Assembly: GCF_024055725.1 (NCBI RefSeq)
Contig: NZ_JAMXMX010000005.1
Location: 1-64,000, forward strand
DNA length: 64,000 nt
Direction of reading: 5' to 3'
DNA from: Actinoallomurus spadix
GTDB lineage: Bacteria; Actinomycetota; Actinomycetes; Streptosporangiales; Streptosporangiaceae
Shown: positions 1-64,000 of the stretch, one piece after another
Position numbering within the stretch: position 1 is the first letter of the stretch
Layout of the letters: every line of letters begins with the position of its first letter
Notes under the pieces: model-generated
The model's database searches: none
Told to the model about the DNA's origin: nothing
Seen by the model: only the letters and a program-made list of their open reading frames with translations
Position numbers and translations under genes: made by a program

Positions 1-816
1 GCCCCGCTCCGCGGCGGCCCGTGCCGCCGACAGGACACCCGCGTCGGCCGCGACCCGGTCCTCGGCGGCCGCGCGTACGTCGTCCATGTGGGCCGCGAGC
101 TCGGCCGCCCACGCGGCGAGCGCGCCCGGGTCGAGGTCGGGCCGCCCGGCGCCGGCCGCCTCGGCCGCGCGGTCCGCGGTGGACGCGGCGGCAGCGCGCA
201 GGGCCTCGGCCGCACGCCCGGTCTCCTGGCGCTTCTCGCGCAGCCACGTCTCGACCCCGGTGAAGATCTCGGTGGCGAAGAGCCGCTCGAGCACCGTGCG
301 GCGCTTCTCCGCGTCGGCGCGCAGGAAGGCCGCAAAGTCGCCCTGCGGCAGCAGCACCACCTGGCAGAACTGCTCGGCGGACATGCCGAGCAGATCCCCG
401 ATCAGCTGCCCCGCCTCGTCGAAGCGGGTCGACAGGCCCGTCCACTCACCGGCGCGCCGCTCCTGGAGCAGGACCTTGGCCTTCTCCTCGGTGGTGCCGG
501 TGCCGCGCAGCTTCGGCCGGTCCCACCGGGGCGACCGCGTGATCCGGAACCGGCGGCCGCGGATCGTCACCTCCACGACGACCTCGGGCGAGCGGTCCGG
601 AGGCGCGTGGTGACTGCGGAGGTTCTTCGCGTCGTTGCGTACGCTCGGTACCCGCCCGTACAGCGCGAAGCACACCGCGTCGAGGACGCTGGTCTTCCCG
701 GCGCCGGTCGGGCCGTTGATGAGGAACAGGCCCGCGTCGGACAGCGCGTCGAAGTCGATCCGCTCGGTGCCGGCGAACGGCCCGAACGCGGTGATCGTGA
801 GGTGATGGAGCCTCAC
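1..816 (-). CDS. sbcC: SbcC, DNA repair exonuclease ATPase subunit (N-terminal part)
   Basis: The reading frame runs off the left edge, so only the first 272 residues are present. It is the ABC/Rad50-type ATPase that pairs with the SbcD nuclease to process hairpins and double-strand ends. The fragment shows the N-terminal lobe: MRLHHLTITAFGPFAG opening, Walker A GPTGAGKT at about residues 35-42, and the Q-loop region VLLPQGDF near 154-161, followed by the start of an Ala/Arg/Glu-rich coiled coil. The start is GTG with GAGAAGGGGG just upstream. The sbcD gene lies upstream in the same direction, 85 bp away, the usual sbcD-sbcC operon. The missing part should hold the zinc-hook coiled coil, ABC signature and Walker B. 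Confidence 0.93.
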   Translation of the reverse strand, partial: MRLHHLTITAFGPFAGTERIDFDALSDAGLFLINGPTGAGKTSVLDAVCFALYGRVPSVRNDAKNLRSHHAPPDRSPEVVVEVTIRGRRFRITRSPRWDRPKLRGTGTTEEKAKVLLQERRAGEWTGLSTRFDEAGQLIGDLLGMSAEQFCQVVLLPQGDFAAFLRADAEKRRTVLERLFATEIFTGVETWLREKRQETGRAAEALRAAAASTADRAAEAAGAGRPDLDPGALAAWAAELAAHMDDVRAAAEDRVAADAGVLSAARAAAERG

Positions 817-824
817 CGGACCCC

Positions 825-907
825 CTTCTCACGCGGTCGGGCGCGCCGGTTGAGTCTCACCGAGCTCGCCTTCTCGCGCTGTCGGGCGCGCCGGTGGTGT
901 CTCACCG
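825..907. repeat. 45-bp-period tandem duplication at the sbcD/sbcC junction
   Basis: Positions 825-862 and 870-907 are two 38-bp near-copies (four or five mismatches) with a 45-bp period. The second copy contains the sbcD stop codon and its last coding bases; the first lies in the gap before the sbcC ribosome-binding site. A partial third copy of the CTCACCG edge falls on the sbcC start itself (811-818). It looks like replication slippage that copied the end of sbcD. Confidence 0.7.
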
Positions 908-2035
908 GGCCGCCTCCTCGCGCCGGTAGTGCTCGAACGCCTCGTGCAGCAGGGCGCGCTCGGCCTCGTCCGGCGCCGCGCCGCGCACCTCGGTGACGAA
1001 GTCGCAGGCGATTTCGGTGTCGGAGCGGCCCTTGACGCGCTCCGCCCAGGACCGCCCGCCGGTGTCCGCGGTGCGCTCCGGTTCGAACGCCAGCGCCAGC
1101 ACGTGCGGGAACCGCCGCCGCAGCCGGTCCATCGCGGCGACGGGGTGCTGCGCGTCGGTGAGCGTGACCTGTAGCCAGTGGTCCTCGTACGCGGCCCACC
1201 GCTCGGCGGTGAGCAGGTCGTCGATGCGGCCCTTGAGCCGCTTGATCCGGCGGGGCACCGGCGCCTCGACGAACTCGGCGCGCACGGTCTCGCCGAGGTC
1301 GACCAGCCAGCTGCCCTTGGTGTGGTCCTCCTCCGAGAAGGAGTAGGCCAGCGGGGAGCCGGAGTAGCGCACGGCGCCGGACAGGGTCTGCGAGCGGTGC
1401 AGGTGGCCGAGGGCGGCGTAGTCCACGCCGTCGAAGACGCTCACCGGGACGCTCGCCACCCCACCGATCGCGATGTCGCGCTCGCTGTCGCTCGCCTCTC
1501 CCCCGGTGACGAACGCGTGCGCCAGGACCACCGACCGGCCGCCGCGCCCCGCCGCGTCGGCGCGGATCCGGCGCATCGCCTCGGTGAGCGCGGCGGTGTG
1601 CCCGCGCTCGGCCAGCTCCCATCCGCCGCGGACGACCTCGGGCTCGAGGTAGGGGATGCCGTAGATCGCGGTGCCGTCGTCGAGCAGCACCGGCCGGCCC
1701 ACCCCATCCGGGTCGGTCCGCAGGTGCACGCCGGAGGCGTCCATCAGGTCGGCGCCGAAGCCGAGGCGCCGCGCGGAGTCGTGGTTGCCGCTGATGAGCA
1801 CGACCCGAACCTTCTCGGCCAGCAGCCGCCGCAGCGCCTCGCCGCACAGGTCGACCGCGTCGACGGGCGGCAGCGCCCGGTCGTACAGGTCGCCCGACAC
1901 CAGCACGCAGTCGACCCGCTCGGACCGGACGGTCTCGATGAGGTGGTCGATGAACGCCTCCTGCGCGCGGAGCATGTCCTCGCGGTGGAAGAACCGGCCG
2001 AGGTGCCAGTCGGAGGTGTGCAGGAGCCGGGGCAT
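902..2035 (-). CDS. sbcD: SbcD, exonuclease subunit (Mre11-type phosphoesterase)
   Basis: A 377-residue calcineurin-like metallophosphoesterase, the nuclease half of the SbcCD complex that cleaves DNA hairpins and protein-blocked ends. Phosphodiesterase motifs are clear: SDWHLG (D9, H11), GDLYDR near 48-53, GNHD at 83-86 and a later GHLH. The start MPRLLHTSDW was chosen because the family begins immediately before the first metal motif; the frame continues 72 codons upstream without family-like sequence. Length is normal for the family. It precedes sbcC, with an 85-bp gap holding a small tandem duplication. Confidence 0.95.
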   Translation of the reverse strand: MPRLLHTSDWHLGRFFHREDMLRAQEAFIDHLIETVRSERVDCVLVSGDLYDRALPPVDAVDLCGEALRRLLAEKVRVVLISGNHDSARRLGFGADLMDASGVHLRTDPDGVGRPVLLDDGTAIYGIPYLEPEVVRGGWELAERGHTAALTEAMRRIRADAAGRGGRSVVLAHAFVTGGEASDSERDIAIGGVASVPVSVFDGVDYAALGHLHRSQTLSGAVRYSGSPLAYSFSEEDHTKGSWLVDLGETVRAEFVEAPVPRRIKRLKGRIDDLLTAERWAAYEDHWLQVTLTDAQHPVAAMDRLRRRFPHVLALAFEPERTADTGGRSWAERVKGRSDTEIACDFVTEVRGAAPDEAERALLHEAFEHYRREEAAR

Positions 2036-2123
2036 GCCCGGCAAGCTAACAGGCCCCGCCGACAACATGGACCCCACACGCCGCAAGAGGTCCCTTAAGT
2101 GAGGAACATCCCCTCGCACGCGC

Positions 2124-2156
2124 GAGGCCCCCGGCGAGGAATCCGCCGGGGGCCTC
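2124..2156 (-). terminator. Strong hairpin terminator
   Basis: A perfect 13-bp stem (GAGGCCCCCGGCG with its complement) around a 7-nt loop. It sits 22 bp past the stop of the small minus-strand ORF at 2179-2334, which supports that ORF being expressed. No long T tract, as usual in actinomycetes. Confidence 0.75.
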
Positions 2157-2178
2157 CGCTGCGATGGGTGCTGCCGTG

Positions 2179-2334
2179 TCAGGCAGCTTTCCGCACGTCG
2201 GACTTGGCGAGCAGCCGCGCTCGCTCCTCGGGGGTCGCGAGCCTCTCCCACTGCTCCAAGCTCTCCACGAGTCGGTGGGGCCGGACGGTACGGCGGTGAA
2301 CGAAACGGTGTACAACTCGTTGGAACTTAGGCAT
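2179..2334 (-). CDS. Small basic hypothetical protein (51 aa)
   Basis: A short frame starting MPKFQRVVHRF and ending KSDVRKAA, with a helical, charged C-terminal half (SLEQWERLATPEERARLL). I do not recognise a family. Support comes from context: a hairpin terminator follows at the right distance, and upstream on the same strand there is a promoter-like TTGAAA with ATGATA about 17 bp downstream. No strong ribosome-binding site is visible. Third-position GC is moderate in the first third and high afterwards. It could be a small conserved actinobacterial regulator or ribosome-associated peptide; that is a guess. Confidence 0.5.
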   Translation of the reverse strand: MPKFQRVVHRFVHRRTVRPHRLVESLEQWERLATPEERARLLAKSDVRKAA

Positions 2335-2403
2335 GGCGATATCCACTGACAGATGATGGTTGGTGGAAGCGGGATACCCCTATCATCGCATGTCACACCT
2401 GTT

Positions 2404-3111
2404 TCAACGGTCACGGGGGTGCCCTGTCGGAGAGCCGCCGCGCGGCGCCGGGGTGACCAGTCCGGTCTCGTAGGCGACCATGACGAGCTGGGCGCGGTCG
2501 CGGGCGGCGAGCTTGGCGAGGAGATTGCCCACATGGGTCTTCACGGTCGCCGGGCTCAGGTGCAGATGCGCGGCGATCTCGCCGTTGGCCAGGCCGCGGG
2601 CGATCAGTGTGAGCACCTCGCGCTCGCGGCCCGTCAGTCCCTCCAGCTCCCGGGCGGGCTGCCGGGCCGGCGCCGGCCGCCGGGCGAACTCCGCGATCAG
2701 CCGCCGGGTCACGGCCGGCGCGAGCAGCGCCTCGCCGGAGGCGATGACGCGGATCCCGGCGAGCAGGTCGGCGGGCGGGGTGTTCTTCAGCAGGAACCCG
2801 CTGGCCCCCGCGCGCAGCGCGGCGTGCACGTACTCGTCCAGGTCGAACGTCGTGAGGATCAGCACCCGGACGCCGGGCGGCCCGTCCGGGCCGCAGATGC
2901 GCCGGGTCGCCTCGATGCCGTCCATCTCCGGCATGCGGACGTCCATCAGCACCACGTCCGGGCGCTCGCGGACGGCGAGTTCGACGGCCTCCGTTCCGGT
3001 GCCCGCCTCGCCGAGCGTGAGCAGGTCCGGAGCCGTGTCGACGAGGACGCGGAAGCTGCCGCGCAGCAGCGCCTGGTCGTCGGCGACCAGGACGCGTACG
3101 GGTGCGGTCAT
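2404..3111 (-). CDS. Two-component response regulator, NarL/LuxR family
   Basis: A 235-residue regulator with an N-terminal receiver domain (acidic pocket D11-D12, phospho-acceptor D57 in LMDVRMPEMDG, conserved K109) and a C-terminal LuxR-type HTH (LTGREREVLTLIARGL, then SPATVKTHVGNLLAKL). Start MTAPVRVLVADD is preferred over a start 21 codons upstream because receiver domains begin right before the first strand. The cognate histidine kinase gene lies 59 bp upstream in the same direction. Divergent from an ABC exporter that it probably controls. Confidence 0.94.
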   Translation of the reverse strand: MTAPVRVLVADDQALLRGSFRVLVDTAPDLLTLGEAGTGTEAVELAVRERPDVVLMDVRMPEMDGIEATRRICGPDGPPGVRVLILTTFDLDEYVHAALRAGASGFLLKNTPPADLLAGIRVIASGEALLAPAVTRRLIAEFARRPAPARQPARELEGLTGREREVLTLIARGLANGEIAAHLHLSPATVKTHVGNLLAKLAARDRAQLVMVAYETGLVTPAPRGGSPTGHPRDR

Positions 3112-3170
3112 GGACTTCGTCGGCCCCGTGACCAAGGTGCTGTGCTCCCTGATTCCCTCGCTTCGCTCGG

Positions 3171-4349
3171 TCATGGATCCTCCGGGGCGTGACGGGGCAG
3201 GCGGGCGGACACCTCGAACCCGCCCTCAGGGCGCGGCCCGGCGGTCAGCGTGCCGCCGTGCATGAGGGCGCGTTCGCGCATCCCGATGATGCCGTGCCCG
3301 GGCGCCCCCGGGAGGACCCGGCCGCCAGGGCCGTTGTCGGTGACCCGGATGCACACCTCGTCCGCGTCGCCCGCCACGACGACCCGGCAGTGCGCCGGAG
3401 CGGCGTGCCGGACGACGTTCGTGACCGCCTCCTGCACGATCCGGTACACCGAGCGGCCCAGCCCGTCGGGCAGCCCGTCCGCGCCGTCGACGGTCAGGTC
3501 GACGCGGACGCCGGCCGCCGCCGCCCGGTCGCGCAGCTCGGGCAGCCCGGCCAGATCGGGCGCCGGCCGCAGGTCGGGGGACGCGTCGTCCGAGCGGAGC
3601 ATGCCGAGCATGTGGCGCATCTCGACGAGCGCCTCCCGGCTCGTCGTCTCGATGACCCGCAGGGCGTCGCGTACCTCGCCGCCGGGATCCGGTCCCCCGG
3701 CGGAGCGCGATTCAAGGACGTACCCGGCGACGCCGGCCTTGACCCCGATCAGGCTGAGGGTGTGCGACACGACGTCGTGGAGTTCGCGCGCGATCCGCAG
3801 CCGCTCCTCGGTCACCGCGTGGTCGGCGAGCTGGCGGGCCGAGCGTTCGGCGTACGCGCGGCGTTCCCGCACGGCGCGGCCGATCGTCCATGCCCCGCCC
3901 AGCACCGGCGGGCCGACGATGATCAGGTCCGCGACGCCGCTGCCCTCACTGGGGCCCGCCATCGTGCCCACGAGCACGCCGACCGCACTGATCCCCGCGA
4001 TGACGAGCGTGGGCTCCCGCGGATGCCGGGGCTCGGTCAGCGCGACCATGTACAGCGCGAACGCCGCGACGAACAGGGCGGCCCATCCCATCCCGCAGTA
4101 CAGCGCCGGCAGGGTCGCCGTGAACACGACACCGAAGACGAGCAGCGGCCACAGGCGTCGTACGGCGACCGGCAGGCCGATGGCCGCGGCGAGCAGGCAG
4201 GCCGTCCACACCGGCAGGCCCACCGGCCGGGTCAGCGCGACGGCGAGCAGGACGAGCGCCGATCCGGCGGCGGCCACGGCGTCGAGGGCGATCAGCCGGC
4301 CGCGGCTCAGCCGGCGCGGGAAGACCGGCGGTGGATCGAGGTCGCGCAC
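3171..4349 (-). CDS. Sensor histidine kinase (HisKA_3 type)
   Basis: A membrane kinase of 392 residues with an N-terminal block of hydrophobic helices (about residues 20-155) and no large external loop, then a HisKA_3 dimerisation helix with phospho-acceptor His191 in IARELHDVVSHTLSLI, and a GHKL ATPase domain (EAVTNVVRHA, DNGPGG, GHGIIGMRERA). This intramembrane-sensing layout is typical of kinases coupled to ABC exporters responding to cell-envelope stress or drugs. The GTG start (VRDLDPPPVFP) precedes the first helix; the open frame much further upstream is the antisense of the transporter gene. Co-directional with the response regulator; divergent from the exporter by 168 bp. Confidence 0.92.
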   Translation of the reverse strand: MRDLDPPPVFPRRLSRGRLIALDAVAAAGSALVLLAVALTRPVGLPVWTACLLAAAIGLPVAVRRLWPLLVFGVVFTATLPALYCGMGWAALFVAAFALYMVALTEPRHPREPTLVIAGISAVGVLVGTMAGPSEGSGVADLIIVGPPVLGGAWTIGRAVRERRAYAERSARQLADHAVTEERLRIARELHDVVSHTLSLIGVKAGVAGYVLESRSAGGPDPGGEVRDALRVIETTSREALVEMRHMLGMLRSDDASPDLRPAPDLAGLPELRDRAAAAGVRVDLTVDGADGLPDGLGRSVYRIVQEAVTNVVRHAAPAHCRVVVAGDADEVCIRVTDNGPGGRVLPGAPGHGIIGMRERALMHGGTLTAGPRPEGGFEVSARLPRHAPEDP

Positions 4350-4517
4350 GGCCCGAACCGTACCGGCCCCCGCCCGCCGCCGCCTCCGCCCCGGGTCGCT
4401 CCTCCCCTGGTCGGATCCCGCGTCCCGGCGGTGACGGTCATCCGCGCCCGGGCGGAGGCCGGAATCGGGCCGCCGCTCCGAAGCGCCGGCGGCCCGCCGT
4501 ACGGCAGCGTCGGGACC

Positions 4518-5420
4518 GTGATCGAAGTGACCAAACTGACCAAACGGTACGGCGACGGGCTCGCCGTCGACCGGCTGTCCTTCCAGGTCCGGCCGGGGCA
4601 CGTGACCGGTTTCCTCGGCCCCAACGGGGCGGGCAAGTCCACCACGATGCGCGTCCTGCTGGGGCTGGCCGCCCCCACGTCCGGCGCCGCCCTCGTGACC
4701 GGCCGCCGGTACGCGGACCTGCGCTTCCCGATGCACGAGGTCGGGGCGCTGCTCGACGCGAACGCCGCGTACGGCGGGCGCACCGCCTTCGACCACCTGC
4801 GCTGCCTGGCCCGGACCAACCGGATCGGTCCGGCCCGGGTCGCCGCGGTCCTGGAGCAGGTCGGCCTGGCCGGCGTCGGCCGCAAGCGGATCAGCGGATT
4901 CTCCCTCGGCATGCGGCAGCGGCTGGGCATCGCGGCGGCGCTCCTCGGCGACCCGGGCGTACTCATGCTCGACGAACCGGTCAACGGGCTCGACCCGGAG
5001 GGCGTCCGCTGGATCCGTGAGCTGTTGCGCGCGCTCGCGGGGGAAGGCCGCACGGTGCTGGTCTCCAGTCACCTGATGAGCGAGATGGAGCTCACCGCCG
5101 ACCGTCTCGTCATCATCGGGCGGGGCCGACTGATCGCCGATACGACGGTGCGGGAGCTGGCGGAGCGCTTCCAGCGCGGCGTGCTCGTACGCACCGGCCG
5201 CGGTCCCGAGCTGGCCCGCGCCCTTGAGGCCGCCGGGGCGTCCGTCCTCGTCGAGACCGACGGCGCGCTCTCGGTGAAGGGCCTGGATCCCGTCCGGATC
5301 GGGGATCTGGCCGCCCGGCACGCCATCCCCGTGCACGAGGTCACCCCGCGCACGGCCTCACTCGAGGAGGCGTACCTCGCGCTGACCGCCGGCAGCCTGG
5401 AGTACGGAGCGGCCCGATGA
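4518..5420 (+). CDS. ABC transporter ATP-binding protein (drug/antibiotic exporter type)
   Basis: A 300-residue ABC ATPase with Walker A GPNGAGKST (34-42), signature FSLGMRQRLGIA, Walker B VLMLDEPVNGLDPEG and the H-loop SSHLMSEME. The C-terminal extension resembles the DrrA/CcmA class. GTG start (VIEVTKLTKRYG) was chosen from the family N-terminus; the ribosome-binding site is weak. Its stop overlaps the start of the permease gene by 4 bp (ATGA), so the two are translationally coupled. Divergent from the sensor kinase gene, which suggests control by that two-component system. Confidence 0.93.
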   Translation: MIEVTKLTKRYGDGLAVDRLSFQVRPGHVTGFLGPNGAGKSTTMRVLLGLAAPTSGAALVTGRRYADLRFPMHEVGALLDANAAYGGRTAFDHLRCLARTNRIGPARVAAVLEQVGLAGVGRKRISGFSLGMRQRLGIAAALLGDPGVLMLDEPVNGLDPEGVRWIRELLRALAGEGRTVLVSSHLMSEMELTADRLVIIGRGRLIADTTVRELAERFQRGVLVRTGRGPELARALEAAGASVLVETDGALSVKGLDPVRIGDLAARHAIPVHEVTPRTASLEEAYLALTAGSLEYGAAR

Positions 5421-6187
5421 CCGACGCGCTCGCGGCCGAGTGGCTGAAGCTCCGTACGGCACGGTCCACCGGGTACTGCCTCGGCGTGGTCGCGCTCTTC
5501 ATCGCTCTCATGGCGGTCCTGGCGTGGTACGCGGCGCACCTGTGGGACGGGCTGCCGCCCGCGCGGCGGTCCTCGATGGAACTGTCCTCGCTGCCCGAAC
5601 TGGCGTGCTGGGTGGACTACCTCGTCATGGGGGTCCTCGGCGTGCTGGCGATCACGTCCGAGTACTCCAGCGGAATGATCCGGGCGACCCTCACCGTGCT
5701 GCCCCGGCGGCGCACGGTCCTGGCCGCCAAGGCCGGTGTGGTCGCCGTGGTGGCGCTGGCCGCCGGGGAGGTCACCGGCTTCACGGTGCTCGCGGCGGCC
5801 CGGCTGATCGTCGGGGACCGCCCCATCCACGGGCAGGAGCCGCACGTCGGCAGGATCGTGACGGCGGGGGTGGTCGTGATGGTGTTCGCGCTGCTCGGGC
5901 TCAGCCTGGGGACCCTGCTCCGCTCGACCGCCGGGGCCATCGTCGTCGTCGCCGGCCTGTGGCACATCGTGCCGGTGCTCGTGCAGCTTGTCCCGGAGCC
6001 GTGGGGGGACCGTCTCGGTTCGCTGCTGCCGGCGGCGCTCGTCGAGGAGATCGCCGGCTCCGGCGGGCAGAACTCGATCTACGGGAAGGGGTTGCCGCCG
6101 GCCGCCGCGGTCGCGGTGCTGGTCGCGTACGCCGTCGTGCCTCTCGGCGCGGCCGGGATCGCGCTGGCCCGGCGGGACGTGCCGTGA
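5417..6187 (+). CDS. ABC transporter permease (ABC-2 type)
   Basis: A 256-residue integral membrane protein starting MTDALAAEWLKLRTARST, the typical ABC-2 permease opening before the first helix. About six hydrophobic segments follow, with the EYSSGMIRATL motif after the second segment, which is characteristic of this permease class. It overlaps the ATP-binding gene by 4 bp and forms the membrane half of the exporter. Substrate is not evident from sequence. Confidence 0.9.
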   Translation: MTDALAAEWLKLRTARSTGYCLGVVALFIALMAVLAWYAAHLWDGLPPARRSSMELSSLPELACWVDYLVMGVLGVLAITSEYSSGMIRATLTVLPRRRTVLAAKAGVVAVVALAAGEVTGFTVLAAARLIVGDRPIHGQEPHVGRIVTAGVVVMVFALLGLSLGTLLRSTAGAIVVVAGLWHIVPVLVQLVPEPWGDRLGSLLPAALVEEIAGSGGQNSIYGKGLPPAAAVAVLVAYAVVPLGAAGIALARRDVP

Positions 6188-6228
6188 TCCGTGCCACCCT
6201 GGACAGGGAGGGAGGGGACGGAGAAGAT

Positions 6229-6246
6229 ACCAAGCAAGCACTCGGT
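6229..6246. promoter_or_regulatory. Imperfect palindrome upstream of aldehyde dehydrogenase
   Basis: ACCAAG-N6-CTCGGT, arms complementary at 5 of 6 positions, between the permease stop and the dehydrogenase ribosome-binding site. It resembles TetR-type operators in catabolic operons, but the regulator is unknown. Confidence 0.3.
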
Positions 6247-6276
6247 CAAAGCTCCTCCCGCCTCCGGAGGTACGGC

Positions 6277-7710
6277 ATGCGTGAACACGATCGGCTCTAC
6301 ATCGGCGGTGAGTGGGCCGCGCCCGCCGGCTCGGGCACCATCGACGTCGTCTCCCCGCACACCGAAGAGATCATCGGGCGGGTGCCCGAGGCGGTCCCGG
6401 AGGACATGGACCGCGCCGTCGCGGCGGCGCGGGAGGCGTTCGACCATGGCCCCTGGCCGCGCATGGCGCCCGCCGAACGCGCCGCGGTCGTCGCCCGCCT
6501 GGCCGAGCTGTACGCCGGGCGCCTCGGCGACCTGGCCGAGCTGATCACCGCCGAGATGGGCTGCCCGATCTCGTTCTCCCAGCTCGGCCAGACCGGGCAG
6601 GCCCAGGCGGTGTACGGCTACTTCGCCGAACTCGGCCGGGACTTCGCCTGGGAGGAGGAGCGCCCCGGGCTCATGGGGCCGGTCACGGTCCGCCGCGAGC
6701 CGGTCGGCGTCGTCGCCGCGATCGTCCCCTGGAACGTCCCGCAGTTCATCATCGCGCTCAAGCTCGCCCCGGCACTGATCGCCGGCTGCACCATCGTGAT
6801 CAAGCCGGCGCCCGAGACGCCGCTGGACGGATACGTCCTCGCCGACCTGCTCACCGAGGCCGGCGTGCCCGAGGGCGTCGTCAGCATCGTCGCCGCCGGG
6901 CGGGAGACCGGCGAGCACCTCGTCCGTCACCCCGGTGTCGACAAGGTCGCCTTCACCGGCTCCACGGCGGCCGGCCGGAGGATCGGCGCGATCTGCGGCG
7001 AGCAGCTCAAACGCTGCACGCTCGAACTCGGCGGCAAGTCCGCGGCCATCATCCTCGACGACGCCGATCTCGCCGCGACGATGGGCTGGCTCAAGATGGC
7101 GTCGCTGATGAACAACGGCCAGGCGTGCGTCGCCCAGACCCGTGTCCTCGCCTCCCGGAACCGCTACGACGAGGTCGTGGACGCGCTCGCCGATACCGTG
7201 CGCGGCATGAAGATCGGCGATCCCGCCGACCCCGCCACCGAGATCGGCCCGCTCGTCGCCAAGCGCCAGCAGGAACGCGTCGAGGGCTACATCCGGATCG
7301 GCCAGGAGGAGGGCGCCAAGGTCGCGCTCGGCGGCTCCGGCCGACCGTACGACCGCGGCTGGTACGTCACGCCCACCGTCTTCGCCGGCGTCACGAACGA
7401 CATGCGCATCGCCCGCGAGGAGATCTTCGGCCCCGTCCTGTCGGTCATCCCGTACGAGGACGAGGCCGACGCGGTCCGGATCGCCAACGACAGCGAGTAC
7501 GGCCTGGCCGGAACGGTGTGGACCGCCGACGGCGACCGCGGGCTGGAGATCGCCCGCCAGGTCCGCACCGGAACGTACGGCGTGAACATGTACATGATCG
7601 AGTCGTCGTCGCCCTTCGGCGGCTACAAGGGCAGCGGCGTCGGCCGCGAGCTCGGCCCCGAGGGCCTGGCCGCCTACCTGGAGTACAAGTCCATCGCCCG
7701 CATGGGCTGA
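6277..7710 (+). CDS. Aldehyde dehydrogenase, NAD(P)-dependent
   Basis: A full-length 477-residue member of the ALDH superfamily that oxidises aldehydes to carboxylic acids. Conserved elements are present: PWNVPQ, the general base Glu250 in LELGGKS, the nucleophile Cys284 in NNGQACVAQTR, EEIFGPVLSV, and the C-terminal SPFGGYKGSGVGRELG. Start MREHDRLYIGGEW has a strong TCCGGAGGT ribosome-binding site. It is followed by a strong hairpin. The last codons and the terminator are repeated 5.25 kb downstream, in front of the intact Gfo/Idh gene, so those two genes were originally adjacent. Physiological substrate is unknown. Confidence 0.94.
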   Translation: MREHDRLYIGGEWAAPAGSGTIDVVSPHTEEIIGRVPEAVPEDMDRAVAAAREAFDHGPWPRMAPAERAAVVARLAELYAGRLGDLAELITAEMGCPISFSQLGQTGQAQAVYGYFAELGRDFAWEEERPGLMGPVTVRREPVGVVAAIVPWNVPQFIIALKLAPALIAGCTIVIKPAPETPLDGYVLADLLTEAGVPEGVVSIVAAGRETGEHLVRHPGVDKVAFTGSTAAGRRIGAICGEQLKRCTLELGGKSAAIILDDADLAATMGWLKMASLMNNGQACVAQTRVLASRNRYDEVVDALADTVRGMKIGDPADPATEIGPLVAKRQQERVEGYIRIGQEEGAKVALGGSGRPYDRGWYVTPTVFAGVTNDMRIAREEIFGPVLSVIPYEDEADAVRIANDSEYGLAGTVWTADGDRGLEIARQVRTGTYGVNMYMIESSSPFGGYKGSGVGRELGPEGLAAYLEYKSIARMG

Positions 7711-7720
7711 CCTGCGAAGA

Positions 7721-7751
7721 GCCGGGGCCGGGATTACGCCCCGGCCCCGGC
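7721..7751 (+). terminator. Hairpin terminator after aldehyde dehydrogenase
   Basis: GCCGGGGCCGGG and its complement form a 12-bp stem with a 7-nt loop, 10 bp after the stop codon. A slightly altered copy lies at about 12970-13005. Confidence 0.75.
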
Positions 7752-7768
7752 CCCGGACGATCCCGGCC

Positions 7769-7916
7769 ATGACGATTCGGTGGGGAATCCTCGGGACCGG
7801 GGGCATCACGCGTACATCCGGCGGCGCACTCCTCGACCTCGGCGTCTACCCGCTGTCCTTCGCGTGGATGCTGCTCGGCGAGTCCGACAGCGTGCAGGCG
7901 TTCGCGAGCAGCGCGC
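7769..7916 (+). pseudogene. Gfo/Idh/MocA oxidoreductase remnant (internal deletion, 3' truncated)
   Basis: It begins MTIRWGILGTGGITRT, identical to the intact gene at 13021 except one residue, then jumps to SGGALLDLGVYPLSFAWMLLGE, which corresponds to 13526-13624 of the intact gene. The jump removes 456 net bp (152 codons), in frame, and excises the rest of the NAD-binding domain and the catalytic EKP region. The copy is about 95 percent identical to the intact gene over the shared parts and ends abruptly at the transposase remnant. The -10 element of the intact copy (TACGAT) reads GACGAT here, so it is probably not transcribed. Confidence 0.9.
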
Positions 7917-8076
7917 GAGGTTCACAAGAGCCTGCGCGCGCTGGAGAACGACATCCGCGCCTGGACGAAAGCCTGGAACGCCGATCCCAAGCCCTTCATC
8001 TGGGCCAAGACCGCCGACGAGATACCTCGAACATCTCGCCTCATATCTTGATCGAATTCCTGGCGCAGGACACTAG
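7917..8076 (+). pseudogene. IS630-family transposase, C-terminal remnant with frameshift
   Basis: In one frame from 7917 the sequence reads EVHKSLRALENDIRAW then NADPKPFIWAKTADEI, the C-terminal end of IS630-type transposases. Around 8021-8026 the frame changes by one base, and the second frame completes LEHLASYLDRIPGAGH followed by a stop, also typical of the family end. Catalytic DDE residues lie in the missing N-terminal part. The fragment is inactive and marks the left border of the island. Confidence 0.8.
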
Positions 8077-8888
8077 CCCACCTTGACAGCGGTGAGCAGC
8101 AGGAAGCAGGCAGGATCATACTGATCAACGATCTTAAGCCCGGCCGCAGTCAGCCACTCGGCAACCACCTTCGGGTCATATGACCGGGTGCTGAAGGCAT
8201 CCTCTTGGCGGCGCTGGAAGTAGCGCTGCACCGGCCGCCGTGCACGAGTGAGGGTGGCGAGGGTGAAGGTGCCGCCTGGCTGGAGGCAGCGACCGACTTC
8301 CATCAGCAGCCCCGGGGGGTCGGGCATGATCTGAAAAGCGGCCGAGCAGTTGGCGGCGCCAAGAGAGCTGTCGGCAAAGGGGAGCGAGAGCGCGCTGGCC
8401 CGGATCAGTACACTCTCCGGGAGAGTCTGGCGGGCGGCTTCGAGCATAGCCGTGCTCAGATCGAGACCGATGATACGCGACTCGCCGAACTTGTCCGCCA
8501 GCGCCTTTGTCCAACGGCCGGCGCCGCAGGCGATGTCGAGGATCGGCCCGGACGCCGCGGAAGCGTGCTCGCGCAGGTACCTGAACTCGTCCGTGGGGGT
8601 AAGGGCGGGTGCCCAGTTGGCCGCGGCGACCTCGAGGAAGGCGACCCTGGTCAGGTCCTCGTACCGGGCGACCTGAAGGGGGTGGGAGAGCAACAGCGGG
8701 CCGAGGCCGGTGGTGGAGGACAGCCGCTGGCCGGAAGCGAGGTCGATGAAGCCGCTGTGTTGGGGGAAGACCGTGCCACAGTCGGGGCAGGTGATCAGGT
8801 CCGGGGCGATATCCAGAATCGCCCCGCAGGCGGGACAGGCAAGGACACCGGGCGGAGGGACGGGGCTGGCGGTCAGCGGGTTACTCAA
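8073..8888 (-). CDS. Zinc-ribbon SAM-dependent methyltransferase
   Basis: A 271-residue class I methyltransferase. The N-terminus carries a zinc ribbon (CPACG and CPDCG about 18 residues apart), followed by a Rossmann methyltransferase with motif I LDIACGAGRW, acidic loop GLDLS and motif IV-like AANCSAAFQIMPDP. The layout recalls RlmA-type rRNA methyltransferases, but the core looks like generic methyltransferase family 11, so the substrate may be a small molecule. I chose a TTG start at 8888: GAGGAG lies 8 bp upstream and the codon overlaps the stop of the HEAT-like gene (GTTGAGTAA), indicating coupling. An ATG 13 codons further up is possible. Last gene of the island operon. Confidence 0.8.
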   Translation of the reverse strand: MSNPLTASPVPPPGVLACPACGAILDIAPDLITCPDCGTVFPQHSGFIDLASGQRLSSTTGLGPLLLSHPLQVARYEDLTRVAFLEVAAANWAPALTPTDEFRYLREHASAASGPILDIACGAGRWTKALADKFGESRIIGLDLSTAMLEAARQTLPESVLIRASALSLPFADSSLGAANCSAAFQIMPDPPGLLMEVGRCLQPGGTFTLATLTRARRPVQRYFQRRQEDAFSTRSYDPKVVAEWLTAAGLKIVDQYDPACFLLLTAVKVG

Positions 8889-9615
8889 CGCCGGACTCCT
8901 CAAAAACTGCGTACTCGGCGTGCGCACCGAGATAGGTCAGGATGGATTCGGTCTCCAGATCCCAGATTCGGGCGGCCTGTTCCGGGCCGATGCCAAAGGA
9001 CTCCTTCCACTCCCGGTCGATCTCATCCTCCCCGGGCCGTCCCGCCCAGATCTCCGGCGACGGCCAGGACCGGGAGACGGCCGCCATCGTGGCGGGGACG
9101 GAGAAATCCGGGATGGTAAGGCACCGGGTGATACGGGCGCGGTCCGCGCTACGCAGGCTTGTACCGTCCAGGGCCGCCTCGATCCGGGCGCGGTGCGCCG
9201 GGAAGTGGGCGAGCAGGTAGCCGAGCGACAGCGCCAGCGCGGGCCAGTCGTCCTGGGCTGCTGGGGCGAGTGCGAGGTAGGGGTCGACGGAGTCTCCCAC
9301 CGCTGCCCGGACTGCTTCCGTCGTGGCGACGTCCTTGGCGTGGCCCTCCGCGAGGACGCCGAGGATCAACAGCAACTTCGGGTGCAGCCAGTTCGGCGGC
9401 AACCCGAGAAGCTCACGAAGGAACGGAATCGTGGTGACTGTGGCAGGGAAAACCTCGCCGTCAACCCAGATGTGGTCGAGGATGGCATGGATTATCGCGA
9501 CGCTGCCGGTCTTGTCAGCCCGCGCCAGCCGACCCAGCAGGTCGGGTATCTGGGAAGCCGGGCCGGATGCCCCTGGCGTGTGCGCCCAGGCGGGCTGGTC
9601 GAGTTGCTCGAGCAT
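8881..9615 (-). CDS. HEAT-like helical repeat protein
   Basis: A 244-residue, all-helical protein starting MLEQLDQPAWAHTPGASGPA. The segment HAILDHIWVDGEVFPATVTTI followed by PFLRELL matches the start of actinobacterial HEAT-repeat proteins in which this phrase precedes tandem helical hairpins. No catalytic motif is visible, so a scaffolding or binding role is likely. It sits 60 bp after the MenG-like gene and overlaps the methyltransferase start, so it belongs to the island operon. Confidence 0.7.
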   Translation of the reverse strand: MLEQLDQPAWAHTPGASGPASQIPDLLGRLARADKTGSVAIIHAILDHIWVDGEVFPATVTTIPFLRELLGLPPNWLHPKLLLILGVLAEGHAKDVATTEAVRAAVGDSVDPYLALAPAAQDDWPALALSLGYLLAHFPAHRARIEAALDGTSLRSADRARITRCLTIPDFSVPATMAAVSRSWPSPEIWAGRPGEDEIDREWKESFGIGPEQAARIWDLETESILTYLGAHAEYAVFEESGVE

Positions 9616-9675
9616 GCTGGTGTCTCACGTTACCTTTCTGGTTGGCTGTTTCGCCGCCGCTGTGGCGGCATTCAA

Positions 9676-10365
9676 CTAGTCGGCCTTAGTCGCTTGGTGG
9701 ACGGCGACGAAGCCGCCGGTGAGGTTGAGCCAACTGGTCGACCGCCAACCGGCCGCGCCGATGATGTCCGCCAGTTCGGCCTGGGTGGGCCACGACATGA
9801 TCGACTGGGCGAGGTAGCGGTAGGCGCTGGGGCTGGTGCCGACCAGGCGAGCCAGGTTCGGCATGACGCGGCGTAGGTAGGCGGCGTGCAGGTGGCCGAA
9901 CGGGGTGTCGGTCGGGGGGGCGTACTCGCAGACCATGAGCCGTCCACCAGGCTTGGTAACGCGCCACATCTCGCGCAGGGCCTGCGGCACATCGTTGACG
10001 TTCCGCAGGCCGAAGAAGATCGAGACCGCGTCGAACGTCCCGGTCGCGATCGGCAGGCGAAGCGCGTCGCCGGCGACGAACCGCGCAGTCGGCGCGCGGC
10101 GCTGGCCGATCGCCAGCATGCCGGTGGAGATGTCGCAGCCGACGGCCCGGGCGCCGGACTGGCACAGTGCTCGGGCCGATGTGCCGGTACCGGCTGCGAC
10201 GTCGAGGACGAGGTCAGCCGGCTTGAGGCCGAGCGTGGCGGTGGCGATCCTGGTCCACCGGGGGGCCTGGCCGAGCCAGATGACCGCACGTGTCCTGTCG
10301 TAGCCAGTGGAGACCTTGTCGAACATCGCGGAAATCTGGCGGGTGTTCTTGTCGAGTTTGCTCAT
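9676..10365 (-). CDS. MenG/UbiE-type quinone C-methyltransferase
   Basis: A 229-residue SAM methyltransferase of the UbiE/COQ5 family. Diagnostic signatures are present: ISAMFDKVSTGYDRTRA at the N-terminus, motif I LDVAAGTGTSARAL, GDALRLPI, SIFFGLRNVND, and the C-terminal WLNLTGGFVAVHQA, nearly the pattern of actinobacterial demethylmenaquinone methyltransferases. The ATG follows the stop of the isochorismate synthase gene by one base (TGAGATG), so both are coupled. Together they suggest menaquinone or a quinone-like secondary metabolite. A core menaquinone role is less likely because the other men genes are absent here. Confidence 0.85.
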   Translation of the reverse strand: MSKLDKNTRQISAMFDKVSTGYDRTRAVIWLGQAPRWTRIATATLGLKPADLVLDVAAGTGTSARALCQSGARAVGCDISTGMLAIGQRRAPTARFVAGDALRLPIATGTFDAVSIFFGLRNVNDVPQALREMWRVTKPGGRLMVCEYAPPTDTPFGHLHAAYLRRVMPNLARLVGTSPSAYRYLAQSIMSWPTQAELADIIGAAGWRSTSWLNLTGGFVAVHQATKAD

Positions 10366-10366
10366 C

Positions 10367-11794
10367 TCATCGCACTTCCAAAGTGGGCACCGTAGCGCCT
10401 GCCCGATCCATGTCCGGCACGCCAAGGGCGGCGAGCATGGGACGCATCTTCCACCTGGTCTCCTCGTACTCCTCGGCCGCTCGCGAGCCGGCGACCAGTC
10501 CCGCGCCGGCGTACACGGTGGCGCGATTGCCCGTGATGGAGGCGGAGCGGATCGCCACCGCCATCTCGCCATCGCCGCTAAGGTCGGTCCAGCCGACAGG
10601 AGCGGCGTACCAGCCACGATGACCCGGCTCGCGACGCTCGATCCAGCGCAGTGCGGCATCGCGTGGGTACCCACCGACCGCCGGTGTGGGGTGCAGCAGA
10701 CCCGCCAGGTCCAGGACCGACGTCTCGTCGCGGTCGCGCACGGTCGCCTGGATGCTGGTTTCCAGATGCTGGACAGTGGCGAGTCGCACCACCTGCCGCG
10801 CAGCGTCTGCGCGGATGTCGTCGCAAGCCGCACGCAGCGCGTTGGTGATGAAGCTGGTGACGATAGCCTGCTCGCGACTGAGCTTAGGGTCTGACTGCAG
10901 GCGCGCGGTCAGCGTGGCATCGTGGCCGGAATCGAGATCACGCGGTACGGTGCCGGCCAGGCTGTGGGTATGGACCTGGCCATCGGTCAGCCGGACCAGG
11001 CACTCAGGGGTAGCAGCGACGAGCCACTCCCCGTCGCGTCCCACTCCAATCAAAGTGCCACCGGCGGTCGACCGTGCCAACCTGGCGAGCAGCTCGGCCG
11101 CCGGGTCCCTACTGTGGGTGAGCACCAGTGTCTGGCGGGCGAGCACGACCTTTTCGAACTCCGCGGCGGCCATTGCGGTCACCGCCTCGTCTACGAGGTC
11201 TCGCCAGCCCTCTGGGGACGGCTGCTCGAACAGGATCGTCGCAGCGATCTCGGCTTCGCTTACCCGGGGTGCGGGTTCTAGCAGGCGTCGGGCGTGCCAT
11301 GCCGCGGGTCGGGCCGCCTGCTCGGGGATGGCGTCGGGCGTGATCCAGGCGTTGAGTGTGAGCACCGGCTCGCCGCCGTCACGCAGGGTGACCTGAGCGG
11401 CTGGCAGCCACATCAGGCCGTCGGGGCGATCCGACGCCGCGCCGGTCGACGAAGAGAAAAACGAGAACCTCCCGACCAGGCAGGGCTGCGCCGCCGCGAC
11501 GGTGATGGCGGCGCGCGCCTGCTGCCGCCAGGTATGGGAGATCGCAGCGAACCGATTCGGACCCCACCCGACCAGGTTGAGCGCGGATCCGCTGGCGTAG
11601 ATCGACCGACCGGTCCACGCCGACTCCCAGACGAAGGCGGGGTACGTCCCGCGGGATGCGCTCGCCAGCAGGGCAGGGCCAGATGCCGCCGGCACGGGTG
11701 TACCCCAGCTGACGATAACCGGCCGGCCGGATCTCTCCGCGGCGGCACGCGCGCGTTCGCACGCGGCCACGAACTCAGGGCTAACGCCGATCAT
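10367..11794 (-). CDS. Isochorismate synthase (MenF/EntC family)
   Basis: A 475-residue chorismate-using enzyme that isomerises chorismate to isochorismate. The C-terminal chorismate-binding domain is well conserved: FEKVVLARQ (general-base Lys), ATPECLVRL, HSLAGTVPR, LLHPTPAVGGYPRDAA, and YAGAGLVAGS with EEYEETRWKM. The N-terminal part is more divergent, as in other MenF proteins. Start ATG at 11794, 13 bp after the preceding TDO-like gene; GAGG lies upstream. Coupled to the MenG-like gene. Product use (menaquinone, salicylate/DHB siderophore or other) cannot be decided, since no MenD, EntB or pyruvate-lyase gene is in the window. Confidence 0.9.
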   Translation of the reverse strand: MIGVSPEFVAACERARAAAERSGRPVIVSWGTPVPAASGPALLASASRGTYPAFVWESAWTGRSIYASGSALNLVGWGPNRFAAISHTWRQQARAAITVAAAQPCLVGRFSFFSSSTGAASDRPDGLMWLPAAQVTLRDGGEPVLTLNAWITPDAIPEQAARPAAWHARRLLEPAPRVSEAEIAATILFEQPSPEGWRDLVDEAVTAMAAAEFEKVVLARQTLVLTHSRDPAAELLARLARSTAGGTLIGVGRDGEWLVAATPECLVRLTDGQVHTHSLAGTVPRDLDSGHDATLTARLQSDPKLSREQAIVTSFITNALRAACDDIRADAARQVVRLATVQHLETSIQATVRDRDETSVLDLAGLLHPTPAVGGYPRDAALRWIERREPGHRGWYAAPVGWTDLSGDGEMAVAIRSASITGNRATVYAGAGLVAGSRAAEEYEETRWKMRPMLAALGVPDMDRAGATVPTLEVR

Positions 11795-11807
11795 GGAATC
11801 TTCGCCC

Positions 11808-12329
11808 TCAGCAGGACGCTTCGTGGGTAACAGGAGACGCGGATAGCTCTCCGAAATAGGTCGACCCCGCCGTGCTGGCCGTCCCCAGTCGATCCCTGAA
11901 GGCCAAGAAGTCCTCGCGGTGCAGGTGGTCCAGTACCTGGACGTGCTGGCACAGGAGACCTACCACGCCGTTGGCACGGCGCAGTCGTGTCTGCGCATCA
12001 GCCCAGTCGGCCTGACGCGGGTCACAGTCCCGGAGAACAGGCCGGAGATCGCCGACTACGGAGCGGGGTCGTCGCAAAGTCAGCAGCTCAGCAAGCCTGA
12101 GGGAGTCGGTATAAGCATTCCTTACGATGACCGCTTGGTCGCTGTTTTCCGTGCGACTGTCAGGAGAGCCGCGATGCGCTCCAGACGAACCGACGGTGCT
12201 CTCCATCGGCAGGGTCGTGCGTCCGGTCGGCGTGACATCGAACAGGCCGGGCGAGAACGTGCTGTGGTCTGTCGGGATCTGCTCGGTCGGTCTCGGGCTG
12301 CTCCCCACTGCAGCGGTCTCGTCCGCCAT
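11808..12329 (-). CDS. Tryptophan-2,3-dioxygenase-like protein (truncated or divergent)
   Basis: A 173-residue protein starting MADETAAVGSS with a strong AGGAGG site. The first 70 residues look disordered. The second half contains QHVQVLDHLHREDFLAFRDRL then GTAS, which resembles the tryptophan 2,3-dioxygenase motif LETMTPxDFLDFRxxLxxASGFQS. The remaining catalytic segments and heme ligand region are missing or unrecognisable, so dioxygenase activity is doubtful. First gene of the island operon, 13 bp before the isochorismate synthase. It may be a small TDO-like helical partner or a decayed enzyme. Confidence 0.5.
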   Translation of the reverse strand: MADETAAVGSSPRPTEQIPTDHSTFSPGLFDVTPTGRTTLPMESTVGSSGAHRGSPDSRTENSDQAVIVRNAYTDSLRLAELLTLRRPRSVVGDLRPVLRDCDPRQADWADAQTRLRRANGVVGLLCQHVQVLDHLHREDFLAFRDRLGTASTAGSTYFGELSASPVTHEASC

Positions 12330-12598
12330 GGCGCCTCCTGGTCGAGCGTTGTGCGGATCAGAGTGGCGGCGCGACCGATAAAAGTCAATGGGATGGCCGA
12401 AAATTCGACAGGTGAGCAAGTACGCGGCGTGGCTCAGCGGCAGCGGATCCACGGATTGGACCAGTAGTCAAGACCTGACCTCGCGCTTTCACGCGGGTTA
12501 TGCGTGATCCGATCGTGCACATGAGAAAAGCGCTCCTGACCTGGGAGGATCGGACGTGCTGAGGGTCCTGTCCGCGCCAGTTCGAAAGGCACTTTCGA

Positions 12599-12947
12599 GT
12601 GCCGTCCACGGGTCGCCGTCCCAAGATCGTGGTCTCTGGGGACGGTAAGGGGTTGGTCTGTCAGGCCGGTGGCCTGATGCTGATCGAGACGCTGCGGGTC
12701 TCCGGCATGGGCAAGGGCCTGTCGGAAGAGCTGAAGGCTTGGCGGTTGCCGCGGGCGCTGCATGACCCGGGAAAGATCCTCACCAATCTGGCGGTGATGC
12801 TCGCCCTGGGCGGCGACTGCCTGGCCGATGTCGCGGTGCTGCGCTCATCCCCGGAGATCTTCGGGCCGGTGGCGTCCGATCCGACGATCTCCCGGCTGGT
12901 CAGCGCCCTCGCCGCAGCGGGTCCCAAGGCGGTGCGGGCGATCCGGG
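12599..12947 (+). pseudogene. IS1380-family transposase, N-terminal remnant
   Basis: The frame from a GTG at 12599 gives RRPKIVVSGDGKGLVCQAGG, then LADVAVLRSSPEIFGPVASD and PTISRLVSALAAAGPKAV, the N-terminal region of IS1380-type transposases (LALGGDCLADVALLR and GPVASDPTVSR are family hallmarks). It stops being transposase-like at 12947, where the duplicated aldehyde dehydrogenase tail (GCATGGGCTGACC) begins. Most of the DDE domain is absent. It marks the right border of the island. Confidence 0.85.
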
Positions 12948-13067
12948 CCGCATGGGCTGACCTGCGAAGGGCCGGGGCCGGGGTTCCACCCGCCGGCCCC
13001 GGCCCCGTACGATCCCGGCCATGACGATTCGGTGGGGAATCCTCGGGACCGGGGGCATCGCGCGTAC
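12948..13067. repeat. Right copy of a ~118-bp flanking direct repeat
   Basis: Matches 7698-7815 (5.25 kb to the left) with a few mismatches and a 2-bp length change. It holds the last codons of aldehyde dehydrogenase, its terminator hairpin, the spacer, and the first 47 bp of the Gfo/Idh gene. A -10-like TACGAT at 13008-13013 lies 7 bp before the ATG at 13021, so the intact gene is probably leaderless. Confidence 0.85.
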
Positions 13068-13986
13068 GTTCACCGAGGATCTGCTCCTGCTCGGCCACAA
13101 GGTGGCGGCCGTGGGGTCCCGGGCCCCGCACACCGCCCAGGCGTTCGCCGACCGGTACGGCATCGGCAGCGCGTACGGGTCCTACGCCGAGCTCGCGGCC
13201 GACGACCAGGTCGACGTCGTGTACGTCGCGACGCCGCACAGCGGGCACTACGACGCCGCCCGCGTCTGCCTCGAGGCCGGCCGCGGCGTCCTGGTCGAGA
13301 AGCCGTTCACGACGAGCGCGGCGGACGCCGAGGCGCTGGTCGCCCTCGCCCGAGAGCGTGGCCTGTTCGCCATGGAGGCGATGTGGACGCGCTTCAACCC
13401 GATCGTCACCCGGCTGCGCGAGCTGATCGCTGACGGCGCGATCGGCGACGTCACGGCGGTCTACGCCGACTTCTCCTTCGCCGCCGACTACGACCCGGAG
13501 CACCGACTCTGGGCGCCCGAACTCGCCGGCGGCGCGCTGCTCGACCTCGGCATCTACCCGCTGTCCTTCGCGTGGATGCTGCTCGGCGAGCCCGACAGCG
13601 TCCAGGCGTTCGCGAGCAGCGCGCCCACCGGCGTCGACGCCAACACCGGCATCCTGCTCGGCTACTCCTCGGGCGCGGTGGCGCTGCTGCACTGCGGCCT
13701 GCTCGGCGACTCGCCGCAGACCGCGACCATCGTCGGCACCACCGGCCGCGTCGAGGTGGCCTCACCGGCCTGGCGGCCGTCGGCCATGACCCTGCACCGC
13801 AAGGGCGCCGAGCCGGAGACGTTCACCGCCGGCCTGCCCGGCCACGGCTACACCTACCAGGCCGAGGAGGTCGCCCGCTGCTTCGCCGACGGCCGCACCG
13901 AGTCGGCCGTCATGCCCCTCGACGAGACCGTCGCCATCGCCCGCGCCCTCGACCGCATCGCCGCCCGCTTCACGCCCGCCGCCTGA
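13021..13986 (+). CDS. Gfo/Idh/MocA family oxidoreductase
   Basis: A complete 321-residue NAD(P)-dependent dehydrogenase. It has the N-terminal Rossmann fold with GILGTGGIARTF, the catalytic EKP in LVEKPFTTSAADAEAL, and the conserved C-terminal beta-sheet domain with AGGALLDLGIYPLSFAWMLL. This family acts on sugars, inositols or trans-dihydrodiols; MEAMWTRFNPIV suggests the dihydrodiol dehydrogenase-like branch. The start is ATG, with TACGAT 7 bp upstream and no ribosome-binding site, so it is probably a leaderless transcript. A broken copy lies at 7769. Confidence 0.92.
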   Translation: MTIRWGILGTGGIARTFTEDLLLLGHKVAAVGSRAPHTAQAFADRYGIGSAYGSYAELAADDQVDVVYVATPHSGHYDAARVCLEAGRGVLVEKPFTTSAADAEALVALARERGLFAMEAMWTRFNPIVTRLRELIADGAIGDVTAVYADFSFAADYDPEHRLWAPELAGGALLDLGIYPLSFAWMLLGEPDSVQAFASSAPTGVDANTGILLGYSSGAVALLHCGLLGDSPQTATIVGTTGRVEVASPAWRPSAMTLHRKGAEPETFTAGLPGHGYTYQAEEVARCFADGRTESAVMPLDETVAIARALDRIAARFTPAA

Positions 13987-14005
13987 GGTCCAGGCGCGCC
14001 GGCGC

Positions 14006-14710
14006 TCAGCACGCCGGCTGTTCGCACTCCGTCTCCCGGGCGCGGAGGTACGCGTCCAGCTCGGCGGCGCCCGTGAGCATGGCGCGGCCCCGGGCGGACA
14101 GGCGGCCCTGCCAGTCGCGCAGGGTCGACTCCAGCGGGGCGACGCCTCCCGCCGAACGGACCTGAGCGATCAGCGGGGCGATCTGCTCCAGCAGGTAGCC
14201 GCCCCGCCTGAGCTGGTGGGCCAGCCGGACGTCCCGTACGTCGGCCGCGCTGTAGACCCGGTAGCCCGTCTGCGGATCGCGGCGCGGCCGGACCAGCCCG
14301 GCGTGCTCCCATTTGCGCAGGGTGGCGGGGCGCAGGCCGAGCCGCCTGGCCAGGGGGCCGATGAACGTGTCGCCGCGTTCCTGCGGCACCGGCGCCAGGT
14401 CGCGGAGCGCCGCTTCGACGGCCTGAAGGGTGCGGCGGTCGTCGAGGAGCTGGCCGTGGCTCTCGTCGATGAGCCGCAGCGCGTCCTCGACGGCACCACG
14501 GTTGACCGCCTGCATGATCGACGTGGCCGTCCGGTGACCATGCCCGGGCACGAGGGCGAGGAACGCGCGCAGGGCCTGCGCGTGCAGCGGCGTGTAGGTG
14601 CGGTAGCCGTGAACGGTGCGTTCCGTGGCGGGCAGGATGCCGCCGTCCTCGTAGTTCCGGACCGCCTGGGTGGACAGACCGTGCTCGCGCGCCAGGTCCA
14701 CCGGCCTCAT
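14006..14710 (-). CDS. TioE-type MerR regulator with two MerR HTH domains
   Basis: A 234-residue regulator with an N-terminal MerR domain (MRPVDLAREHGLSTQAVRNYEDGGILP) and a second MerR-like domain near residues 115-170 (FIGPLARRLGLRPATLRKWE, then GLVRPRRDPQTGYRVYSAADVRD). Tandem MerR folds in one chain are typical of the TioE family. It ends in a Cys pair region CEQPAC. Divergent from an erythromycin-esterase-like gene across a 90-bp gap, so it probably controls that gene and itself. Confidence 0.9.
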   Translation of the reverse strand: MRPVDLAREHGLSTQAVRNYEDGGILPATERTVHGYRTYTPLHAQALRAFLALVPGHGHRTATSIMQAVNRGAVEDALRLIDESHGQLLDDRRTLQAVEAALRDLAPVPQERGDTFIGPLARRLGLRPATLRKWEHAGLVRPRRDPQTGYRVYSAADVRDVRLAHQLRRGGYLLEQIAPLIAQVRSAGGVAPLESTLRDWQGRLSARGRAMLTGAAELDAYLRARETECEQPAC

Positions 14711-14800
14711 GGGTGCATCACCGTTTGAGGGTTCCTCACGCTCGAAGTGGTCTTTTTCTCGCGAAGTTCACACCGAGGGTTCAACGATAGCGTTCATGGC
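14711..14800. promoter_or_regulatory. Divergent promoter between TioE regulator and esterase
   Basis: A 90-bp gap containing two copies of GAGGGTTC (in TTTGAGGGTTCCTCA and CCGAGGGTTCAACG) about 43 bp apart, and a GATAGC/TAGCGT -10-like element just before the esterase start. These repeats are the best candidate MerR-type binding sites. Confidence 0.45.
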
Positions 14801-15967
14801 ATGGACATCAACGACACGGCCCGGCCGCTCGACGGCGCCGGCGTCTCGGCGTTCCTCCGGTCGCTTCCCGCCCGGCCCCTGCTGCTCGGCCTGGGCGAGG
14901 CCAGGCACTTCGTGGGGGAACTGGGCGAGGTGCGCAACGAGATCTTCCGGCACCTGGTCGAGCACGAGGGCTACCGGTCGTTCGCCATCGAGAGCGGCTG
15001 CCTCAGGGGCCTCGTGGTGGACGACCACATCAGGACGGGCGCGGGCACGCTCGACGACGTCATGGAACGCGGCTTCAGCCACCGTTTCGGCACCTCACCG
15101 GCCAACCGCGAACTCGTGCGCTGGATGCGCGCGTACAACGAGGAGCACGACGAGAAGCTGCGGTTCTTCGGGTTCGACGGTCCTCTGGAGTACTGGGCGG
15201 AGAGCCCGCGCCAGTCGCTCACCGCCCTGCACGCCCTCCTCGACGGTCCACTCCCCTGCACCCGGGAGACCCTCGACGCGCTGCTGGGCCCGGACGACCG
15301 GTGGTCGAACGAGGCCACGGCGATGGATCCGTCCCAGTCGATCGGCCGGTCCGCCGACGCCCGGCGGCTGCGGCTGATCGCCGACGATCTCGTGGGGCTG
15401 CTCGACACGCAGCTGCCGCGGCTGAGCGCGGCGGACAGGGAGCGGGCGGCGCTTCACGCGCGCACCGCGACCGGCCTGCTCCGCTACCACCACTGGATGG
15501 CCGACGCGTCTCCGGCGCGGTGGGCCCGGCTCTCGGCCCTGCGGGCCGGGATGATGGCCGCCAACCTGCGTGCCGTCGCCGAGCACGGCCCGGCCCTGGT
15601 CTTCGCCGGTAACCTGCACCTGCAGCGGAGCAAGAGCGTCATGCCGTTCGGCGACCAGCGGCTGGAGTGGTGGAGCGCGGGAGCGATCGCCGCGACCTCC
15701 CTGGGCGACCGGTACGCCTTCCTGGCCTCGGCCCTCGGCACGGCCGGCGACGAAGCCCCGCCCCCGGACACCGTCGAGGGCATCCTGTCCACGCTCCCCT
15801 GGGACCGTTCCCTCATCGACGCCCGCCGCCTGGCCGAGGCCGTCACGCAGGCCGCCCCGCGCGTCTCCCGCGACTTCGCCTACTTCCCCCTGGACCCGGC
15901 CGGGCTCGATCGGATCGACGGCATCGTCTTCCTCAAAGAGGCCGTCGCACTGGAACCCCTGGGCTGA
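14801..15967 (+). CDS. Erythromycin esterase family protein
   Basis: A 388-residue protein of the Ere/SuccA family. N-terminal landmarks are LLLGLGEARHFVGELGEVRNE and FAIESGC, containing the conserved Glu and His positions that form the metal-independent hydrolase centre; LRYHHWMAD and FAGNLHLQRSK follow. Family members hydrolyse macrolide lactones, but many actinobacterial homologues have unknown substrates. Start MDINDTARPLDG at 14801 is supported by position; an in-frame start 18 codons upstream is possible. Divergent from a TioE-type regulator, which suggests inducible detoxification. Confidence 0.88.
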   Translation: MDINDTARPLDGAGVSAFLRSLPARPLLLGLGEARHFVGELGEVRNEIFRHLVEHEGYRSFAIESGCLRGLVVDDHIRTGAGTLDDVMERGFSHRFGTSPANRELVRWMRAYNEEHDEKLRFFGFDGPLEYWAESPRQSLTALHALLDGPLPCTRETLDALLGPDDRWSNEATAMDPSQSIGRSADARRLRLIADDLVGLLDTQLPRLSAADRERAALHARTATGLLRYHHWMADASPARWARLSALRAGMMAANLRAVAEHGPALVFAGNLHLQRSKSVMPFGDQRLEWWSAGAIAATSLGDRYAFLASALGTAGDEAPPPDTVEGILSTLPWDRSLIDARRLAEAVTQAAPRVSRDFAYFPLDPAGLDRIDGIVFLKEAVALEPLG

Positions 15968-15970
15968 CGA

Positions 15971-16001
15971 CCTCCGGCGCGGGGATCTCCCGCGCCGGAG
16001 G
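15971..16001. terminator. Bidirectional hairpin terminator
   Basis: Perfect 13-bp stem CCTCCGGCGCGGG with a GATCT loop, between the convergent esterase and xylanase genes. Confidence 0.8.
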
Positions 16002-16057
16002 CCTTCCTCGTCAGGAAGGAGAGCAGGTGGCGCGGTCAGCGCACCACCGGTACGTCA

Positions 16058-17854
<1,797 letters not shown>

Positions 17855-18175
17855 GCGCGGCCCTTCCCCGTCCGGAGGTGTCCCGCGCGGATAACACCAG
17901 ATGGGCTGCGCGCGGCCCCCGTCGCGTTCTCACGGTGCGCAGCGGGTCCTTGACACATCTCCCCGCATCATTGTTTGCTCCGCCCACCACCACCTTTGAC
18001 CGACCCCGCCGGAGAAAGGAGCTCGGCCTCCAGCACGTCATCGAATAGCGCGCCGTTCGGTGCTCGCCAAGCGCTCGCTTGGGGCGACGGAGACTCCCCT
18101 CCACGGCGGCAAGCCCGTCCGTCATCGGATCCCCGCTGCGTGCGTCCGGACACACAGCGTCGGAGCGGCGGCGGT

Positions 18176-18181
18176 TAAGAT
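18176..18181 (+). promoter_or_regulatory. -10 element of a leaderless promoter
   Basis: TAAGAT lies 6 bp before the GTG start of the RCK-domain gene with no ribosome-binding site between, so the transcript probably begins at the start codon. Confidence 0.5.
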
Positions 18182-18187
18182 CACGCC

Positions 18188-19894
18188 GTGCCGACCGTCG
18201 TCCCCCGCCTCAGGAGCCCCGTCCGCGGGCGCCTGATCATCTGCGGCGACACGCCGCTCGCCTTCCGGCTGGCCGACGAGCTGTCAACGCGTTACCTGCA
18301 GGACGTCACCGTCATCGTGCCCGCCAAGAGGCGCAACCACGGGCCGCAGATCAGCGAGTTGCCCCGCGTCCGGGTGCATGAGGCGGCGGACCTGAACGAC
18401 GAGACGTTCCGCGCCGTGCACGTCGAGTCGGCGCTCGCGGTGGCCCTCGTGAGCAACAGCGAGGTCGGCAACATCCACGCCGCCCTGCGGGCCCAGGAGC
18501 TCAATCCCGACATCCGGCTGGTCATCCGGATGTCGAACACCACCCTGGGCAACCGCATCCGCACGCTCTTCAAGGACTGCGCCGTCCTGTCCGACGGCGC
18601 GGTGGCCGCGCCGTCCTTCGTGGCCGCCGCCCTCGGTGACCTGCCGCCCAGCCACGTGCGCGTCGCGGGCCGCACCCTGTACGTCGCCCACCGCAGCGAC
18701 CGCGTCCGGAACGTCATCTGCGCGCTCGCGGACACCCGCAGGCCGGACGGCAGGCCGCGGCTGCTGCCGGTGGACCAGGACCGGGCGAACCTGGTGCTCG
18801 CGGTCGCCGACGGCAGGTCGCCCACCTCGCTCGCCGGCCCTCCGGTGACGAGCCGCCCGGTGTCCGGGTTCACCCGCAGCCTGCGGCTGCTGCTCAGCAG
18901 GCGGCTGCTCCAGGTGGCGCTGGCCCTGCTGGTACTGATCTTCGTGGGCAGCGCCGCGCTGAGCATCAGCGACGGGCACGGGTTCACCTACGCGCTGTAC
19001 CTCGTCCTCCTCGACGTCGCCGGTGCCGCCAACCCCGACACGGACCTCAGCGGAGCGGCCAAGGTGACGCAGGTGTTCATTACGCTCAGCAGTCTCGCGC
19101 TGGTGCCCGCGATCACCGCCGCCGCCGTCGACGCGGTCGTCCGGGCCCGCCTGGCGGGGCCGCTCGAGCGGCTGCGCGATCCGATCAGCGGACACGTCGT
19201 GGTCGTCGGCCTCGGCGAGGTGGGCCTCCGCGTCGTGTCGCAGCTGCACGACCTGGGCGTACCCGTCGTCTGCGTCGAGGCGAACGAGGACGCCGTCGGC
19301 GTGCCGCTGGCCCGCCGCCTCGGGCTGCCGATCGTGATCGGCGACGCGACCCGCAGCGAGACCCTGCGCACGGCGTGGGTCGGCACCTGCCGCTCCGTCG
19401 TCACCGTCACGAGCGACGACATCACCAACCTGGAGGCCGGGCTGAACGCGCGGGCCCTGCGCGACAACGTCCGCGTCGTGCTCCGGTTGTTCGACGACGA
19501 TCTGGCGGCGCGCGTGCACCGCAATTTCAAGATCCCGGTGTCGCGCAGCGTGTCCTTCCTCGCGGCCCCGGCGTTCGCCGCCGCCATGATGGAACGCCAG
19601 GTCATCGGGACGATCCCGGTCGGCCGTAGCGTCATGCTGATCGCCGACATGCCGATCGGCGAGGGCTCCGAGCTCGACGGCCGGCCGCTGCGGGAGGCGA
19701 ACCTGCCCGGCGAGGCCCGCGTGCTGGCGCTCGGCCGCCGCGGCCGCCCCCGCTTCGACTGGAACCTCCAGGACGGTTACCTGCTGATCCCCGGGGACCG
19801 GCTCGTCGTGCTGGCCACACGGTCGGGCATCGGCCACATCCGCGCCCGTACGATCGGCGCGCCAACCCCGGGCTCCGCCTCACCGGCCCGCTGA
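18188..19894 (+). CDS. RCK/TrkA-N domain membrane protein (potassium channel-like regulator)
   Basis: A 568-residue protein with two NAD-binding TrkA-N/RCK domains flanking a short membrane part. The first (about 12-150) starts RGRLIICGDTPLAFRLADEL. Hydrophobic segments lie around 240-262, 271-285 and 300-322. The second RCK (SGHVVVVGLGEVGLRVVSQL) starts near residue 335. This is the arrangement of CASTOR/POLLUX-like and other RCK channels. No TVGYG-type selectivity filter is visible between the hydrophobic segments, so the conducted ion, or whether it is a channel, is uncertain. GTG start with -10-like TAAGAT 6 bp upstream. Its 3' end overlaps the convergent lipoprotein gene by 118 bp. Confidence 0.85.
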   Translation: MPTVVPRLRSPVRGRLIICGDTPLAFRLADELSTRYLQDVTVIVPAKRRNHGPQISELPRVRVHEAADLNDETFRAVHVESALAVALVSNSEVGNIHAALRAQELNPDIRLVIRMSNTTLGNRIRTLFKDCAVLSDGAVAAPSFVAAALGDLPPSHVRVAGRTLYVAHRSDRVRNVICALADTRRPDGRPRLLPVDQDRANLVLAVADGRSPTSLAGPPVTSRPVSGFTRSLRLLLSRRLLQVALALLVLIFVGSAALSISDGHGFTYALYLVLLDVAGAANPDTDLSGAAKVTQVFITLSSLALVPAITAAAVDAVVRARLAGPLERLRDPISGHVVVVGLGEVGLRVVSQLHDLGVPVVCVEANEDAVGVPLARRLGLPIVIGDATRSETLRTAWVGTCRSVVTVTSDDITNLEAGLNARALRDNVRVVLRLFDDDLAARVHRNFKIPVSRSVSFLAAPAFAAAMMERQVIGTIPVGRSVMLIADMPIGEGSELDGRPLREANLPGEARVLALGRRGRPRFDWNLQDGYLLIPGDRLVVLATRSGIGHIRARTIGAPTPGSASPAR

Positions 19895-21396
19895 CCGCAC
19901 GCCGGTCTGCGGGCGACGAGTTGCTCGCGGCCGTCCGCGTGACGCGGCGACACCGGGAAGGAGCCGGTCAGGGTCCCGCCGCCGAACTCCACGCGATTCG
20001 ACGACGCCCGGCCCTTCGTCTTCTCGTCGCCGAGCGGAATGATCAGGTACGAGCGGCCGCCGATCGTTCCCGCGAACACGGACGCCTCCTTGGCCTGCAG
20101 CGTCCCGCCCGCCAGCCGGAACGTGCCGCTGAGCCGGGCGAGGATCTCGTACGGGACGTCGCGGGAGACGTAGTAGCCGCCCGCGTCCAGGTCGCCCTCC
20201 GCCGTGTTCATCGGAACGAGCACCAGCGCGTTCGCGGTGTTCCGGTACGCGGAGACGAGCGGGTTCACCTGCGGGATCAGGTCGGTGTTCAGCTTGCTGA
20301 GGATGTTCTGGATGGCCTGCCGCAGCGTGTCCGACGCTGGCTCGGCGACCGGGGTCACGCCCGTCAGCAGCAGGTCCACGGGCGTCCGGCGGCCCTGGGT
20401 GACCTGCCGTTTCCAGTCCTTGCGGGTCTCGTCGAGGAGGAGCCCGGCGACACCGCCCAGCTCCGTGCTCTCCCCGTCCAGGGTGATCTGCCCGGGGTCG
20501 AGCGTCCCGTCCAGGGGCCGCAGCTGCGTGTTCTTGCGGATCGCCGCGAGGTCGCCGCGCTTGGCGCCCATCGCCATGGCCATGGCGACCGCGCCGAAGT
20601 AGCCGGCCGCGCCGTCGCCGATGTCGGAGGTCGCGGCCCGCTTCACCTCGCCGGGGAACTCCTTCTGCCACCGCGACCACCAGTAGGCCGCGCCGGCCAG
20701 CCGCTGGTTCCGCTGCTGGGGAGCGGTGTAGGCGGCCACCAGGTCGTTGTAGACCATCGCACGGTACAGCCGGGGCGTGACGGCGAGCGGGAAGTCCGTG
20801 CCGCGCAGTTCCCCGCGGCTCTTTTTCCAAGCCTGCCACTTCTGCTGCGTGGCGTGGAAGAGCTCGTCGGTCGCGGCGGCGAACAGCGTGGCGGCCAGCG
20901 GCATCCCCGACGCCGCCGCGTCCGTCCGGAAGGACTGGTCGGCGACGTTCAGGATGACGGCCGGGTGCCCGTCCCAGAGGGCGTAGGAGGATCCGCCGCT
21001 CGGGATGTCGATCTTGTGCTTGCGCAGCTCGGCCGGGCTCAGATCCGACACGCCGTCCACGCTGACCATCCGCGCGCGGGAGCCGTCCCCGAGGATGACC
21101 CGCCGGTCCTTCAGGACCGTGCCGGGCCAGATCTTCGAGGCCTCCGGCCACACCCGCGCCGCGGCGTCCTGCACCTGGACCGCGACGGGCTTCAGAGCCG
21201 TCACGGCGGGCATCGGCCCGTGCTTCTGCGGAGAGCCGCCGGAACACCCGGCGGCCGAACCGACGGCGGCGACCGCGACGACGGCCGGCCACCGGACCTT
21301 CGTACCGGCCGCACCTCGGCGGCCTGAACGCGAAGATCCCGACCCGACGAACCCAGTGAACACCGCACAACCCCCGCGCCGGCCGATCTCGGACAT
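19777..21396 (-). CDS. Putative lipoprotein, function unknown
   Basis: About 539 residues. The N-terminus has a hydrophobic signal (VRWPAVVAVAAVGSAAGC) with a lipobox ending in AAGC, so it should be lipid-anchored outside the cytoplasmic membrane. The body is soluble and shows no family I recognise; notable segments are ATDELFHATQQKWQAWKKS, GAAYWWSRWQKEFPGE and PMNTAEGDLDAGGYYVSRDV. Start is uncertain: ATG at 21396 or GTG at 21363, which has a GGGGG stretch upstream. The last 40 residues are antisense to the RCK gene and look like read-through beyond the natural end, which suggests loss of an earlier stop or a late frameshift. Confidence 0.7.
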   Translation of the reverse strand: MSEIGRRGGCAVFTGFVGSGSSRSGRRGAAGTKVRWPAVVAVAAVGSAAGCSGGSPQKHGPMPAVTALKPVAVQVQDAAARVWPEASKIWPGTVLKDRRVILGDGSRARMVSVDGVSDLSPAELRKHKIDIPSGGSSYALWDGHPAVILNVADQSFRTDAAASGMPLAATLFAAATDELFHATQQKWQAWKKSRGELRGTDFPLAVTPRLYRAMVYNDLVAAYTAPQQRNQRLAGAAYWWSRWQKEFPGEVKRAATSDIGDGAAGYFGAVAMAMAMGAKRGDLAAIRKNTQLRPLDGTLDPGQITLDGESTELGGVAGLLLDETRKDWKRQVTQGRRTPVDLLLTGVTPVAEPASDTLRQAIQNILSKLNTDLIPQVNPLVSAYRNTANALVLVPMNTAEGDLDAGGYYVSRDVPYEILARLSGTFRLAGGTLQAKEASVFAGTIGGRSYLIIPLGDEKTKGRASSNRVEFGGGTLTGSFPVSPRHADGREQLVARRPACGQRAGEAEPGVGAPIVRARMWPMPDRVASTTSRSPGISR

Positions 21397-21422
21397 GGGC
21401 CGGGGGGTGGCTCGCCCATCCT

Positions 21423-21445
21423 GACGGGGGCGATCATTCCCCGTC
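21423..21445 (-). terminator. Short hairpin after the TIM-barrel gene
   Basis: GACGGGG and CCCCGTC form a 7-bp stem with a 9-nt loop, about 10 bp downstream of the minus-strand stop. Confidence 0.45.
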
Positions 21446-21455
21446 GGCGGGCCGG

Positions 21456-22334
21456 TTAACGTCCCGGCACGTCGGCAACGCTTCTCAGGCCGTTCAGGTA
21501 GGCCGCGCTCGCCCGCACCGCGGCGACGGGACCGCCGCCGGGCGGCGGGTCGGCGGCCAGGATCGTGTCCTGTTCGAGGACGTACCAGCCCTGGTAGCCG
21601 GCCTGGTCGAGCGCCGTGACGATCCCCGCCGTGTCGACGTCGCCGGCGCCGAGCGGGCGGTACAACCCGTCGCGTACCGCCTCGGTGTACGTGACCCGTC
21701 CCGCGCGCACCCGGTCGGCGGCGGTCGCGTCGACGTCCTTGAGGTGCACGTGGGCGACGCGGTCCGCGGCCGACCGCGCCAGCGCGAGCGGATCCGCGCC
21801 GCCGATCAGGAGGTGCCCGGTGTCCAGGCAGAGGGGCACGCCGCAGCCGCTCAGCACCCGGTCCACCTCGCCGGGTCCCTCGACGATCGTGCCGACGTGC
21901 GGGTGCAGGGCCGTGCGGATCCCGGACCCGGCCGCGTACGCCGCGATCCGGTCGAGGTTGGCCAGCAGCGTCGTCCAGTTCCCGGCGGACAGGGCGGGAC
22001 GCTCGTCGTACCCGTCCCGGCCGGTGACGGCCGCCAGCACGAGCATCGGCGCGCCGCCGAACCCGCGCAGCGCCCGCTCGACCTCCGGGATCGGATCGCG
22101 CTCCGGCTCGTGCAGGACGACCGGGACGAAGCCGCCGACCGCCGTCAGGCCGTACGAGGCCAGCAGCGCCTCGCGCTCGACCGGGTCGGCCGGCAGGAAG
22201 CCGTCCGGGCCGAACTCGGTCGCGGTCAGACCCGCGTCGCGCATCTCGGCCAGCACCCGGCCCGGGGACATCTGGTGACCCCAGCCCGGTACCTCGCACA
22301 CGCCCCAGGAGATGGGCGCACCCGCGATCCTCAC
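21456..22334 (-). CDS. Sugar phosphate isomerase/epimerase-like TIM-barrel protein (IolE-like)
   Basis: A 292-residue AP-endonuclease-2-like TIM barrel. It opens VRIAGAPISWGVCEVPGWG, very like inosose dehydratase IolE and its relatives, and carries metal-binding residues in TALHPHVGT, CLDTGHLLIGG, VHLKDVD and YVLEQDT. Likely acts on inosose or a related keto-sugar. GTG start at 22334 has GAGGAGG 7 bp upstream; the ribosome-binding segment is a 26-bp copy of the end of the upstream dehydrogenase gene. In an operon with that IolG-like dehydrogenase. Confidence 0.85.
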   Translation of the reverse strand: MRIAGAPISWGVCEVPGWGHQMSPGRVLAEMRDAGLTATEFGPDGFLPADPVEREALLASYGLTAVGGFVPVVLHEPERDPIPEVERALRGFGGAPMLVLAAVTGRDGYDERPALSAGNWTTLLANLDRIAAYAAGSGIRTALHPHVGTIVEGPGEVDRVLSGCGVPLCLDTGHLLIGGADPLALARSAADRVAHVHLKDVDATAADRVRAGRVTYTEAVRDGLYRPLGAGDVDTAGIVTALDQAGYQGWYVLEQDTILAADPPPGGGPVAAVRASAAYLNGLRSVADVPGR

Positions 22335-22403
22335 CGGCGGACCTCCTCGATCGTCACTGGCGGACTCCCTCACTCGTCACCGGCGGACCTCCTCGATCGT
22401 CAC
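22332..22403. repeat. 46-bp-period duplication at a gene junction
   Basis: A 26-bp segment at 22332-22357 is repeated exactly at 22378-22403. The right copy encodes the end of the dehydrogenase (TIEEVRR, stop). The left copy supplies the ribosome-binding site and GTG of the TIM-barrel gene. The new start was apparently created by duplicating the old stop region. Confidence 0.8.
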
Positions 22404-23384
22404 GGCGCGCCGCTCCCGGCGGGAGCGGTCGCACGCCTCGGCCACGTAGAACGCCTCGAGTGCCTCCTCCGGCGGGCACGGACTGTCGGCCCGCCCCGCG
22501 GCGACCTGGAGGAAGGTCGCCAGCTCGGCCTCGTACGCCGGGCCGAACCGCTCGAGGAAGCCCTGGCAGGGCCGGGCGCCCGGCGTCGCGCCCGCGGCAT
22601 GCCCGTCGACCGGCGTGAGCGGTGTTCCGTCGCCGAGCCCGGCCGCGAGGCTGTCCTCCGCGCCGTACGCCTCGATGCGCACGTCGTATCCGGCGCCGTT
22701 GTAGCGGGTCTCGGTGATGATGGCGAGGGTCCCGTCGTCGAGGGTCAGCACCGCCGCGCAGGTGTCGACGTCGCCGCACGCGGCGAAGTACTCCTCGCCC
22801 TTGTTGGCCCCGGTCGCCATGACCTCGACGACCTGCCGCCCGGTCACGAACCGGATCGCGTCGATGTCGTGAACCGCGCAGTCGCGGAAGATCCCGCCGG
22901 AGACCCGGACGTACGTGGCGGGCGGCGGCGCGGGGTCGAGCGTGCAGGACCGCACGGTGTGCAGCCGGCCGAGGCGGCCGGTGGCGACGGCGTCCCGTAG
23001 CGCGACGTGGCCGGCGTCGAAGCGGCGCTGGAAGCCGACCTGGACGGGGGTCGCGGCGGCCTGGACCTCGCGGACGACTTGGAGCGTTCCAACACTGTCC
23101 GGAGCGACCGGTTTCTCGCAGAAGGTCGGGATCCCGGCCCGCGCGGCGCGGGTCACGAGCTCGGCGTGCGCGTCCGTGGCGGCGGCGACGACCAGCCCGT
23201 CCAGCCGCTCGCCGAACAGCGCGTCGACCGAGTCGGCGGCCGACCCGCCGAACTCCTCGGCGATCCGGCGCGCCCGCCCATCGTCCGGATCGGCCACCAC
23301 GAACGCCTCGACGGACGGGAGTGCGCGAAGGGTCTCCGCATGGCGCGCGCCGATGCGGCCGGCCCCCGCGAGCCCGATTCTCAT
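22377..23384 (-). CDS. Inositol 2-dehydrogenase-like oxidoreductase (Gfo/Idh/MocA)
   Basis: A 335-residue NAD-dependent dehydrogenase. The Rossmann GAGRIGARHAETL, catalytic CEKPVAPDS (Lys in EKP), and downstream GIFRDCAVHDIDAIRFVTG with the His/Asp pair typical of IolG enzymes are all present. Start ATG at 23384 has GGGAGGA upstream. It is upstream of an IolE-like TIM-barrel gene in one operon, consistent with inositol or keto-sugar catabolism. The promoter has a perfect LacI-type palindrome. Confidence 0.88.
   Translation of the reverse strand: MRIGLAGAGRIGARHAETLRALPSVEAFVVADPDDGRARRIAEEFGGSAADSVDALFGERLDGLVVAAATDAHAELVTRAARAGIPTFCEKPVAPDSVGTLQVVREVQAAATPVQVGFQRRFDAGHVALRDAVATGRLGRLHTVRSCTLDPAPPPATYVRVSGGIFRDCAVHDIDAIRFVTGRQVVEVMATGANKGEEYFAACGDVDTCAAVLTLDDGTLAIITETRYNGAGYDVRIEAYGAEDSLAAGLGDGTPLTPVDGHAAGATPGARPCQGFLERFGPAYEAELATFLQVAAGRADSPCPPEEALEAFYVAEACDRSRRERRAVTIEEVRR
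23079..23092. promoter_or_regulatory. Internal LacI-like palindrome
   Basis: TTGGAGCGTTCCAA, one mismatch pair from a perfect palindrome, lies inside the dehydrogenase gene and nearly matches the promoter operator at 23445. It could be an auxiliary operator for looping or roadblock repression; spacing is about 365 bp. Confidence 0.4.
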
Positions 23385-23444
23385 AGAGTCCTCCCGGTCG
23401 GCGATCCTCACCCGGACACTCACGGCCCGGACTTCAGTAGCTAT

Positions 23445-23456
23445 TGGAACGTTCCA
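23445..23456. promoter_or_regulatory. LacI-type operator
   Basis: Perfect 12-bp palindrome TGGAACGTTCCA, 61 bp upstream of the IolG-like start and 160 bp from the divergent fusion gene. CG-centred palindromes of this kind are bound by LacI-family repressors of sugar operons. No LacI gene is in the window. Confidence 0.65.
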
Positions 23457-23615
23457 TCACAGGCCGAAGTTGTCAGGACATTGTTCAAGGGTGGTGCCCC
23501 TCAAGCTAGACCGCTTTCCGGGGCGCGTCCATGGGATGGCCGGACAAGGCCGGGCCGCCCGGCCGGGCGGGTGGCCCGCCCACCACATCCGGTCACCAAG
23601 CGTTAGTTTGACCTC

Positions 23616-25265
23616 ATGCGCGTTCTCGTCACCGGTGGGTCCGGATTCGTGGGCTCCTACGCTGTCGCCGCGCTGCTCCGGGCCGGTCACCGCGTCCGGG
23701 TCTTCGCCCGCGATCCCGGCCGCGCGGGGAAGACCCTCGGCGGCGTGGGCGTCGACACGGCGGCCGTGGAGATGTATTCCGGAGACGTGCTCGACGCGGA
23801 GGCGGTCGCCCAGGCCCTCGACGGGTGCGACGCCGTCGTCCACGCCGCCGCCGCGCTCGGCGTCACCGACCCGCGGACGAGCGTCCTGGAGGTCAACGTC
23901 ACCGGCACCCGCAACGTGGTCGGCGGCGCCGTCGCCCGCGGGCTCGACCCGGTGATCCACCTGTCCACGATCGCGGTGTTCGTCCCGCCCGCGGGGCCGG
24001 TGATCCGGGCCGGCGACGCCCTCGCCCGCCCCAGCACGGACTACGGCCGCTCGAAAGTCGCGGCCGAACACTACGTGCGCCGCCTGCAGGCCGCCGGCGC
24101 CCCCGTCACCACCTTCTACCCCGGCGGCGTCATCGGCCCCCGGCAGCCGCACCTCGACGCGATGATGGAGGGCCTGGCCGGGGCGCTCAACCTCGTCTGG
24201 CCGACACCGCGCGGCGGCGTGTCGCTCCTCGACGTACGCGACCTCGGCGAGGCCGTGGCCCGCGCGGTCACTCCCGGCCTCGGGCCGCGCCGGTACCTCC
24301 TCGGCGGTCACTACCTGACCTGGCCCGAGCTGGCCGACCGCTGCGACGCCCTCACCGGCGTACGCTGCCGCCGCGTCCCGGTCCCGGGAGGCGTGATGGT
24401 CGCTCTCGGGTCACTGCTGGACGCGGCCAAGCGGGTGCGCCGGTTCGACTACCCACTGACCCGGGACGCCGCGCGGATCATGGTGACGCTCGTCCCCTCC
24501 GACGACGCCCCGGCCATCGACGCGCTCGGCGTCACGCTCCGGCCGGTCGAGGAGAGCCTGACGGACGCCCTGCGCTGGCTCGCCGCCGCCGGGCACCTCT
24601 CCCCCGCGCGGGCGGGACGCCTGGCACCCGCGACGGCCGGGCGGCCCGTGCCCGGAGAAGGAGCCGGGCGGTCCGCGCCCGGGAAAGCCGGGCGGCCGGG
24701 CCCGGCCCGGAGCTCAGGAGACCCTGGCACGATCGACGCGCGCAGAGAGGCAGGCCCCGCCATGACATCGAGCCGGTTGAAGGACGCCATCTCCCCGACG
24801 GTCCAGCGGATGGCCGGATCGGCGTGGTTCGCCAAGGTGGGGCCCAAGGTGGTCCCGCCCCTGGACCGCGTGCTGCACCGCCTGTCCGGCGGCCGCCTTC
24901 TCCTCCCGCAGTACATCGTCCCCAGCCTCGTGCTGACGGCCGTCGGGCACCGCAGCGGCCTGCCCCGCCGGACCCCCCTGGCCTGCCTGCCCGAACCGGA
25001 CGGTTCCTTCCTCGTGGTCGGCAGCAACTTCGGCCGCGAGCACCATCCCGCGTGGACGGCCAACCTCATGCACGAGCCCGCCGCCGAGGTCGACTACCGG
25101 GGCCGTACGATCCCGGTCACCGCGCGGCTCCTCGAAGGAGAGGAACGTGCCGAGGTCTGGCCACGGCTGGTGAAGATCTGGCCCACCTTCGACCGGTACG
25201 TCGAGCGCTCCGGGCGGCGGCTCCGGGTCTTCCGCCTCGAACCACGGGACCGGGCACACGGATGA
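23616..25265 (+). CDS. Fusion of NAD-dependent epimerase (SDR) and DDN-type nitroreductase domain
   Basis: One uninterrupted 549-residue frame. Residues 1-330 form an extended SDR (GGSGFVGSYAVAAL nucleotide motif, STIAVF, YGRSK with catalytic Tyr/Lys). Residues 331-380 are a Gly/Ala/Arg/Pro linker with AGRxxPxxAGR-like repeats. Residues 383-549 are a deazaflavin (F420)-dependent nitroreductase/quinone reductase domain of the DDN family (SGLPRRTPLACLPEPDGSFLVV, then GREHHPAWTANL). The in-frame ATG at 24762 has GAGAGG about 12 bp upstream, so the second domain may also be made separately. The first start (MRVLVTGGSG) has a -10-like TAGTTT and no ribosome-binding site. Confidence 0.85.
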   Translation: MRVLVTGGSGFVGSYAVAALLRAGHRVRVFARDPGRAGKTLGGVGVDTAAVEMYSGDVLDAEAVAQALDGCDAVVHAAAALGVTDPRTSVLEVNVTGTRNVVGGAVARGLDPVIHLSTIAVFVPPAGPVIRAGDALARPSTDYGRSKVAAEHYVRRLQAAGAPVTTFYPGGVIGPRQPHLDAMMEGLAGALNLVWPTPRGGVSLLDVRDLGEAVARAVTPGLGPRRYLLGGHYLTWPELADRCDALTGVRCRRVPVPGGVMVALGSLLDAAKRVRRFDYPLTRDAARIMVTLVPSDDAPAIDALGVTLRPVEESLTDALRWLAAAGHLSPARAGRLAPATAGRPVPGEGAGRSAPGKAGRPGPARSSGDPGTIDARREAGPAMTSSRLKDAISPTVQRMAGSAWFAKVGPKVVPPLDRVLHRLSGGRLLLPQYIVPSLVLTAVGHRSGLPRRTPLACLPEPDGSFLVVGSNFGREHHPAWTANLMHEPAAEVDYRGRTIPVTARLLEGEERAEVWPRLVKIWPTFDRYVERSGRRLRVFRLEPRDRAHG

Positions 25266-25267
25266 AC

Positions 25268-25303
25268 GGACGGCGCCCTCCCCGGATGGGGAGGGCACCG
25301 TCC
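25268..25303. terminator. Bidirectional hairpin terminator
   Basis: Two nested perfect stems, GGACGG and GCCCTCCCC, with one mismatched pair between them and a 4-nt loop; it lies between the convergent fusion gene and lon. Confidence 0.8.
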
Positions 25304-25336
25304 GCGTACTCAGAGGATGCCGGACCGCCCGGCCGC

Positions 25337-27736
<2,400 letters not shown>

Positions 27737-27749
27737 CAGGCCTCCAAAG

Positions 27750-27770
27750 CTTGAGTCACCCACACTCAAG
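27750..27770. promoter_or_regulatory. HAIR element, HspR operator
   Basis: CTTGAGT-N7-ACTCAAG, an exact match to the HspR-associated inverted repeat, between the lon promoter and its start. It would place lon under HspR/DnaK feedback control. Confidence 0.9.
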
Positions 27771-27959
27771 AAAGGAGAGCCCTGATCCATTCCCACCCGC
27801 CCGTTCGCCGTCAGCGATCACACCCGGCCGTCCCGTCCGCGGATCTCTGCGGTCGCACTGTCACGGACGGCCATCGTTGAGCTGCGGGAACGGCTGGGGC
27901 GACCCCGACCTGCGCGCACGCAGAGCCGGGCATCCGCACCTCCTGGAAGAATCGCCGGG

Positions 27960-28934
27960 ATGGGTACGGAATTCGCGGACAAGTCCGCAGAGATGTTCAA
28001 GGCTCTGGCCGACGGGGAGACCGGCACGTTCCGGTCCTCACTGCGCCAGGTCTTCCAACTGTCGCCGCAGGTGCCGCCGGCGGAACGCGCCGCTCTCTCG
28101 AACGAGATCGCGCCACTGCTGTCACCGCAGGACGGCGACCTCGAACTGGTCGCGGACCTTGCCGTCCTGGCGGGCGCGCTCGTCGAGGGCGGAGTTCCCG
28201 CCGGAACGGCCGGCGTACAGGTCATGCGGATGCTGCATTCCTGGGCCGGATCCATCGATACCCGCCGGGAGGCCGGCGGACAGCACAGCGTCGCCCGCCG
28301 TCTCGGCCTGGCCGCCAAGACCATGCTCACCGACGCCGAGGTCCGCGCGGCCGTTCGCGCCGACGAGCACATGCTGTTCGACCTCGAGGTCGCCGCCGGG
28401 CGGTTGAGGTGGAACGTGGGCGAGTTCCACCAGGTCGCGAGGCTGCTCATGATGGCCGACGCGGTCAGCGCCCTGGTCCTGGACCGCCGGTCGGGACGCG
28501 GGTTCCGGGTGGCCTTCGACGGTGTCTGGAGCAATTTCCAGCTGCATACCCTGCTCGTCGACGCCCTCGTGGGCGCCGAGGGCCGCGGACTCGAAGGGGA
28601 ACGCCCCTGCTCCGGCTGTGTCGCAATCGAGAGCGGCCGACCGCAGCCCACCCATGACGCGACCGAAGAACTGCATGAGGTGTGGTCTCTATGGGATTAC
28701 AAGGGACGCCGGATCGACCTCACCGACAGCCCCGCCGACTTTCCCTTGCATGCCGGCGAACGCGTGATCGTGCTGGGCATGAAGGAGTCCGCGCTGGAGT
28801 CCTGGACGCCCGGCTACCACTGCCACGACCGAATCCGTGCCCACCTCACCGTGCGAGCCGAACTCCCTCCCGAGGAGACGACCGGCCTTTGGTCCCGCAT
28901 CGCGATGCCCGAGGGCGCGGGAGATTCCGCCTGA
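27960..28934 (+). CDS. Hypothetical protein (324 aa)
   Basis: Not recognised. A soluble, largely helical protein starting MGTEFADKSAEMFKALADGE. The first half consists of amphipathic helices (PAERAALSNEIAPLLSPQDG, VARRLGLAAKTMLTDAEVR). The second half has CSGCVAIESG and an Asp/Trp-rich region (EVWSLWDYKGRRIDLTDSP). No signal peptide, membrane segment or catalytic motif. Coding character is normal for the region. Start ATG at 27960; ribosome-binding site weak. It stands alone between lon (divergent) and an epimerase. Confidence 0.75.
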   Translation: MGTEFADKSAEMFKALADGETGTFRSSLRQVFQLSPQVPPAERAALSNEIAPLLSPQDGDLELVADLAVLAGALVEGGVPAGTAGVQVMRMLHSWAGSIDTRREAGGQHSVARRLGLAAKTMLTDAEVRAAVRADEHMLFDLEVAAGRLRWNVGEFHQVARLLMMADAVSALVLDRRSGRGFRVAFDGVWSNFQLHTLLVDALVGAEGRGLEGERPCSGCVAIESGRPQPTHDATEELHEVWSLWDYKGRRIDLTDSPADFPLHAGERVIVLGMKESALESWTPGYHCHDRIRAHLTVRAELPPEETTGLWSRIAMPEGAGDSA

Positions 28935-29051
28935 GAGGCCGTCTTGGTCTCCGTCACGCAGGCTCATCCGGAGTCAAGCGGATAACGCGCGGACCTTACG
29001 CCCCCGGCGAACCGCGTCCTGAAGATCCTGTGGGCCGGTTTGACTGTCCGC

Positions 29052-30056
29052 ATGCGACTTCTCGTTCTCGGCGGCACCGCCTGGCTCGGCGGCCACATCG
29101 CGACGTCGGCACTGGAACGCGGGCACCACGTCACCTGCCTGGCCCGCGGTGAGTCCGGGACCGCTCCGCGCGGCGTGGAGTTCGAGCACGCGGACCGGGA
29201 CGGCGCCGACGCCTACGGCGAGGTCGCCCGCGCCGAGTGGGATGTGGTGGTCGACGTGTCCCGTCAGCCGGGGCACGTCGAGCGCGCGGCCAAGGCTCTC
29301 GCCGACTGCGCCGGATCTTTCCTCTTCGTCTCGTCGGTGAGCGCGTACGCCGATAGCTCCAGGCCCGGAGACGATGAGAGCGCCGCCCTGCTGCCGGCGC
29401 TGGCAGGGGACGTCATGGAGAGCATGGAGACGTACGGGCAGGCGAAGGTCGCGTGCGAGCGACACGTGACGAGCGCGTTCGGTCCCGGCCGTTCGCTCAT
29501 CGCCCGCGTCGGGCTGATCGGCGGCCCGGGAGACGAATCCGACCGCACGGGCTACTGGCCGCTGCGGTTCGCCCGGCCGGCCACCGACGATGGCAGCGTG
29601 CTGGTGCCGGACGCGCCTGACCAGATGGCGCAGGTGATCGATGTTCGCGACGTGGCGGCGTGGCTCATCGACGCCGGCGAGGGCGGCCTGAGCGGCGTCT
29701 TCAACGTCGTCGGCGAGACGCTCCCCCTGCCCGAGCATCTGGCGGTGGCCCGTGAGGTGGCCGGCCACCGCGGCCCGGTCGTGGCGGTCGACCAGGACTG
29801 GCTGCTCGCCCATGACGTCGAGCCGTGGATGGGCGAGCGGTCTCTGCCTCTGTGGCTGCCTCTGCCGGAGTACGCCGGTTCCGGTTCCCGAGACGGGAGT
29901 GCGGCCAGAGCCGCGGGACTGGTCTCGCGGCCGCCGGCCGAGACCCTCGCGGACACCCTCGCGTGGGAACTGACCAGAGACCCGGGGCGGCCACGGCGCG
30001 CGGGGCTTCCCGACCACGACGAACGGCGCCTGCTCCGTGCGCTCACTACCGCGTAG
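29052..30056 (+). CDS. NAD-dependent epimerase/dehydratase family protein
   Basis: A 334-residue extended short-chain dehydrogenase-like protein: MRLLVLGGTAWLGGHIATSA (GGTxxxG nucleotide motif), VSSVSAYAD and a later YGQAKVACE (Tyr/Lys pair), with VIDVRDVAAWLID in the C-terminal part. These proteins act on nucleotide sugars or serve as mRNA-binding-type epimerase homologues; the substrate is unknown. ATG at 29052 chosen because the nucleotide-binding strand starts there; a TTG 4 codons upstream is unlikely. Convergent with the MerR-HEAT gene, 22 bp apart. Confidence 0.85.
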   Translation: MRLLVLGGTAWLGGHIATSALERGHHVTCLARGESGTAPRGVEFEHADRDGADAYGEVARAEWDVVVDVSRQPGHVERAAKALADCAGSFLFVSSVSAYADSSRPGDDESAALLPALAGDVMESMETYGQAKVACERHVTSAFGPGRSLIARVGLIGGPGDESDRTGYWPLRFARPATDDGSVLVPDAPDQMAQVIDVRDVAAWLIDAGEGGLSGVFNVVGETLPLPEHLAVAREVAGHRGPVVAVDQDWLLAHDVEPWMGERSLPLWLPLPEYAGSGSRDGSAARAAGLVSRPPAETLADTLAWELTRDPGRPRRAGLPDHDERRLLRALTTA

Positions 30057-30078
30057 CGTCGGCGTCCCCCGAGATCAC

Positions 30079-31083
30079 TCATCGTTCGCCGCGTAGCCTG
30101 AGGATGTAGGCCGCGGTGAGCGCGACGGCACGATCGTCGTCGTCTGACAGTTCCGCGAGGGCACGTGACGTCGTGCTTCCCGGGATGCCCGCGAGCGCCT
30201 CGGCCAGCCGGCGGCGTGCGGACGAGTCGACGGCGTCGTGGGAGAGGCGGTCGACGAGCCCGGTGGCGATCCGATCCGCCGACGCGGAGTCACCGGCCAG
30301 CGCGCTCAGAAGATCGGCCGCCTCGACGTCGTTCGCCCCCTCGATGATCATGTCGATGAGCGTCGGGACCGCGTCGGCCGCGCCACGTGCCCCGAGCGCC
30401 AGAGCCGCACGCCTGCGGACCGCGACGTCGGAGTCGGTGAGGGCGTCGTGCAGCAGCGCGGTCGCCGCACCGCTCTGGACCTCCGCGATGGACTGGACGG
30501 CGCGTTCCCGCACCTCGGCCACTGGTGAGCCGAGGCCCTCCGCCAGGAGCGCCAATCCGGCGTCTCCCGATCGCGCCAGGGCCCAGCGAAGGGCTCCGGC
30601 GACGTTCGGGTTCGTCTCGCTCAGCGCCGCCTCGACCAGAGCCTCCACGGGCATCGGGGCCTCCTCGGCCGAGGACAGGGCCGCCTGCTGGCGCTTCCCG
30701 GCGCTCTCCGACCCCAGGGCATGAAGGAGCGCGACGATCTGGAGGACGTCCTCCCAGCCGGCGGGTTCCGCCGCGTCGATCCGGCGCAGTCGCGTGAGCA
30801 GCTCCGTCTCACTCGCGATGCGTTCTCGCGTCCGGCGGATGAGGTCGTCGATGAGCTGCGAGGGCTCGAAACCGGGATCATCCAGCGCAGACCCGACTTC
30901 ACGCAGCGACAGCCCCAGTGACCGCAGGATCTCGATATGGAAGATCCGCTGGATGTCCTCGCTGGAGTACGCGCGATAGCCGGCCCCGGTGCGGCCCGTG
31001 GGCCGCACCAGGCCGAGCGACTCGTAATGCCTGAGCATGCGGGCGCTGACCCCGGACCGTCGTGCGACCTCACCGATCAGCAC
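30079..31083 (-). CDS. MerR-family regulator with C-terminal HEAT-like repeats
   Basis: A 334-residue protein. Residues 1-70 form a MerR HTH (LIGEVARRSGVSARMLRHYE, then GLVRPTGRTGAGYRAYS), followed by a coiled coil (70-110) and then HEAT/PBS-lyase-like repeats to the end (NPNVAGALRWALARSGDAG; SPVAEVRERAVQSIAEVQSG; SDVAVRRRAALALGARG). GTG start, 3 bp after the stop of the HEAT protein gene. The two share one promoter with a MerR-type operator, so it is probably autoregulated. The HEAT part may sense or bind a partner, possibly the co-transcribed HEAT protein. Confidence 0.88.
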   Translation of the reverse strand: MLIGEVARRSGVSARMLRHYESLGLVRPTGRTGAGYRAYSSEDIQRIFHIEILRSLGLSLREVGSALDDPGFEPSQLIDDLIRRTRERIASETELLTRLRRIDAAEPAGWEDVLQIVALLHALGSESAGKRQQAALSSAEEAPMPVEALVEAALSETNPNVAGALRWALARSGDAGLALLAEGLGSPVAEVRERAVQSIAEVQSGAATALLHDALTDSDVAVRRRAALALGARGAADAVPTLIDMIIEGANDVEAADLLSALAGDSASADRIATGLVDRLSHDAVDSSARRRLAEALAGIPGSTTSRALAELSDDDDRAVALTAAYILRLRGER

Positions 31084-31086
31084 CGC

Positions 31087-31758
31087 CTACCGCCCCTCCT
31101 GGCCTGCCGGGCCGAGGACCACGAGGCGCTTCGCCTCCTCGACCGCGAACTCGAAACCCGCGTCCGGATCCTGCCACAGCCGTTCTGTGGCGATCGCGTG
31201 CCGGCGCACGTGAGGGTCGGCGTCCGTCATCGCGGCGCGCAAGGCCGGCGTGATCGCCTCACCGAGCGCGATCAGCGCCCGGCTGAGGCTCAGCTGAGTC
31301 TCACGCTCACCACGCCCGAGCTGTGTCGCCAGCACCCCGGCCAGCTCGGACTCCTCACCTTCGGGCACGAGCACGACCGCCGCCCGCCACGCGCTGCGCG
31401 CCACCTCGTCGTCGGCGTCGGTCAGGAGCGCCCGGGTGATCGCCGGCCACGCTCGCCGATCCCCGACCTTGGACAGCGTGTGCAACGCCTGGCTTCGTGC
31501 CTGCGCCCTCTCCGAGCGGAGTTCGTCGACGAGCTTGGAGACCGTCGTCGATGACGCGTGGCGGGTGAGCGCCCACGTGAGCATCTCGCGCACGAAGAAC
31601 TCAGGTTCGATCGCGCATCGTTCGACCAGCTTGTCGACGAACCTCGGGTCCGGGGCCGAGCCGGCCGCCATCGCCGCCCGCAGCCGCACCGACGAACTGC
31701 CGTTCTCCAGTCCCTGGAGAACGCGCATCGTGTTCGTGTCCTCTTCTGGCATGGTCAT
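31087..31758 (-). CDS. HEAT repeat protein
   Basis: A 223-residue protein built almost wholly of HEAT-like helical hairpins (SSSVRLRAAMAAGSAPDPRF; PEFFVREMLTWALTRHAS; SERAQARSQALHTLSKVGD; TDADDEVARSAWRAAVVL; TDADPHVRRHAIATERLW). No catalytic motif. ATG at 31758 has AGGAGG 7 bp upstream. It is the first gene of a two-gene operon with the MerR-HEAT regulator and shares its repeat type, so the two products probably interact. The promoter carries a MerR operator. Confidence 0.85.
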   Translation of the reverse strand: MTMPEEDTNTMRVLQGLENGSSSVRLRAAMAAGSAPDPRFVDKLVERCAIEPEFFVREMLTWALTRHASSTTVSKLVDELRSERAQARSQALHTLSKVGDRRAWPAITRALLTDADDEVARSAWRAAVVLVPEGEESELAGVLATQLGRGERETQLSLSRALIALGEAITPALRAAMTDADPHVRRHAIATERLWQDPDAGFEFAVEEAKRLVVLGPAGQEGR

Positions 31759-31778
31759 CGGGAAACCTCCTTGACCGC

Positions 31779-31809
31779 AGTGAAGACCTTGTCACCGTGT
31801 CAAGGTCAA
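31779..31809 (-). promoter_or_regulatory. MerR-type promoter with 19-bp spacer and operator
   Basis: On the minus strand: -35 TTGACC, 19-bp spacer, -10-like TTCACT. Within the spacer and overlapping the -35 is the perfect dyad GACCTTG-N9-CAAGGTC (31785-31807). An over-long spacer holding a dyad is the hallmark of MerR-activated promoters. It precedes the HEAT/MerR-HEAT operon. Confidence 0.8.
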
Positions 31810-31903
31810 GCGGGCCATGCCATGAGACGGCCAGGCGGCTGGAGCCGGATCCCGGCTTCGCGGCGACGGGTTCCGCTGGGGCCCGCCGCCGCGAAGCGCG
31901 GGG

Positions 31904-32536
31904 TCACCTGGTGGCGAGCGCCCGGCCGGCGTCGTGGGCCGCGTCGAGTGCGTGGCCGTGGAGTCGGGCGGCCTCTTCGCGCAGCGGGTCCAGGGCGGGG
32001 TTGACGCCGGCGAGGGTGAGTTCGCGTTCGATGACGGTTAGGTCGGCCTGCCACATGTCGGCCAGCACGCGCCGCAGGTAGGGGGTGGAGTGGTCCTATC
32101 CTTCGCGCGGGGTGCCGGGGCCGTACCCGCCGCCGCGCACGGTGGCCAGCACGGTCGGGGTGTCCTTCAGGATCGGGGTGGTGGCCCCGGCTCCGGCGAT
32201 GACCAGGTCGACCCACGCTTTGAAGTGCTGGGAGACGCCGTAGTTGTACAGCGGTACGGCCAGCACGACGGCGTCGGCGGCTTCGAGTTCGCCGGCCAGC
32301 GTGGCGGCCAGGGCGAGCGCCTCCTGGTGGGCGGAGGTGCGGTCGGGTTCAGGGGTGAACCCGGCGATCGTGGCCTGGGTCCAGGCGTCGGCGGGCAGCG
32401 GGTCGGTGCCCAGATGGCGGCGCACGATCGGCTCCCCGGGGTGGGCGGCACTCCACTTGGCCTCCACGATGTCGGCGAGCTCGGCGCTGGCCGAGGTGCC
32501 GGGAAGGATGCTGGCGTCCAGCCGGAACAGGCTCAT
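31904..32536 (-). pseudogene. azoR: FMN-dependent NADH azoreductase interrupted by an in-frame TAG
   Basis: The frame starts MSLFRLDASILPGTSASAEL, contains the flavodoxin-like LAVPLYNYGVSQHFKAWVD and GTPREG, then meets TAG at 32096-32098. After the stop, the same frame continues DHSTPYLRRVLADMW and VIERELTLAGVNPALDPL to a TGA at 31904. AzoR proteins have Trp right after GTPREG (REGWDH), so TGG to TAG is the obvious change. Restored length would be about 210 residues, normal for the family. Without read-through the product is 146 residues and lacks the C-terminal part of the flavin/dimer fold. Confidence 0.9.
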
Positions 32537-32572
32537 GTCTTCTCCTCAACAGGGGCCGCGCGCAACGGCCCG

Positions 32573-32887
32573 ATGGCGTGGCCCACACGGAGCGCGATCG
32601 CCCGCGCCACCCTGGAACGCAACCAGCCCATCCCCGCCGGGGTCGCCGGCCTGTCCCCGATCCACATCGGCATGCTCCTGGAACAGGCCCGCCGGGAAGG
32701 GCGCCTGGACATCGCCGACCTCGACAGCCTGGCCGTCCAGCTCACCGCGGCCCTCGAGGGTCCGTTCATGCTGTATCTGGCCACGTCCGCGTGCAGGCCG
32801 GAGCAGACCGCGCCCGTCGAGTCCGACCTCTCGCTCGCCGACAGCTGGCAGACGCTCGTCGAACGCGTCTGCGTGACGGCCGGCTGA
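32573..32887 (+). pseudogene. TetR/AcrR regulator, C-terminal remnant
   Basis: A 104-codon frame with ATLERNQPIPAGVAGLSPIH, MLLEQARREGRLDIADLDSL and ALEGPFMLYLA, typical of the ligand-binding C-terminal domain of TetR regulators. No HTH is encoded upstream in any frame. Divergent from the broken azoreductase, which such a regulator would be expected to control; both halves of the pair have decayed. Confidence 0.65.
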
Positions 32888-32975
32888 CCTCAGGTCGCGG
32901 TCGCCGCGAACGCCGCGGCGTCCGGGCATGAGCTCGAGCTCGAACTCGACCCGCGCCGGCCGCGAGAGGGGAGGC

Positions 32976-33494
32976 TCACAGCGGTTCGCGGTACCAGCGG
33001 CGGCGCACCAGCGGCTCGACCGTGAGGACACCGGCCGCCGCCGTACCCGCCGCGGCCCAGATCACCGGATCCCGGGTACCGAGACATGCGGCCACGACGG
33101 CGCCCGCCACGACGATCGGGCGGACGAGGATGAGAGGCCCGAGCCCGACCACGACCATCAAGGCGCCCTCCCGCATGGGGAGCAGCAGGTACGCCCCGAG
33201 TGAGAGCACGGCGAGCGCGGCGTAGGGCGCGACCACGGCGAGAGTCCTGGCTCCCGCCTCGGTCAGAGCCTGGTGACGACGGCCCAGGTCGCCCAGTGAC
33301 ACGACGGCGGTCGCGGCGAGACCCGCCAGTGCCACGGCCGCGCCCCGCCCGGCCGCCGTCACGATGTACGCCCGCCTGCGGATACGCCCGTTGCGGCCCG
33401 TGGCGGCGCGCAGGCCGGCGAACGCCCCGTCGGCGACGGTCAGGCCCGCCAGCGCCACGGGAACCGTGACCTCCTGGGCCGGGATCCACGTCAC
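32976..33494 (-). CDS. Small integral membrane protein, unknown function
   Basis: 172 residues with four or five hydrophobic segments (VPVALAGLTVADGAF; GAAVALAGLAATAVVSL; PYAALAVLSLGAYLLLPM; LMVVVGLGPLILV; VVAGAVVAACLG). No family recognised. GTG start overlaps the stop of the methyltransferase gene by 4 bp (GTGA), so it is coupled to it. It ends with a positively charged cytoplasmic tail (RRRWYREPL). Confidence 0.75.
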   Translation of the reverse strand: MTWIPAQEVTVPVALAGLTVADGAFAGLRAATGRNGRIRRRAYIVTAAGRGAAVALAGLAATAVVSLGDLGRRHQALTEAGARTLAVVAPYAALAVLSLGAYLLLPMREGALMVVVGLGPLILVRPIVVAGAVVAACLGTRDPVIWAAAGTAAAGVLTVEPLVRRRWYREPL

Positions 33495-34444
33495 CCGCCG
33501 GTCCCCTCCCCTGCGCCACCGGGTTCCTGCCCCGTATCGGAGGGCCCGACGAGGCCACGGGCACGGCGGCCCAGCCCTCGTCGCAGCGCTTCGATGAGCC
33601 CGGGGCGGACTCCGATGACCGGCCGCATCGCGGCGCAGCAGGGGTTGGCGTGCCGTGGCGGCGTGAACAGGAAGACGCGCATCCCCTCCGCCGACGACGC
33701 GGCGTCCAGGAGCACGGCGTCACCGTGCGCCCGGCGCGCGGAGGCGACCCCGTCGTGCCGGCCCAGCGGCTCGCGCATCCGGGCCCGGTGTAACACCCAC
33801 GCGCCGAGCGGCGCCAGGCGGCTCGCCGCGATGTCGTAGTGCACGAACCCGGCGGTGTCCGACCGGTCCTGGGCCCCGAAGAACCCGGCGAGTGACGCGG
33901 CGGGGAGGTGATGCAGGAGCCCGCTCGAGATGTAGAAGGTGGCCGGTTCGGCGAGCGTCAAGGCATTCCGGCGGACGAACCGGCAGGTCAGCCGCTCTTC
34001 TTCGGCGAGTCTCGTCGCCTCGGCGACCAGGACGGGGTTGAGCTCGGCTCCGATCAGCTCGACGTCGCGGCCGAGCGTCCCGGAGGCGGCCAGCGCCCGC
34101 GTGACGGGATCGATGCCGCACCCGACGTCCACGATCCGCAGCGGCCCGCGACCGGCGCGGCGGGCCGCGGTCACGAGCGGCCTCAGCAGCTCGGCGAACC
34201 GCTCGGCCATCCGCAGTTCCTCGCCGAGCCACTGCAGTTCCGTGTGGACCCGGACGAACAGGCGATCGACCGCCTCGGGCTCCAGGAACCCTCCGGAGGC
34301 GGGCATCCGCTCGACGATCCGTACGGCATGGTGGTCGCCCGCGGCGCGCAGCCGGGCGACCACCTCGTCCTTGCCGACCGGCAGGTGCGCGCCCGTGTCG
34401 GGGTCCCACGCGCCGATCAGGTCGGAGATCTCCAGGACGGGCAT
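33491..34444 (-). CDS. SAM-dependent methyltransferase
   Basis: A 317-residue class I methyltransferase-like protein. The helical N-terminal region (to about 95) precedes motif I RIVDVGCGIDPVTRAL, motif II IGAELN, and SSGLLHHLP at the motif IV/V position. The Cys pair in HANPCCAAM and a Gly-rich tail are notable. Substrate unknown. ATG at 34444. The gene starts 21 bp after the stop of the SDR gene (minus strand) and is coupled to a membrane protein gene downstream, perhaps one transcription unit from the MFS gene onward. Confidence 0.82.
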   Translation of the reverse strand: MPVLEISDLIGAWDPDTGAHLPVGKDEVVARLRAAGDHHAVRIVERMPASGGFLEPEAVDRLFVRVHTELQWLGEELRMAERFAELLRPLVTAARRAGRGPLRIVDVGCGIDPVTRALAASGTLGRDVELIGAELNPVLVAEATRLAEEERLTCRFVRRNALTLAEPATFYISSGLLHHLPAASLAGFFGAQDRSDTAGFVHYDIAASRLAPLGAWVLHRARMREPLGRHDGVASARRAHGDAVLLDAASSAEGMRVFLFTPPRHANPCCAAMRPVIGVRPGLIEALRRGLGRRARGLVGPSDTGQEPGGAGEGTGG

Positions 34445-34465
34445 GGCCCGACCATAACCGGCGGA

Positions 34466-35224
34466 TCAGGCGCTGGCACCGCCGTCCAGGACAAGGTCGT
34501 GGCCGACGGTGAAGCCCGACTCGGGTGAGGCGAGCCAGAGGACCGCGGCGGCGGCCTCGTCGAGGGTGCCGGCCCGGCCGATCGGCAGGGCGGTCTTCAG
34601 GCGTTCGGCGCGGTCGGCCTCTGTCTCGCCGGGCCGCAGGGACATCGGGGTCTCGATCGGTCCGGGGCTGATCGCGTTGATGCGGATGCCGTCGCCGATG
34701 TACTCCTTGGCCGCCGCGCGGGTCAGCACGCTCACCGCCGCCTTGGACGCGGCGTAGGCGCCGAGGAACGGCGAGCGCATGTGCGTCCCCTGGTTCGACG
34801 CGGTGTTCACGATCACGCCGCCGCCGTTGGCGCGCATGTGGGCGATCTCGTGCTTCATGCACAGGAAGACGCCCGTCAGGTTGACGGCGAGCTGGCGGTC
34901 CCAGGCGGCCTCGTCGATGTCCGCGAGGGGGCCGGTCTCGGCGACGCCCGCGTTGTTGAAGGCGATGTGCAGGCCGCCGTGGCGTTCGACGGTGGTCTGG
35001 ACGAGCCGGGCCACGTCCTCGGAGGAGGACACGTCGGCCGGCACGGCGTCGGCCCGGCCGCCTTCGCCCTCGATCAGTTCCACCGTTCTCGCGAGTGACC
35101 CGGCGTTCCGCCCGGCGACCACGACGGTGGCGTCCTCACGGGCGAAGGCGAGCGCGGTCGCCCGTCCGATCCCGGAGCCGCCGCCGGTGACGAGGGCCAC
35201 CTGGTGTGTGAAGCGTGCGGACAT
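34466..35224 (-). CDS. Short-chain dehydrogenase/reductase (classical SDR)
   Basis: 252 residues with all classical SDR landmarks: TGGGSGIGRATAL near residue 14, NNAGVAE, catalytic Ser in NTASNQG, and YAASKAAVSVL (Tyr/Lys), then ISPGPIETPM. NAD(P)-dependent alcohol/ketone oxidoreductase of unknown substrate. ATG with AAGGAGA 5 bp upstream. Located 15 bp downstream of an MFS transporter gene on the same strand; the pair may handle one small molecule. Confidence 0.92.
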   Translation of the reverse strand: MSARFTHQVALVTGGGSGIGRATALAFAREDATVVVAGRNAGSLARTVELIEGEGGRADAVPADVSSSEDVARLVQTTVERHGGLHIAFNNAGVAETGPLADIDEAAWDRQLAVNLTGVFLCMKHEIAHMRANGGGVIVNTASNQGTHMRSPFLGAYAASKAAVSVLTRAAAKEYIGDGIRINAISPGPIETPMSLRPGETEADRAERLKTALPIGRAGTLDEAAAAVLWLASPESGFTVGHDLVLDGGASA

Positions 35225-35239
35225 GATCTCTCCTTGTTC

Positions 35240-36616
35240 TCATCGGGTACGGCGCGGCAGCGCCGCGCACACGGCGGTGATGGCGAGCGCGACCGCGGCG
35301 ACGCGCAGGGCGAAGCCGTAGCCGCTCGACGGGTCCGGGGAGTGGGCTGCGGCGAGGGGGATCAGCACCGCGAGTCCGAGGGGCGGGCCGACCTCCATGG
35401 CGGTGTTGACCAGGCCGCCCGCCAGTCCGGCCTCGTCGTCCCGTACGCCGTGCAGCGTGGCCAGCAGGGCGGCGGAGAAGGTCGTGCCGGCTCCGAGCGG
35501 GAAGACGAGGAGCCCGGCGTAGGGAGCGCCGAGGAGGCTGAGCAGGCCGAGCCCGGTGGCCGCGGTGGCCGACCCGGCCGCCAGGACGCGGCGTGCGCCC
35601 AGCCTGGCGACGAGCCGCCCGGTGAGCGGGCCGGCGGCGAGGAGTGGCGGGGCGGACAGCAGGAAGACGGCCGACGTCCGCAGCGGCGACAGGCCGCGCG
35701 CCTGCTGGAGGTGAAGGGACAGTATGAAGAAGGCGGTGGCCATCGCCGCGGCGCAGAGCGTGACGGCCGCCAGGGGCAGCGCGCGCCGGGCCAGGAACGG
35801 CAGGTGCGTCAGCGGCGCCGGGGACCGCCGCTCGGCGAGGCAGAACGAGGCGAGCAGCAGGACGCCGGCGGCGACGGCCCAGCCGGAGCGCTGCAGCCCG
35901 TAGATCGCGGCGGCGAGGCCCGTCGTCGCGAGGATCGCGCCGGGCCAGTCGATCCGCCGGGTGCCGGCCGGCCGGTCGGCGGGGAACAGGGCCGTCGCCG
36001 TGGCCACGGCGGCGGCCGACACGAGCACCGGTGCCAGGAAAACCCAGCGCCACGGCACCCAGGTGATCACCACTCCGGACAGGACCGTGCCCGCGGTCGC
36101 GCCGGCGCTGCTCAGAACGCCCCAGACCGCCATCGCGCGGCTCCGTCGCCGGGGGTCTGGGAACAGCGTGCCGCACAGGGCCATCGCGGCGGGCGCCGCC
36201 AGCGCCGCGCCGGCCCCCTGGACGAAGCGGGCGGCCACCATGGCTCCCGCGCCCGGGGCCAGACCGGCCGCCGCCGAGCCGAGGCCGAAGACGGCCGCGC
36301 CGGTGACGAAGACCCTTCTGCGCCCGAAGGAGTCCGCCAGCCGCCCGCCGAGCAGCAGCAGCCCGCCGAAGGCCAGGCCGTACGCGGAGCTGACCAGCAC
36401 CGCCCCGCCGTCGTCCAGGCGCAGGTCTCGCCGGATGGCCGGCAGGGCGACGGTGATCACCGTGATCGCGGCGATGAGCGTGAGCTGGACGGTCCCGAGC
36501 ATCGCGAAGGCGATCGATGACCTTTTAAGATCGACCGTTCTGATTCTTAGGGCTGGGTTGTCACGCCTGACGCTCCGAGTATCGGCCGCCGTGTCCCCAT
36601 ATCCGCTCTGCCGCAC
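35240..36616 (-). CDS. MFS transporter (DHA2-like drug exporter)
   Basis: About 458 residues with 12-14 hydrophobic helices. First helix AFAMLGTVQLTLIAAITVI; motif A GGRLADSFGRRRVFV in the loop after helix 2; motif C-like GPPLGLAVLIP. These are typical of DHA2 multidrug exporters. The start is uncertain: a GTG at 36616 lies about 7 bp after a good -10, so a leaderless transcript beginning there is plausible, though the 35 residues before the first helix are unusually long. Followed closely by an SDR gene. Confidence 0.87.
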   Translation of the reverse strand: MRQSGYGDTAADTRSVRRDNPALRIRTVDLKRSSIAFAMLGTVQLTLIAAITVITVALPAIRRDLRLDDGGAVLVSSAYGLAFGGLLLLGGRLADSFGRRRVFVTGAAVFGLGSAAAGLAPGAGAMVAARFVQGAGAALAAPAAMALCGTLFPDPRRRSRAMAVWGVLSSAGATAGTVLSGVVITWVPWRWVFLAPVLVSAAAVATATALFPADRPAGTRRIDWPGAILATTGLAAAIYGLQRSGWAVAAGVLLLASFCLAERRSPAPLTHLPFLARRALPLAAVTLCAAAMATAFFILSLHLQQARGLSPLRTSAVFLLSAPPLLAAGPLTGRLVARLGARRVLAAGSATAATGLGLLSLLGAPYAGLLVFPLGAGTTFSAALLATLHGVRDDEAGLAGGLVNTAMEVGPPLGLAVLIPLAAAHSPDPSSGYGFALRVAAVALAITAVCAALPRRTR

Positions 36617-36622
36617 GCCGGA

Positions 36623-36652
36623 ACTCTAGCCATTTCTAGATCGATTGGTCAA
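36623..36652 (-). promoter_or_regulatory. Promoter of the MFS/SDR operon
   Basis: On the minus strand TTGACC (36647-36652) and TAGAGT (36623-36628) with an 18-bp spacer in a locally AT-rich stretch. The spacer contains overlapping ATCGAT and TCTAGA palindromes that could serve as a repressor site. The GTG start follows the -10 by 6 bp. Confidence 0.6.
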
Positions 36653-36709
36653 TTATGTTCGCGGCATAGCTCCTGGAGATGCCCTGGAGGACTGTGCGAC
36701 GATCGGCCG

Positions 36710-37816
36710 ATGCCCGAGAACACGCGCCGGCGCCGGATGGCCGCGATGCGCGGCTGCGATCGCGTCCTCTCCGGGAACCCGCCGGCGACGATGCGGGAGC
36801 TGCTCGCCCGGATGGAGGCGGCGGGAGATTCGGACGCCCTGCCCGACTTCTACGACGGCGGGCCCGTCACGGCCCTGGAGGAGCGCGTCGCCGGGCTGCT
36901 GGGCACGGAGGCCGCCGTCTTCTTCCCGACGGGCACGATGGCCCAGCAGGTCGCGCTCCGGTACGGCGCCGACCGCACGGGGAACCCGACGGTCGCGCTG
37001 CATCCCCTCGGCCATCAGGAACTGCACGAGCGGTCGGCCTACTCCTGGGTGAGCGGACTGCGCGGCGTCCGGCCGACGACCGCCCCGCGCAACCCGACGG
37101 CCGGGGAGATCCGCGCGCTCGCCGAACCGGTCGGCACCGTCGTGGTCGAACTGCCACTCCGTGACGCCGGCTTCGTGCTGCCGACCTGGGACGAGCTGAC
37201 CGCCGTCGCGGCGGCCTGCCGCGACATCGGCGCGCGCCTGCACCTGGACGGCGCGCGGATCTGGGAGTCCGCGCCGTACCTCGGTCACTCGTTCACGGAG
37301 ATCGCGGGCTTGGCCGACAGCACGTACGTCTCCTTCTACAAGACGCTGAACGGGATCAGTGGCGCGGCGCTCACGGGGAGCCGGGACCTCGCCTCGTACG
37401 CGCGGGTGTGGCGGCACCGCTACGGCGGCCAGGTGTTCCAGCAGTGGCCCGCCGCGCTCGCCGCGATGGCCGGTCTCGACGGCGAACTGCCGCGCGTTCC
37501 CGAGTACGTCCGGCACGCGCGGACGGTCGCCGCCGCGCTGGCCGGGCTGCCCGGCGCGCGGGTGTTCCCCGAGCCGCCGCACACCCACCAGTTCCGCCTG
37601 TGGTTGCCGCACCCGGCCCAAGCGCTCGACGAGGCCGCGCTCGCGCTCGCCGAGGAGGACAAGATCTGGTTCGCCGGCGGGTGGCGGGACACGGAGGTGC
37701 CCGGCGTCGCGATGGCCGAGGTCACCGTCGCGGGACCCGGCCTGGAGTGGACGGCCGCGGACGTCGCCGAGGTCGGCGCGCGCCTCATCGACCGGGCCGG
37801 TCGCCACCGACCGTGA
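36710..37816 (+). CDS. Threonine aldolase family PLP-dependent lyase
   Basis: A 368-residue fold-type I PLP enzyme. Features: AVFFPTGTMAQQVALR near residue 65, HLDGARIWESAPY with the cofactor-binding Asp, and the Schiff-base Lys in SFYKTLNGISGAAL. The family cleaves beta-hydroxy amino acids such as L-allo-threonine to glycine and aldehyde. The N-terminal RRRRMAAMRGCDRVLSG is slightly unusual in that the canonical SDTVT opening is missing, so substrate may differ. ATG with no clear ribosome-binding site, preceded by GACGAT about 6 bp upstream. Confidence 0.88.
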   Translation: MPENTRRRRMAAMRGCDRVLSGNPPATMRELLARMEAAGDSDALPDFYDGGPVTALEERVAGLLGTEAAVFFPTGTMAQQVALRYGADRTGNPTVALHPLGHQELHERSAYSWVSGLRGVRPTTAPRNPTAGEIRALAEPVGTVVVELPLRDAGFVLPTWDELTAVAAACRDIGARLHLDGARIWESAPYLGHSFTEIAGLADSTYVSFYKTLNGISGAALTGSRDLASYARVWRHRYGGQVFQQWPAALAAMAGLDGELPRVPEYVRHARTVAAALAGLPGARVFPEPPHTHQFRLWLPHPAQALDEAALALAEEDKIWFAGGWRDTEVPGVAMAEVTVAGPGLEWTAADVAEVGARLIDRAGRHRP

Positions 37817-37996
37817 CCGGCGAACCGCTGACGTGATCTTTGCCCCGCGAGACCGGCCGCAGATTTCTTGCTTGACCTGGGTTTACGTGCGCATGGTCGA
37901 TGGGTACTCACAGTAACGAGATCGCAACGCCACGTGATGGGATCGCCGGGGACACTCCGGGCCCCGCCCATCGTCTGCGATTCGAGGAGGGCCGGC

Positions 37997-38215
37997 ATGA
38001 CCGTGCGATACCGGCGGGTGATTTCCCCCCACTCGTTCCGGGCCAGCGCGTGCGGCACCCGGCCCTCCAGGTCCTCCGGGGCCGGTGCGGTACGCCCCCA
38101 TCGCATCGGCGCCACCCTGGCCGGGCCGGCGGTGCTCCCGAGTCCCACCGCCGGCCCGGCGCCCCGATCCGCCGGCCCGCACGCGCGAAAGGAGCCTGGA
38201 TGGACTGACGCCTGA
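37997..38215 (+). CDS. Small Arg/Pro-rich hypothetical protein (72 aa)
   Basis: Starts MTVRYRRVISPHSFRAS with a good GAGGAGG site 6 bp upstream and ends GPHARKEPGWTDA. Rich in Arg, Ser, Pro and Gly; no hydrophobic segment. No family recognised. A perfect 15-bp hairpin terminator follows 23 bp after the stop, which supports transcription. Overlapping its 3' end in another frame is a two-codon ORF (ATG GAC TGA) with its own AAAGGAG. It lies in an otherwise gene-free 467-bp gap. Confidence 0.45.
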   Translation: MTVRYRRVISPHSFRASACGTRPSRSSGAGAVRPHRIGATLAGPAVLPSPTAGPAPRSAGPHARKEPGWTDA

Positions 38216-38238
38216 AACCCTCTCGACTCGAACGGTCC

Positions 38239-38278
38239 CACTGGCCCGCGGCGGACCATACGACGCCGCGGGCCAGTG
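38239..38278. terminator. Bidirectional hairpin terminator
   Basis: Perfect 15-bp stem CACTGGCCCGCGGCG with a 10-nt loop, between the small ORF and the convergent MarR-GNAT gene. Confidence 0.8.
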
Positions 38279-38283
38279 CCCGT

Positions 38284-39207
38284 TCACAGTTTCAGGCGCC
38301 AGGTCTGCTCGTTCAGCGACGGCCCGTACTCCTCGGACGGCTCCTCCCCGGTCAGTTCGAAGCCGGCGCGCTCGTAGAGGCGGCGGGCGTCCCCGAGGAT
38401 GTCGTGGGTCCAGAGCACGAGCTCCTCGTATCCCGAGCGGCGGGCGAACCTGACGCACTCCTCGACGAGCCGGCCGCCCACTCCCCGGCCACGGGCGAAC
38501 GGCTCGACCAGGAGGAGGCGCAGGCGCGCGACGCGGTCGCTCTCCCGGGCACAGAAGATCGTCCCGGCGGGCCGGCCGTCGATCTCGGCGATCCACGCGT
38601 TGTCGCCGGGCCCGTGCCCCTCGGCGTAGTCGGCGACGACACGGGCGACGAGTGTCTCGAAGGCCGCGTTGTAGCCGTACTCGGCGGCGTACAGCGCCCC
38701 GTGCCGCTGGACGACCCAGCCGAGGTCACCGGGGCCGAGCGGGCGCAGCAGGTAGGACGCGGGCCGGGGGTGCTCCCCCAGGATCCCCTCGATGGCGGCC
38801 ATGGCGCCCAGCAGCCGGCGCTGTTCGTCCTCGGCGAGACCGGCCAGGATCCGCTCGATCTGGGCCGTCGAGCGGGAGTCCAGATCCCGGAAGACCTCGC
38901 GGCCGCGGTCGGTGAGCCGGGCCGACTGCCGCCGGGCGTCGCCCTCGGCACGGCCGCGGACGATCAGTCCGTCGGCCTCGAACCGGGCCAGCATCCGGCT
39001 GAGGTAGCCGGCGTCCAGGCCGAGCGAGCGGCGCAGCTCGGCGACCTCCCAGGCGTCGCGCCGGGCGAGCTCGAAGACGACCCTGGCCTCGGTGAGCGAG
39101 TACGGCGTCTGGAGCAGCCCCTCGTTCAGCACGCCGATGATCGAGGTGTAGAAGCGGTTGAAGGCGCGGACGGCGTCGATCCGGTCCGGCGGCACGATGG
39201 AACTCAT
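38284..39207 (-). CDS. MarR-GNAT fusion: MarR regulator with acetyltransferase domain
   Basis: 307 residues. Residues 1-150 form a MarR wHTH (LTEARVVFELARRDAWEVAE, LGLDAGYLSRMLARFEADGL, with the wing RQSARLTDRGREVF). Residues 155-307 form a GNAT acetyltransferase with the acetyl-CoA loop VEPFARGRGVGGRLVEE and WTHDILGDARRLYERAGFE. This fusion is a known actinobacterial arrangement. ATG at 39207 has GAGGTGG upstream. A perfect palindrome just upstream is a likely autoregulatory operator. Confidence 0.93.
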   Translation of the reverse strand: MSSIVPPDRIDAVRAFNRFYTSIIGVLNEGLLQTPYSLTEARVVFELARRDAWEVAELRRSLGLDAGYLSRMLARFEADGLIVRGRAEGDARRQSARLTDRGREVFRDLDSRSTAQIERILAGLAEDEQRRLLGAMAAIEGILGEHPRPASYLLRPLGPGDLGWVVQRHGALYAAEYGYNAAFETLVARVVADYAEGHGPGDNAWIAEIDGRPAGTIFCARESDRVARLRLLLVEPFARGRGVGGRLVEECVRFARRSGYEELVLWTHDILGDARRLYERAGFELTGEEPSEEYGPSLNEQTWRLKL

Positions 39208-39227
39208 TGACCACCTCAACGAATAAG

Positions 39228-39240
39228 TTGACGCAGTCAA
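39228..39240. promoter_or_regulatory. Candidate MarR operator
   Basis: TTGAC-GCA-GTCAA, a perfect 5-bp-arm palindrome 20 bp before the MarR-GNAT start, in an AT-rich pocket (AATAAGTTGAC and TCAAAGATAA). The position suits autorepression. Confidence 0.6.
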
Positions 39241-39283
39241 AGATAATCGCGACCGGCCGTACGGTCCAGAGGTGGGCTCGGAC

Positions 39284-39616
39284 TCAGACCGCCGCGTCGG
39301 CGCGAGGCGCCGCAGCGGCCCGCTCGCGAAGCTCCGCCACCACGCGCCGCTCGACGTAGAACGTCAGGAACGGAATGATCCCCGCCAGCACGACCAGCAC
39401 CATCTTCCCCAGCGGCCAGCGGACGCGGCGGTACAGGTCGAAGGTGGTCAGGAGGTACAGCGGGTAGCAGATCATGCCGTGCGGGATGCCCACGGCGGTG
39501 GACAGCACGCCGTTGTGCGCGAACAGCTTCAGCGGCACCGCGACGAAGCACAGCACGATCAGCAGCACGCCCGTCACGTACGCCATGACGCGATAGCGGG
39601 TCACCGCTCCTTGCAA
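39284..39616 (-). CDS. DUF3817 family membrane protein
   Basis: 110 residues with three hydrophobic segments (VMAYVTGVLLIVLCFVAVPL, GIPHGMICYPLYLLTTFDLY, LGKMVLVVLAGIIPFLTFY) and the conserved HGMICYPLY and FYVERRV motifs of actinobacterial DUF3817 proteins. Function unknown. Located 29 bp downstream of another small membrane protein gene with the same orientation, probably one operon. Confidence 0.88.
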   Translation of the reverse strand: MQGAVTRYRVMAYVTGVLLIVLCFVAVPLKLFAHNGVLSTAVGIPHGMICYPLYLLTTFDLYRRVRWPLGKMVLVVLAGIIPFLTFYVERRVVAELRERAAAAPRADAAV

Positions 39617-39645
39617 GGGTCGTCCCTCCGTGAGACCGGCGCCGT

Positions 39646-39999
39646 TCAGCGGCGGAAGGCCTCGTCGTTCAGTCGGGCGAGACGGCGGTTGTAGGCCGCC
39701 AGCTCCTCGTCGTCCTCGTCGTCGATGTCAGCGGTCACGGGCGGCGGCGCGGCTCCCGGCGGGGTCACCGTCCCCGGGTCCGCCTCCGTCTCGCCGCGCA
39801 GCTCGTCCCGCACCATCCGGACCCACATGGCGATCACGAAGATCGCGAACATCGGCCACTCGATGACGTACGCCCAGCTCTGCAGATTGCCGCCCTGGGC
39901 GCGCTCCAGCTGCCACCAGCCGGCCAGCAGGAAGATGCCCATCAGCACGATCGCTATCGCGTGCAGTCCGAGCCAGCCGGGTCTGAAGAACCGTCGCAC
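39646..39999 (-). CDS. Small membrane protein with acidic C-terminal tail
   Basis: 117 residues from a GTG start (VRRFFRPGWLGLHAIAIVL). Two transmembrane segments (WLGLHAIAIVLMGIFLLAGW, VIEWPMFAIFVIAMWV) with QLERAQGGNLQSWAYVIEWP between, then a Pro-rich, acidic tail (DIDDEDDEELAAYNRRL). Common in actinobacteria next to DUF3817; function unknown. The upstream TACGCT lies about 9 bp from the GTG, so the transcript may be leaderless. An in-frame ATG 17 codons further upstream is possible. Confidence 0.8.
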   Translation of the reverse strand: MRRFFRPGWLGLHAIAIVLMGIFLLAGWWQLERAQGGNLQSWAYVIEWPMFAIFVIAMWVRMVRDELRGETEADPGTVTPPGAAPPPVTADIDDEDDEELAAYNRRLARLNDEAFRR

Positions 40000-40228
40000 G
40001 TCTTGAGCGTACCCGCCCGCGCGGCGGGTGCCGGTCCGGGTCCGGGTCAAGAACGACCGCCGTGGTCACAGGTCACGCGGCGCGGTGACGCGCGACTCGA
40101 TCACCAGCTCACTCGCGCCGGGCGGCCGCCGCGGCTTCGGCGCACCGTACCGGCCGGGGTCCCGCCGCGCGAGGGCCATGTCGGATTCTCGCGAGCGTCC
40201 GGCCCCTGCGGATTGATAGGAAGAGAGG

Positions 40229-40765
40229 GTGGACGTCGCGATCGGATCACTGGACACGCCGCTGGGCCGGCTGGCCTTCGCCTGCACCGCGGAGGGCCTG
40301 TGCGGGCTGTCCTTCCGGGACACCCCCCGTGACCGCGCGCTGCTGCGGGCGGGGCTGTCACCGGTCCACGCCCCGGAGCGCACGGAGCCCGTACGCGAGC
40401 AGCTGAGCGGCTACTTCGCCGGCGGGCTGCGGGCGTTCGACCTGCCGATCGACTGGCACCGCACCTCCGGCGCGCAGCGCGAGGTGCTGGAGAAGCTGTA
40501 CGCCGGCGTGCCCTACGGCGAGACGGTCACGTACGGGCGGCTGGCCGACCTCAGCGGCACGGGCGTGCCCGCGCGGGCCATCGGCTCGATCATGGGCTCC
40601 AACCCGATCCCGATCGTGGTGCCGTGTCACCGGATCGTGGCCTCCGACGGCCTCGGCGGCTACAGCGGCGGCTCCGGCGTCGAGGTGAAGCGCTGGCTGC
40701 TCACCATGGAGGGCGCGATCCCCGCCACCCTCGACTGGGACCCGTCCGCCGGTCCGCTCTCCTGA
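40229..40765 (+). CDS. ogt: Methylated-DNA-protein cysteine methyltransferase
   Basis: A 178-residue suicide repair enzyme that removes O6-alkyl groups from guanine. The acceptor Cys133 sits in IPIVVPCHRIVASDG; TYGRLADLSG and RAIGSIMGSNP (Arg finger and DNA-binding helix) are present. GTG start with GGAAGAGAGG upstream. No neighbouring Ada regulator. The C-terminal tail is a little longer than usual. Confidence 0.95.
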   Translation: MDVAIGSLDTPLGRLAFACTAEGLCGLSFRDTPRDRALLRAGLSPVHAPERTEPVREQLSGYFAGGLRAFDLPIDWHRTSGAQREVLEKLYAGVPYGETVTYGRLADLSGTGVPARAIGSIMGSNPIPIVVPCHRIVASDGLGGYSGGSGVEVKRWLLTMEGAIPATLDWDPSAGPLS

Positions 40766-40790
40766 CCCCGGTGCTCGTCGGCCCGCCGCG

Positions 40791-40891
40791 CCCCAGGCGC
40801 GTCGTACGTGACGCCCGTCCGCTCCGCCCCGTTCCCAATCAGTCCGCCGGTGCCCCGAGCGCGTCGTACGTGACGCCCGTCCGCTCCGCCG
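40791..40891. repeat. 62-bp-period duplication at the 3' end of the SDR gene
   Basis: A 30-bp segment at 40799-40828 recurs exactly at 40861-40890; with a few mismatches the similarity extends left by about 8 bp. The right copy encodes ERTGVTYDALG near the SDR C-terminus; the left copy lies beyond its stop. Confidence 0.8.
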
Positions 40892-41768
40892 AGACCTTCC
40901 ACAGGCGGCGGCCGAGGCCGGGGTCGTCCGCCGCGCGCAGGGTCGGCACCCGGCGCGGGGCACCGCGGCTCTGTCCCGGCCCGCGCGGCCCGTAGCACTG
41001 CCCGCCGCGCACCTCGGCGGCGGTCGCGGCGTACAGCGTGGGCTGCGCGCCGGCGGCGTCGGACTGCGCGAGCAGAGCCGTGCCCAGGCCCTGGATGAGC
41101 CCGCCGATCCGGCTGCCGGCCATCCGCGGCCCGGCCTGCTGCAGGTTCGTCGCGGCGTACCCCGGGTGGGCCGCGACGCTGACCAGCCGGCCGCCGGCGC
41201 GGCGGTCGAGTTCCTTGGCGAAGACCAGGTTGGCGAGCTTGGACCGGCAGTAGGCGCTCCACTTGCCGTAGCGGCGCTCACCATCGAGGTCGTCGAAGTC
41301 GAGGCGCCCGAGCCGGTGCATCATGCTCGTGACGGTCACGACTCGTGCGCCGGGACGGTCGAGCAGGGCGGGCAGCAGCAGTCCGGTCAGCGCGAAGTGG
41401 CCCAGGTGGTTCGTGCCGAACTGCAGCTCGAAGCCGTCGGCGGTGGTCCGGTGCGGCAGCGCCATGACGCCCGCGTTGTTGATCAGCAGGTCGAGCCCGT
41501 ACTCTCCCTGCTCCCTGGCGAACGCGCGGACGGATTCGAGGTCGGCCAGGTCGAGGGAGCCGAGCGCGACGTCGCAGCCGGGCACGGCCGCCCGGACGCG
41601 CTCGAGGGCCGCCCGGCCGCGTTCGGCGCTCCGGCAGGCGAGGACGACGGCCGCGCCGTGACGGGCCAGCTCGACGACCGTCCGCAGGCCGATCCCGCTG
41701 TTGGCGCCCGTGACGATGGCACGCCGCCCGGTGAGGTCCGGGATGTCATCGGGGGTCCACTTCGCCAT
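40839..41768 (-). CDS. Short-chain dehydrogenase/reductase (retinol dehydrogenase-like)
   Basis: 309 residues. SDR motifs: TGANSGIGLRTVVEL, NNAGVMALP, catalytic Ser in VTSMMH and YCRSKLANLVFAKEL (Tyr/Lys). The long C-terminal part with HPGYAATNLQ and GGQCYGPRG is typical of the protochlorophyllide/retinol dehydrogenase-like actinobacterial SDRs. ATG with GGAGGTG upstream. The C-terminal region is duplicated behind the stop codon. Confidence 0.92.
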   Translation of the reverse strand: MAKWTPDDIPDLTGRRAIVTGANSGIGLRTVVELARHGAAVVLACRSAERGRAALERVRAAVPGCDVALGSLDLADLESVRAFAREQGEYGLDLLINNAGVMALPHRTTADGFELQFGTNHLGHFALTGLLLPALLDRPGARVVTVTSMMHRLGRLDFDDLDGERRYGKWSAYCRSKLANLVFAKELDRRAGGRLVSVAAHPGYAATNLQQAGPRMAGSRIGGLIQGLGTALLAQSDAAGAQPTLYAATAAEVRGGQCYGPRGPGQSRGAPRRVPTLRAADDPGLGRRLWKVSAERTGVTYDALGAPAD

Positions 41769-41949
41769 TCGACACCTCCACTGGCCGCCCATACTAGAAC
41801 GCGCTTCGGTTTCTTGGCCCGTACCCCTGGTGTACCCGCGCGGTGGGGCGGCGCGGGCAAGGCGGTGCGGGCGAGGTGGCCACCGGCCGTTCCCGGCCGC
41901 GCGGCCGTACACCCGTTTGACGGCGGGCGGGCCGGTCGATAATCGGATC

Positions 41950-42537
41950 ATGTCGTGGCAGGTGATCGTCCCGCACCGGCCCGGCCCGCTCATCGACCCG
42001 CCGGTCACGGCGGGCGGCCGCGGACCGGCCGAAGACGAGGAGAAGGGGATGGGAATCCCCGAGGTGGTGCTCGCGGCCGGCGGCGCCGTCCTGTTCGCCG
42101 CCGTCATCGCGGCGGGCCTCCCCGCCTGGCTGAGCGTGGTGGCGGTCGCCTGTCTCGCGCTGGGACTCGCGCTGCCCGCCCAGGCGGCCGCGCTGCGCGC
42201 GGTGCGCCGGCACCGGCTCCGGCGGCACGCCCGCGCCCTCGATCGCGGCGTCCTCCTCGACGTGACCCACCCCTCGGTGCGCCGCCTCGTCACCGCGTAC
42301 GAACGGCTGCGGCGCACCGCCGGGCCCGGGATGGCGACGGACGCGGGCCACCTCGCGCTCGTCGAGGTCGCCGTCCTGCTGGGCGGCCGCACGCCGCGTG
42401 AGGAGGAGGTCGACTACGTCCTCCGCAGGGCGGAGGCGGTGTCCGCGCTGGCCGACCGGCTCGCCGACGGGCCGGTCCCGCCGGTCGAGCTCGCCGGCCC
42501 CGACTCCCTCGCGCGGATCGAGGCGCTGCTGTCCTGA
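41950..42537 (+). CDS. Membrane-anchored hypothetical protein (195 aa)
   Basis: Starts MSWQVIVPHRPGPLIDPPV, with a soluble N-terminal stretch, one hydrophobic hairpin (VVLAAGGAVLFAAVIAAGLP, AWLSVVAVACLALGLALPA), then a cytoplasmic helical domain (RRTAGPGMATDAGHLALVEV, TPREEEVDYVLRRAEAV). No family recognised. ATG at 41950; no strong ribosome-binding site. Codon use is normal for the genome. Confidence 0.72.
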   Translation: MSWQVIVPHRPGPLIDPPVTAGGRGPAEDEEKGMGIPEVVLAAGGAVLFAAVIAAGLPAWLSVVAVACLALGLALPAQAAALRAVRRHRLRRHARALDRGVLLDVTHPSVRRLVTAYERLRRTAGPGMATDAGHLALVEVAVLLGGRTPREEEVDYVLRRAEAVSALADRLADGPVPPVELAGPDSLARIEALLS

Positions 42538-42552
42538 CGCCCCGCCGGGGTC

Positions 42553-43017
42553 TCAGGCGACGGCGAGGCGGACGGCCTCCTCCGCGTCCGCGGCCCGCGT
42601 GACGCCCGGAAGCTGCTCACCGCGCTCGTCGAGGACCTGCCAGCCGCCCAGTTGCACGACCGGGACGTCGCCCCGGCGCACGGCGAGGGCCAGTTCGGAC
42701 AGCGTCCCCCAGGAACCGCCGATCACGATGACGGCGTCGGCGGAGGCCACCAGCACGGCGTTGCGCGCCTCGCCCATGCCGGTCGCGATCGCCGCGCTCA
42801 GCCCGGGCGCGGCGCCCTCCCGGTCGGCGCGGGACAGCACGCCCACCACCAGGCCGCCGGCGGAGCGGGCGCCCTCGGTCACCGCCGCCATGACGCCGGT
42901 GTACCCGCCGCACAGCACGACGGCGCCGCGCTCGGCCAGCAGCCTGCCGACCTCACGCGCGGCGTCGCGCTCGGCGCCGGTGCAGTCGCGGGGACCGCAC
43001 ACGGCGACCTGGATCAG
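42553..43017 (-). CDS. TIGR00725 / LOG-like Rossmann protein
   Basis: About 154 residues. It shows the lysine-decarboxylase-like (LOG) fold: QVAVCGPRDC at the start, VVLCGGYTGVMAAVTEGA with the GG-x-GxM-x(4-5)-GA pattern, and ADAVIVIGGSWGTLSELALAV, the nucleotide-binding signature. Function of the TIGR00725 group is unsettled; nucleotide or nucleoside binding is likely. Start is uncertain: I use a CTG overlapping the stop of the glutathione peroxidase gene (CTGATC); a GTG 5 codons downstream would cut the first strand. Coupled to the peroxidase gene. Confidence 0.8.
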   Translation of the reverse strand: MIQVAVCGPRDCTGAERDAAREVGRLLAERGAVVLCGGYTGVMAAVTEGARSAGGLVVGVLSRADREGAAPGLSAAIATGMGEARNAVLVASADAVIVIGGSWGTLSELALAVRRGDVPVVQLGGWQVLDERGEQLPGVTRAADAEEAVRLAVA

Positions 43018-43502
43018 GGCAGCGATCGCTCGATCGCCCCGACGACCTCGTCGGTGTCCGGCTCCATGCGCGGGTCGAACCGCGCCACGACCGTGCCGTC
43101 CGGGCCGATGAGGAACTTCTCGAAGTTCCACCGGATGTCACCGGTGTATCCGGACGCGTCCGGGACGGTCACGAGCCCGGCGTACAGCGGGTGCCGGTGC
43201 TCGCCGTTCACGTCGACCTTCTCGGTGAGCGGGAAGTCGACGCCGTATGTCGTCGAGCAGAACTCGGCGATCTCCTCCGGGCTGCCGGGCTCCTGCCCGG
43301 CGAACTGGTTGCAGGGCACGCCGAGCACGGTGAACCCGCGGCCGGCGTAGGTCGCCTGCAGCCGCTGCAGTCCCTCGTACTGCGGGGTGAGGCCGCACTT
43401 GGAGGCGACGTTCACGATGAGCACGCTCTTGCCGCGGTACTGACCGAGGTCCGCGGGGCCGCCCTCGAGGCGGTCGATTGTCACGTCGTAGATCGACACC
43501 AT
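43014..43502 (-). CDS. Glutathione peroxidase-family thiol peroxidase (Cys type)
   Basis: A 162-residue peroxidase. The peroxidatic Cys36 is in NVASKCGLTPQYEGL; VLGVPCNQFAGQEPGS and the tetrad Trp in IRWNFEKFLIGPDG are conserved. In bacteria lacking glutathione, such enzymes use thioredoxin to reduce peroxides. The ATG is only 20 bp from the divergent DUF72 gene and has TAGGAT 4 bp upstream, so the mRNA is leaderless. Its stop overlaps the next gene. Confidence 0.93.
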   Translation of the reverse strand: MVSIYDVTIDRLEGGPADLGQYRGKSVLIVNVASKCGLTPQYEGLQRLQATYAGRGFTVLGVPCNQFAGQEPGSPEEIAEFCSTTYGVDFPLTEKVDVNGEHRHPLYAGLVTVPDASGYTGDIRWNFEKFLIGPDGTVVARFDPRMEPDTDEVVGAIERSLP

Positions 43503-43522
43503 CCGAATCCTAGTCTGGACCC
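43503..43522. promoter_or_regulatory. 20-bp divergent leaderless promoter pair
   Basis: Minus strand -10 TAGGAT (complement of 43507-43512) serves GPx; plus strand -10 TAGTCT (43511-43516) serves DUF72, 6 bp before its ATG. The two -10 elements overlap by 2 bp, so simultaneous firing is unlikely. The -35 regions must lie inside the opposite coding sequences. Confidence 0.6.
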
Positions 43523-44431
43523 ATGGGCGAGATCCTGGTCGGCACGGCGTCGTGGACGGACAAGACCCTCCTGGAGAGCGGCTGGTACCCGCCGGACGTG
43601 AAGACCGCCGAGGATCGCCTGAAGTACTACGCCACCCGGTTTCCACTGGTCGAGGTCGACTCGACCTACTACTCGCCGCCGGCCGAGCGGACGGCCGGCT
43701 ACTGGCGGGACCGCACTCCGGCGGGCTTCACCTTCAACGTCAAGGCGTTCTCGCTCCTGACGCAGCACCCGACCCGCCGCGACGCGCTGTACAAGGACCT
43801 GCGGGAGCGGGTGCCGGACAAGAGGACGGTGTACCTGCGCGACGTCCCCGGCGACGTGGTCGAGGAGGTCTGGCAGCGGTTCCTCGACGCGCTGTGGCCG
43901 CTGCACGAGGCGGGCCGGCTCGGCGCGCTGCTGTTCCAGTTCCCGCAGTGGTTCCCGATCGGCCGCGCGAACAAGGAGTACATCCTGCGGGTGAAGCGCC
44001 GGTGCGAGCCGATGCGCGTCTGCGTGGAGTTCCGCAACCGCACCTGGATGAGCGAGGGCAACCAGGAGGAGACCCTGGACTTCCTGCGCCGGTACGACGT
44101 GCCGTACGTCAGCGTGGACATGCCGCAGGGACACCCGAGCTCGATCCCGCCGGTGCTCGCCGCGACCTCCGGCCTGGCCGTCGTGCGCTTCCACGGGCAC
44201 TCGGACAAGTGGACCAGCAAGAACATCTACGAGCGCTTCGGTTACCTGTACTCCGAGCGGGAGCTGAGGGAGTGGGCGCCGAAGGTCGAACGCCTGGCCG
44301 AGGACGCCGACACGACGCACGTGCTCCTCAACAACTGCTACCGCGACCACGCACAGCGCAACGCGGCCCAGCTGGCCGCGCTGCTCACACCGTCCTCGGA
44401 CCGGCGGCCTACTGATTCGGCAGGTCGCTGA
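43523..44431 (+). CDS. DUF72 domain protein (YecE-like TIM barrel)
   Basis: 302 residues. Family landmarks: ILVGTASWTDKTLLESGWYP near the N-terminus, FPLVEVDSTYYSPPAERTA, FTFNVKAF, LLFQFPQWF, VCVEFRNRTWM, VVRFHGHSD and HVLLNNCYRD. The fold is a TIM barrel of unknown function. ATG is preceded by TAGTCT at 6 bp, so the transcript is leaderless. Divergent from glutathione peroxidase, perhaps co-regulated with oxidative stress. Its 3' end overlaps the convergent small membrane protein gene by 23 bp. Confidence 0.93.
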   Translation: MGEILVGTASWTDKTLLESGWYPPDVKTAEDRLKYYATRFPLVEVDSTYYSPPAERTAGYWRDRTPAGFTFNVKAFSLLTQHPTRRDALYKDLRERVPDKRTVYLRDVPGDVVEEVWQRFLDALWPLHEAGRLGALLFQFPQWFPIGRANKEYILRVKRRCEPMRVCVEFRNRTWMSEGNQEETLDFLRRYDVPYVSVDMPQGHPSSIPPVLAATSGLAVVRFHGHSDKWTSKNIYERFGYLYSERELREWAPKVERLAEDADTTHVLLNNCYRDHAQRNAAQLAALLTPSSDRRPTDSAGR

Positions 44432-44567
44432 CGAAGGTGGACAGTGAGTTCGCCGCGCCGCTGATGCCGCCCAGCGCCCCGTGCACGACGTTCGCCGCGC
44501 TGTGCGGACGGCTGATGAGGTAGAACGCCAGGAACGCCAGGCCCCCCCACTTGAAGACTTTCTTCAT
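44409..44567 (-). CDS. Small conserved membrane protein (52 aa)
   Basis: Reads MKKVFKWGGLAFLAFYLISR, then PHSAANVVHGALGGISGAAN and SLSTFVSDLPNQ. One N-terminal transmembrane segment and an amphipathic, Gly/Ala-rich tail. GAGGAG lies 9 bp before the ATG. I recall short actinobacterial proteins of this pattern (N-terminal MKKxxKW, then RPxxAANVVxGALGG), without assigned function. The inverted repeat GTATC-N6-GATAC sits about 15 bp upstream. Its 3' end overlaps the DUF72 gene by 23 bp. Confidence 0.78.
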   Translation of the reverse strand: MKKVFKWGGLAFLAFYLISRPHSAANVVHGALGGISGAANSLSTFVSDLPNQ

Positions 44568-44683
44568 CGCGAGTCACTCCTCGTATCGAGTGAGATACAA
44601 CGAGTAACTTCCCAGCTCTGGCCGCGGACAGCAGCGGCTGCCCGCAAAGCGGTGTCCTCAAACGGCAAAAGTTTCCGCGGGAG

Positions 44684-44708
44684 CCCCGGCGCCCACCGGG
44701 CGCCGGGG
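44684..44708 (-). terminator. Hairpin terminator downstream of the LCP gene
   Basis: CCCCGGCGCCC with its perfect complement, 3-nt loop (11-bp stem). It lies just beyond the 18-bp repeat array that follows the LCP stop. Confidence 0.7.
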
Positions 44709-44712
44709 CGGG

Positions 44713-44820
44713 GTCCGCGTCGCCCGGCGAATCAGCGCCGCCAGGCGAGTCCGCGTCGTTCGGCGAGTTCGCGTCGCCCGGCGGCTCAGCGGGTCCCGGC
44801 GGGTCAGCGGGTCCCGAAGC
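44713..44820. repeat. 18-bp minisatellite running into the LCP stop codon
   Basis: Six consecutive 18-bp units (starts 44713, 44731, 44749, 44767, 44785, 44803) with consensus GTCCGCGTCGCCCGGCGA. Units 1, 3 and 4 are closest; units 5 and 6 share TCAGCGGGTCCCG, and unit 6 contains the stop codon and last codons of the LCP gene. An 18-bp period is six codons, so the array could have been coding before the present stop arose. Confidence 0.85.
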
Positions 44821-45844
44821 TCCTCGGCACCTGCTTGTCCTCGCGCAGGTCGCGGAACAGCGTGCCGGCCCGCGCGGTGTCCCAGGTGATGTACTCCCCG
44901 ACGCCGGCCGCCGAGCCGGTGCCGCCGACCGGGACCGTGGTGGTCAGGCCGTCGCCGCCGGTGACGCCGCGCATGGCCCGGGCGAAGCCCACCAGGTCGT
45001 AGAGATGGTCGTCCTGGTCGACCGCGAAGTTGTCCGTGGAGCGCAGCGCGAACGGGATGATCCGGAAGGGGTTGAGGATCACGCCCGGGCTGGTCGCCTT
45101 GTGCACGAGCGCGGCGAGGAACTTACGCTGGTTCTCGACCCGCTGCAGGTCGGCGCGGGCGAAGGCGCGGCTGCGGACGAACCCGAGGGCCTCCCCGCCC
45201 TTGAGCGTCTGGCAGCCCGGCTTGAGGTCGATGCCGGCCTTGCGGTCCTTCATCCGCTCGGGGATGCACATCCGCACGCCGCCGACCGCGTCGGTCATAC
45301 CGACGAACCCGGCGAAGCCGATCTCGGCGTAGTGGTCGATGTGGATCCTGGTCGCCTGCTCCACCGTACGGACGAGGAGCTTGGGCCCGCCGAAGGCGAA
45401 GGCGGCGTTGAGCTTGTTCGAGCCGTGCCCGGGGATCGGCACGTACGAGTCGCGGGGCAGGCTGACCAGCGTCGTGCCGTGGTCACCGATGTGCAGCAGC
45501 ATCATCGTGTCCGTCCGGCGTCCGGCGGCCTGGCCCGTCTTGAACTCGCTGCGCTGTGCCTTCGACAGGCCCTCGCGGCTGTCGGAGCCGACGATGAGCC
45601 AGTTGGTGCCCGGCGTGTCCCCCGGCCGCCCGGCGTAGTCCTCGAACACGTCGATGCGGTGCAGCCGCGAGTCGAGGTAGAAGTAGCAGCCCACGAGCAG
45701 CAACAGGAGGACGAGGAAGGCGATCAGCAGACGGCGCCCCCAGCGCGGCCGCCGCCGTGGCGCCGCGCCGCCCCCGCCGTGCGATCCCGGCCCGTCGGCG
45801 TACGGGGACGCGCCGACCCCTCCGTACTCGGCCCGATTACTCAT
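44804..45844 (-). CDS. LytR-CpsA-Psr family cell-wall glycopolymer ligase
   Basis: 346 residues. A short cytoplasmic Gly/Arg-rich N-terminus, one transmembrane helix (RRLLIAFLVLLLLLVGCYFYL), and an extracellular LCP domain with NWLIVGSDSREGLS, RRTDTMMLLHI, VSLPRDSYVPI, NAAFAFGG, and ALGFVRSRAFARADLQRVENQ (conserved Arg/Asp). LCP enzymes attach teichoic acid-like or arabinogalactan-like polymers to peptidoglycan. Start ATG at 45844 preferred; a GTG 3 codons upstream is possible. The 3' end lies in an 18-bp minisatellite. Confidence 0.93.
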   Translation of the reverse strand: MSNRAEYGGVGASPYADGPGSHGGGGAAPRRRPRWGRRLLIAFLVLLLLLVGCYFYLDSRLHRIDVFEDYAGRPGDTPGTNWLIVGSDSREGLSKAQRSEFKTGQAAGRRTDTMMLLHIGDHGTTLVSLPRDSYVPIPGHGSNKLNAAFAFGGPKLLVRTVEQATRIHIDHYAEIGFAGFVGMTDAVGGVRMCIPERMKDRKAGIDLKPGCQTLKGGEALGFVRSRAFARADLQRVENQRKFLAALVHKATSPGVILNPFRIIPFALRSTDNFAVDQDDHLYDLVGFARAMRGVTGGDGLTTTVPVGGTGSAAGVGEYITWDTARAGTLFRDLREDKQVPRSFGTR

Positions 45845-46003
45845 GGTGGCCACGTTAAGGGGCGCTATCGGGTGCTCGCGTCACCTTCCCGGATGATTCA
45901 CCTGCCGGGGATCATCATTCTGCCGGGTGCGGGCCGGCCGCCCGCCCTCCTCCGTGCGGAGACCGGCGGCGGGGGATCCGCGGAGGCGTGGTCGAATGAG
46001 GGC

Positions 46004-46273
46004 ATGACGGAAGATCTGGAGACGCTGTCGACCAAGGAGCTGCACGACCGGGCCGTCGAGCACGCGGTGCGGCATCTCGACGTCGGATTCCTGTGGCGGC
46101 TGCTGAAGGCGATCCCCGCGGCCGAGGCGGCCGCGGGACATCCGGACCAGGCCGAGGCGGACGTCTCCCACCTGTCCTCGATCCTCAACGAGTTCGTGCA
46201 CGCGGGCGGCGGCGACGTCGCCGAGGCCCTGCGTCCCCTCTACCTCGAGTACCTCCGCCGGGCCGGGTCCTGA
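46004..46273 (+). CDS. Small conserved helical protein (89 aa)
   Basis: Starts MTEDLETLSTKELHDRAVEH and continues DVGFLWRLLKAIPAAEAAAG. All-helical, acidic, no membrane segment. I do not recognise a named family, though its length and sequence style suggest a conserved actinobacterial small protein. ATG with GAGGG close upstream. Convergent with the large AAA gene, 16 bp apart. Confidence 0.7.
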   Translation: MTEDLETLSTKELHDRAVEHAVRHLDVGFLWRLLKAIPAAEAAAGHPDQAEADVSHLSSILNEFVHAGGGDVAEALRPLYLEYLRRAGS

Positions 46274-46289
46274 CCAATGCCGCGCCGGC

Positions 46290-49200
46290 TCACAGGTAAT
46301 GGCCGAGGCGCTCGTCGCGGTCGGCGGGCGCGTCGGTCTCCGGCAGGTCCGCCGGCCGCAGCAGGCGGATCTCCTCCCGGTCCGGCGCCTCCTGCCCGGT
46401 GATGCGCTGCGCCTGCAGGGCGACGGCGCGGTCCAGGAGGTTCCGCATGAGCCGGGCGTTGCCGAACGACTCGCCGCGGGCCGCCGCGCGCAGCCGGGAG
46501 CGCACGGCGTCGAGCACGCCCTCGGCCACCTGGAAGCCGGCGTCGGCCGCCATCACCTCGAAGATCGCCACAAGCTCGTCGTCGGTGTAGTCCGGGAACC
46601 GCAGGACGGTCGGGAACCGTGAGGCGAGGCCCGGGTTGAACTCCAGGAACCGCAGCATCGGCCCTTCGTAGCCCGCCACGATGACGACGAGGTCGGCGCG
46701 GTGCTCCTCCATCAGCTTGAGCAGCTCGGCGATCGCCTCGTGCCCGTAGTCGCGTCCGGAGTCGGCGGGTGTCAGGGCGTACGCCTCGTCGATGAACAGC
46801 ACGCCGCCCAGCGCCCGCTCCACCGCCGCGCGGACCTTCGGCGCGGTCTGCCCGACGTACTCGCCGACGAGGTCGGCGCGGGAGACCTCGACCAGGTGCC
46901 CGGACGACAGGAGGCCCAGCTTGGCGTAGACGGCGGCCAGCAGCCGGGCCATGGTGGTCTTGGCCGTGCCGGGGTTGCCGGTGAACACCATGTGCCGCGT
47001 GGGCGAGGCGATCGGGATGCCGGCGTCGCGGCGGAGCTGCTCGGCCTTGGCCTCGGCGACGAGCAGGCGCACCTCCTGCTTGACCGCGTCCAGGCCGATC
47101 AGCCGCTCGATCTCGGCGAGCGGGTCGCCGGGCAGGTCGATGTGGCCGGCGGCGGCCAGCGTGCCCGGGATGTCCTCGGCGAGGATCTCGTCGAGGGACT
47201 CGTCGTCGGTGAGCACGCCGTCGTCGAGGACGCGCCGCGACTGCATGGCCACCGCGCGGTCCAGCAGGTTGATCATCAGGCGGGCGTTCCCGGCGGCCCG
47301 GTCGCGCGCCCCAGCGCGCACGAGGTCGCGGACCTTGTCGAGCACGCCCTCCCGCAGTGCGAAGCCCGCGTCGGCGGCCTTCGCCTGGAAGATCTCGATG
47401 AGCTCGTCCTCGGTCAGGTCGGGGAACCGCAGCTGCTTGGGGAAGAACGCCGCGAGTTCCGAGTCGCTCTTCAGCAGACCGTTCATCGCGCCCTCCGGCC
47501 CGCACAGCACGACGATGAGGTCCTCCGGGTGGGCCTGCACGGCCGCCAGCAGGACGTCGATCGCCTCCCGGTTGCGCGGGGAGTCGCCCGGCATGAGGTT
47601 GTGCGCGTCGTTGATGGCCAGCACGCCGCCGTGCGCGCGCTCCACCGCCCGGCGCACGCGCGGGCCGCTCTCGCTGACGTACTCCCCGACCAGGTCGGAG
47701 CGGTCCACCTCGACGAGGTGGCCGGAGGACAGCACGCCGAGGTCGGCGTAGATGCGGCCGAGGATGCGCGCGACCTTCGACTTGCCCGTGCCGGAGTTAC
47801 CGGTGAAGACCAGGTGTCTCGGCCGGGCGGCGACCGGCATGCCGGCCTCGCGGCGCATCCGGGCGGCCTCGGCCTCGGCGACGAGCAGGCGCACCTCGTT
47901 CTTCACCGACTTCAGGCCGACGCACGCGTCGAGCTCGGCCATCGGATCGGCGTCGGCGGCGCCGCCGGGGATGACCCGCTGCGGCAGATCAGCGACCGCG
48001 ACCTCCGTCTCGCCGCGGGCGGCGGCCGCCGCCACGCACTGCTCGGCGAGGTACTCCACGAGGCGCGCGCCCCGCAGGTTCAGCAGCGGCGGAGTGCGGG
48101 ACAGCAGCAGCCCGGCGGTGACCGCGGCCTCCCGGGCGGCGGTCAGCCCGCGCCGGGCGACGGCCCGCCGGAACAGCTCCGCGTAGTCGTCCTCGGCGAA
48201 CTCCCGCGTGCGGGCGATCCGGAAGTGCTGGTGCAGGGCCGGGTTGACGTCGAAGATCCGCTCGTCGCCGCCCGTGCGGCACGCCGCGACGACGTGCAGC
48301 TTCTGGTGGCGTTCGAGGACGCGGCGCAGCTCCTCGGCGAACGCCCCGCCGCAGTGCTCCAGCGCGAGGATGCGGTCGAGGCCCTCGATGACGAGGACGC
48401 GCCCTTCGAGGCACTCGCGCACCCGTGCGAGGAAGTACAGGATCGTGTCGCTGACGTGGAGGTTCGCGAACACCTGGTCGGAGACCCAGACGGCCTCGCG
48501 GACGTCCCCGCGTTCGGTCAGGGTCTGCTCGACGATCCGGATCGCCGTGCCCTTGCCGGTCGCGTCCGGCCCGCTGAGCAGGAGACGCACCGGCCGCGCG
48601 GACTCTCCGGTCCGCAGGACGTCGCCGAGCGCCGTCACGATGTCCGGCTGGCCGACGAGGCCGGCGCCGGTCTCCTCGGCCGCCGTCGCGGTCCGCGCCT
48701 CCTCGGCGGGCGGCACGCCGGCGAACCGCGCGGTCAGCGGGTTGACGACCGTACGGGCGCGGAAGAGGCGGCGCAGGTCCGTCTGGAAGCCGCGGACGGG
48801 CAGGCGGCTCTTCGGGCTCACGGCGCTGTCGGGCAGGCCCTGCGCGCATCCGGTGATCCGCAGGCCCATGTCCAGCCAGGCCCGGCAGGCGTCGGCCTCA
48901 CCCGCGACGAGGCCCCGGGCGAGCCAGGACCGCACCTCCGCCTGCCACGGGTCGGCGCGGAAGCCCTCCCGCAGGTGCTGGAAGCGCTCCTGGACGCTTT
49001 CGTACCGCTCGACGCCGATGGCGAACGCGAAATCCGCGGGCACCGCCGCCACGTCGGCCTGCAACAGCAGCCGCGCCAGCCCGGTCACCAGCGGGTCGCC
49101 GCCCGGGACCGCCGCGAGCAGGCGCTCGTGCGCGGCGATCCAGCCGGCGCACGCCCAGGTGAGATAGCCGGTCGGGCCGGCCAGCTCCGGCAGCGCGGAC

Positions 49201-49817
49201 ACGGTCTCGTCCGGCAGGTCCGACGCCCACACCCGCTCCAGCTCGCCGTGCGGCGTGGTCAGGTCGCGGGCCCGCAGCTCCGGGTCCTCCGCGTGCCGGT
49301 CGAAGAGCGCGATGAGGGCCCGGCGGCGCTCCTCCAGCGGCGGGATGCCGGCGAACACGTCGAGGGACTCACGGCCGAGGGCGAACATCGTCTCCCGGAG
49401 GGCGATGTCGTCACCGGCGTTCTCGACCAGCCACAGGCCGGGCGGCCGCAGCCGGCCGCCCTGGCTGAACCAGGCGACCGGGTCGCGGACCGGGGGCTCG
49501 GGCTTGGCCAGGAACTGCGTGAGCAGCTCGTAGTCGATGTCGCCGCGCGAGCCGGCCCGGAGCGCCGCCGCCCCGAGCAGGAAGGTGAGCAGCGACCACA
49601 GCTCCGCGCCCGCCGCGGAGGTGCCCGCGGCGTAGAAGTCACTGAGCCCGCCGGTCAGCGCCCGGGCGCGCTCGTCGGCGTCGAACGCGCGGGCGCGCTC
49701 GCGGACCTCGTCGTACAGCCCGTCGGGGACCCGCCAGGGTCCGTACGCGTAGACGTCCAGAACGGGTTCTTCGGTCAGCAGCAGTTCGAGGTGTTCCGGT
49801 AGGCGTGGGGGGCTCAC
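46290..49817 (-). CDS. Large protein with three AAA-type modules (CbxX/CfqX-like)
   Basis: 1175 residues. N-terminal helical region (1-390, no family), then three ATPase modules. Module 1: Walker [10 protein letters not shown] (416-424), Walker B-like [11 protein letters not shown]. Module 2: Walker A GNSGTGKS (673-680), Walker B position LAINDAH (733-739), where the expected D-E is N-D, so hydrolysis is doubtful. Module 3: Walker [10 protein letters not shown] (947-955, Ala for Gly), Walker B LFIDEAY (1007-1013) intact. Modules 2 and 3 resemble CbxX/CfqX and the EccA ATPases of type VII secretion, but no ESX genes are nearby. GTG start, 48 bp after a Phd/YefM antitoxin gene on the same strand. 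Confidence 0.88.
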
Positions 49818-49865
49818 GACGTAGACCTTACGACCGACCGGAGGAGGGTCGCAGCCCTCTGGAGA

Positions 49866-50165
49866 TCAGCGCTCCCAGTGGGGACGGCCGGAGGGGCCGG
49901 CCTCCCGGTGCTCCGCCGCGATGCGCATCGGGCCGGCCGGGCGCGGCGCCTGCTCGGGCTCGGGCTCCGCCTCGGCGGGCAGCGACAAGGTGAAGCCGAT
50001 CTCCGCGGGCCGCCGCTCCAGCGCATCGAGGTCCTCCACCGGCACGAGGGCCGCGAGCGGCTTGCCGTGCCGGGTGAGGAGGATGCGCTCGCCGGTGTAG
50101 CCGACACGGTTCACGAGCTCCGCCAGGTCGGCCCGGGCCTGCGTCACTGGGACCTCTCGCGTCAT
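49866..50165 (-). CDS. Phd/YefM-type antitoxin-like protein
   Basis: 99 residues. The N-terminal Phd/YefM fold is clear: REVPVTQARADLAELVNRV, then YTGERILLTRHGKPLAALVP and VEDLDALERRP. The C-terminal 35 residues are Pro/Glu/Arg-rich and could be toxin-binding or disordered. No RelE/Doc/PIN toxin gene is adjacent; the next gene in the same direction is the triple-AAA protein 48 bp away. Upstream is the divergent promoter with a TTCTGTACAGAA palindrome, which fits autoregulation by a Phd-type protein. Confidence 0.87.
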   Translation of the reverse strand: MTREVPVTQARADLAELVNRVGYTGERILLTRHGKPLAALVPVEDLDALERRPAEIGFTLSLPAEAEPEPEQAPRPAGPMRIAAEHREAGPSGRPHWER

Positions 50166-50179
50166 GCAGGAATTCTATC

Positions 50180-50210
50180 ATTCTGTACGTTCTTGTTATT
50201 CTGTACAGAA
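50180..50210. promoter_or_regulatory. Divergent operator between antitoxin and ClpP
   Basis: A perfect 12-bp palindrome TTCTGTACAGAA at 50199-50210, plus a direct copy of its left half (ATTCTGTAC at 50180-50188 and 50198-50206, 18 bp apart) in an AT-rich patch. Antitoxin start is 33 bp to the left, ClpP start 75 bp to the right. It does not match the LexA or ClgR consensus. Confidence 0.6.
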
Positions 50211-50285
50211 CTCGCCCCGGCGCAGGAGCGCGCCGGCGCGTGGACTCGGCCGCGCGCGCCCGCGTGCGGCAGCGAAGGAGCGCAG

Positions 50286-50903
50286 ATGGATTTCCCGACT
50301 CTCCACCCCCGCGCGCGGGTCACCGAGATCCCGCAGGACGTCCACTCCCAGCAGCTCTTCCAGCGGCTGCTCGACCAGCGGATCGTCTTCATCGGCTCGG
50401 AGATCGACGACGACCTGGCCAACCGGGTCTGCTCCCAGTTGCTGCTCCTCGCCGCCCAGGACGGGGAGCGCGACATCAAGATCTTCATCAACTCGCCGGG
50501 CGGGTCGATGGACGCGATGTTCGCCATGTTCGACGTGATGCGGTACCTGCCGAACGACGTCTCGACCGTCGCCCTCGGCATGGCCGCCTCGGCCGGGCAG
50601 TTCCTGCTCACGGCGGGCACCCGCGGCAAGCGCTACGCGCTGCGCAACACGCGGATCATGATGCACCAGCCATCCGGCGGGATCCGCGGCACCGCCTCCG
50701 ACATCCGCATCCAGGCCGAGCAGAGCGTGCACATGAAGCACCGCTTCCTGCAGCTCATCGCCGAGCACACCGGCCGGCCGTACGAGCAGATCGAGCACGA
50801 CGCCGACCGCGACCGCTACTTCAGCGCCGAGGAGGCCCGCGAGTACGGCCTCATCGACCACGTCGTCACCAGCGCGCTCGAGGCCGGGGGCGTCGCCCCG
50901 TGA
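50286..50903 (+). CDS. clpP: ATP-dependent Clp protease proteolytic subunit (ClpP)
   Basis: 205 residues with the full catalytic triad: Ser102 in GMAASAGQFLL, His127 in IMMHQPSGG, Asp176 in DADRDRYFSAEEA. It carries the longer actinobacterial N-terminus (RARVTEIPQDVHSQQLFQRL). No clpX or tig neighbours, so this is a secondary ClpP, like the ClpP3/P4 pair of Streptomyces. ATG at 50286 with AAGGAGCGCAG upstream. The stop overlaps the GTG of a second, deleted clpP. With its partner lost, it would have to form a homomeric or mixed barrel. Confidence 0.95.
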   Translation: MDFPTLHPRARVTEIPQDVHSQQLFQRLLDQRIVFIGSEIDDDLANRVCSQLLLLAAQDGERDIKIFINSPGGSMDAMFAMFDVMRYLPNDVSTVALGMAASAGQFLLTAGTRGKRYALRNTRIMMHQPSGGIRGTASDIRIQAEQSVHMKHRFLQLIAEHTGRPYEQIEHDADRDRYFSAEEAREYGLIDHVVTSALEAGGVAP

Positions 50904-51092
50904 CCGGCCTCACCGCCCGCTACATCCTGCCCTCCCACGTCGAGCGCACAGGAGACCATCCTGGCCCGCCACACCGGCCGCCCGGCCGAGCAGATCCGCG
51001 CCGACATCGAGCGCGACCGCTACCTCACGGCCGAGCAGGCCCGCGAGTACGGCCTCATCGACGAGATCATCACCAGCCGCAAGCCCGGCTGA
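50900..51092 (+). pseudogene. Second clpP, internally deleted
   Basis: GTG (overlapping the upstream stop as GTGA) begins TGLTARYILPSHVERT, the N-terminus of the partner ClpP. At about 50950 the frame jumps by deletion: the remaining sequence, in another frame, is QETILARHTGRPAEQI, then DIERDRYLTAEQAREYGLID ending SRKPG, the normal ClpP C-terminus. The catalytic Ser and His region (some 400 bp by family length) is gone. The C-terminal part resembles the intact neighbour, so recombination between the two copies may have caused the loss. Confidence 0.9.
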
Positions 51093-51147
51093 GGCGCCCG
51101 CGCCGAGGATCTGCGCCGTCCGGGGCGCGGATCCTCGGCGCGATCCT

Positions 51148-51924
51148 TCACGCGGGTGAGTAGACGGTCAGCCGGAGGGCCGGGTCCTCATTGGCCTGGA
51201 AGGTGGCGTACTCGAAGACGAGCGTGCCCTCGGACGGGTGGTGCAGGGTCTTGCGCCCGGCGCCGGCGGGAAGGACGTCGTGCCGTTCCCACCAGGCGGC
51301 GAACTCCGGGCAGCCACGGCGGAGCCGGTCCGCGAGCCCGGTGAACGCCGGGTCCGGCGCCCACAGGTCGTGCGCGGCGCGGAACTGGGCCGTGGTGTGC
51401 GCGGCCTGAGCGGCCCAGCCGTCGCCGAAGAGACGCCGGGCCTCGGGCATGAGCAGCAGGTAGACGAGGATGTTGCGGTCGCCGGGGTCGAGGCGGCCGA
51501 AGTCGGTGAGCAGCTCCGCCGCGGCGGTGTTCCAGGCCAGCACGTCCCAGCGGCGGCCGGTGACGTACGCGGGAGTGCCGAGGCTCTCGACGAGGCGTCT
51601 GGTCCCGTCCGGCACCGTTTCCCGGACGAAGGTCTCACGGGGCGGGCGGCGCGCCAGCGTCCGCAGGTGGTCGCGGTCGGTGGCGTCCAGGCGGAGCGCC
51701 TCGGCCAGGGCGTCGATCGTGGTGGCCGAAGGACTGCCGGCCCGTCCCTGTTCCAGGCGGACGTACCAGTCGATGCCGATTCCGGCCAGCTCCGCGACCT
51801 CCTCCCGCCGCAGGCCCGGCGTCCGGCGGCGCCGCCGCTCCGGGAGATCCACCGTCTCGGGAGTCAGTCGCTCCCTCCGGGACCGCAGGAAGTCACCGAG
51901 TCCGCGACCGGCCGGCTCGTGCAT
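51148..51924 (-). CDS. XRE-family regulator with MmyB-like ligand domain
   Basis: 258 residues. N-terminal HTH_XRE (GLGDFLRSRRERLTPETVDL, TPGLRREEVAELAGIGIDWY) and a C-terminal MmyB-like domain (RRWDVLAWNTAAAELLTDF, ILVYLLLMPEARRLFGDGW, with KTLHHPSEGTLVFEYATFQ). Common actinobacterial regulators that sit divergent to an oxidoreductase gene. ATG at 51924; the open frame upstream is antisense to the reductase. Divergent from the zinc-less MDR gene at 52043 (118-bp gap), its likely target. Confidence 0.92.
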   Translation of the reverse strand: MHEPAGRGLGDFLRSRRERLTPETVDLPERRRRRTPGLRREEVAELAGIGIDWYVRLEQGRAGSPSATTIDALAEALRLDATDRDHLRTLARRPPRETFVRETVPDGTRRLVESLGTPAYVTGRRWDVLAWNTAAAELLTDFGRLDPGDRNILVYLLLMPEARRLFGDGWAAQAAHTTAQFRAAHDLWAPDPAFTGLADRLRRGCPEFAAWWERHDVLPAGAGRKTLHHPSEGTLVFEYATFQANEDPALRLTVYSPA

Positions 51925-52042
51925 GATCGCCGCCTTCGCTGGGTGGTACTGGCCGATCCCAGGACGATACCGGGCCTGGATGCGCCCGTCCGGCTCGCCC
52001 ACCATCGATCGTGCGAACGGCTGATCGAAGGAGATGACCGCC

Positions 52043-53122
52043 ATGAAGGCCGCGGTATTGAAGGAGTTCGGCTCCCCGCTGTCGGTGGAGGATGTGCCGG
52101 AGCCGGTCCTGGGGACCGGTGAGGTGATCGTCGATGTCGTCGCGGCGGCCGTGCTGCCGTACGCGGCGGAGGTCTTCAGCGGCGAGCGGAGGTACCCCCT
52201 CACCCTCCCGGTGACGCCCGGCGCCGGGGCCGTCGGCCGGGTCCGCGAGGTCGGGCCGGACGCCACCCGGCTCGCTCCGGGGCAGTGGGTGCTGTGCGAC
52301 CCGACCATACGCTCGCGCGACCACGCGCTGACGCCGGACATCGCCCTGCAGGGACTGAGCGCCCGGGGCGACGGCGGACTGCGCCTGCAGCGGCACTTCG
52401 GTCAGGGCTCGTACGCCGAACGGCTCCTGATCCCCACCGAGAACGCCGTGCCGCTCGGGCCGATCGACCCGGCGGACGCGGCGCGGTGGCTCGTGCTGAC
52501 CACGTGCCTCGTCCCGTACGGCGGGCTCCTCGCCGGCGGCCTGGAGGCGGGCGAGACGGTCCTGGTCAGCGGCGCGACCGGCAACTTCGGCGGCGCCGCC
52601 GTGGCCGTCGCCCTGGCGATGGGCGCCGCCCGCGTCGTCGCGCCCGGGCGCAACGAAGAGGCCCTGACCGGGCTCGAGCGCCGGTTCGGCGCCCATGTGC
52701 GGACCGTACGGCTCACCGGTGACGAGGAACGGGACCGCGAACGGATGACGGCCGCCGCGCACGGGCCGATCGACCTCGTCCTGGACCTGCTGCCTCCCAC
52801 CGCGGGGACGACGCCCGTGCGCGCCGCCGCCATGACCGTCCGCGAATACGGCCGGGTCGTGCTCATGGGCGGGGTCGGCATGCTGGACGGGGCCGACCTC
52901 CCTCTCCCCTACCGGTGGCTGATGCGGAACAACGTCACCGTCCGCGGCCAGTGGATGTTCCCGCGCCACGCCCCCGTCCGCCTCATCGAACTGGCCCGCT
53001 GCGGGCGGCTGGACCTCGGCCTGTTCGCGCTCACCGAGTTCGCCCTCGACGACGCCGGGGAGGCCGTGGCCCACGCCGCCCGCCACGGCGCGCCGTTCGG
53101 ACTGACCGTCATCCGGCCCTGA
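52043..53122 (+). CDS. MDR-superfamily alcohol dehydrogenase-like oxidoreductase
   Basis: 359 residues. GroES-like N-terminus (AVLKEFGSPLSVEDVPEP, TPGAGAVGRVREVG), then a Rossmann domain with SGATGNFGGAAVAVALAMGA. Catalytic zinc ligands are not obvious, so it resembles quinone oxidoreductase-type members. ATG at 52043 chosen because AAGGAG is 9 bp upstream; the ATG at 52034 directly abuts that site. Divergent from the XRE regulator. Its 3' end overlaps the convergent reductase gene by 14 bp. Confidence 0.9.
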   Translation: MKAAVLKEFGSPLSVEDVPEPVLGTGEVIVDVVAAAVLPYAAEVFSGERRYPLTLPVTPGAGAVGRVREVGPDATRLAPGQWVLCDPTIRSRDHALTPDIALQGLSARGDGGLRLQRHFGQGSYAERLLIPTENAVPLGPIDPADAARWLVLTTCLVPYGGLLAGGLEAGETVLVSGATGNFGGAAVAVALAMGAARVVAPGRNEEALTGLERRFGAHVRTVRLTGDEERDRERMTAAAHGPIDLVLDLLPPTAGTTPVRAAAMTVREYGRVVLMGGVGMLDGADLPLPYRWLMRNNVTVRGQWMFPRHAPVRLIELARCGRLDLGLFALTEFALDDAGEAVAHAARHGAPFGLTVIRP

Positions 53123-54071
53123 CCCGCCGGTAGGCGGCGACCGCCCGGCGGGTCTCCTCGGCGATCAGGTCCGCGTTGATCTGGGCCCCGGCCATCGTGC
53201 CCGCCGCGGCGGCGGCGCCGACCTGGGCGGCAGGCTCGGCGACGTTCCCGGCGGCCCACACGCCGGGCACCTCGGTACGGCCGGTGGCGTCGGCGGGGAT
53301 GTACTGGCCCATCCCCGACGGGTGATCCGCCGGCCGCAGCCCGAGTCCGGCGAGGAAGCCCGCGCGCACCGTGATCCGGGACGCGACCGCGAGCGCCGCA
53401 CGCCCGACGACCGTGCCGTCGCTCAGCCGAACACCCACGAGGCGATCCTGGGCGATCTCGAGCGCGGTGACCTTCCCGTCGACGATCCTCACACCCCGGG
53501 CGGCCAGCTCCTCCGTCTGCTCCTCGGACGGCGGCGCGGTGTGGGAGAAGAACACGACGTCGGCGCTCAGCTGCCGGAACAGCTGCGCCTGGTGCACCGA
53601 GAACGGGCCGGTGGCCAGCACGCCGATGGCCTGGTCACGGACCTCCCAGCCGTGGCAGTACGGGCAGTGCACGACGTCCCGGCCCCAGCGTTCACGCAGC
53701 CCCGGGACGTCCGGGAGCTCGTCGACCGCGCCGGTGGCGACCAGCAGCCGGCGCGCCCGTACCGCCCGGCCGCCGGTCAGCGTCACCGCGAACCCGTCTT
53801 CCTCACGGACGACGGCGTCGACCTCGCCGGGCACCACCTGGCCGCCGTACCCGCGGACCTCCGCCCGGCCGCGCTCCAGCAGCTCGGCGGGCGGGATCCC
53901 CTCGCGGGCCAGGAGCGCGTGCACCCCCGCGGCGGGGGCGTTGCGCGGCGAGCCCGCGTCGACCACCAGCACCGACCGGCGGGACCGGGCCAGCGTGAGC
54001 GCCCCGCTCAGCCCCGCCGCGCCGCCACCGGCCACCACCACGTCATAGCCGTCTCTCAGTAGATCGGTCAC
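53109..54071 (-). CDS. Thioredoxin reductase-like FAD/NAD(P)-dependent oxidoreductase
   Basis: 320 residues. FAD-binding VVAGGGAAGLSGALTLARS, redox-active Cys136 and Cys139 in HCPYCHGWE, NADPH domain GVLATGPFSVHQAQLFRQL, and C-terminal GVWAAGNVAEPAAQVGAAAA. Belongs to the TrxR-like low-molecular-weight group used with small thioredoxin-like or dithiol substrates. GTG at 54071 has GGAGG 8 bp upstream; the frame continues upstream without family similarity. Divergent from an XRE-cupin regulator through a perfect operator. Confidence 0.92.
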   Translation of the reverse strand: MTDLLRDGYDVVVAGGGAAGLSGALTLARSRRSVLVVDAGSPRNAPAAGVHALLAREGIPPAELLERGRAEVRGYGGQVVPGEVDAVVREEDGFAVTLTGGRAVRARRLLVATGAVDELPDVPGLRERWGRDVVHCPYCHGWEVRDQAIGVLATGPFSVHQAQLFRQLSADVVFFSHTAPPSEEQTEELAARGVRIVDGKVTALEIAQDRLVGVRLSDGTVVGRAALAVASRITVRAGFLAGLGLRPADHPSGMGQYIPADATGRTEVPGVWAAGNVAEPAAQVGAAAAAGTMAGAQINADLIAEETRRAVAAYRRVRAG

Positions 54072-54094
54072 GTCGATCACCTCCACCGCGAGGA

Positions 54095-54119
54095 TGCGAG
54101 AACATAGGCCGTTCTCGCA
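54095..54119. promoter_or_regulatory. Operator of the XRE-cupin/TrxR-like divergon
   Basis: Perfect inverted repeat TGCGAGAAC-N7-GTTCTCGCA, 23 bp from the reductase start and 31 bp from the regulator start. Symmetric position and 9-bp arms suggest the XRE regulator controls both genes. Confidence 0.8.
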
Positions 54120-54150
54120 AATCACGTTGCGGTTATGGCAAACTGATGGC

Positions 54151-54747
54151 ATGGATGAGGACCTCGACCAGGCGCTCGGGGCGGTCGGCCCCCGGCTCCG
54201 CGCGCTGCGCCGGCAGCGCGAGACCACGCTCGCCGAGCTGTCGGCGGTGACGGGCATCTCGGTGAGCACCCTGTCCCGGCTGGAGTCCGGGGCCCGCCGC
54301 CCGACCCTCGAGCTCCTGCTCCCGCTCGCCCGGGCCCACGGGGTCACGCTCGACGAGCTCGTCGACGCCCCGCCCACCGGAGACCCGCGCATCCACCTGC
54401 GGCCGATCGAGCGTTACGGCATGAAGCTGCTGCCGCTGACCCGCCGGGCCGGCGGCATCCAGGCGTACAAGATCATCATTCCGGCGGGCAGCCCCCGGCG
54501 GGAGCCGGAGACACGGATCCACGAGGGCTACGACTGGGTGTACGTCCTCAACGGACGGCTGCGCCTGGTCCTCGGCGACCAGGATCTGGTCCTGTCCCCC
54601 GGCGAGGCGGCCGAGTTCGACACGCGCGTGCCGCACTGGTTCGGCGCCGCCGACGCCGGGGCGGTCGAGTTCCTCAGCCTCTTCGGCCGGCAGGGCGAAC
54701 GCGCCCACCTCCGCGCCCGCCCCACGGGCAGCGCCTCCGCGGAGTAG
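54151..54747 (+). CDS. XRE-family regulator with cupin sensor domain
   Basis: 198 residues. HTH_XRE (LRALRRQRETTLAELSAVTG, ISVSTLSRLESGARRPTLEL) followed by a cupin_2 domain (RIHEGYDWVYVLNGRLRLVL, SPGEAAEFDTRVPHWFGAAD) with the metal-binding His/Glu pattern reduced, so it may bind a small ligand rather than metal. ATG at 54151; no strong ribosome-binding site. Divergent from the TrxR-like gene over a symmetric operator. Confidence 0.92.
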   Translation: MDEDLDQALGAVGPRLRALRRQRETTLAELSAVTGISVSTLSRLESGARRPTLELLLPLARAHGVTLDELVDAPPTGDPRIHLRPIERYGMKLLPLTRRAGGIQAYKIIIPAGSPRREPETRIHEGYDWVYVLNGRLRLVLGDQDLVLSPGEAAEFDTRVPHWFGAADAGAVEFLSLFGRQGERAHLRARPTGSASAE

Positions 54748-54770
54748 GCCAGCGGGGCTTTGAGACAGGC

Positions 54771-55652
54771 CTAACCGGCGACGGCGGGCTTGAGCACCTC
54801 CTCGCACCACTGGCGGAAGCCGGTCGGAGTCGTGGACTCCGGAGTACGCGGCTGCGCGCGGTACAGGCCCTGGTCGATCGCGGCGCCCATGTCGACGATC
54901 CCCTGCGCCCAGGCCTCGCTCACCCCGTTCCGCATGAGAGTGGCCTTGTACGCCTCGCCGGAGAGCTGCTGGAAGCGGATGGGCCGTCCCAGCACCTCCG
55001 ACATGATCCGCGCCATGTCGTTCGGCGACAGGTCCTCCGGGCCGAGGACGGGGACGCCCTCCTGCCCGCTCCAGGAGTCGTCGAGCAGCAGTCTCGCCGC
55101 GACGGCCGCGATGTCACGGGTGGCGCACGCCGGATTCCTCCGGTCCCCGGACAGCGTGAGGAAGAAGACGCCCTGGCTCCTGATCACGCCGGCCTGCTGC
55201 AGCAGGTTCTCCATGAAGCCCGGCATCAGCAGGGCCCGGTAGTCCACGCCGATGCCCTCGATCATCTCGTCCATGGCGAGCGCCGCGGAGATCTGTCCGG
55301 CGTTTCCGGCCCAGCCGCGGCCCAGGGTCGAGACGCCGACGACCCGCTGGACGCCCCGGTCCGCGATGGCCTCGCACAGCGGCCGGGCGAAGCCCAGCAC
55401 GTGCCCTTCGACGCTGTCGGCGCGGGGATCCGGAGGCACCACCCAGAACACCGCACCGGCTCCGTCCAGCGCCTCGGTGAGAACGTCGAGGCGATCGTGC
55501 GAGCCCGTGACAACCTCGACGCGCTCGCGCACATCCGGGGAGAGCCGGGAGGGATCGCGCGCGATGACGCGGACCGGTTCCTTCCCGGTGGCCAGGACGG
55601 TGCCGAGAACCTGCCGGCCGATCTGGCCGGTGGGCGTCGTAATGACGATCAT
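54771..55652 (-). CDS. NmrA-like NAD(P)H-binding protein
   Basis: 293 residues of the atypical SDR class: TTPTGQIGRQVLGTVLATGK (GxxGxxG), VRVIARDPSRL, FWVVPPDP, and no Tyr/Lys catalytic pair. Resembles NmrA/HSCARG or quinone oxidoreductase 2 proteins, often redox sensors or azo/quinone reductases. Divergent from a LysR-type regulator across 147 bp, so probably its target. ATG at 55652; a weak GGAGGATGA site overlaps. Confidence 0.9.
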   Translation of the reverse strand: MIVITTPTGQIGRQVLGTVLATGKEPVRVIARDPSRLSPDVRERVEVVTGSHDRLDVLTEALDGAGAVFWVVPPDPRADSVEGHVLGFARPLCEAIADRGVQRVVGVSTLGRGWAGNAGQISAALAMDEMIEGIGVDYRALLMPGFMENLLQQAGVIRSQGVFFLTLSGDRRNPACATRDIAAVAARLLLDDSWSGQEGVPVLGPEDLSPNDMARIMSEVLGRPIRFQQLSGEAYKATLMRNGVSEAWAQGIVDMGAAIDQGLYRAQPRTPESTTPTGFRQWCEEVLKPAVAG

Positions 55653-55799
55653 TCATCCTCCAGGGGAGAGCGGCATGGGCACGGCCGCCGCAGGCGTTCG
55701 CATCCGGATCCGCCCTCGGTGGAGCGGACGTCGAGCAGTCAATCCCGCGGTGGCGTGGACCTGAAGGACCGATCGGATCACCATTGATACCCTGCCGAT

Positions 55800-56723
55800 A
55801 TGAATGACCTGGAGTCGCGGGAGCTCCGGTACTTCGTCGCGGTCGCCGAGGAGCTGCACTTCGGGCGCGCCGCCGAGCGGCTGGGCATGGCACAGCCGCC
55901 GCTGTCCCGGGCGATCCGGGAGCTGGAACGCCGGCTGGGCGTGCGGCTGCTGGAGCGGACCACCCGGCAGGTCGCCCTCACGGCGGCCGGGGAGGTCCTC
56001 CTGCGGGACGCCCGGACCGCCCTCGACGCGATCGCCGCGGCCGGCCGGCGGGTCCGGGACGCCGGCCGGGCAACCCCAACGCTGCGACTGGCGCTCAAGG
56101 CCGACAACGACGCCGGGCTGCTGCCCCGGATCCTGTCGGTCTACGCACGTGAGGACACCGCGATCGGCGTGGAACTGGTGCTCGGCGGCCGGGGCGAGCA
56201 GGCACCGGCGCTGCGCGACGGGCGGGCCGACGTCGCGCTGCTCGTCAGCCCCTTCGACGACCGCGGCCTGGACTCCGAGCCGCTCCTGACCGAACCCCGC
56301 CTGGCCGCCCTGGCGGCCGGCGATCCGCTCACCGCCAGACCGTCCCTGCGGCTGGCCGACCTGGCGGGCCGGAGCCTCCCTGACGGGTCCCTCGTCGGGG
56401 GAGACGAGTCACCGCGCTCGCAGGTTCCCTCCGGCGGACGCGATCCCGTACGGCCCCGGACGGCACCTCGCGAGCTCACGGCCGGAACCCGGCAGCCGCT
56501 CTCGGACATCACCCAGATCTTCCGCCTGGTCGAGCTGGGGCACCTGATCTGCTTCCTCCCCGCCTGGGTGACGCGGCGTTACCCGCTACCCGGGATCACC
56601 TACCGGCCGGTCGTCGATCTGGAACCGGCCACACTCGCGGTCGCCTGGCCGCAAGACGCGCACTCGCCGGCGATCGCCGCCTTCGTCCGCGCCGCCGCCT
56701 CGGTGACGCACCCCGCAGGTTGA
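55800..56723 (+). CDS. LysR-family transcriptional regulator
   Basis: 307 residues. N-terminal winged HTH (ELRYFVAVAEELHFGRAAER, LGMAQPPLSRAIRELERRLG, VRLLERTTRQVALTAAGEV) and a C-terminal substrate-binding domain (LRLALKADNDAGLLPRILS, DVALLVSPFDDRGL). The effector domain has a Pro/Arg/Gly-rich segment near residues 195-225 that is poorly conserved. Divergent from the NmrA-like gene, which it likely regulates. Confidence 0.93.
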   Translation: MNDLESRELRYFVAVAEELHFGRAAERLGMAQPPLSRAIRELERRLGVRLLERTTRQVALTAAGEVLLRDARTALDAIAAAGRRVRDAGRATPTLRLALKADNDAGLLPRILSVYAREDTAIGVELVLGGRGEQAPALRDGRADVALLVSPFDDRGLDSEPLLTEPRLAALAAGDPLTARPSLRLADLAGRSLPDGSLVGGDESPRSQVPSGGRDPVRPRTAPRELTAGTRQPLSDITQIFRLVELGHLICFLPAWVTRRYPLPGITYRPVVDLEPATLAVAWPQDAHSPAIAAFVRAAASVTHPAG

Positions 56724-56792
56724 TCGCTGGTGTCTGCCACGTCCTACTGACAGTTGGCGCCAGGAGTCAACCGGCGCACAGCCTCCGATCAC

Positions 56793-56985
56793 TCAGCACC
56801 GGAGCGTTCGGAGTTCGGCTGCCGTCAGAGCGACGCCGGGGGCGACGACCGCCACGTGGACGGTCTTGCTCGGAGACGACCAGGGTGCTGGTATAGGCAT
56901 GCTCTTCGTCGTAGTGCCCGGCGACGACGTCCTGGGCGAATCGGCGGCCGATGGCCACGGAAACGGGATGCACACGCACCGCCAT
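56793..56985 (-). pseudogene. Small frameshifted gene remnant
   Basis: From an ATG at 56985 one frame reads MAVRVHPVSVAIGRRFAQDV and HYDEEHAYTSTLVVSE. A +1 change near 56868 gives SKTVHVAVVAPGVALTAAEL and RTLRC followed by a stop. The switched frame keeps high GC3 and protein-like composition, whereas the original one becomes Arg-rich. No family recognised. It may be a decayed small gene divergent from the 57014 ORF. Confidence 0.35.
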
Positions 56986-57013
56986 TCATGAGGGTTCGAG
57001 CCGACCGGGCCGA

Positions 57014-57250
57014 ATGAGCACGGAGATCGTCCGGCGGATTAAGGTGGATTTCGACGACCTGGAGTCTGTGGCGTTGCCTCCAGAAGCATCTACGGAGCTC
57101 ATCGCCGCCGTCGCGAAGGAGTGGTCGGCCATGCGTTCGGCAGAGAAGCCTCCGTCCCCTCGCCGGCGCGAGAGCACTCGTAGCGGTGAAGCCACCAACC
57201 GCGTCGACGTCGCCGTCGTCGAGTCGCCGGATCGGTCGTGCGCACGCTGA
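57014..57250 (+). CDS. Small hypothetical protein (78 aa)
   Basis: Starts MSTEIVRRIKVDFDDLESVA and continues PPEASTELIAAVAKEWSAMR, then a basic, probably disordered tail. No family recognised. Codon use has lower GC3 than neighbours, hinting at recent acquisition. Overlaps the start of the GNAT gene by 13 bp. No strong ribosome-binding site. Confidence 0.5.
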   Translation: MSTEIVRRIKVDFDDLESVALPPEASTELIAAVAKEWSAMRSAEKPPSPRRRESTRSGEATNRVDVAVVESPDRSCAR

Positions 57251-57828
57251 CGACCGAACGGCTGGTCCTGCCGCCCTGGGATGCCCGGTTCGAGGATGAC
57301 CTGTGCCGGCTGAGCGCGGATCCGCGGATCACTCGGTTCCTCGGGGACGGCCGGCCGTGGGATCGCGAGCGCGCCCTGACGCGGCACGGCGAGATCCTGG
57401 CGCACTGGGCAGAGCACGGCTTCGGCTGGCGCGGCATCCTTCTCCGCGACGGGGGTGACGAGCGGACCCTCGGAGTGGCGGCGCTGAACCATCTCCGCCG
57501 GAGCGTGCCGGGGATCGAGGAGTCCGTCATCGAGATCGGGTGGTGGGTCGATCCGCGCTACTGGGGAATGGGGCTCGCCACCGAGGCCGCGGCCGCACTC
57601 CGGGACGAGGCGTTCACCGATCACGGCGCCGAGCGGCTCGCGGCGCTGTACCAGCCCGCGAACCACGCCTCGGGCAACGTCATGCGCAAGATCGGCATGC
57701 GGCACCACGGCGATACCATCGGCCCGTACGGGGAGGCCGTGCGCGTCCACGTCCTCGACCGCTCCGACTGGGTCGCCATGCGCGCCCGTCCTGACCGCGC
57801 CGCTGACCGTACAGCTGACGAGGCATGA
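57238..57828 (+). CDS. GNAT-family N-acetyltransferase (RimJ/RimL-like)
   Basis: 196 residues. RimJ-like opening (LTTERLVLPPWDARFEDDL), WWVDPRYWGMGLATEAAAA (acetyl-CoA loop) and PANHASGNVMRKIGMRHHG are characteristic. Acts on protein N-termini or small amines; substrate unknown. GTG start overlaps the small ORF upstream. Followed by the GH31 promoter region. Confidence 0.9.
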   Translation: MRTLTTERLVLPPWDARFEDDLCRLSADPRITRFLGDGRPWDRERALTRHGEILAHWAEHGFGWRGILLRDGGDERTLGVAALNHLRRSVPGIEESVIEIGWWVDPRYWGMGLATEAAAALRDEAFTDHGAERLAALYQPANHASGNVMRKIGMRHHGDTIGPYGEAVRVHVLDRSDWVAMRARPDRAADRTADEA

Positions 57829-57845
57829 CCGTTTTATACCGTCTC

Positions 57846-57875
57846 TTGACGTATATGATCGTTCGCCACCATAGT
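57846..57875 (+). promoter_or_regulatory. Promoter of the first GH31 gene (leaderless)
   Basis: TTGACG, 18-bp spacer, CATAGT; the GTG start follows after 8 bp with no ribosome-binding site. The spacer holds TATGATCGTT, also found in the promoter of the second copy (61225-61254), so both genes likely answer to one regulator. Confidence 0.7.
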
Positions 57876-57883
57876 CCGTTGAC

Positions 57884-60800
57884 GTGAGCCTCCTCCCCTA
57901 TCGGCGTAATGTCGAGTTTCGCCTGCCTCGTACGTATTGGCGTGCGGGGCCGCGATCGAAGTTGATCAGAGCCGGCCTCGCGCTGGCCGGCGTCGCCGGC
58001 CTCGTGGTCGCCGGTTCCTCCCCCGCGACCGCGTCCGCCCCCGGGCAACGGGCCGACAGGCACGCCGTCCGGTCGGGCGACGCCCGCTTCGAGGTCCTCT
58101 CCCCCACGCTGATCCGGATGGAGTACGCCGGCGACGGCACCTTCACCGACGCGGCCACCTTCAACGCCGTGGGCCGAGACGGCTTCGGGCGGACGCAGTT
58201 CACCAAGAAGGTCTCGGACGGCTGGCTGACCATCGACACCGGGCCGGTGAAGCTGTCGTACAAGGTCGGCTCCGGCCCGTTCACCGCGGACAACGTCTCC
58301 GTGCGGCTGCGGTCCGGCGAGCAGAAGGTGATCGCGCACCCGACCTTCCCGAGCGCGGTCACCTGCGCCGTCGGGACCCTCTGCGAGGGCGAGCAGGCCC
58401 TGCTCCAGGGCGGCGTGTCCGTCGCCCGGGACCACACCGGTTTCACCGGCACCGGGTTCGCCGCCGGGTTCGAGAGCGTCGGCGGGTCGCTCGCCTATAC
58501 GCTCGACGTGCCGAAGGACGGCGACTACGACCTGCGCCTGCGCTACGCCAACAACCAGGGCGGCGACGGTAAGACCATGACCCGTACGCTGAGCGCCGCC
58601 GTCGACGGCGGAACGCCGGCGACGCTCACGATGCCGACCACCGCGAACTGGGACACCTGGGCGTTCACCACCGCGCCGGGTCTGCACCTGACCGCCGGCC
58701 GGCACACACTCGTGGTCTCCCGTGCCGCGAGCGACTCGGGCCAGGTGAACGTCGACAGCCTGGCGCTGACGGCGCCCGGCGCGCCGTATCCGACGACGGC
58801 GACGCCGCCCACCCCCTGCGACTACGGCACCGTGTGCGAGGCCGAGTCGGGTGCGCTCGCCGGCGGCGCGACGCAGGCCGCCGACCACAACGGCCACTCC
58901 GGTGACGGGTTCGTCGCCGGGCTGGAGCGGTCGGGCCCGTCCGACACCGTCACGGTGCGGAACGTCCCCGCCGACGGCACCTACTCCCTGCAGATCCGGT
59001 ACGCGAACGGCGGCGGAACGCAGCGGACCGTCTCGGCGGCCGTGAACGGCGGGACCGCGACGACGGCGAACCTCGCGCCGACGGCCGACTGGGACAGCTG
59101 GTCGACGGCCGTCGTCCCGGTGACCCTGACGAAGGGCGAGGACACCATCGCACTCGGCTGCCCGACGGCGGACAGCTGCCACGTCAACCTCGACACAGTG
59201 GCCGTCGCCCCGGCCGGGTCGCCGGTGCTGCCGGCGCACAGCCCGCTCGGCGGGTACCGGCGCGGCCTCGACGGCGTCAACGGCGGCGCGCTCACCACGC
59301 CCGGCCTGCTGTACCGCGACGGGTGGTACCTGCTCGACGACACGCCCTCGGCCGTGTTCGACCCGGAGACCCGCACGGTGCACGCGCGGCCCGGCCACGA
59401 TGGCAAGCCCTACCAGGACGGCTACCTCTTCGGGTACGGCGAGGACTACAAGCGGGGCCTGTCCGACCTGAAGACGCTGACCGGACCGTCGATGCTGCTG
59501 CCCCGGTGGGCCTACGGCATCTGGTTCTCGGAGTACTACGACTTCACCGCCGCCGAGTACCAGAACGACCTCCTGCCGAAGTTCCGCTCGGAGGGCGTCC
59601 CGCTGGACGTCCTGGTCACCGACACGGACTTCAAGGCGCCGACCGCCTGGAACGGCTGGGAGTTCAACGACCAGAAGTTCCCCGACCCGGCGGCGTTCTT
59701 CGCCTGGGAGCACGCGCAGGGCCTGCACGGCGGGCTGAACATCCACCCGAGCATCGCGAGTGGCGACCCGGCCTACGCACAGGCGCAGGCCACGGCCAAG
59801 GGCAAGCTCGCCGTCTCCGGCTGCCAGGCGCCCTCCGGGCAGACCTGTCACACGTTCGACTGGGGCGACCCGGACCAGCTCGCCGCCTACTTCGACCTGC
59901 ACAAGAAGATGGAGCAGCAGGGCAACGACCTGTGGTGGCTCGACTGGTGCTGTGAGAACTCCCAGTCCTCGCTGGCCGGCGTCACGCCCGACGCGTGGAT
60001 CAACCAGCAGTACGCCGACGACACCGCCAAGCGCATCGGGCGGGGCTTCGCCTTCTCCCGGGCGTACGGCTCACTGCAGGCGGCAGGCTACAGCGGCCAG
60101 GCGCCGGTGCCGACGGGCCCGTGGGCGGACAAGCGCACCACGCTCCACTTCACCGGGGACACCACCTCGAACTGGAACACCCTGAAGTACGAGGTCGGCT
60201 ACACCGCGGGTGAGTCCGCCGCCACCGGCCTGTCGCCGGTCAGCCACGACATCGGCGGCCACAACGGCGGCGCCAAGCTCGCGGACGATCTTTACGTCCG
60301 GTGGGTGCAGATGGCGGCCTTCCAGCCGATCCTGCGGCTGCACAGCAACCACGGCGCCCGGCTGCCGTGGCAGTACGGCGACCAGGCCCGCGTCGCGGCG
60401 GACAAGTTCCTCAACCTCCGCGAGAACCTGGTCCCCTACACCTACACACTGGCCAAGGAGGCCACCGACACCGGCGTTCCGGTCGTCCGCGCGACGTACC
60501 TGGAGTACCCGGACCAGCAGGGTGCCTACGACGCGGCGGCCCGCGAGTACTTCTACGGCTCCGACGTGCTGGTGGCTCCGGCCACCTCCCCCGGCACATC
60601 CTCGACCACGTCGGTCTGGTTCCCCCCGGGACAGTGGACGGACTACTTCACCGGCAAGACCTACACCGGTCCCGCCACGAAGGACGTGACCACCGACTGG
60701 AACTCGATGCCGGTGTTCATCAAGGCCGGCGGAATCCTGCCGACCCGGACGGACAACGTCACCAACGACGAGCAGAACCCGCTGACCAAGGTCACGGTGA

Positions 60801-61135
60801 ACGTCGCCGGCGGTGCCGACAGCGTCTTCCGGCTGTACGAGGACGACGGTCACTCCACCGACCCGAACGCCTCGGCGACCACCACCATCCGCTACACCGA
60901 GCGCGACGGCGACCACAGCCTGCGGATCGCACCATCACAGGGCAGGTTCACCGGCCAGGTCACGAAACGGCAGTGGACCGTCGTCTTCCACGCCGCGACC
61001 AAGCCGACGGCCGTCCAGGTCGACGGCGAACCGGCACCCCAGGGAAGCTGGACGTACGACGGCGGCAAGGGAACCCTGACGGTCACCCTCCCCGCCCGCA
61101 CGACCCACGCCGGAACAACGGTCGACTACCGCTGA
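57884..61135 (+). CDS. Secreted GH31 alpha-glycosidase with two CBM35-like domains (copy 1)
   Basis: 1083 residues. N-terminal twin-arginine-like signal with LALAGVAGLVVAGSS; GH31 N-terminal beta domain (FEVLSPTLIRMEYAG); two CBM35-like modules inserted (about 165-300 and 315-445, each opening with a CEGE or CEAESGA pattern); TIM barrel with nucleophile Asp687 in LWWLDWCCE and acid/base Asp759 in HFTGDTTSNW; C-terminal beta-sheet domains with VFIKAGGILPTR. The CBM35-GH31 layout recalls secreted isomaltosyl-transferring or cycloalternan-type enzymes; exact specificity unknown. GTG start with a strong leaderless promoter. A second copy follows in tandem. Confidence 0.93.
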   Translation: MSLLPYRRNVEFRLPRTYWRAGPRSKLIRAGLALAGVAGLVVAGSSPATASAPGQRADRHAVRSGDARFEVLSPTLIRMEYAGDGTFTDAATFNAVGRDGFGRTQFTKKVSDGWLTIDTGPVKLSYKVGSGPFTADNVSVRLRSGEQKVIAHPTFPSAVTCAVGTLCEGEQALLQGGVSVARDHTGFTGTGFAAGFESVGGSLAYTLDVPKDGDYDLRLRYANNQGGDGKTMTRTLSAAVDGGTPATLTMPTTANWDTWAFTTAPGLHLTAGRHTLVVSRAASDSGQVNVDSLALTAPGAPYPTTATPPTPCDYGTVCEAESGALAGGATQAADHNGHSGDGFVAGLERSGPSDTVTVRNVPADGTYSLQIRYANGGGTQRTVSAAVNGGTATTANLAPTADWDSWSTAVVPVTLTKGEDTIALGCPTADSCHVNLDTVAVAPAGSPVLPAHSPLGGYRRGLDGVNGGALTTPGLLYRDGWYLLDDTPSAVFDPETRTVHARPGHDGKPYQDGYLFGYGEDYKRGLSDLKTLTGPSMLLPRWAYGIWFSEYYDFTAAEYQNDLLPKFRSEGVPLDVLVTDTDFKAPTAWNGWEFNDQKFPDPAAFFAWEHAQGLHGGLNIHPSIASGDPAYAQAQATAKGKLAVSGCQAPSGQTCHTFDWGDPDQLAAYFDLHKKMEQQGNDLWWLDWCCENSQSSLAGVTPDAWINQQYADDTAKRIGRGFAFSRAYGSLQAAGYSGQAPVPTGPWADKRTTLHFTGDTTSNWNTLKYEVGYTAGESAATGLSPVSHDIGGHNGGAKLADDLYVRWVQMAAFQPILRLHSNHGARLPWQYGDQARVAADKFLNLRENLVPYTYTLAKEATDTGVPVVRATYLEYPDQQGAYDAAAREYFYGSDVLVAPATSPGTSSTTSVWFPPGQWTDYFTGKTYTGPATKDVTTDWNSMPVFIKAGGILPTRTDNVTNDEQNPLTKVTVNVAGGADSVFRLYEDDGHSTDPNASATTTIRYTERDGDHSLRIAPSQGRFTGQVTKRQWTVVFHAATKPTAVQVDGEPAPQGSWTYDGGKGTLTVTLPARTTHAGTTVDYR

Positions 61136-61154
61136 CCCGACTCAGCTGATCATC

Positions 61155-61188
61155 GGCGCCCGCCGCCTCCCCCGAGGCGGCGGGCGCC
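61155..61188 (+). terminator. Hairpin terminator between the GH31 copies
   Basis: Perfect 15-bp stem (GGCGCCCGCCGCCTC and complement) with a 4-nt loop. The second gene therefore needs its own promoter, which is present. Confidence 0.85.
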
Positions 61189-61224
61189 GGTGCGTTCCGT
61201 GCGGTGACCGATTTGGACCATCCA

Positions 61225-61254
61225 TTGACGAATATGATCGTTTGCCGTCATAGT
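61225..61254 (+). promoter_or_regulatory. Promoter of the second GH31 gene (leaderless)
   Basis: TTGACG, 18-bp spacer, CATAGT, GTG after 7 bp. The spacer and -10 match the first copy closely; here TATGA-N11-TCATA forms an inverted repeat. Confidence 0.7.
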
Positions 61255-61261
61255 CCAATCC

Positions 61262-64000
61262 GTGAGCCTCCTCTCTCATGGGCGTAATGCCGCATTTCGC
61301 CGGCGGCGCACGCATCGACGTGCCGGACCCGGATCCAAGACCATCAAAGCCACTCTCGCGCTGGCCGGCGTCGCCGGCCTCGTGGTCACCGGCTCTCCCC
61401 CCGCGACCGCGGCCGCGCCCGGGCAACGGGCCGACAGGCACGCCGTCCGGTCGGGCGACGCCCGCTTCGAGGTCCTCTCCCCCACGCTGATCCGGATGGA
61501 GTACGCCGGCGACGGCGCCTTCACCGACGCCGCGACGTTCAACGCGGTGGGACGGGACGGCTTCGGGCGGACGCAGTTCACCAAGAAGGTCTCGGACGGC
61601 TGGCTGACCATCGACACCGGGCCGGTGAAGCTGCGGTACAAGGTCGGCTCCGGCCCGTTCACCGCGGACAACGTCTCCGTACAGGTGCGCGCCGCCGGCC
61701 AGAAGGTGATCGCGCACCCGGCCTTCCCCGGCGCGGTCACCTGCGCCACCGACACCCTCTGCGAGGCGGAGCGGGGCCTGCTTCAGGGGGTGAGCGTCGC
61801 CTCGGACCACGCCGGGTTCACCGGCACCGGGTTCGCCGCCGGGTTCGAGAGCGTCGGCGGGTCGCTCGCCTATACGCTCGACGTGCCGAAGGACGGCGAC
61901 TACGACCTGCGCCTGCGCTACGCCAACAACCAGGGCGGCGACGGTAAGACCATGACCCGTACGCTGAGCGCCGCCGTCGACGGCGGAACGCCGGCGACGC
62001 TCACGATGCCGACCACCGCGAACTGGGACACCTGGGCGTTCACCACCGCGCCGGGTCTGCACCTGACCGCCGGCCGGCACACACTCGTGGTCTCCCGTGC
62101 CGCGAGCGACTCGGGCGACGTGAACGTCGACAGCCTGGCGCTGACGGCACCCGGCGCGCCGTACCCGACGACGGCGCCGTCGGCCGACTGCGACTACGGC
62201 ACCGTGTGCGAGGCCGAGGCCGGCGCGCTCGCCGGCGGGGCGAAGCTCGCCGCCGACCACAACGGCCACTCCGGTGAGGGGTTCGCCGCCGGGCTGGAGC
62301 GGGCCGGCGCGTCCGACACCGTCACGATCCAGAACGTCCCCGCCAACGGCTCGTACGGGCTGCAGGTCCGCTACTCGAACGGCGGCGGAACCTCCCGGAC
62401 GATCTCGACCGCGGTGAACGGCGGAACGGCCACGACGGCGAACCTCGCGCCGACCGCCGACTGGGACAGCTGGTCGACGGCGGTCATCCCGGTGACCCTG
62501 ACCAAGGGCACCGACACGATCGCGCTCGGCTGCCCGACGGCGGACAGCTGCCACGTCAACCTCGACACCGTCGCGGTCGCCCCGGCCTCCTCGGCGATCC
62601 TGCCGGCGCACAGCCCGCTCGGGGGGTACCGGCGCGGCCTCGACGGCGTCAACGGCAGCGCGGTCACCACGCCCGGCCTGCTGTACCGCGACGGGTGGTA
62701 CCTGCTCGACGACACGCCCTCGGCCATCTTCGACCCGGACACCCGCACGGTCCACGCGCGGCCCGGCCACGACGGCAAGCCCTACCAGGACGGCTACCTG
62801 TTCGGCTACGGCCAGGACTACAAGCAGGGTCTCACGGACCTGAAGACGCTGACCGGACCGTCGGAGCTGCTGCCCCGGTGGGCCTACGGCATCTGGTTCT
62901 CCGAGTACTACGACTTCACCGCCGCCGCCTACCAGAACGACCTCCTGCCGAAGTTCCGCTCGGAGGGCGTCCCCTTGGACGTCCTGGTCACCGACACGGA
63001 CTACAAGGCGCCCACCGACTGGAACGGCTGGGAGATCGACACCAACAGGTTCCCGGACCCGGCGGCGTTCTTCGCCTGGGAGCACGCGCAGGGACTACAC
63101 AGCGCGCTGAACATCCACCCGAGCATCGCGAGTGGCGACCCGGCCTACGCCCAGGCGCAGGCCACGGCCAAGAACAAGCTGGCCGTCTCCGGCTGCGGAG
63201 CGCCCTCCGGACAGACCTGCCACACGTTCGACTGGGGCGACCCGGACCAGCTCGCCGCCTACTTCGACCTGCACAAGAAGATGGAACAGCAGGGCAACGA
63301 CCTGTGGTGGCTGGACTGGTGCTGTGATGGCTCCCAGTCCTCGCTGGCCGGCGTCACGCCCGACGCGTGGATCAACCAGCAGTACGCCGACGACACCGCC
63401 AAGCGCGTCGGCCGCGGGTTCGCCTTCTCCCGGGCGTACAGCTCCCTCCAGGCCTCGGGCTACAGCGGTCAGGCCCCGGTGCCGACCGGTCCGTGGGCGG
63501 ACAAGCGCACGACGGTGCACTTCACCGGAGACACCGCATCGAGCTGGGACACCCTGAAGTTCGAGGTCGGCTACACGCCGGGTGAGTCCGCCGCAACCGG
63601 CCTGTCTGCGGTCAGCCACGACATCGGCGGGTTCAACGGCCCGTCCCATCTCGCCGACGACCTGTACGTGCGCTGGGTGCAGATGGCGGCCTTCCAGCCG
63701 ATCCTGCGGTTGCACAGCAACCACAGTGACCGGCTGCCGTGGCAGTACGGCGACCAGGCCCGCACCGCGGCGGAGAAGTTCCTGAACCTCCGCGAGAACC
63801 TCGTTCCCTACACCTACACACTGGCCAAGGAGGCCACCGACACCGGCGTGCCCGTCGTCCGGGCGACGTACCTGGAGTACCCGGACGAGCAGGGCGCCTA
63901 CGACGCGGCGGCCCGGGAGTACTTCTACGGCTCGAACGTGCTGGTGGCTCCGGCCACCTCGTCCGGAACGACGGCGACCACGTCGGTCTGGTTCCCGCCG
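61262..64000 (+). CDS. Secreted GH31 alpha-glycosidase with CBM35-like domains (copy 2, cut by window end)
   Basis: The frame is open from the GTG at 61262 to the window end (913 codons visible). Starts VSLLSHGRNAAFRRRRTHRR, signal LALAGVAGLVVTGS. Domain order equals copy 1. Nucleophile Asp685 in LWWLDWCCD and acid/base Asp757 in HFTGDTASSW are intact. Overall similarity to copy 1 is very high, with one 299-bp stretch (61817-62115) identical to 58442-58740. Differences cluster in the second CBM-like module and in TIM-barrel loops (for example ENSQ versus DGSQ after the nucleophile). The missing C-terminus should hold the beta-sheet domains. Confidence 0.93.
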   Translation, partial: MSLLSHGRNAAFRRRRTHRRAGPGSKTIKATLALAGVAGLVVTGSPPATAAAPGQRADRHAVRSGDARFEVLSPTLIRMEYAGDGAFTDAATFNAVGRDGFGRTQFTKKVSDGWLTIDTGPVKLRYKVGSGPFTADNVSVQVRAAGQKVIAHPAFPGAVTCATDTLCEAERGLLQGVSVASDHAGFTGTGFAAGFESVGGSLAYTLDVPKDGDYDLRLRYANNQGGDGKTMTRTLSAAVDGGTPATLTMPTTANWDTWAFTTAPGLHLTAGRHTLVVSRAASDSGDVNVDSLALTAPGAPYPTTAPSADCDYGTVCEAEAGALAGGAKLAADHNGHSGEGFAAGLERAGASDTVTIQNVPANGSYGLQVRYSNGGGTSRTISTAVNGGTATTANLAPTADWDSWSTAVIPVTLTKGTDTIALGCPTADSCHVNLDTVAVAPASSAILPAHSPLGGYRRGLDGVNGSAVTTPGLLYRDGWYLLDDTPSAIFDPDTRTVHARPGHDGKPYQDGYLFGYGQDYKQGLTDLKTLTGPSELLPRWAYGIWFSEYYDFTAAAYQNDLLPKFRSEGVPLDVLVTDTDYKAPTDWNGWEIDTNRFPDPAAFFAWEHAQGLHSALNIHPSIASGDPAYAQAQATAKNKLAVSGCGAPSGQTCHTFDWGDPDQLAAYFDLHKKMEQQGNDLWWLDWCCDGSQSSLAGVTPDAWINQQYADDTAKRVGRGFAFSRAYSSLQASGYSGQAPVPTGPWADKRTTVHFTGDTASSWDTLKFEVGYTPGESAATGLSAVSHDIGGFNGPSHLADDLYVRWVQMAAFQPILRLHSNHSDRLPWQYGDQARTAAEKFLNLRENLVPYTYTLAKEATDTGVPVVRATYLEYPDEQGAYDAAAREYFYGSNVLVAPATSSGTTATTSVWFPP

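Follow-up and report, generated by a model that had tools for sequence, protein, structure and literature searches.

A Phd/YefM-domain protein as a candidate regulator of divergent accessory clpP genes in actinobacteria

Antitoxins are known prey of Clp and Lon, and PopR and ClgR, which regulate clp genes, have an XRE-type helix-turn-helix DNA-binding domain. The closest described systems are summarized here from the accessible portions of the respective papers. YefM represses its own promoter, and TGTACA is the core of its operator (PMC7730913). When a Streptomyces YefM was tested in E. coli, it was degraded by Lon but not by ClpP (PMC6521030). In Streptomyces, clpP3P4 is activated by PopR (PMC12607617), an activator and ClgR paralogue with the site TCTGCC-3N-GGCGAATCTGCC-3N-GGCAGA, and two alanines at the extreme C-terminus were described beside PopR as a degradation signal in connection with ClgR and Lon (PMC9775585). 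The clpP5 gene of S. lividans is described as monocistronic (PMC9765437). No description of a phd-clpP gene pair was found in the literature searched, most subscription journals being beyond reach.

Such a pair is contained in the window (the whole 64,000-nucleotide stretch of Actinoallomurus spadix DNA analysed here), with the following features:

46290-49817, minus strand: AAA gene, 1175 aa, GTG start, judged to lie outside the conserved unit
49818-49865: gap of 48 bp between the AAA gene and phd, the AAA gene lying downstream on the same strand
49866-50165, minus strand: phd-like gene, 99 aa, Phd/YefM (PF02604, E=1.7e-14)
50172-50199, minus strand: predicted sigma70-type phd promoter, overlapping the operator (consensus match only)
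50181-50210, no strand assigned: putative operator of two TTCTGTAC boxes 18 bp apart, the second inside the perfect palindrome TTCTGTACAGAA (50199-50210)
50286-50903, plus strand: accessory clpP, first gene, ClpP1-like, 205 aa, PF00574, Ser-His-Asp triad intact
50903-51092, plus strand: remnant of the operon's second clpP, ClpP2-like (alignment with genome G001; Pfam fragment 140-181)

The phd-like gene, the 1175-aa AAA gene, the divergent clpP and TTCTGTACAGAA, all reported in the initial annotation, are real in the window. That annotation took the shared operator for a single palindrome; a site does exist between phd and clpP, but it consists of two GTAC boxes 18 bp apart (cores at 50185-50188 and 50203-50206). 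The ClpP gene opposite phd was recognized by PF00574 (239.6 bits, E=2.7e-71), its product has the catalytic triad Ser-His-Asp, and the tree groups it with ClpP1 sequences in a clade that has support. Behind it lies the remnant of the second clpP, which is absent from the initial annotation and which has lost about 420 bp internally in comparison with G001, where the gene is kept. Next to the genome's other accessory clpP pair (contig C10), no HTH gene that could be a PopR candidate was obvious by eye among the ORFs listed.

To summarize the linkage in relatives, ClpP adjoins Phd in 59 of 64 strong matches of the family (57 divergent; E <=1.5e-13, a cut set once the gap to 4.9e-10 was apparent); for the strong matches of the class (E <=5.7e-22, cut at a gap) the figure is 30 of 38. 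Among named loci, mostly from Streptomyces, ClpP was found within 3 kb of Phd in 75 of the best 80 of 469, a selection that favours close relatives, and in these 75 loci it is always upstream and on the opposite strand to phd. For the family and the class, flanks of about 1.5 kb were read, and for the named loci 3 kb; a few of the latter have ClpP 1-3 kb away (e.g. L177, L215), and the three surveys overlap in some genomes (L150-L152 are G002, G004 and G003). ClpP was beside none of the 38 weaker Phds examined, namely 26 of the 36 matches listed for the family, some of them on short contigs, and 12 of 23 for the class. The flank read holds no ClpP match for 5 of 64 family Phds, 5 of the best 80 named ones and 8 of 38 class Phds; one of these eight sits on a truncated contig, and at L180, among the five named loci, a ClpP start is visible by eye. 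Five ClpP-less Phds form one clade next to a divergent MFS-like gene, still with TGTAC boxes upstream. The ClpPs that accompany this one Phd subfamily belong to two lineages that are not orthologous, one a ClpP1-like pair and the other a ClpP5-like single gene. Judged by gene order, the conserved unit is Phd plus accessory clpP, across many soil actinobacteria including Streptomyces.

The boxes between the two genes recur as well. In the 8.0-Mb assembly, TTCTGTACAGAA is present in a single copy at 50199-50210, and the operator is still a single site in this genome with 3 mismatches allowed. When 297 family genomes were searched, TTCTGTAC-N(8 to 12)-TTCTGTACAGAA occurred once in each of 8 Actinoallomurus genomes and in no others, always with N10 and always between phd and clpP (8/8), which is more than chance. 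GTAC is present in all 57 family intergenic stretches (57 of the 64 loci were used) and in all 66 wider ones, which come from the best 80 of 469 loci after loci without ClpP or with a gap >400 bp were left out; some stretches end at the start of the BLAST match and not at the true clpP start codon. The boxes are spaced 9 or 18 bp, and an array phased at 9 bp is met again across the family and outside it. For example, 47 thinned stretches contain 63 GTAC pairs exactly 9 bp apart, while shuffling gave 0.185 on average and 2 at most. Three of the 57 family arrays have no 9 or 18 bp pair, and since such a pair is also missing upstream of phd in four Streptomyces loci with no ClpP match (L179, L181, L210 and L213), the array is not always retained with the regulator. 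From the above, the earlier proposal of an antitoxin-like gene, a divergent ClpP gene and a common operator is borne out as a widely conserved unit.

The Phd-like protein has a DNA-binding domain (about residues 1-53) followed by a low-confidence tail carrying the conserved PMRIAAEHR. The pLDDT block means of its AlphaFold2 model are 80-92 for residues 1-50 and 45-58 for the tail, which is probably disordered. PF02604 is its sole match, with no XRE-type helix-turn-helix domain, and all 20 sequences in the diverse Phd alignment A2 match the same family. PDB profile matches were RelB1, Phd and RelB2, and a fold search with the model placed antitoxins on top, but weakly (best E 0.04). Phds linked to clpP have a C-terminal (R/G)IAA-type motif in common, which was found in none of the 26 weaker Phd matches (three of these short). 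In the window Phd the IAA motif is internal and the C-terminus is HWER, without the two extreme C-terminal alanines of the ClgR-type signal. We also considered EIGF, reminiscent of the ClpP-docking tripeptide, and dropped it as a docking motif, as it is invariant in the 8 Actinoallomurus Phds but not in the 22 other loci read.

In terms of a type II toxin-antitoxin system of the Phd/YefM class, the antitoxin domain is present and an adjoining cognate toxin gene is absent. As the initial annotation had remarked, no conventional toxin stands by phd: the AAA gene is downstream in the window, and non-toxins were found in 10 representative loci (0 of 10 with a toxin; the largest coding-looking ORF of each was scanned, small ORFs being outside the scan). 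One downstream ABC protein also matches AAA_21 ('putative AbiEii toxin'), ranked below ABC_tran, and the downstream genes differ from lineage to lineage. A toxin may nevertheless act in trans, the Phd tail may bind an unlinked one, and a toxin gene may lie among the small ORFs.

The AAA protein consists of a helical N-terminal region and CbbX/SpoVK/EccA-type AAA modules. It had been called a triple-AAA protein; Pfam recognizes two modules, AAA1 being degenerate and only weakly recognized. Walker A motifs are retained in AAA2 and AAA3, and the C-terminal module matches CbbX (3zuh, 8.3e-61) and EccA1 (9lur, 2e-48). The score for SpoVK (TIGR02881; 261 profile positions) is 454.8 bits against a cut-off of 422.95, but as a sum over two stretches of the 1175 aa, while that for EccA (TIGR03922) is 376.1 bits, below the cut-off of 466.65. 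Clp-ATPase-specific domains are not among the Pfam/NCBIfam matches listed, of which SpoVK, CbbX and EccA are the best, and the all-helical N-terminal region has no convincing PDB fold match (best E=0.38). An antiphage reading was rejected, the matches to PADLOC IetA (1.2e-11) and NCBIfam IteA (33 bits vs 510) covering the generic ATPase core only.

This gene accompanies Phd in 8 of 8 Actinoallomurus genomes and, among the loci read, in no other genus. Among the matches listed (149 genomes), 10 full-length loci from 9 genomes of other genera have neither Phd nor ClpP within 15-17 kb, and in at least five genomes (G008, G027, G055, G072 and G073) AAA and Phd are on different contigs. Seven of these 10 loci place AAA downstream of a small GTPase gene, together with at least one further member of a cluster of kinase, Roadblock, DUF742 and GTPase genes; for one locus the Pfam names were checked. 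The initial annotation had suggested that AAA is the antitoxin-controlled effector or an unfoldase linked to ClpP, and neither role is supported, because AAA is unlinked from Phd and ClpP in the loci read in other genera; for antitoxin and AAA, such unlinking in most relatives is what the annotation itself had named as refuting its proposal. By its distribution, AAA is a lineage-specific neighbour outside the phd-clpP unit, which may be co-transcribed with phd in Actinoallomurus.

Three readings that would give these genes other roles were weighed. A toxin-antitoxin-like module, in which Phd restrains a harmful AAA effector, would agree with the common strand and 48-bp gap in the window and with the two genes lying 48-186 bp apart in seven of the eight Actinoallomurus genomes; in the remaining one, however, about 4 kb with other ORFs divides the two, all 10 other-genus AAA loci among the matches listed lack Phd, and 56 strong family Phd loci outside the genus have no AAA match within about 1.5 kb, which makes such a module extremely improbable. 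Hardly more credible is AAA as the dedicated unfoldase of the adjoining ClpP: the two are neighbours in one genus and Walker A is kept in AAA2 and AAA3, but Pfam, NCBIfam and PDB point to CbbX/SpoVK/EccA and not to a Clp ATPase, the genes are separate in other genera, and a simple pattern search, itself a weak test, gave six loose docking-tripeptide matches and no canonical one. Phd could also be an ordinary antitoxin with its toxin encoded elsewhere, standing by clpP through inherited synteny without function. Its N-terminal domain is indeed a normal Phd/YefM domain, but the tail has a motif of its own, the phased array is conserved together with the phd-clpP pair, and the neighbours of Phd, in otherwise variable surroundings, include ClpPs of two different lineages as well as a transporter-like gene; we regard this reading as very unlikely.

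We consider it likely that Phd is a stand-alone Phd/YefM-domain autorepressor of phd and of the divergent accessory clpP operon, acting via the GTAC array. In this mechanism, a Phd/YefM DNA-binding domain would have been separated from its toxin and would now act alone as a transcription factor, which on 9-bp-phased GTAC boxes would repress its own promoter and that of the accessory clpP operon; a lowered Phd level, most simply by proteolysis of the disordered tail, would turn accessory ClpP on. The sequences show that phd and clpP are linked, that an array is present and occurs together with the regulator, that the genes downstream in the scanned loci are not toxins and that the tail is divergent; from this we infer Phd binding, repression and proteolytic feedback, while linkage and operator suggest control of clpP transcription. 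The predicted phd promoter (1 site vs a shuffle mean of 0.0) is overlapped by the array in Actinoallomurus. In five Actinoallomurus species no more than 60-63 bp separate phd from clpP altogether, which leaves room for a clpP promoter only across the array or on its upstream side. This operator position is compatible with repression and also with activation. PopR on Streptomyces clpP3P4 (PMC12607617, accessible portion) offers the analogy for Phd as an activator of the accessory operon, and in other Streptosporangiaceae loci the array is distant, its first box standing a median of 66.5 bp from phd. However, YefM is a repressor of its own promoter (PMC7730913, in the text available), the Actinoallomurus array covers the predicted phd promoter, and it ends 19-22 nt short of the clpP start in the five species, so that activation seems rather unlikely.

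If Clp degraded the Phd repressor, the sign of the wiring would be opposite to that of PopR. A wider circuit is possible, though we put it forward only tentatively: a toxin-free protease-antitoxin circuit, in which an antitoxin-fold repressor, a Clp/Lon substrate via its disordered IAA-type tail, would govern an accessory ClpP that is catalytically degenerate in many lineages and would thus serve the ClpP ring as a regulatory subunit. How stable this former antitoxin is would then set the make-up of the cell's Clp protease, and one clade would have redirected regulator and GTAC boxes to a transporter-like gene. Antitoxins are familiar as Clp/Lon prey, and here a former antitoxin would govern a Clp peptidase gene. 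For the accessory clpP genes of many Streptosporangiaceae, and for that of Streptomyces, which is probably clpP5, Phd is a candidate regulator. Its Phd/YefM domain probably controls transcription on its own, and regulators may be concealed among the actinobacterial genes annotated as 'orphan antitoxin'.

Compared with CbbX, SpoVK and EccA, the window AAA protein is larger, with several modules and a helical N-terminal region. YefM (yefM-yoeB) and Axe (axe-txe) have the same Phd/YefM fold as the window Phd and, in the accessible parts of PMC7730913 and PMC4803016, a TGTACA-core operator overlapping the gene's own promoter; their boxes lie 12 bp apart centre to centre, whereas those here are phased at 9/18 bp, and unlike them the window Phd has another C-terminal tail, a divergent clpP and no visible adjoining toxin gene. 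Streptomyces clpP5 resembles the Phd-linked gene where accessory clpP is a single gene, and in S. pyxinae and S. parvulus, with two pairs and one single gene each, the linked gene would by elimination be clpP5; the available text of PMC9765437 mentions no regulator or operator for clpP5. PopR of Streptomyces lividans serves an accessory clpP operon as its dedicated regulator (PMC12607617, PMC9765437, in the portions accessible), a role that Phd would share. The two are unrelated, PopR being an activator and ClgR paralogue and Phd an antitoxin-fold protein with GTAC boxes that is probably a repressor, and in the tree the clpP pair here stands apart from the second Streptomyces pairs.

The window forms part of contig C55 in an 8.0-Mb actinobacterial assembly. 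The initial annotation described a phd gene with an AAA gene 48 bp downstream, a divergent clpP and TTCTGTACAGAA between the divergent genes, and all of these were recovered by ORF, Pfam and genome searches:

46290-49817, minus strand, 1175-aa AAA gene (Pfam: two AAA and two AAA_lid_6 stretches)
49866-50165, minus strand, phd-like gene (Pfam PF02604)
50286-50903, plus strand, clpP (Pfam PF00574)
50903-51092, second clpP of the operon, broken (by comparison with the relative G001)

The AAA gene starts 48 bp beyond phd on the same minus strand. TTCTGTACAGAA occurs only once in the genome, and the phd-clpP gap is the sole genome site of TTCTGTAC-N10-TTCTGTACAGAA, even when three mismatches are allowed. 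The intergenic core is nearly invariant across Actinoallomurus, the genus of the window, and the whole gap totals just 60-63 bp in five species.

A profile built from eight Actinoallomurus Phds was searched against 297 Streptosporangiaceae genomes, giving 64 strong matches. ClpP is divergent from Phd in all of the best 30, and 29 of the remaining 34 have ClpP nearby, two of them degenerate (L122 and L123), so that ClpP is linked in 59 of 64 and divergent in 57 of 64. At one of these, L123 (genome G008), degenerate remnants of Phd and ClpP share a strand, and the locus is apparently a copy of the unit in decay. No ClpP stands beside the 26 weaker Phds fetched, of 36 weaker matches listed. In a class sample of 394 genomes, 30 of 38 strong matches have ClpP: three already counted in the family search, plus 22 of 27 and 5 of 8 in two further batches, with one of these last five about 1.1 kb off. 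One Phd without ClpP sits on a truncated contig. Of the weaker Phds, 0 of 12 examined have ClpP. Among named loci (best 80 of 469), 75 of 80 have a ClpP gene no more than 3 kb away and on the other strand; these loci are mainly from Streptomyces, and also from Kitasatospora, Dactylosporangium, Planosporangium, Microtetraspora, Actinomadura and Thermomonospora. Judged from sequence, the conserved unit is Phd plus an accessory ClpP, and it spans at least three actinobacterial families (Streptosporangiaceae, Streptomycetaceae and Micromonosporaceae).

The pairing of antitoxin and AAA protein as a system, which had been proposed initially, did not survive a synteny survey. Actinoallomurus has phd between clpP and the AAA gene in all eight genomes. 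Six carry phd and AAA complete on a single contig, with a gap of 48-186 bp; in G002, where the AAA gene is divided over two contigs, the gap is 57 bp, and in G006 it is 4,057 bp, with other ORFs in between. In other genera, the matches listed include ten AAA loci of full length, in nine genomes; these were read over 15-17 kb, and none has Phd or ClpP in that stretch. A LytR-CpsA-Psr gene is present in 9 of these 10, and in 7 a small GTPase gene lies upstream together with at least one other member of a kinase/Roadblock/DUF742/GTPase cluster. All four members (HATPase_c, Robl_LC7, DUF742, ATP_bind_1) are present in L044, the one locus where Pfam names were checked. In L038-L042, L044 and L046, a conservon-like cluster lies upstream of AAA and the LytR-CpsA-Psr gene on its other side; genome G044 carries two full-length AAA copies on different contigs (L044 and L049). 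Moreover, AAA and a close Phd homologue are on separate contigs in five genomes (G008, G027, G055, G072, G073), and no GTAC pair at 9 or 18 bp was found in the 300 bp before AAA in other genera. The AAA gene is outside the conserved unit: Phd, divergent ClpP and shared boxes stand as proposed, with AAA as a neighbour in Actinoallomurus only.

GTAC is present in all 57 family phd-clpP stretches, three of which have no pair at 9 or 18 bp. The 49 stretches outside Actinoallomurus contain 68 pairs at exactly 9 bp and 34 at 18 bp; in dinucleotide shuffles of them, 9-bp pairs average 0.155 and never exceed 2. The wider loci have GTAC in 66 of 66 stretches, with 66 pairs at 9 bp. After kinship thinning of all stretches to 47 sharing <25% of 8-mers, there are 63 pairs at 9 bp (shuffle mean 0.185, maximum 2), and 44 of 47 stretches have a 9 or 18 bp pair, compared with at most 4 in shuffles.

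Five Phds without ClpP (G065, G254, G266, G310, G333) form one clade in the Phd tree and adjoin a divergent gene that appears MFS-like by eye (L114, L116, L117, L118, L120), with TGTAC boxes between; the boxes stayed with the regulator in this clade. Four Streptomyces loci that keep phd (L179, L181, L210, L213) lack ClpP, and the 400 bp upstream of the gene contain no GTAC pair at 9 or 18 bp. Here array and clpP are both absent, which counts against boxes always staying with the regulator.

Sequence comparison matches the N-terminal half of Phd to antitoxins of the Phd/YefM/RelB kind (PDB chain 9g12 best, 9.4e-9; P1 Phd, 4.7e-5). The structure model is confident in this half alone, and a fold search with it agrees weakly with antitoxins. 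An (R/G)IAA-type tail motif occurs in its strict pattern in 124 of 144 Phds; two of the other 20 are truncated and the remainder carry closely similar motifs (IAAH or ITAE, for example). None of 26 weaker matches has the motif, three being too short to show it. Genes 3' of phd vary by lineage (dehydrogenase, GDPD, two FAD enzymes, hydrolase, ABC protein, AraC-type regulator, ABC-2 membrane protein, and urease gamma in two Streptomycetaceae), and a scan of the largest coding-looking ORF in each of 10 loci found no toxin downstream of phd.

A tree of 59 ClpP sequences groups the window ClpP with its Streptosporangiaceae counterparts in a clade (100/96) lying among ClpP1, and the second gene of the Streptosporangiaceae pair in another (98/99) lying among ClpP2. 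The single ClpP linked to Phd in Streptomyces, Kitasatospora, Planosporangium and Microtetraspora has a clade of its own (98/86). The Phd tree, with many weak forks, splits roughly in parallel, except that L113 has a Phd weakly in the second group and a ClpP pair of the first type. One regulator subfamily is therefore paired with two ClpP lineages. S. lividans is described as having clpP1P2, clpP3P4 and monocistronic clpP5 (PMC9765437); since S. pyxinae and S. parvulus have two pairs each plus the Phd-linked single gene, the latter is probably clpP5.

Ser-His-Asp, with triads read from single alignment columns so that individual calls may err, is intact in 58 of 58 first genes of the pair, 19 of 47 second genes and 30 of 71 of the single type. 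Triad loss in many single ClpPs suggests a non-catalytic ring subunit. In a wide set (L153-L229, mainly Streptomyces), 25 of 66 Phd-linked single ClpPs have the intact triad. Compared with G001, the second clpP of the window has lost about 420 bp internally and what remains is out of frame; the G002 copy (L048) is reduced to a short C-terminal piece, and the other 6 of 8 Actinoallomurus genomes have a second match of normal length. Elsewhere in the same genome are two more clpP pairs, on contigs C28 and C10, and a single distant homologue; the second gene of the C10 accessory pair (L301:7608-8198) has Ala in the catalytic Ser column.

In Actinoallomurus, the predicted phd promoter lies under the boxes, and where the gap is 60-63 bp they stop 19-22 nt short of the clpP start. 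This leaves a clpP promoter two places, overlapping the array or upstream of it, and from the latter transcription would have to traverse the array. The phased boxes are putative Phd sites, and given their position Phd binding should repress phd and clpP together, by analogy with YefM, described as repressing its own operon (PMC7730913). Loss of Phd would then induce accessory ClpP. Proteases are known to degrade antitoxins. The half-life of RelB2sca of S. cattleya is reportedly shortened by four of six ClpPs plus ClpX (PMC4989188); one Streptomyces YefM in E. coli is reported to be degraded by Lon and not by ClpP (PMC6521030).

The literature covered, outside which most subscription journals fall, gave no account of Phd paired with clpP. 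A comparative survey of type II systems lists Fic/Doc, PIN, RelE and a MazF-like family as partners of Phd, and words starting with Clp are absent from its available text (PMC2701414). PopR is described as an activator destroyed by ClpP1P2, with clpP3P4 on when ClpP1P2 fails (PMC12607617), whereas the sign proposed for Phd is the opposite, that of a repressor. The E. coli YefM operator is reported to have two TGTACA cores 12 bp apart (PMC7730913, PMC4803016), so the core is common to both but the phasing differs, with boxes at 9/18 bp in the Phd-clpP array. A known DNA-binding domain and a known operator core would be found here in a new role with new phasing.
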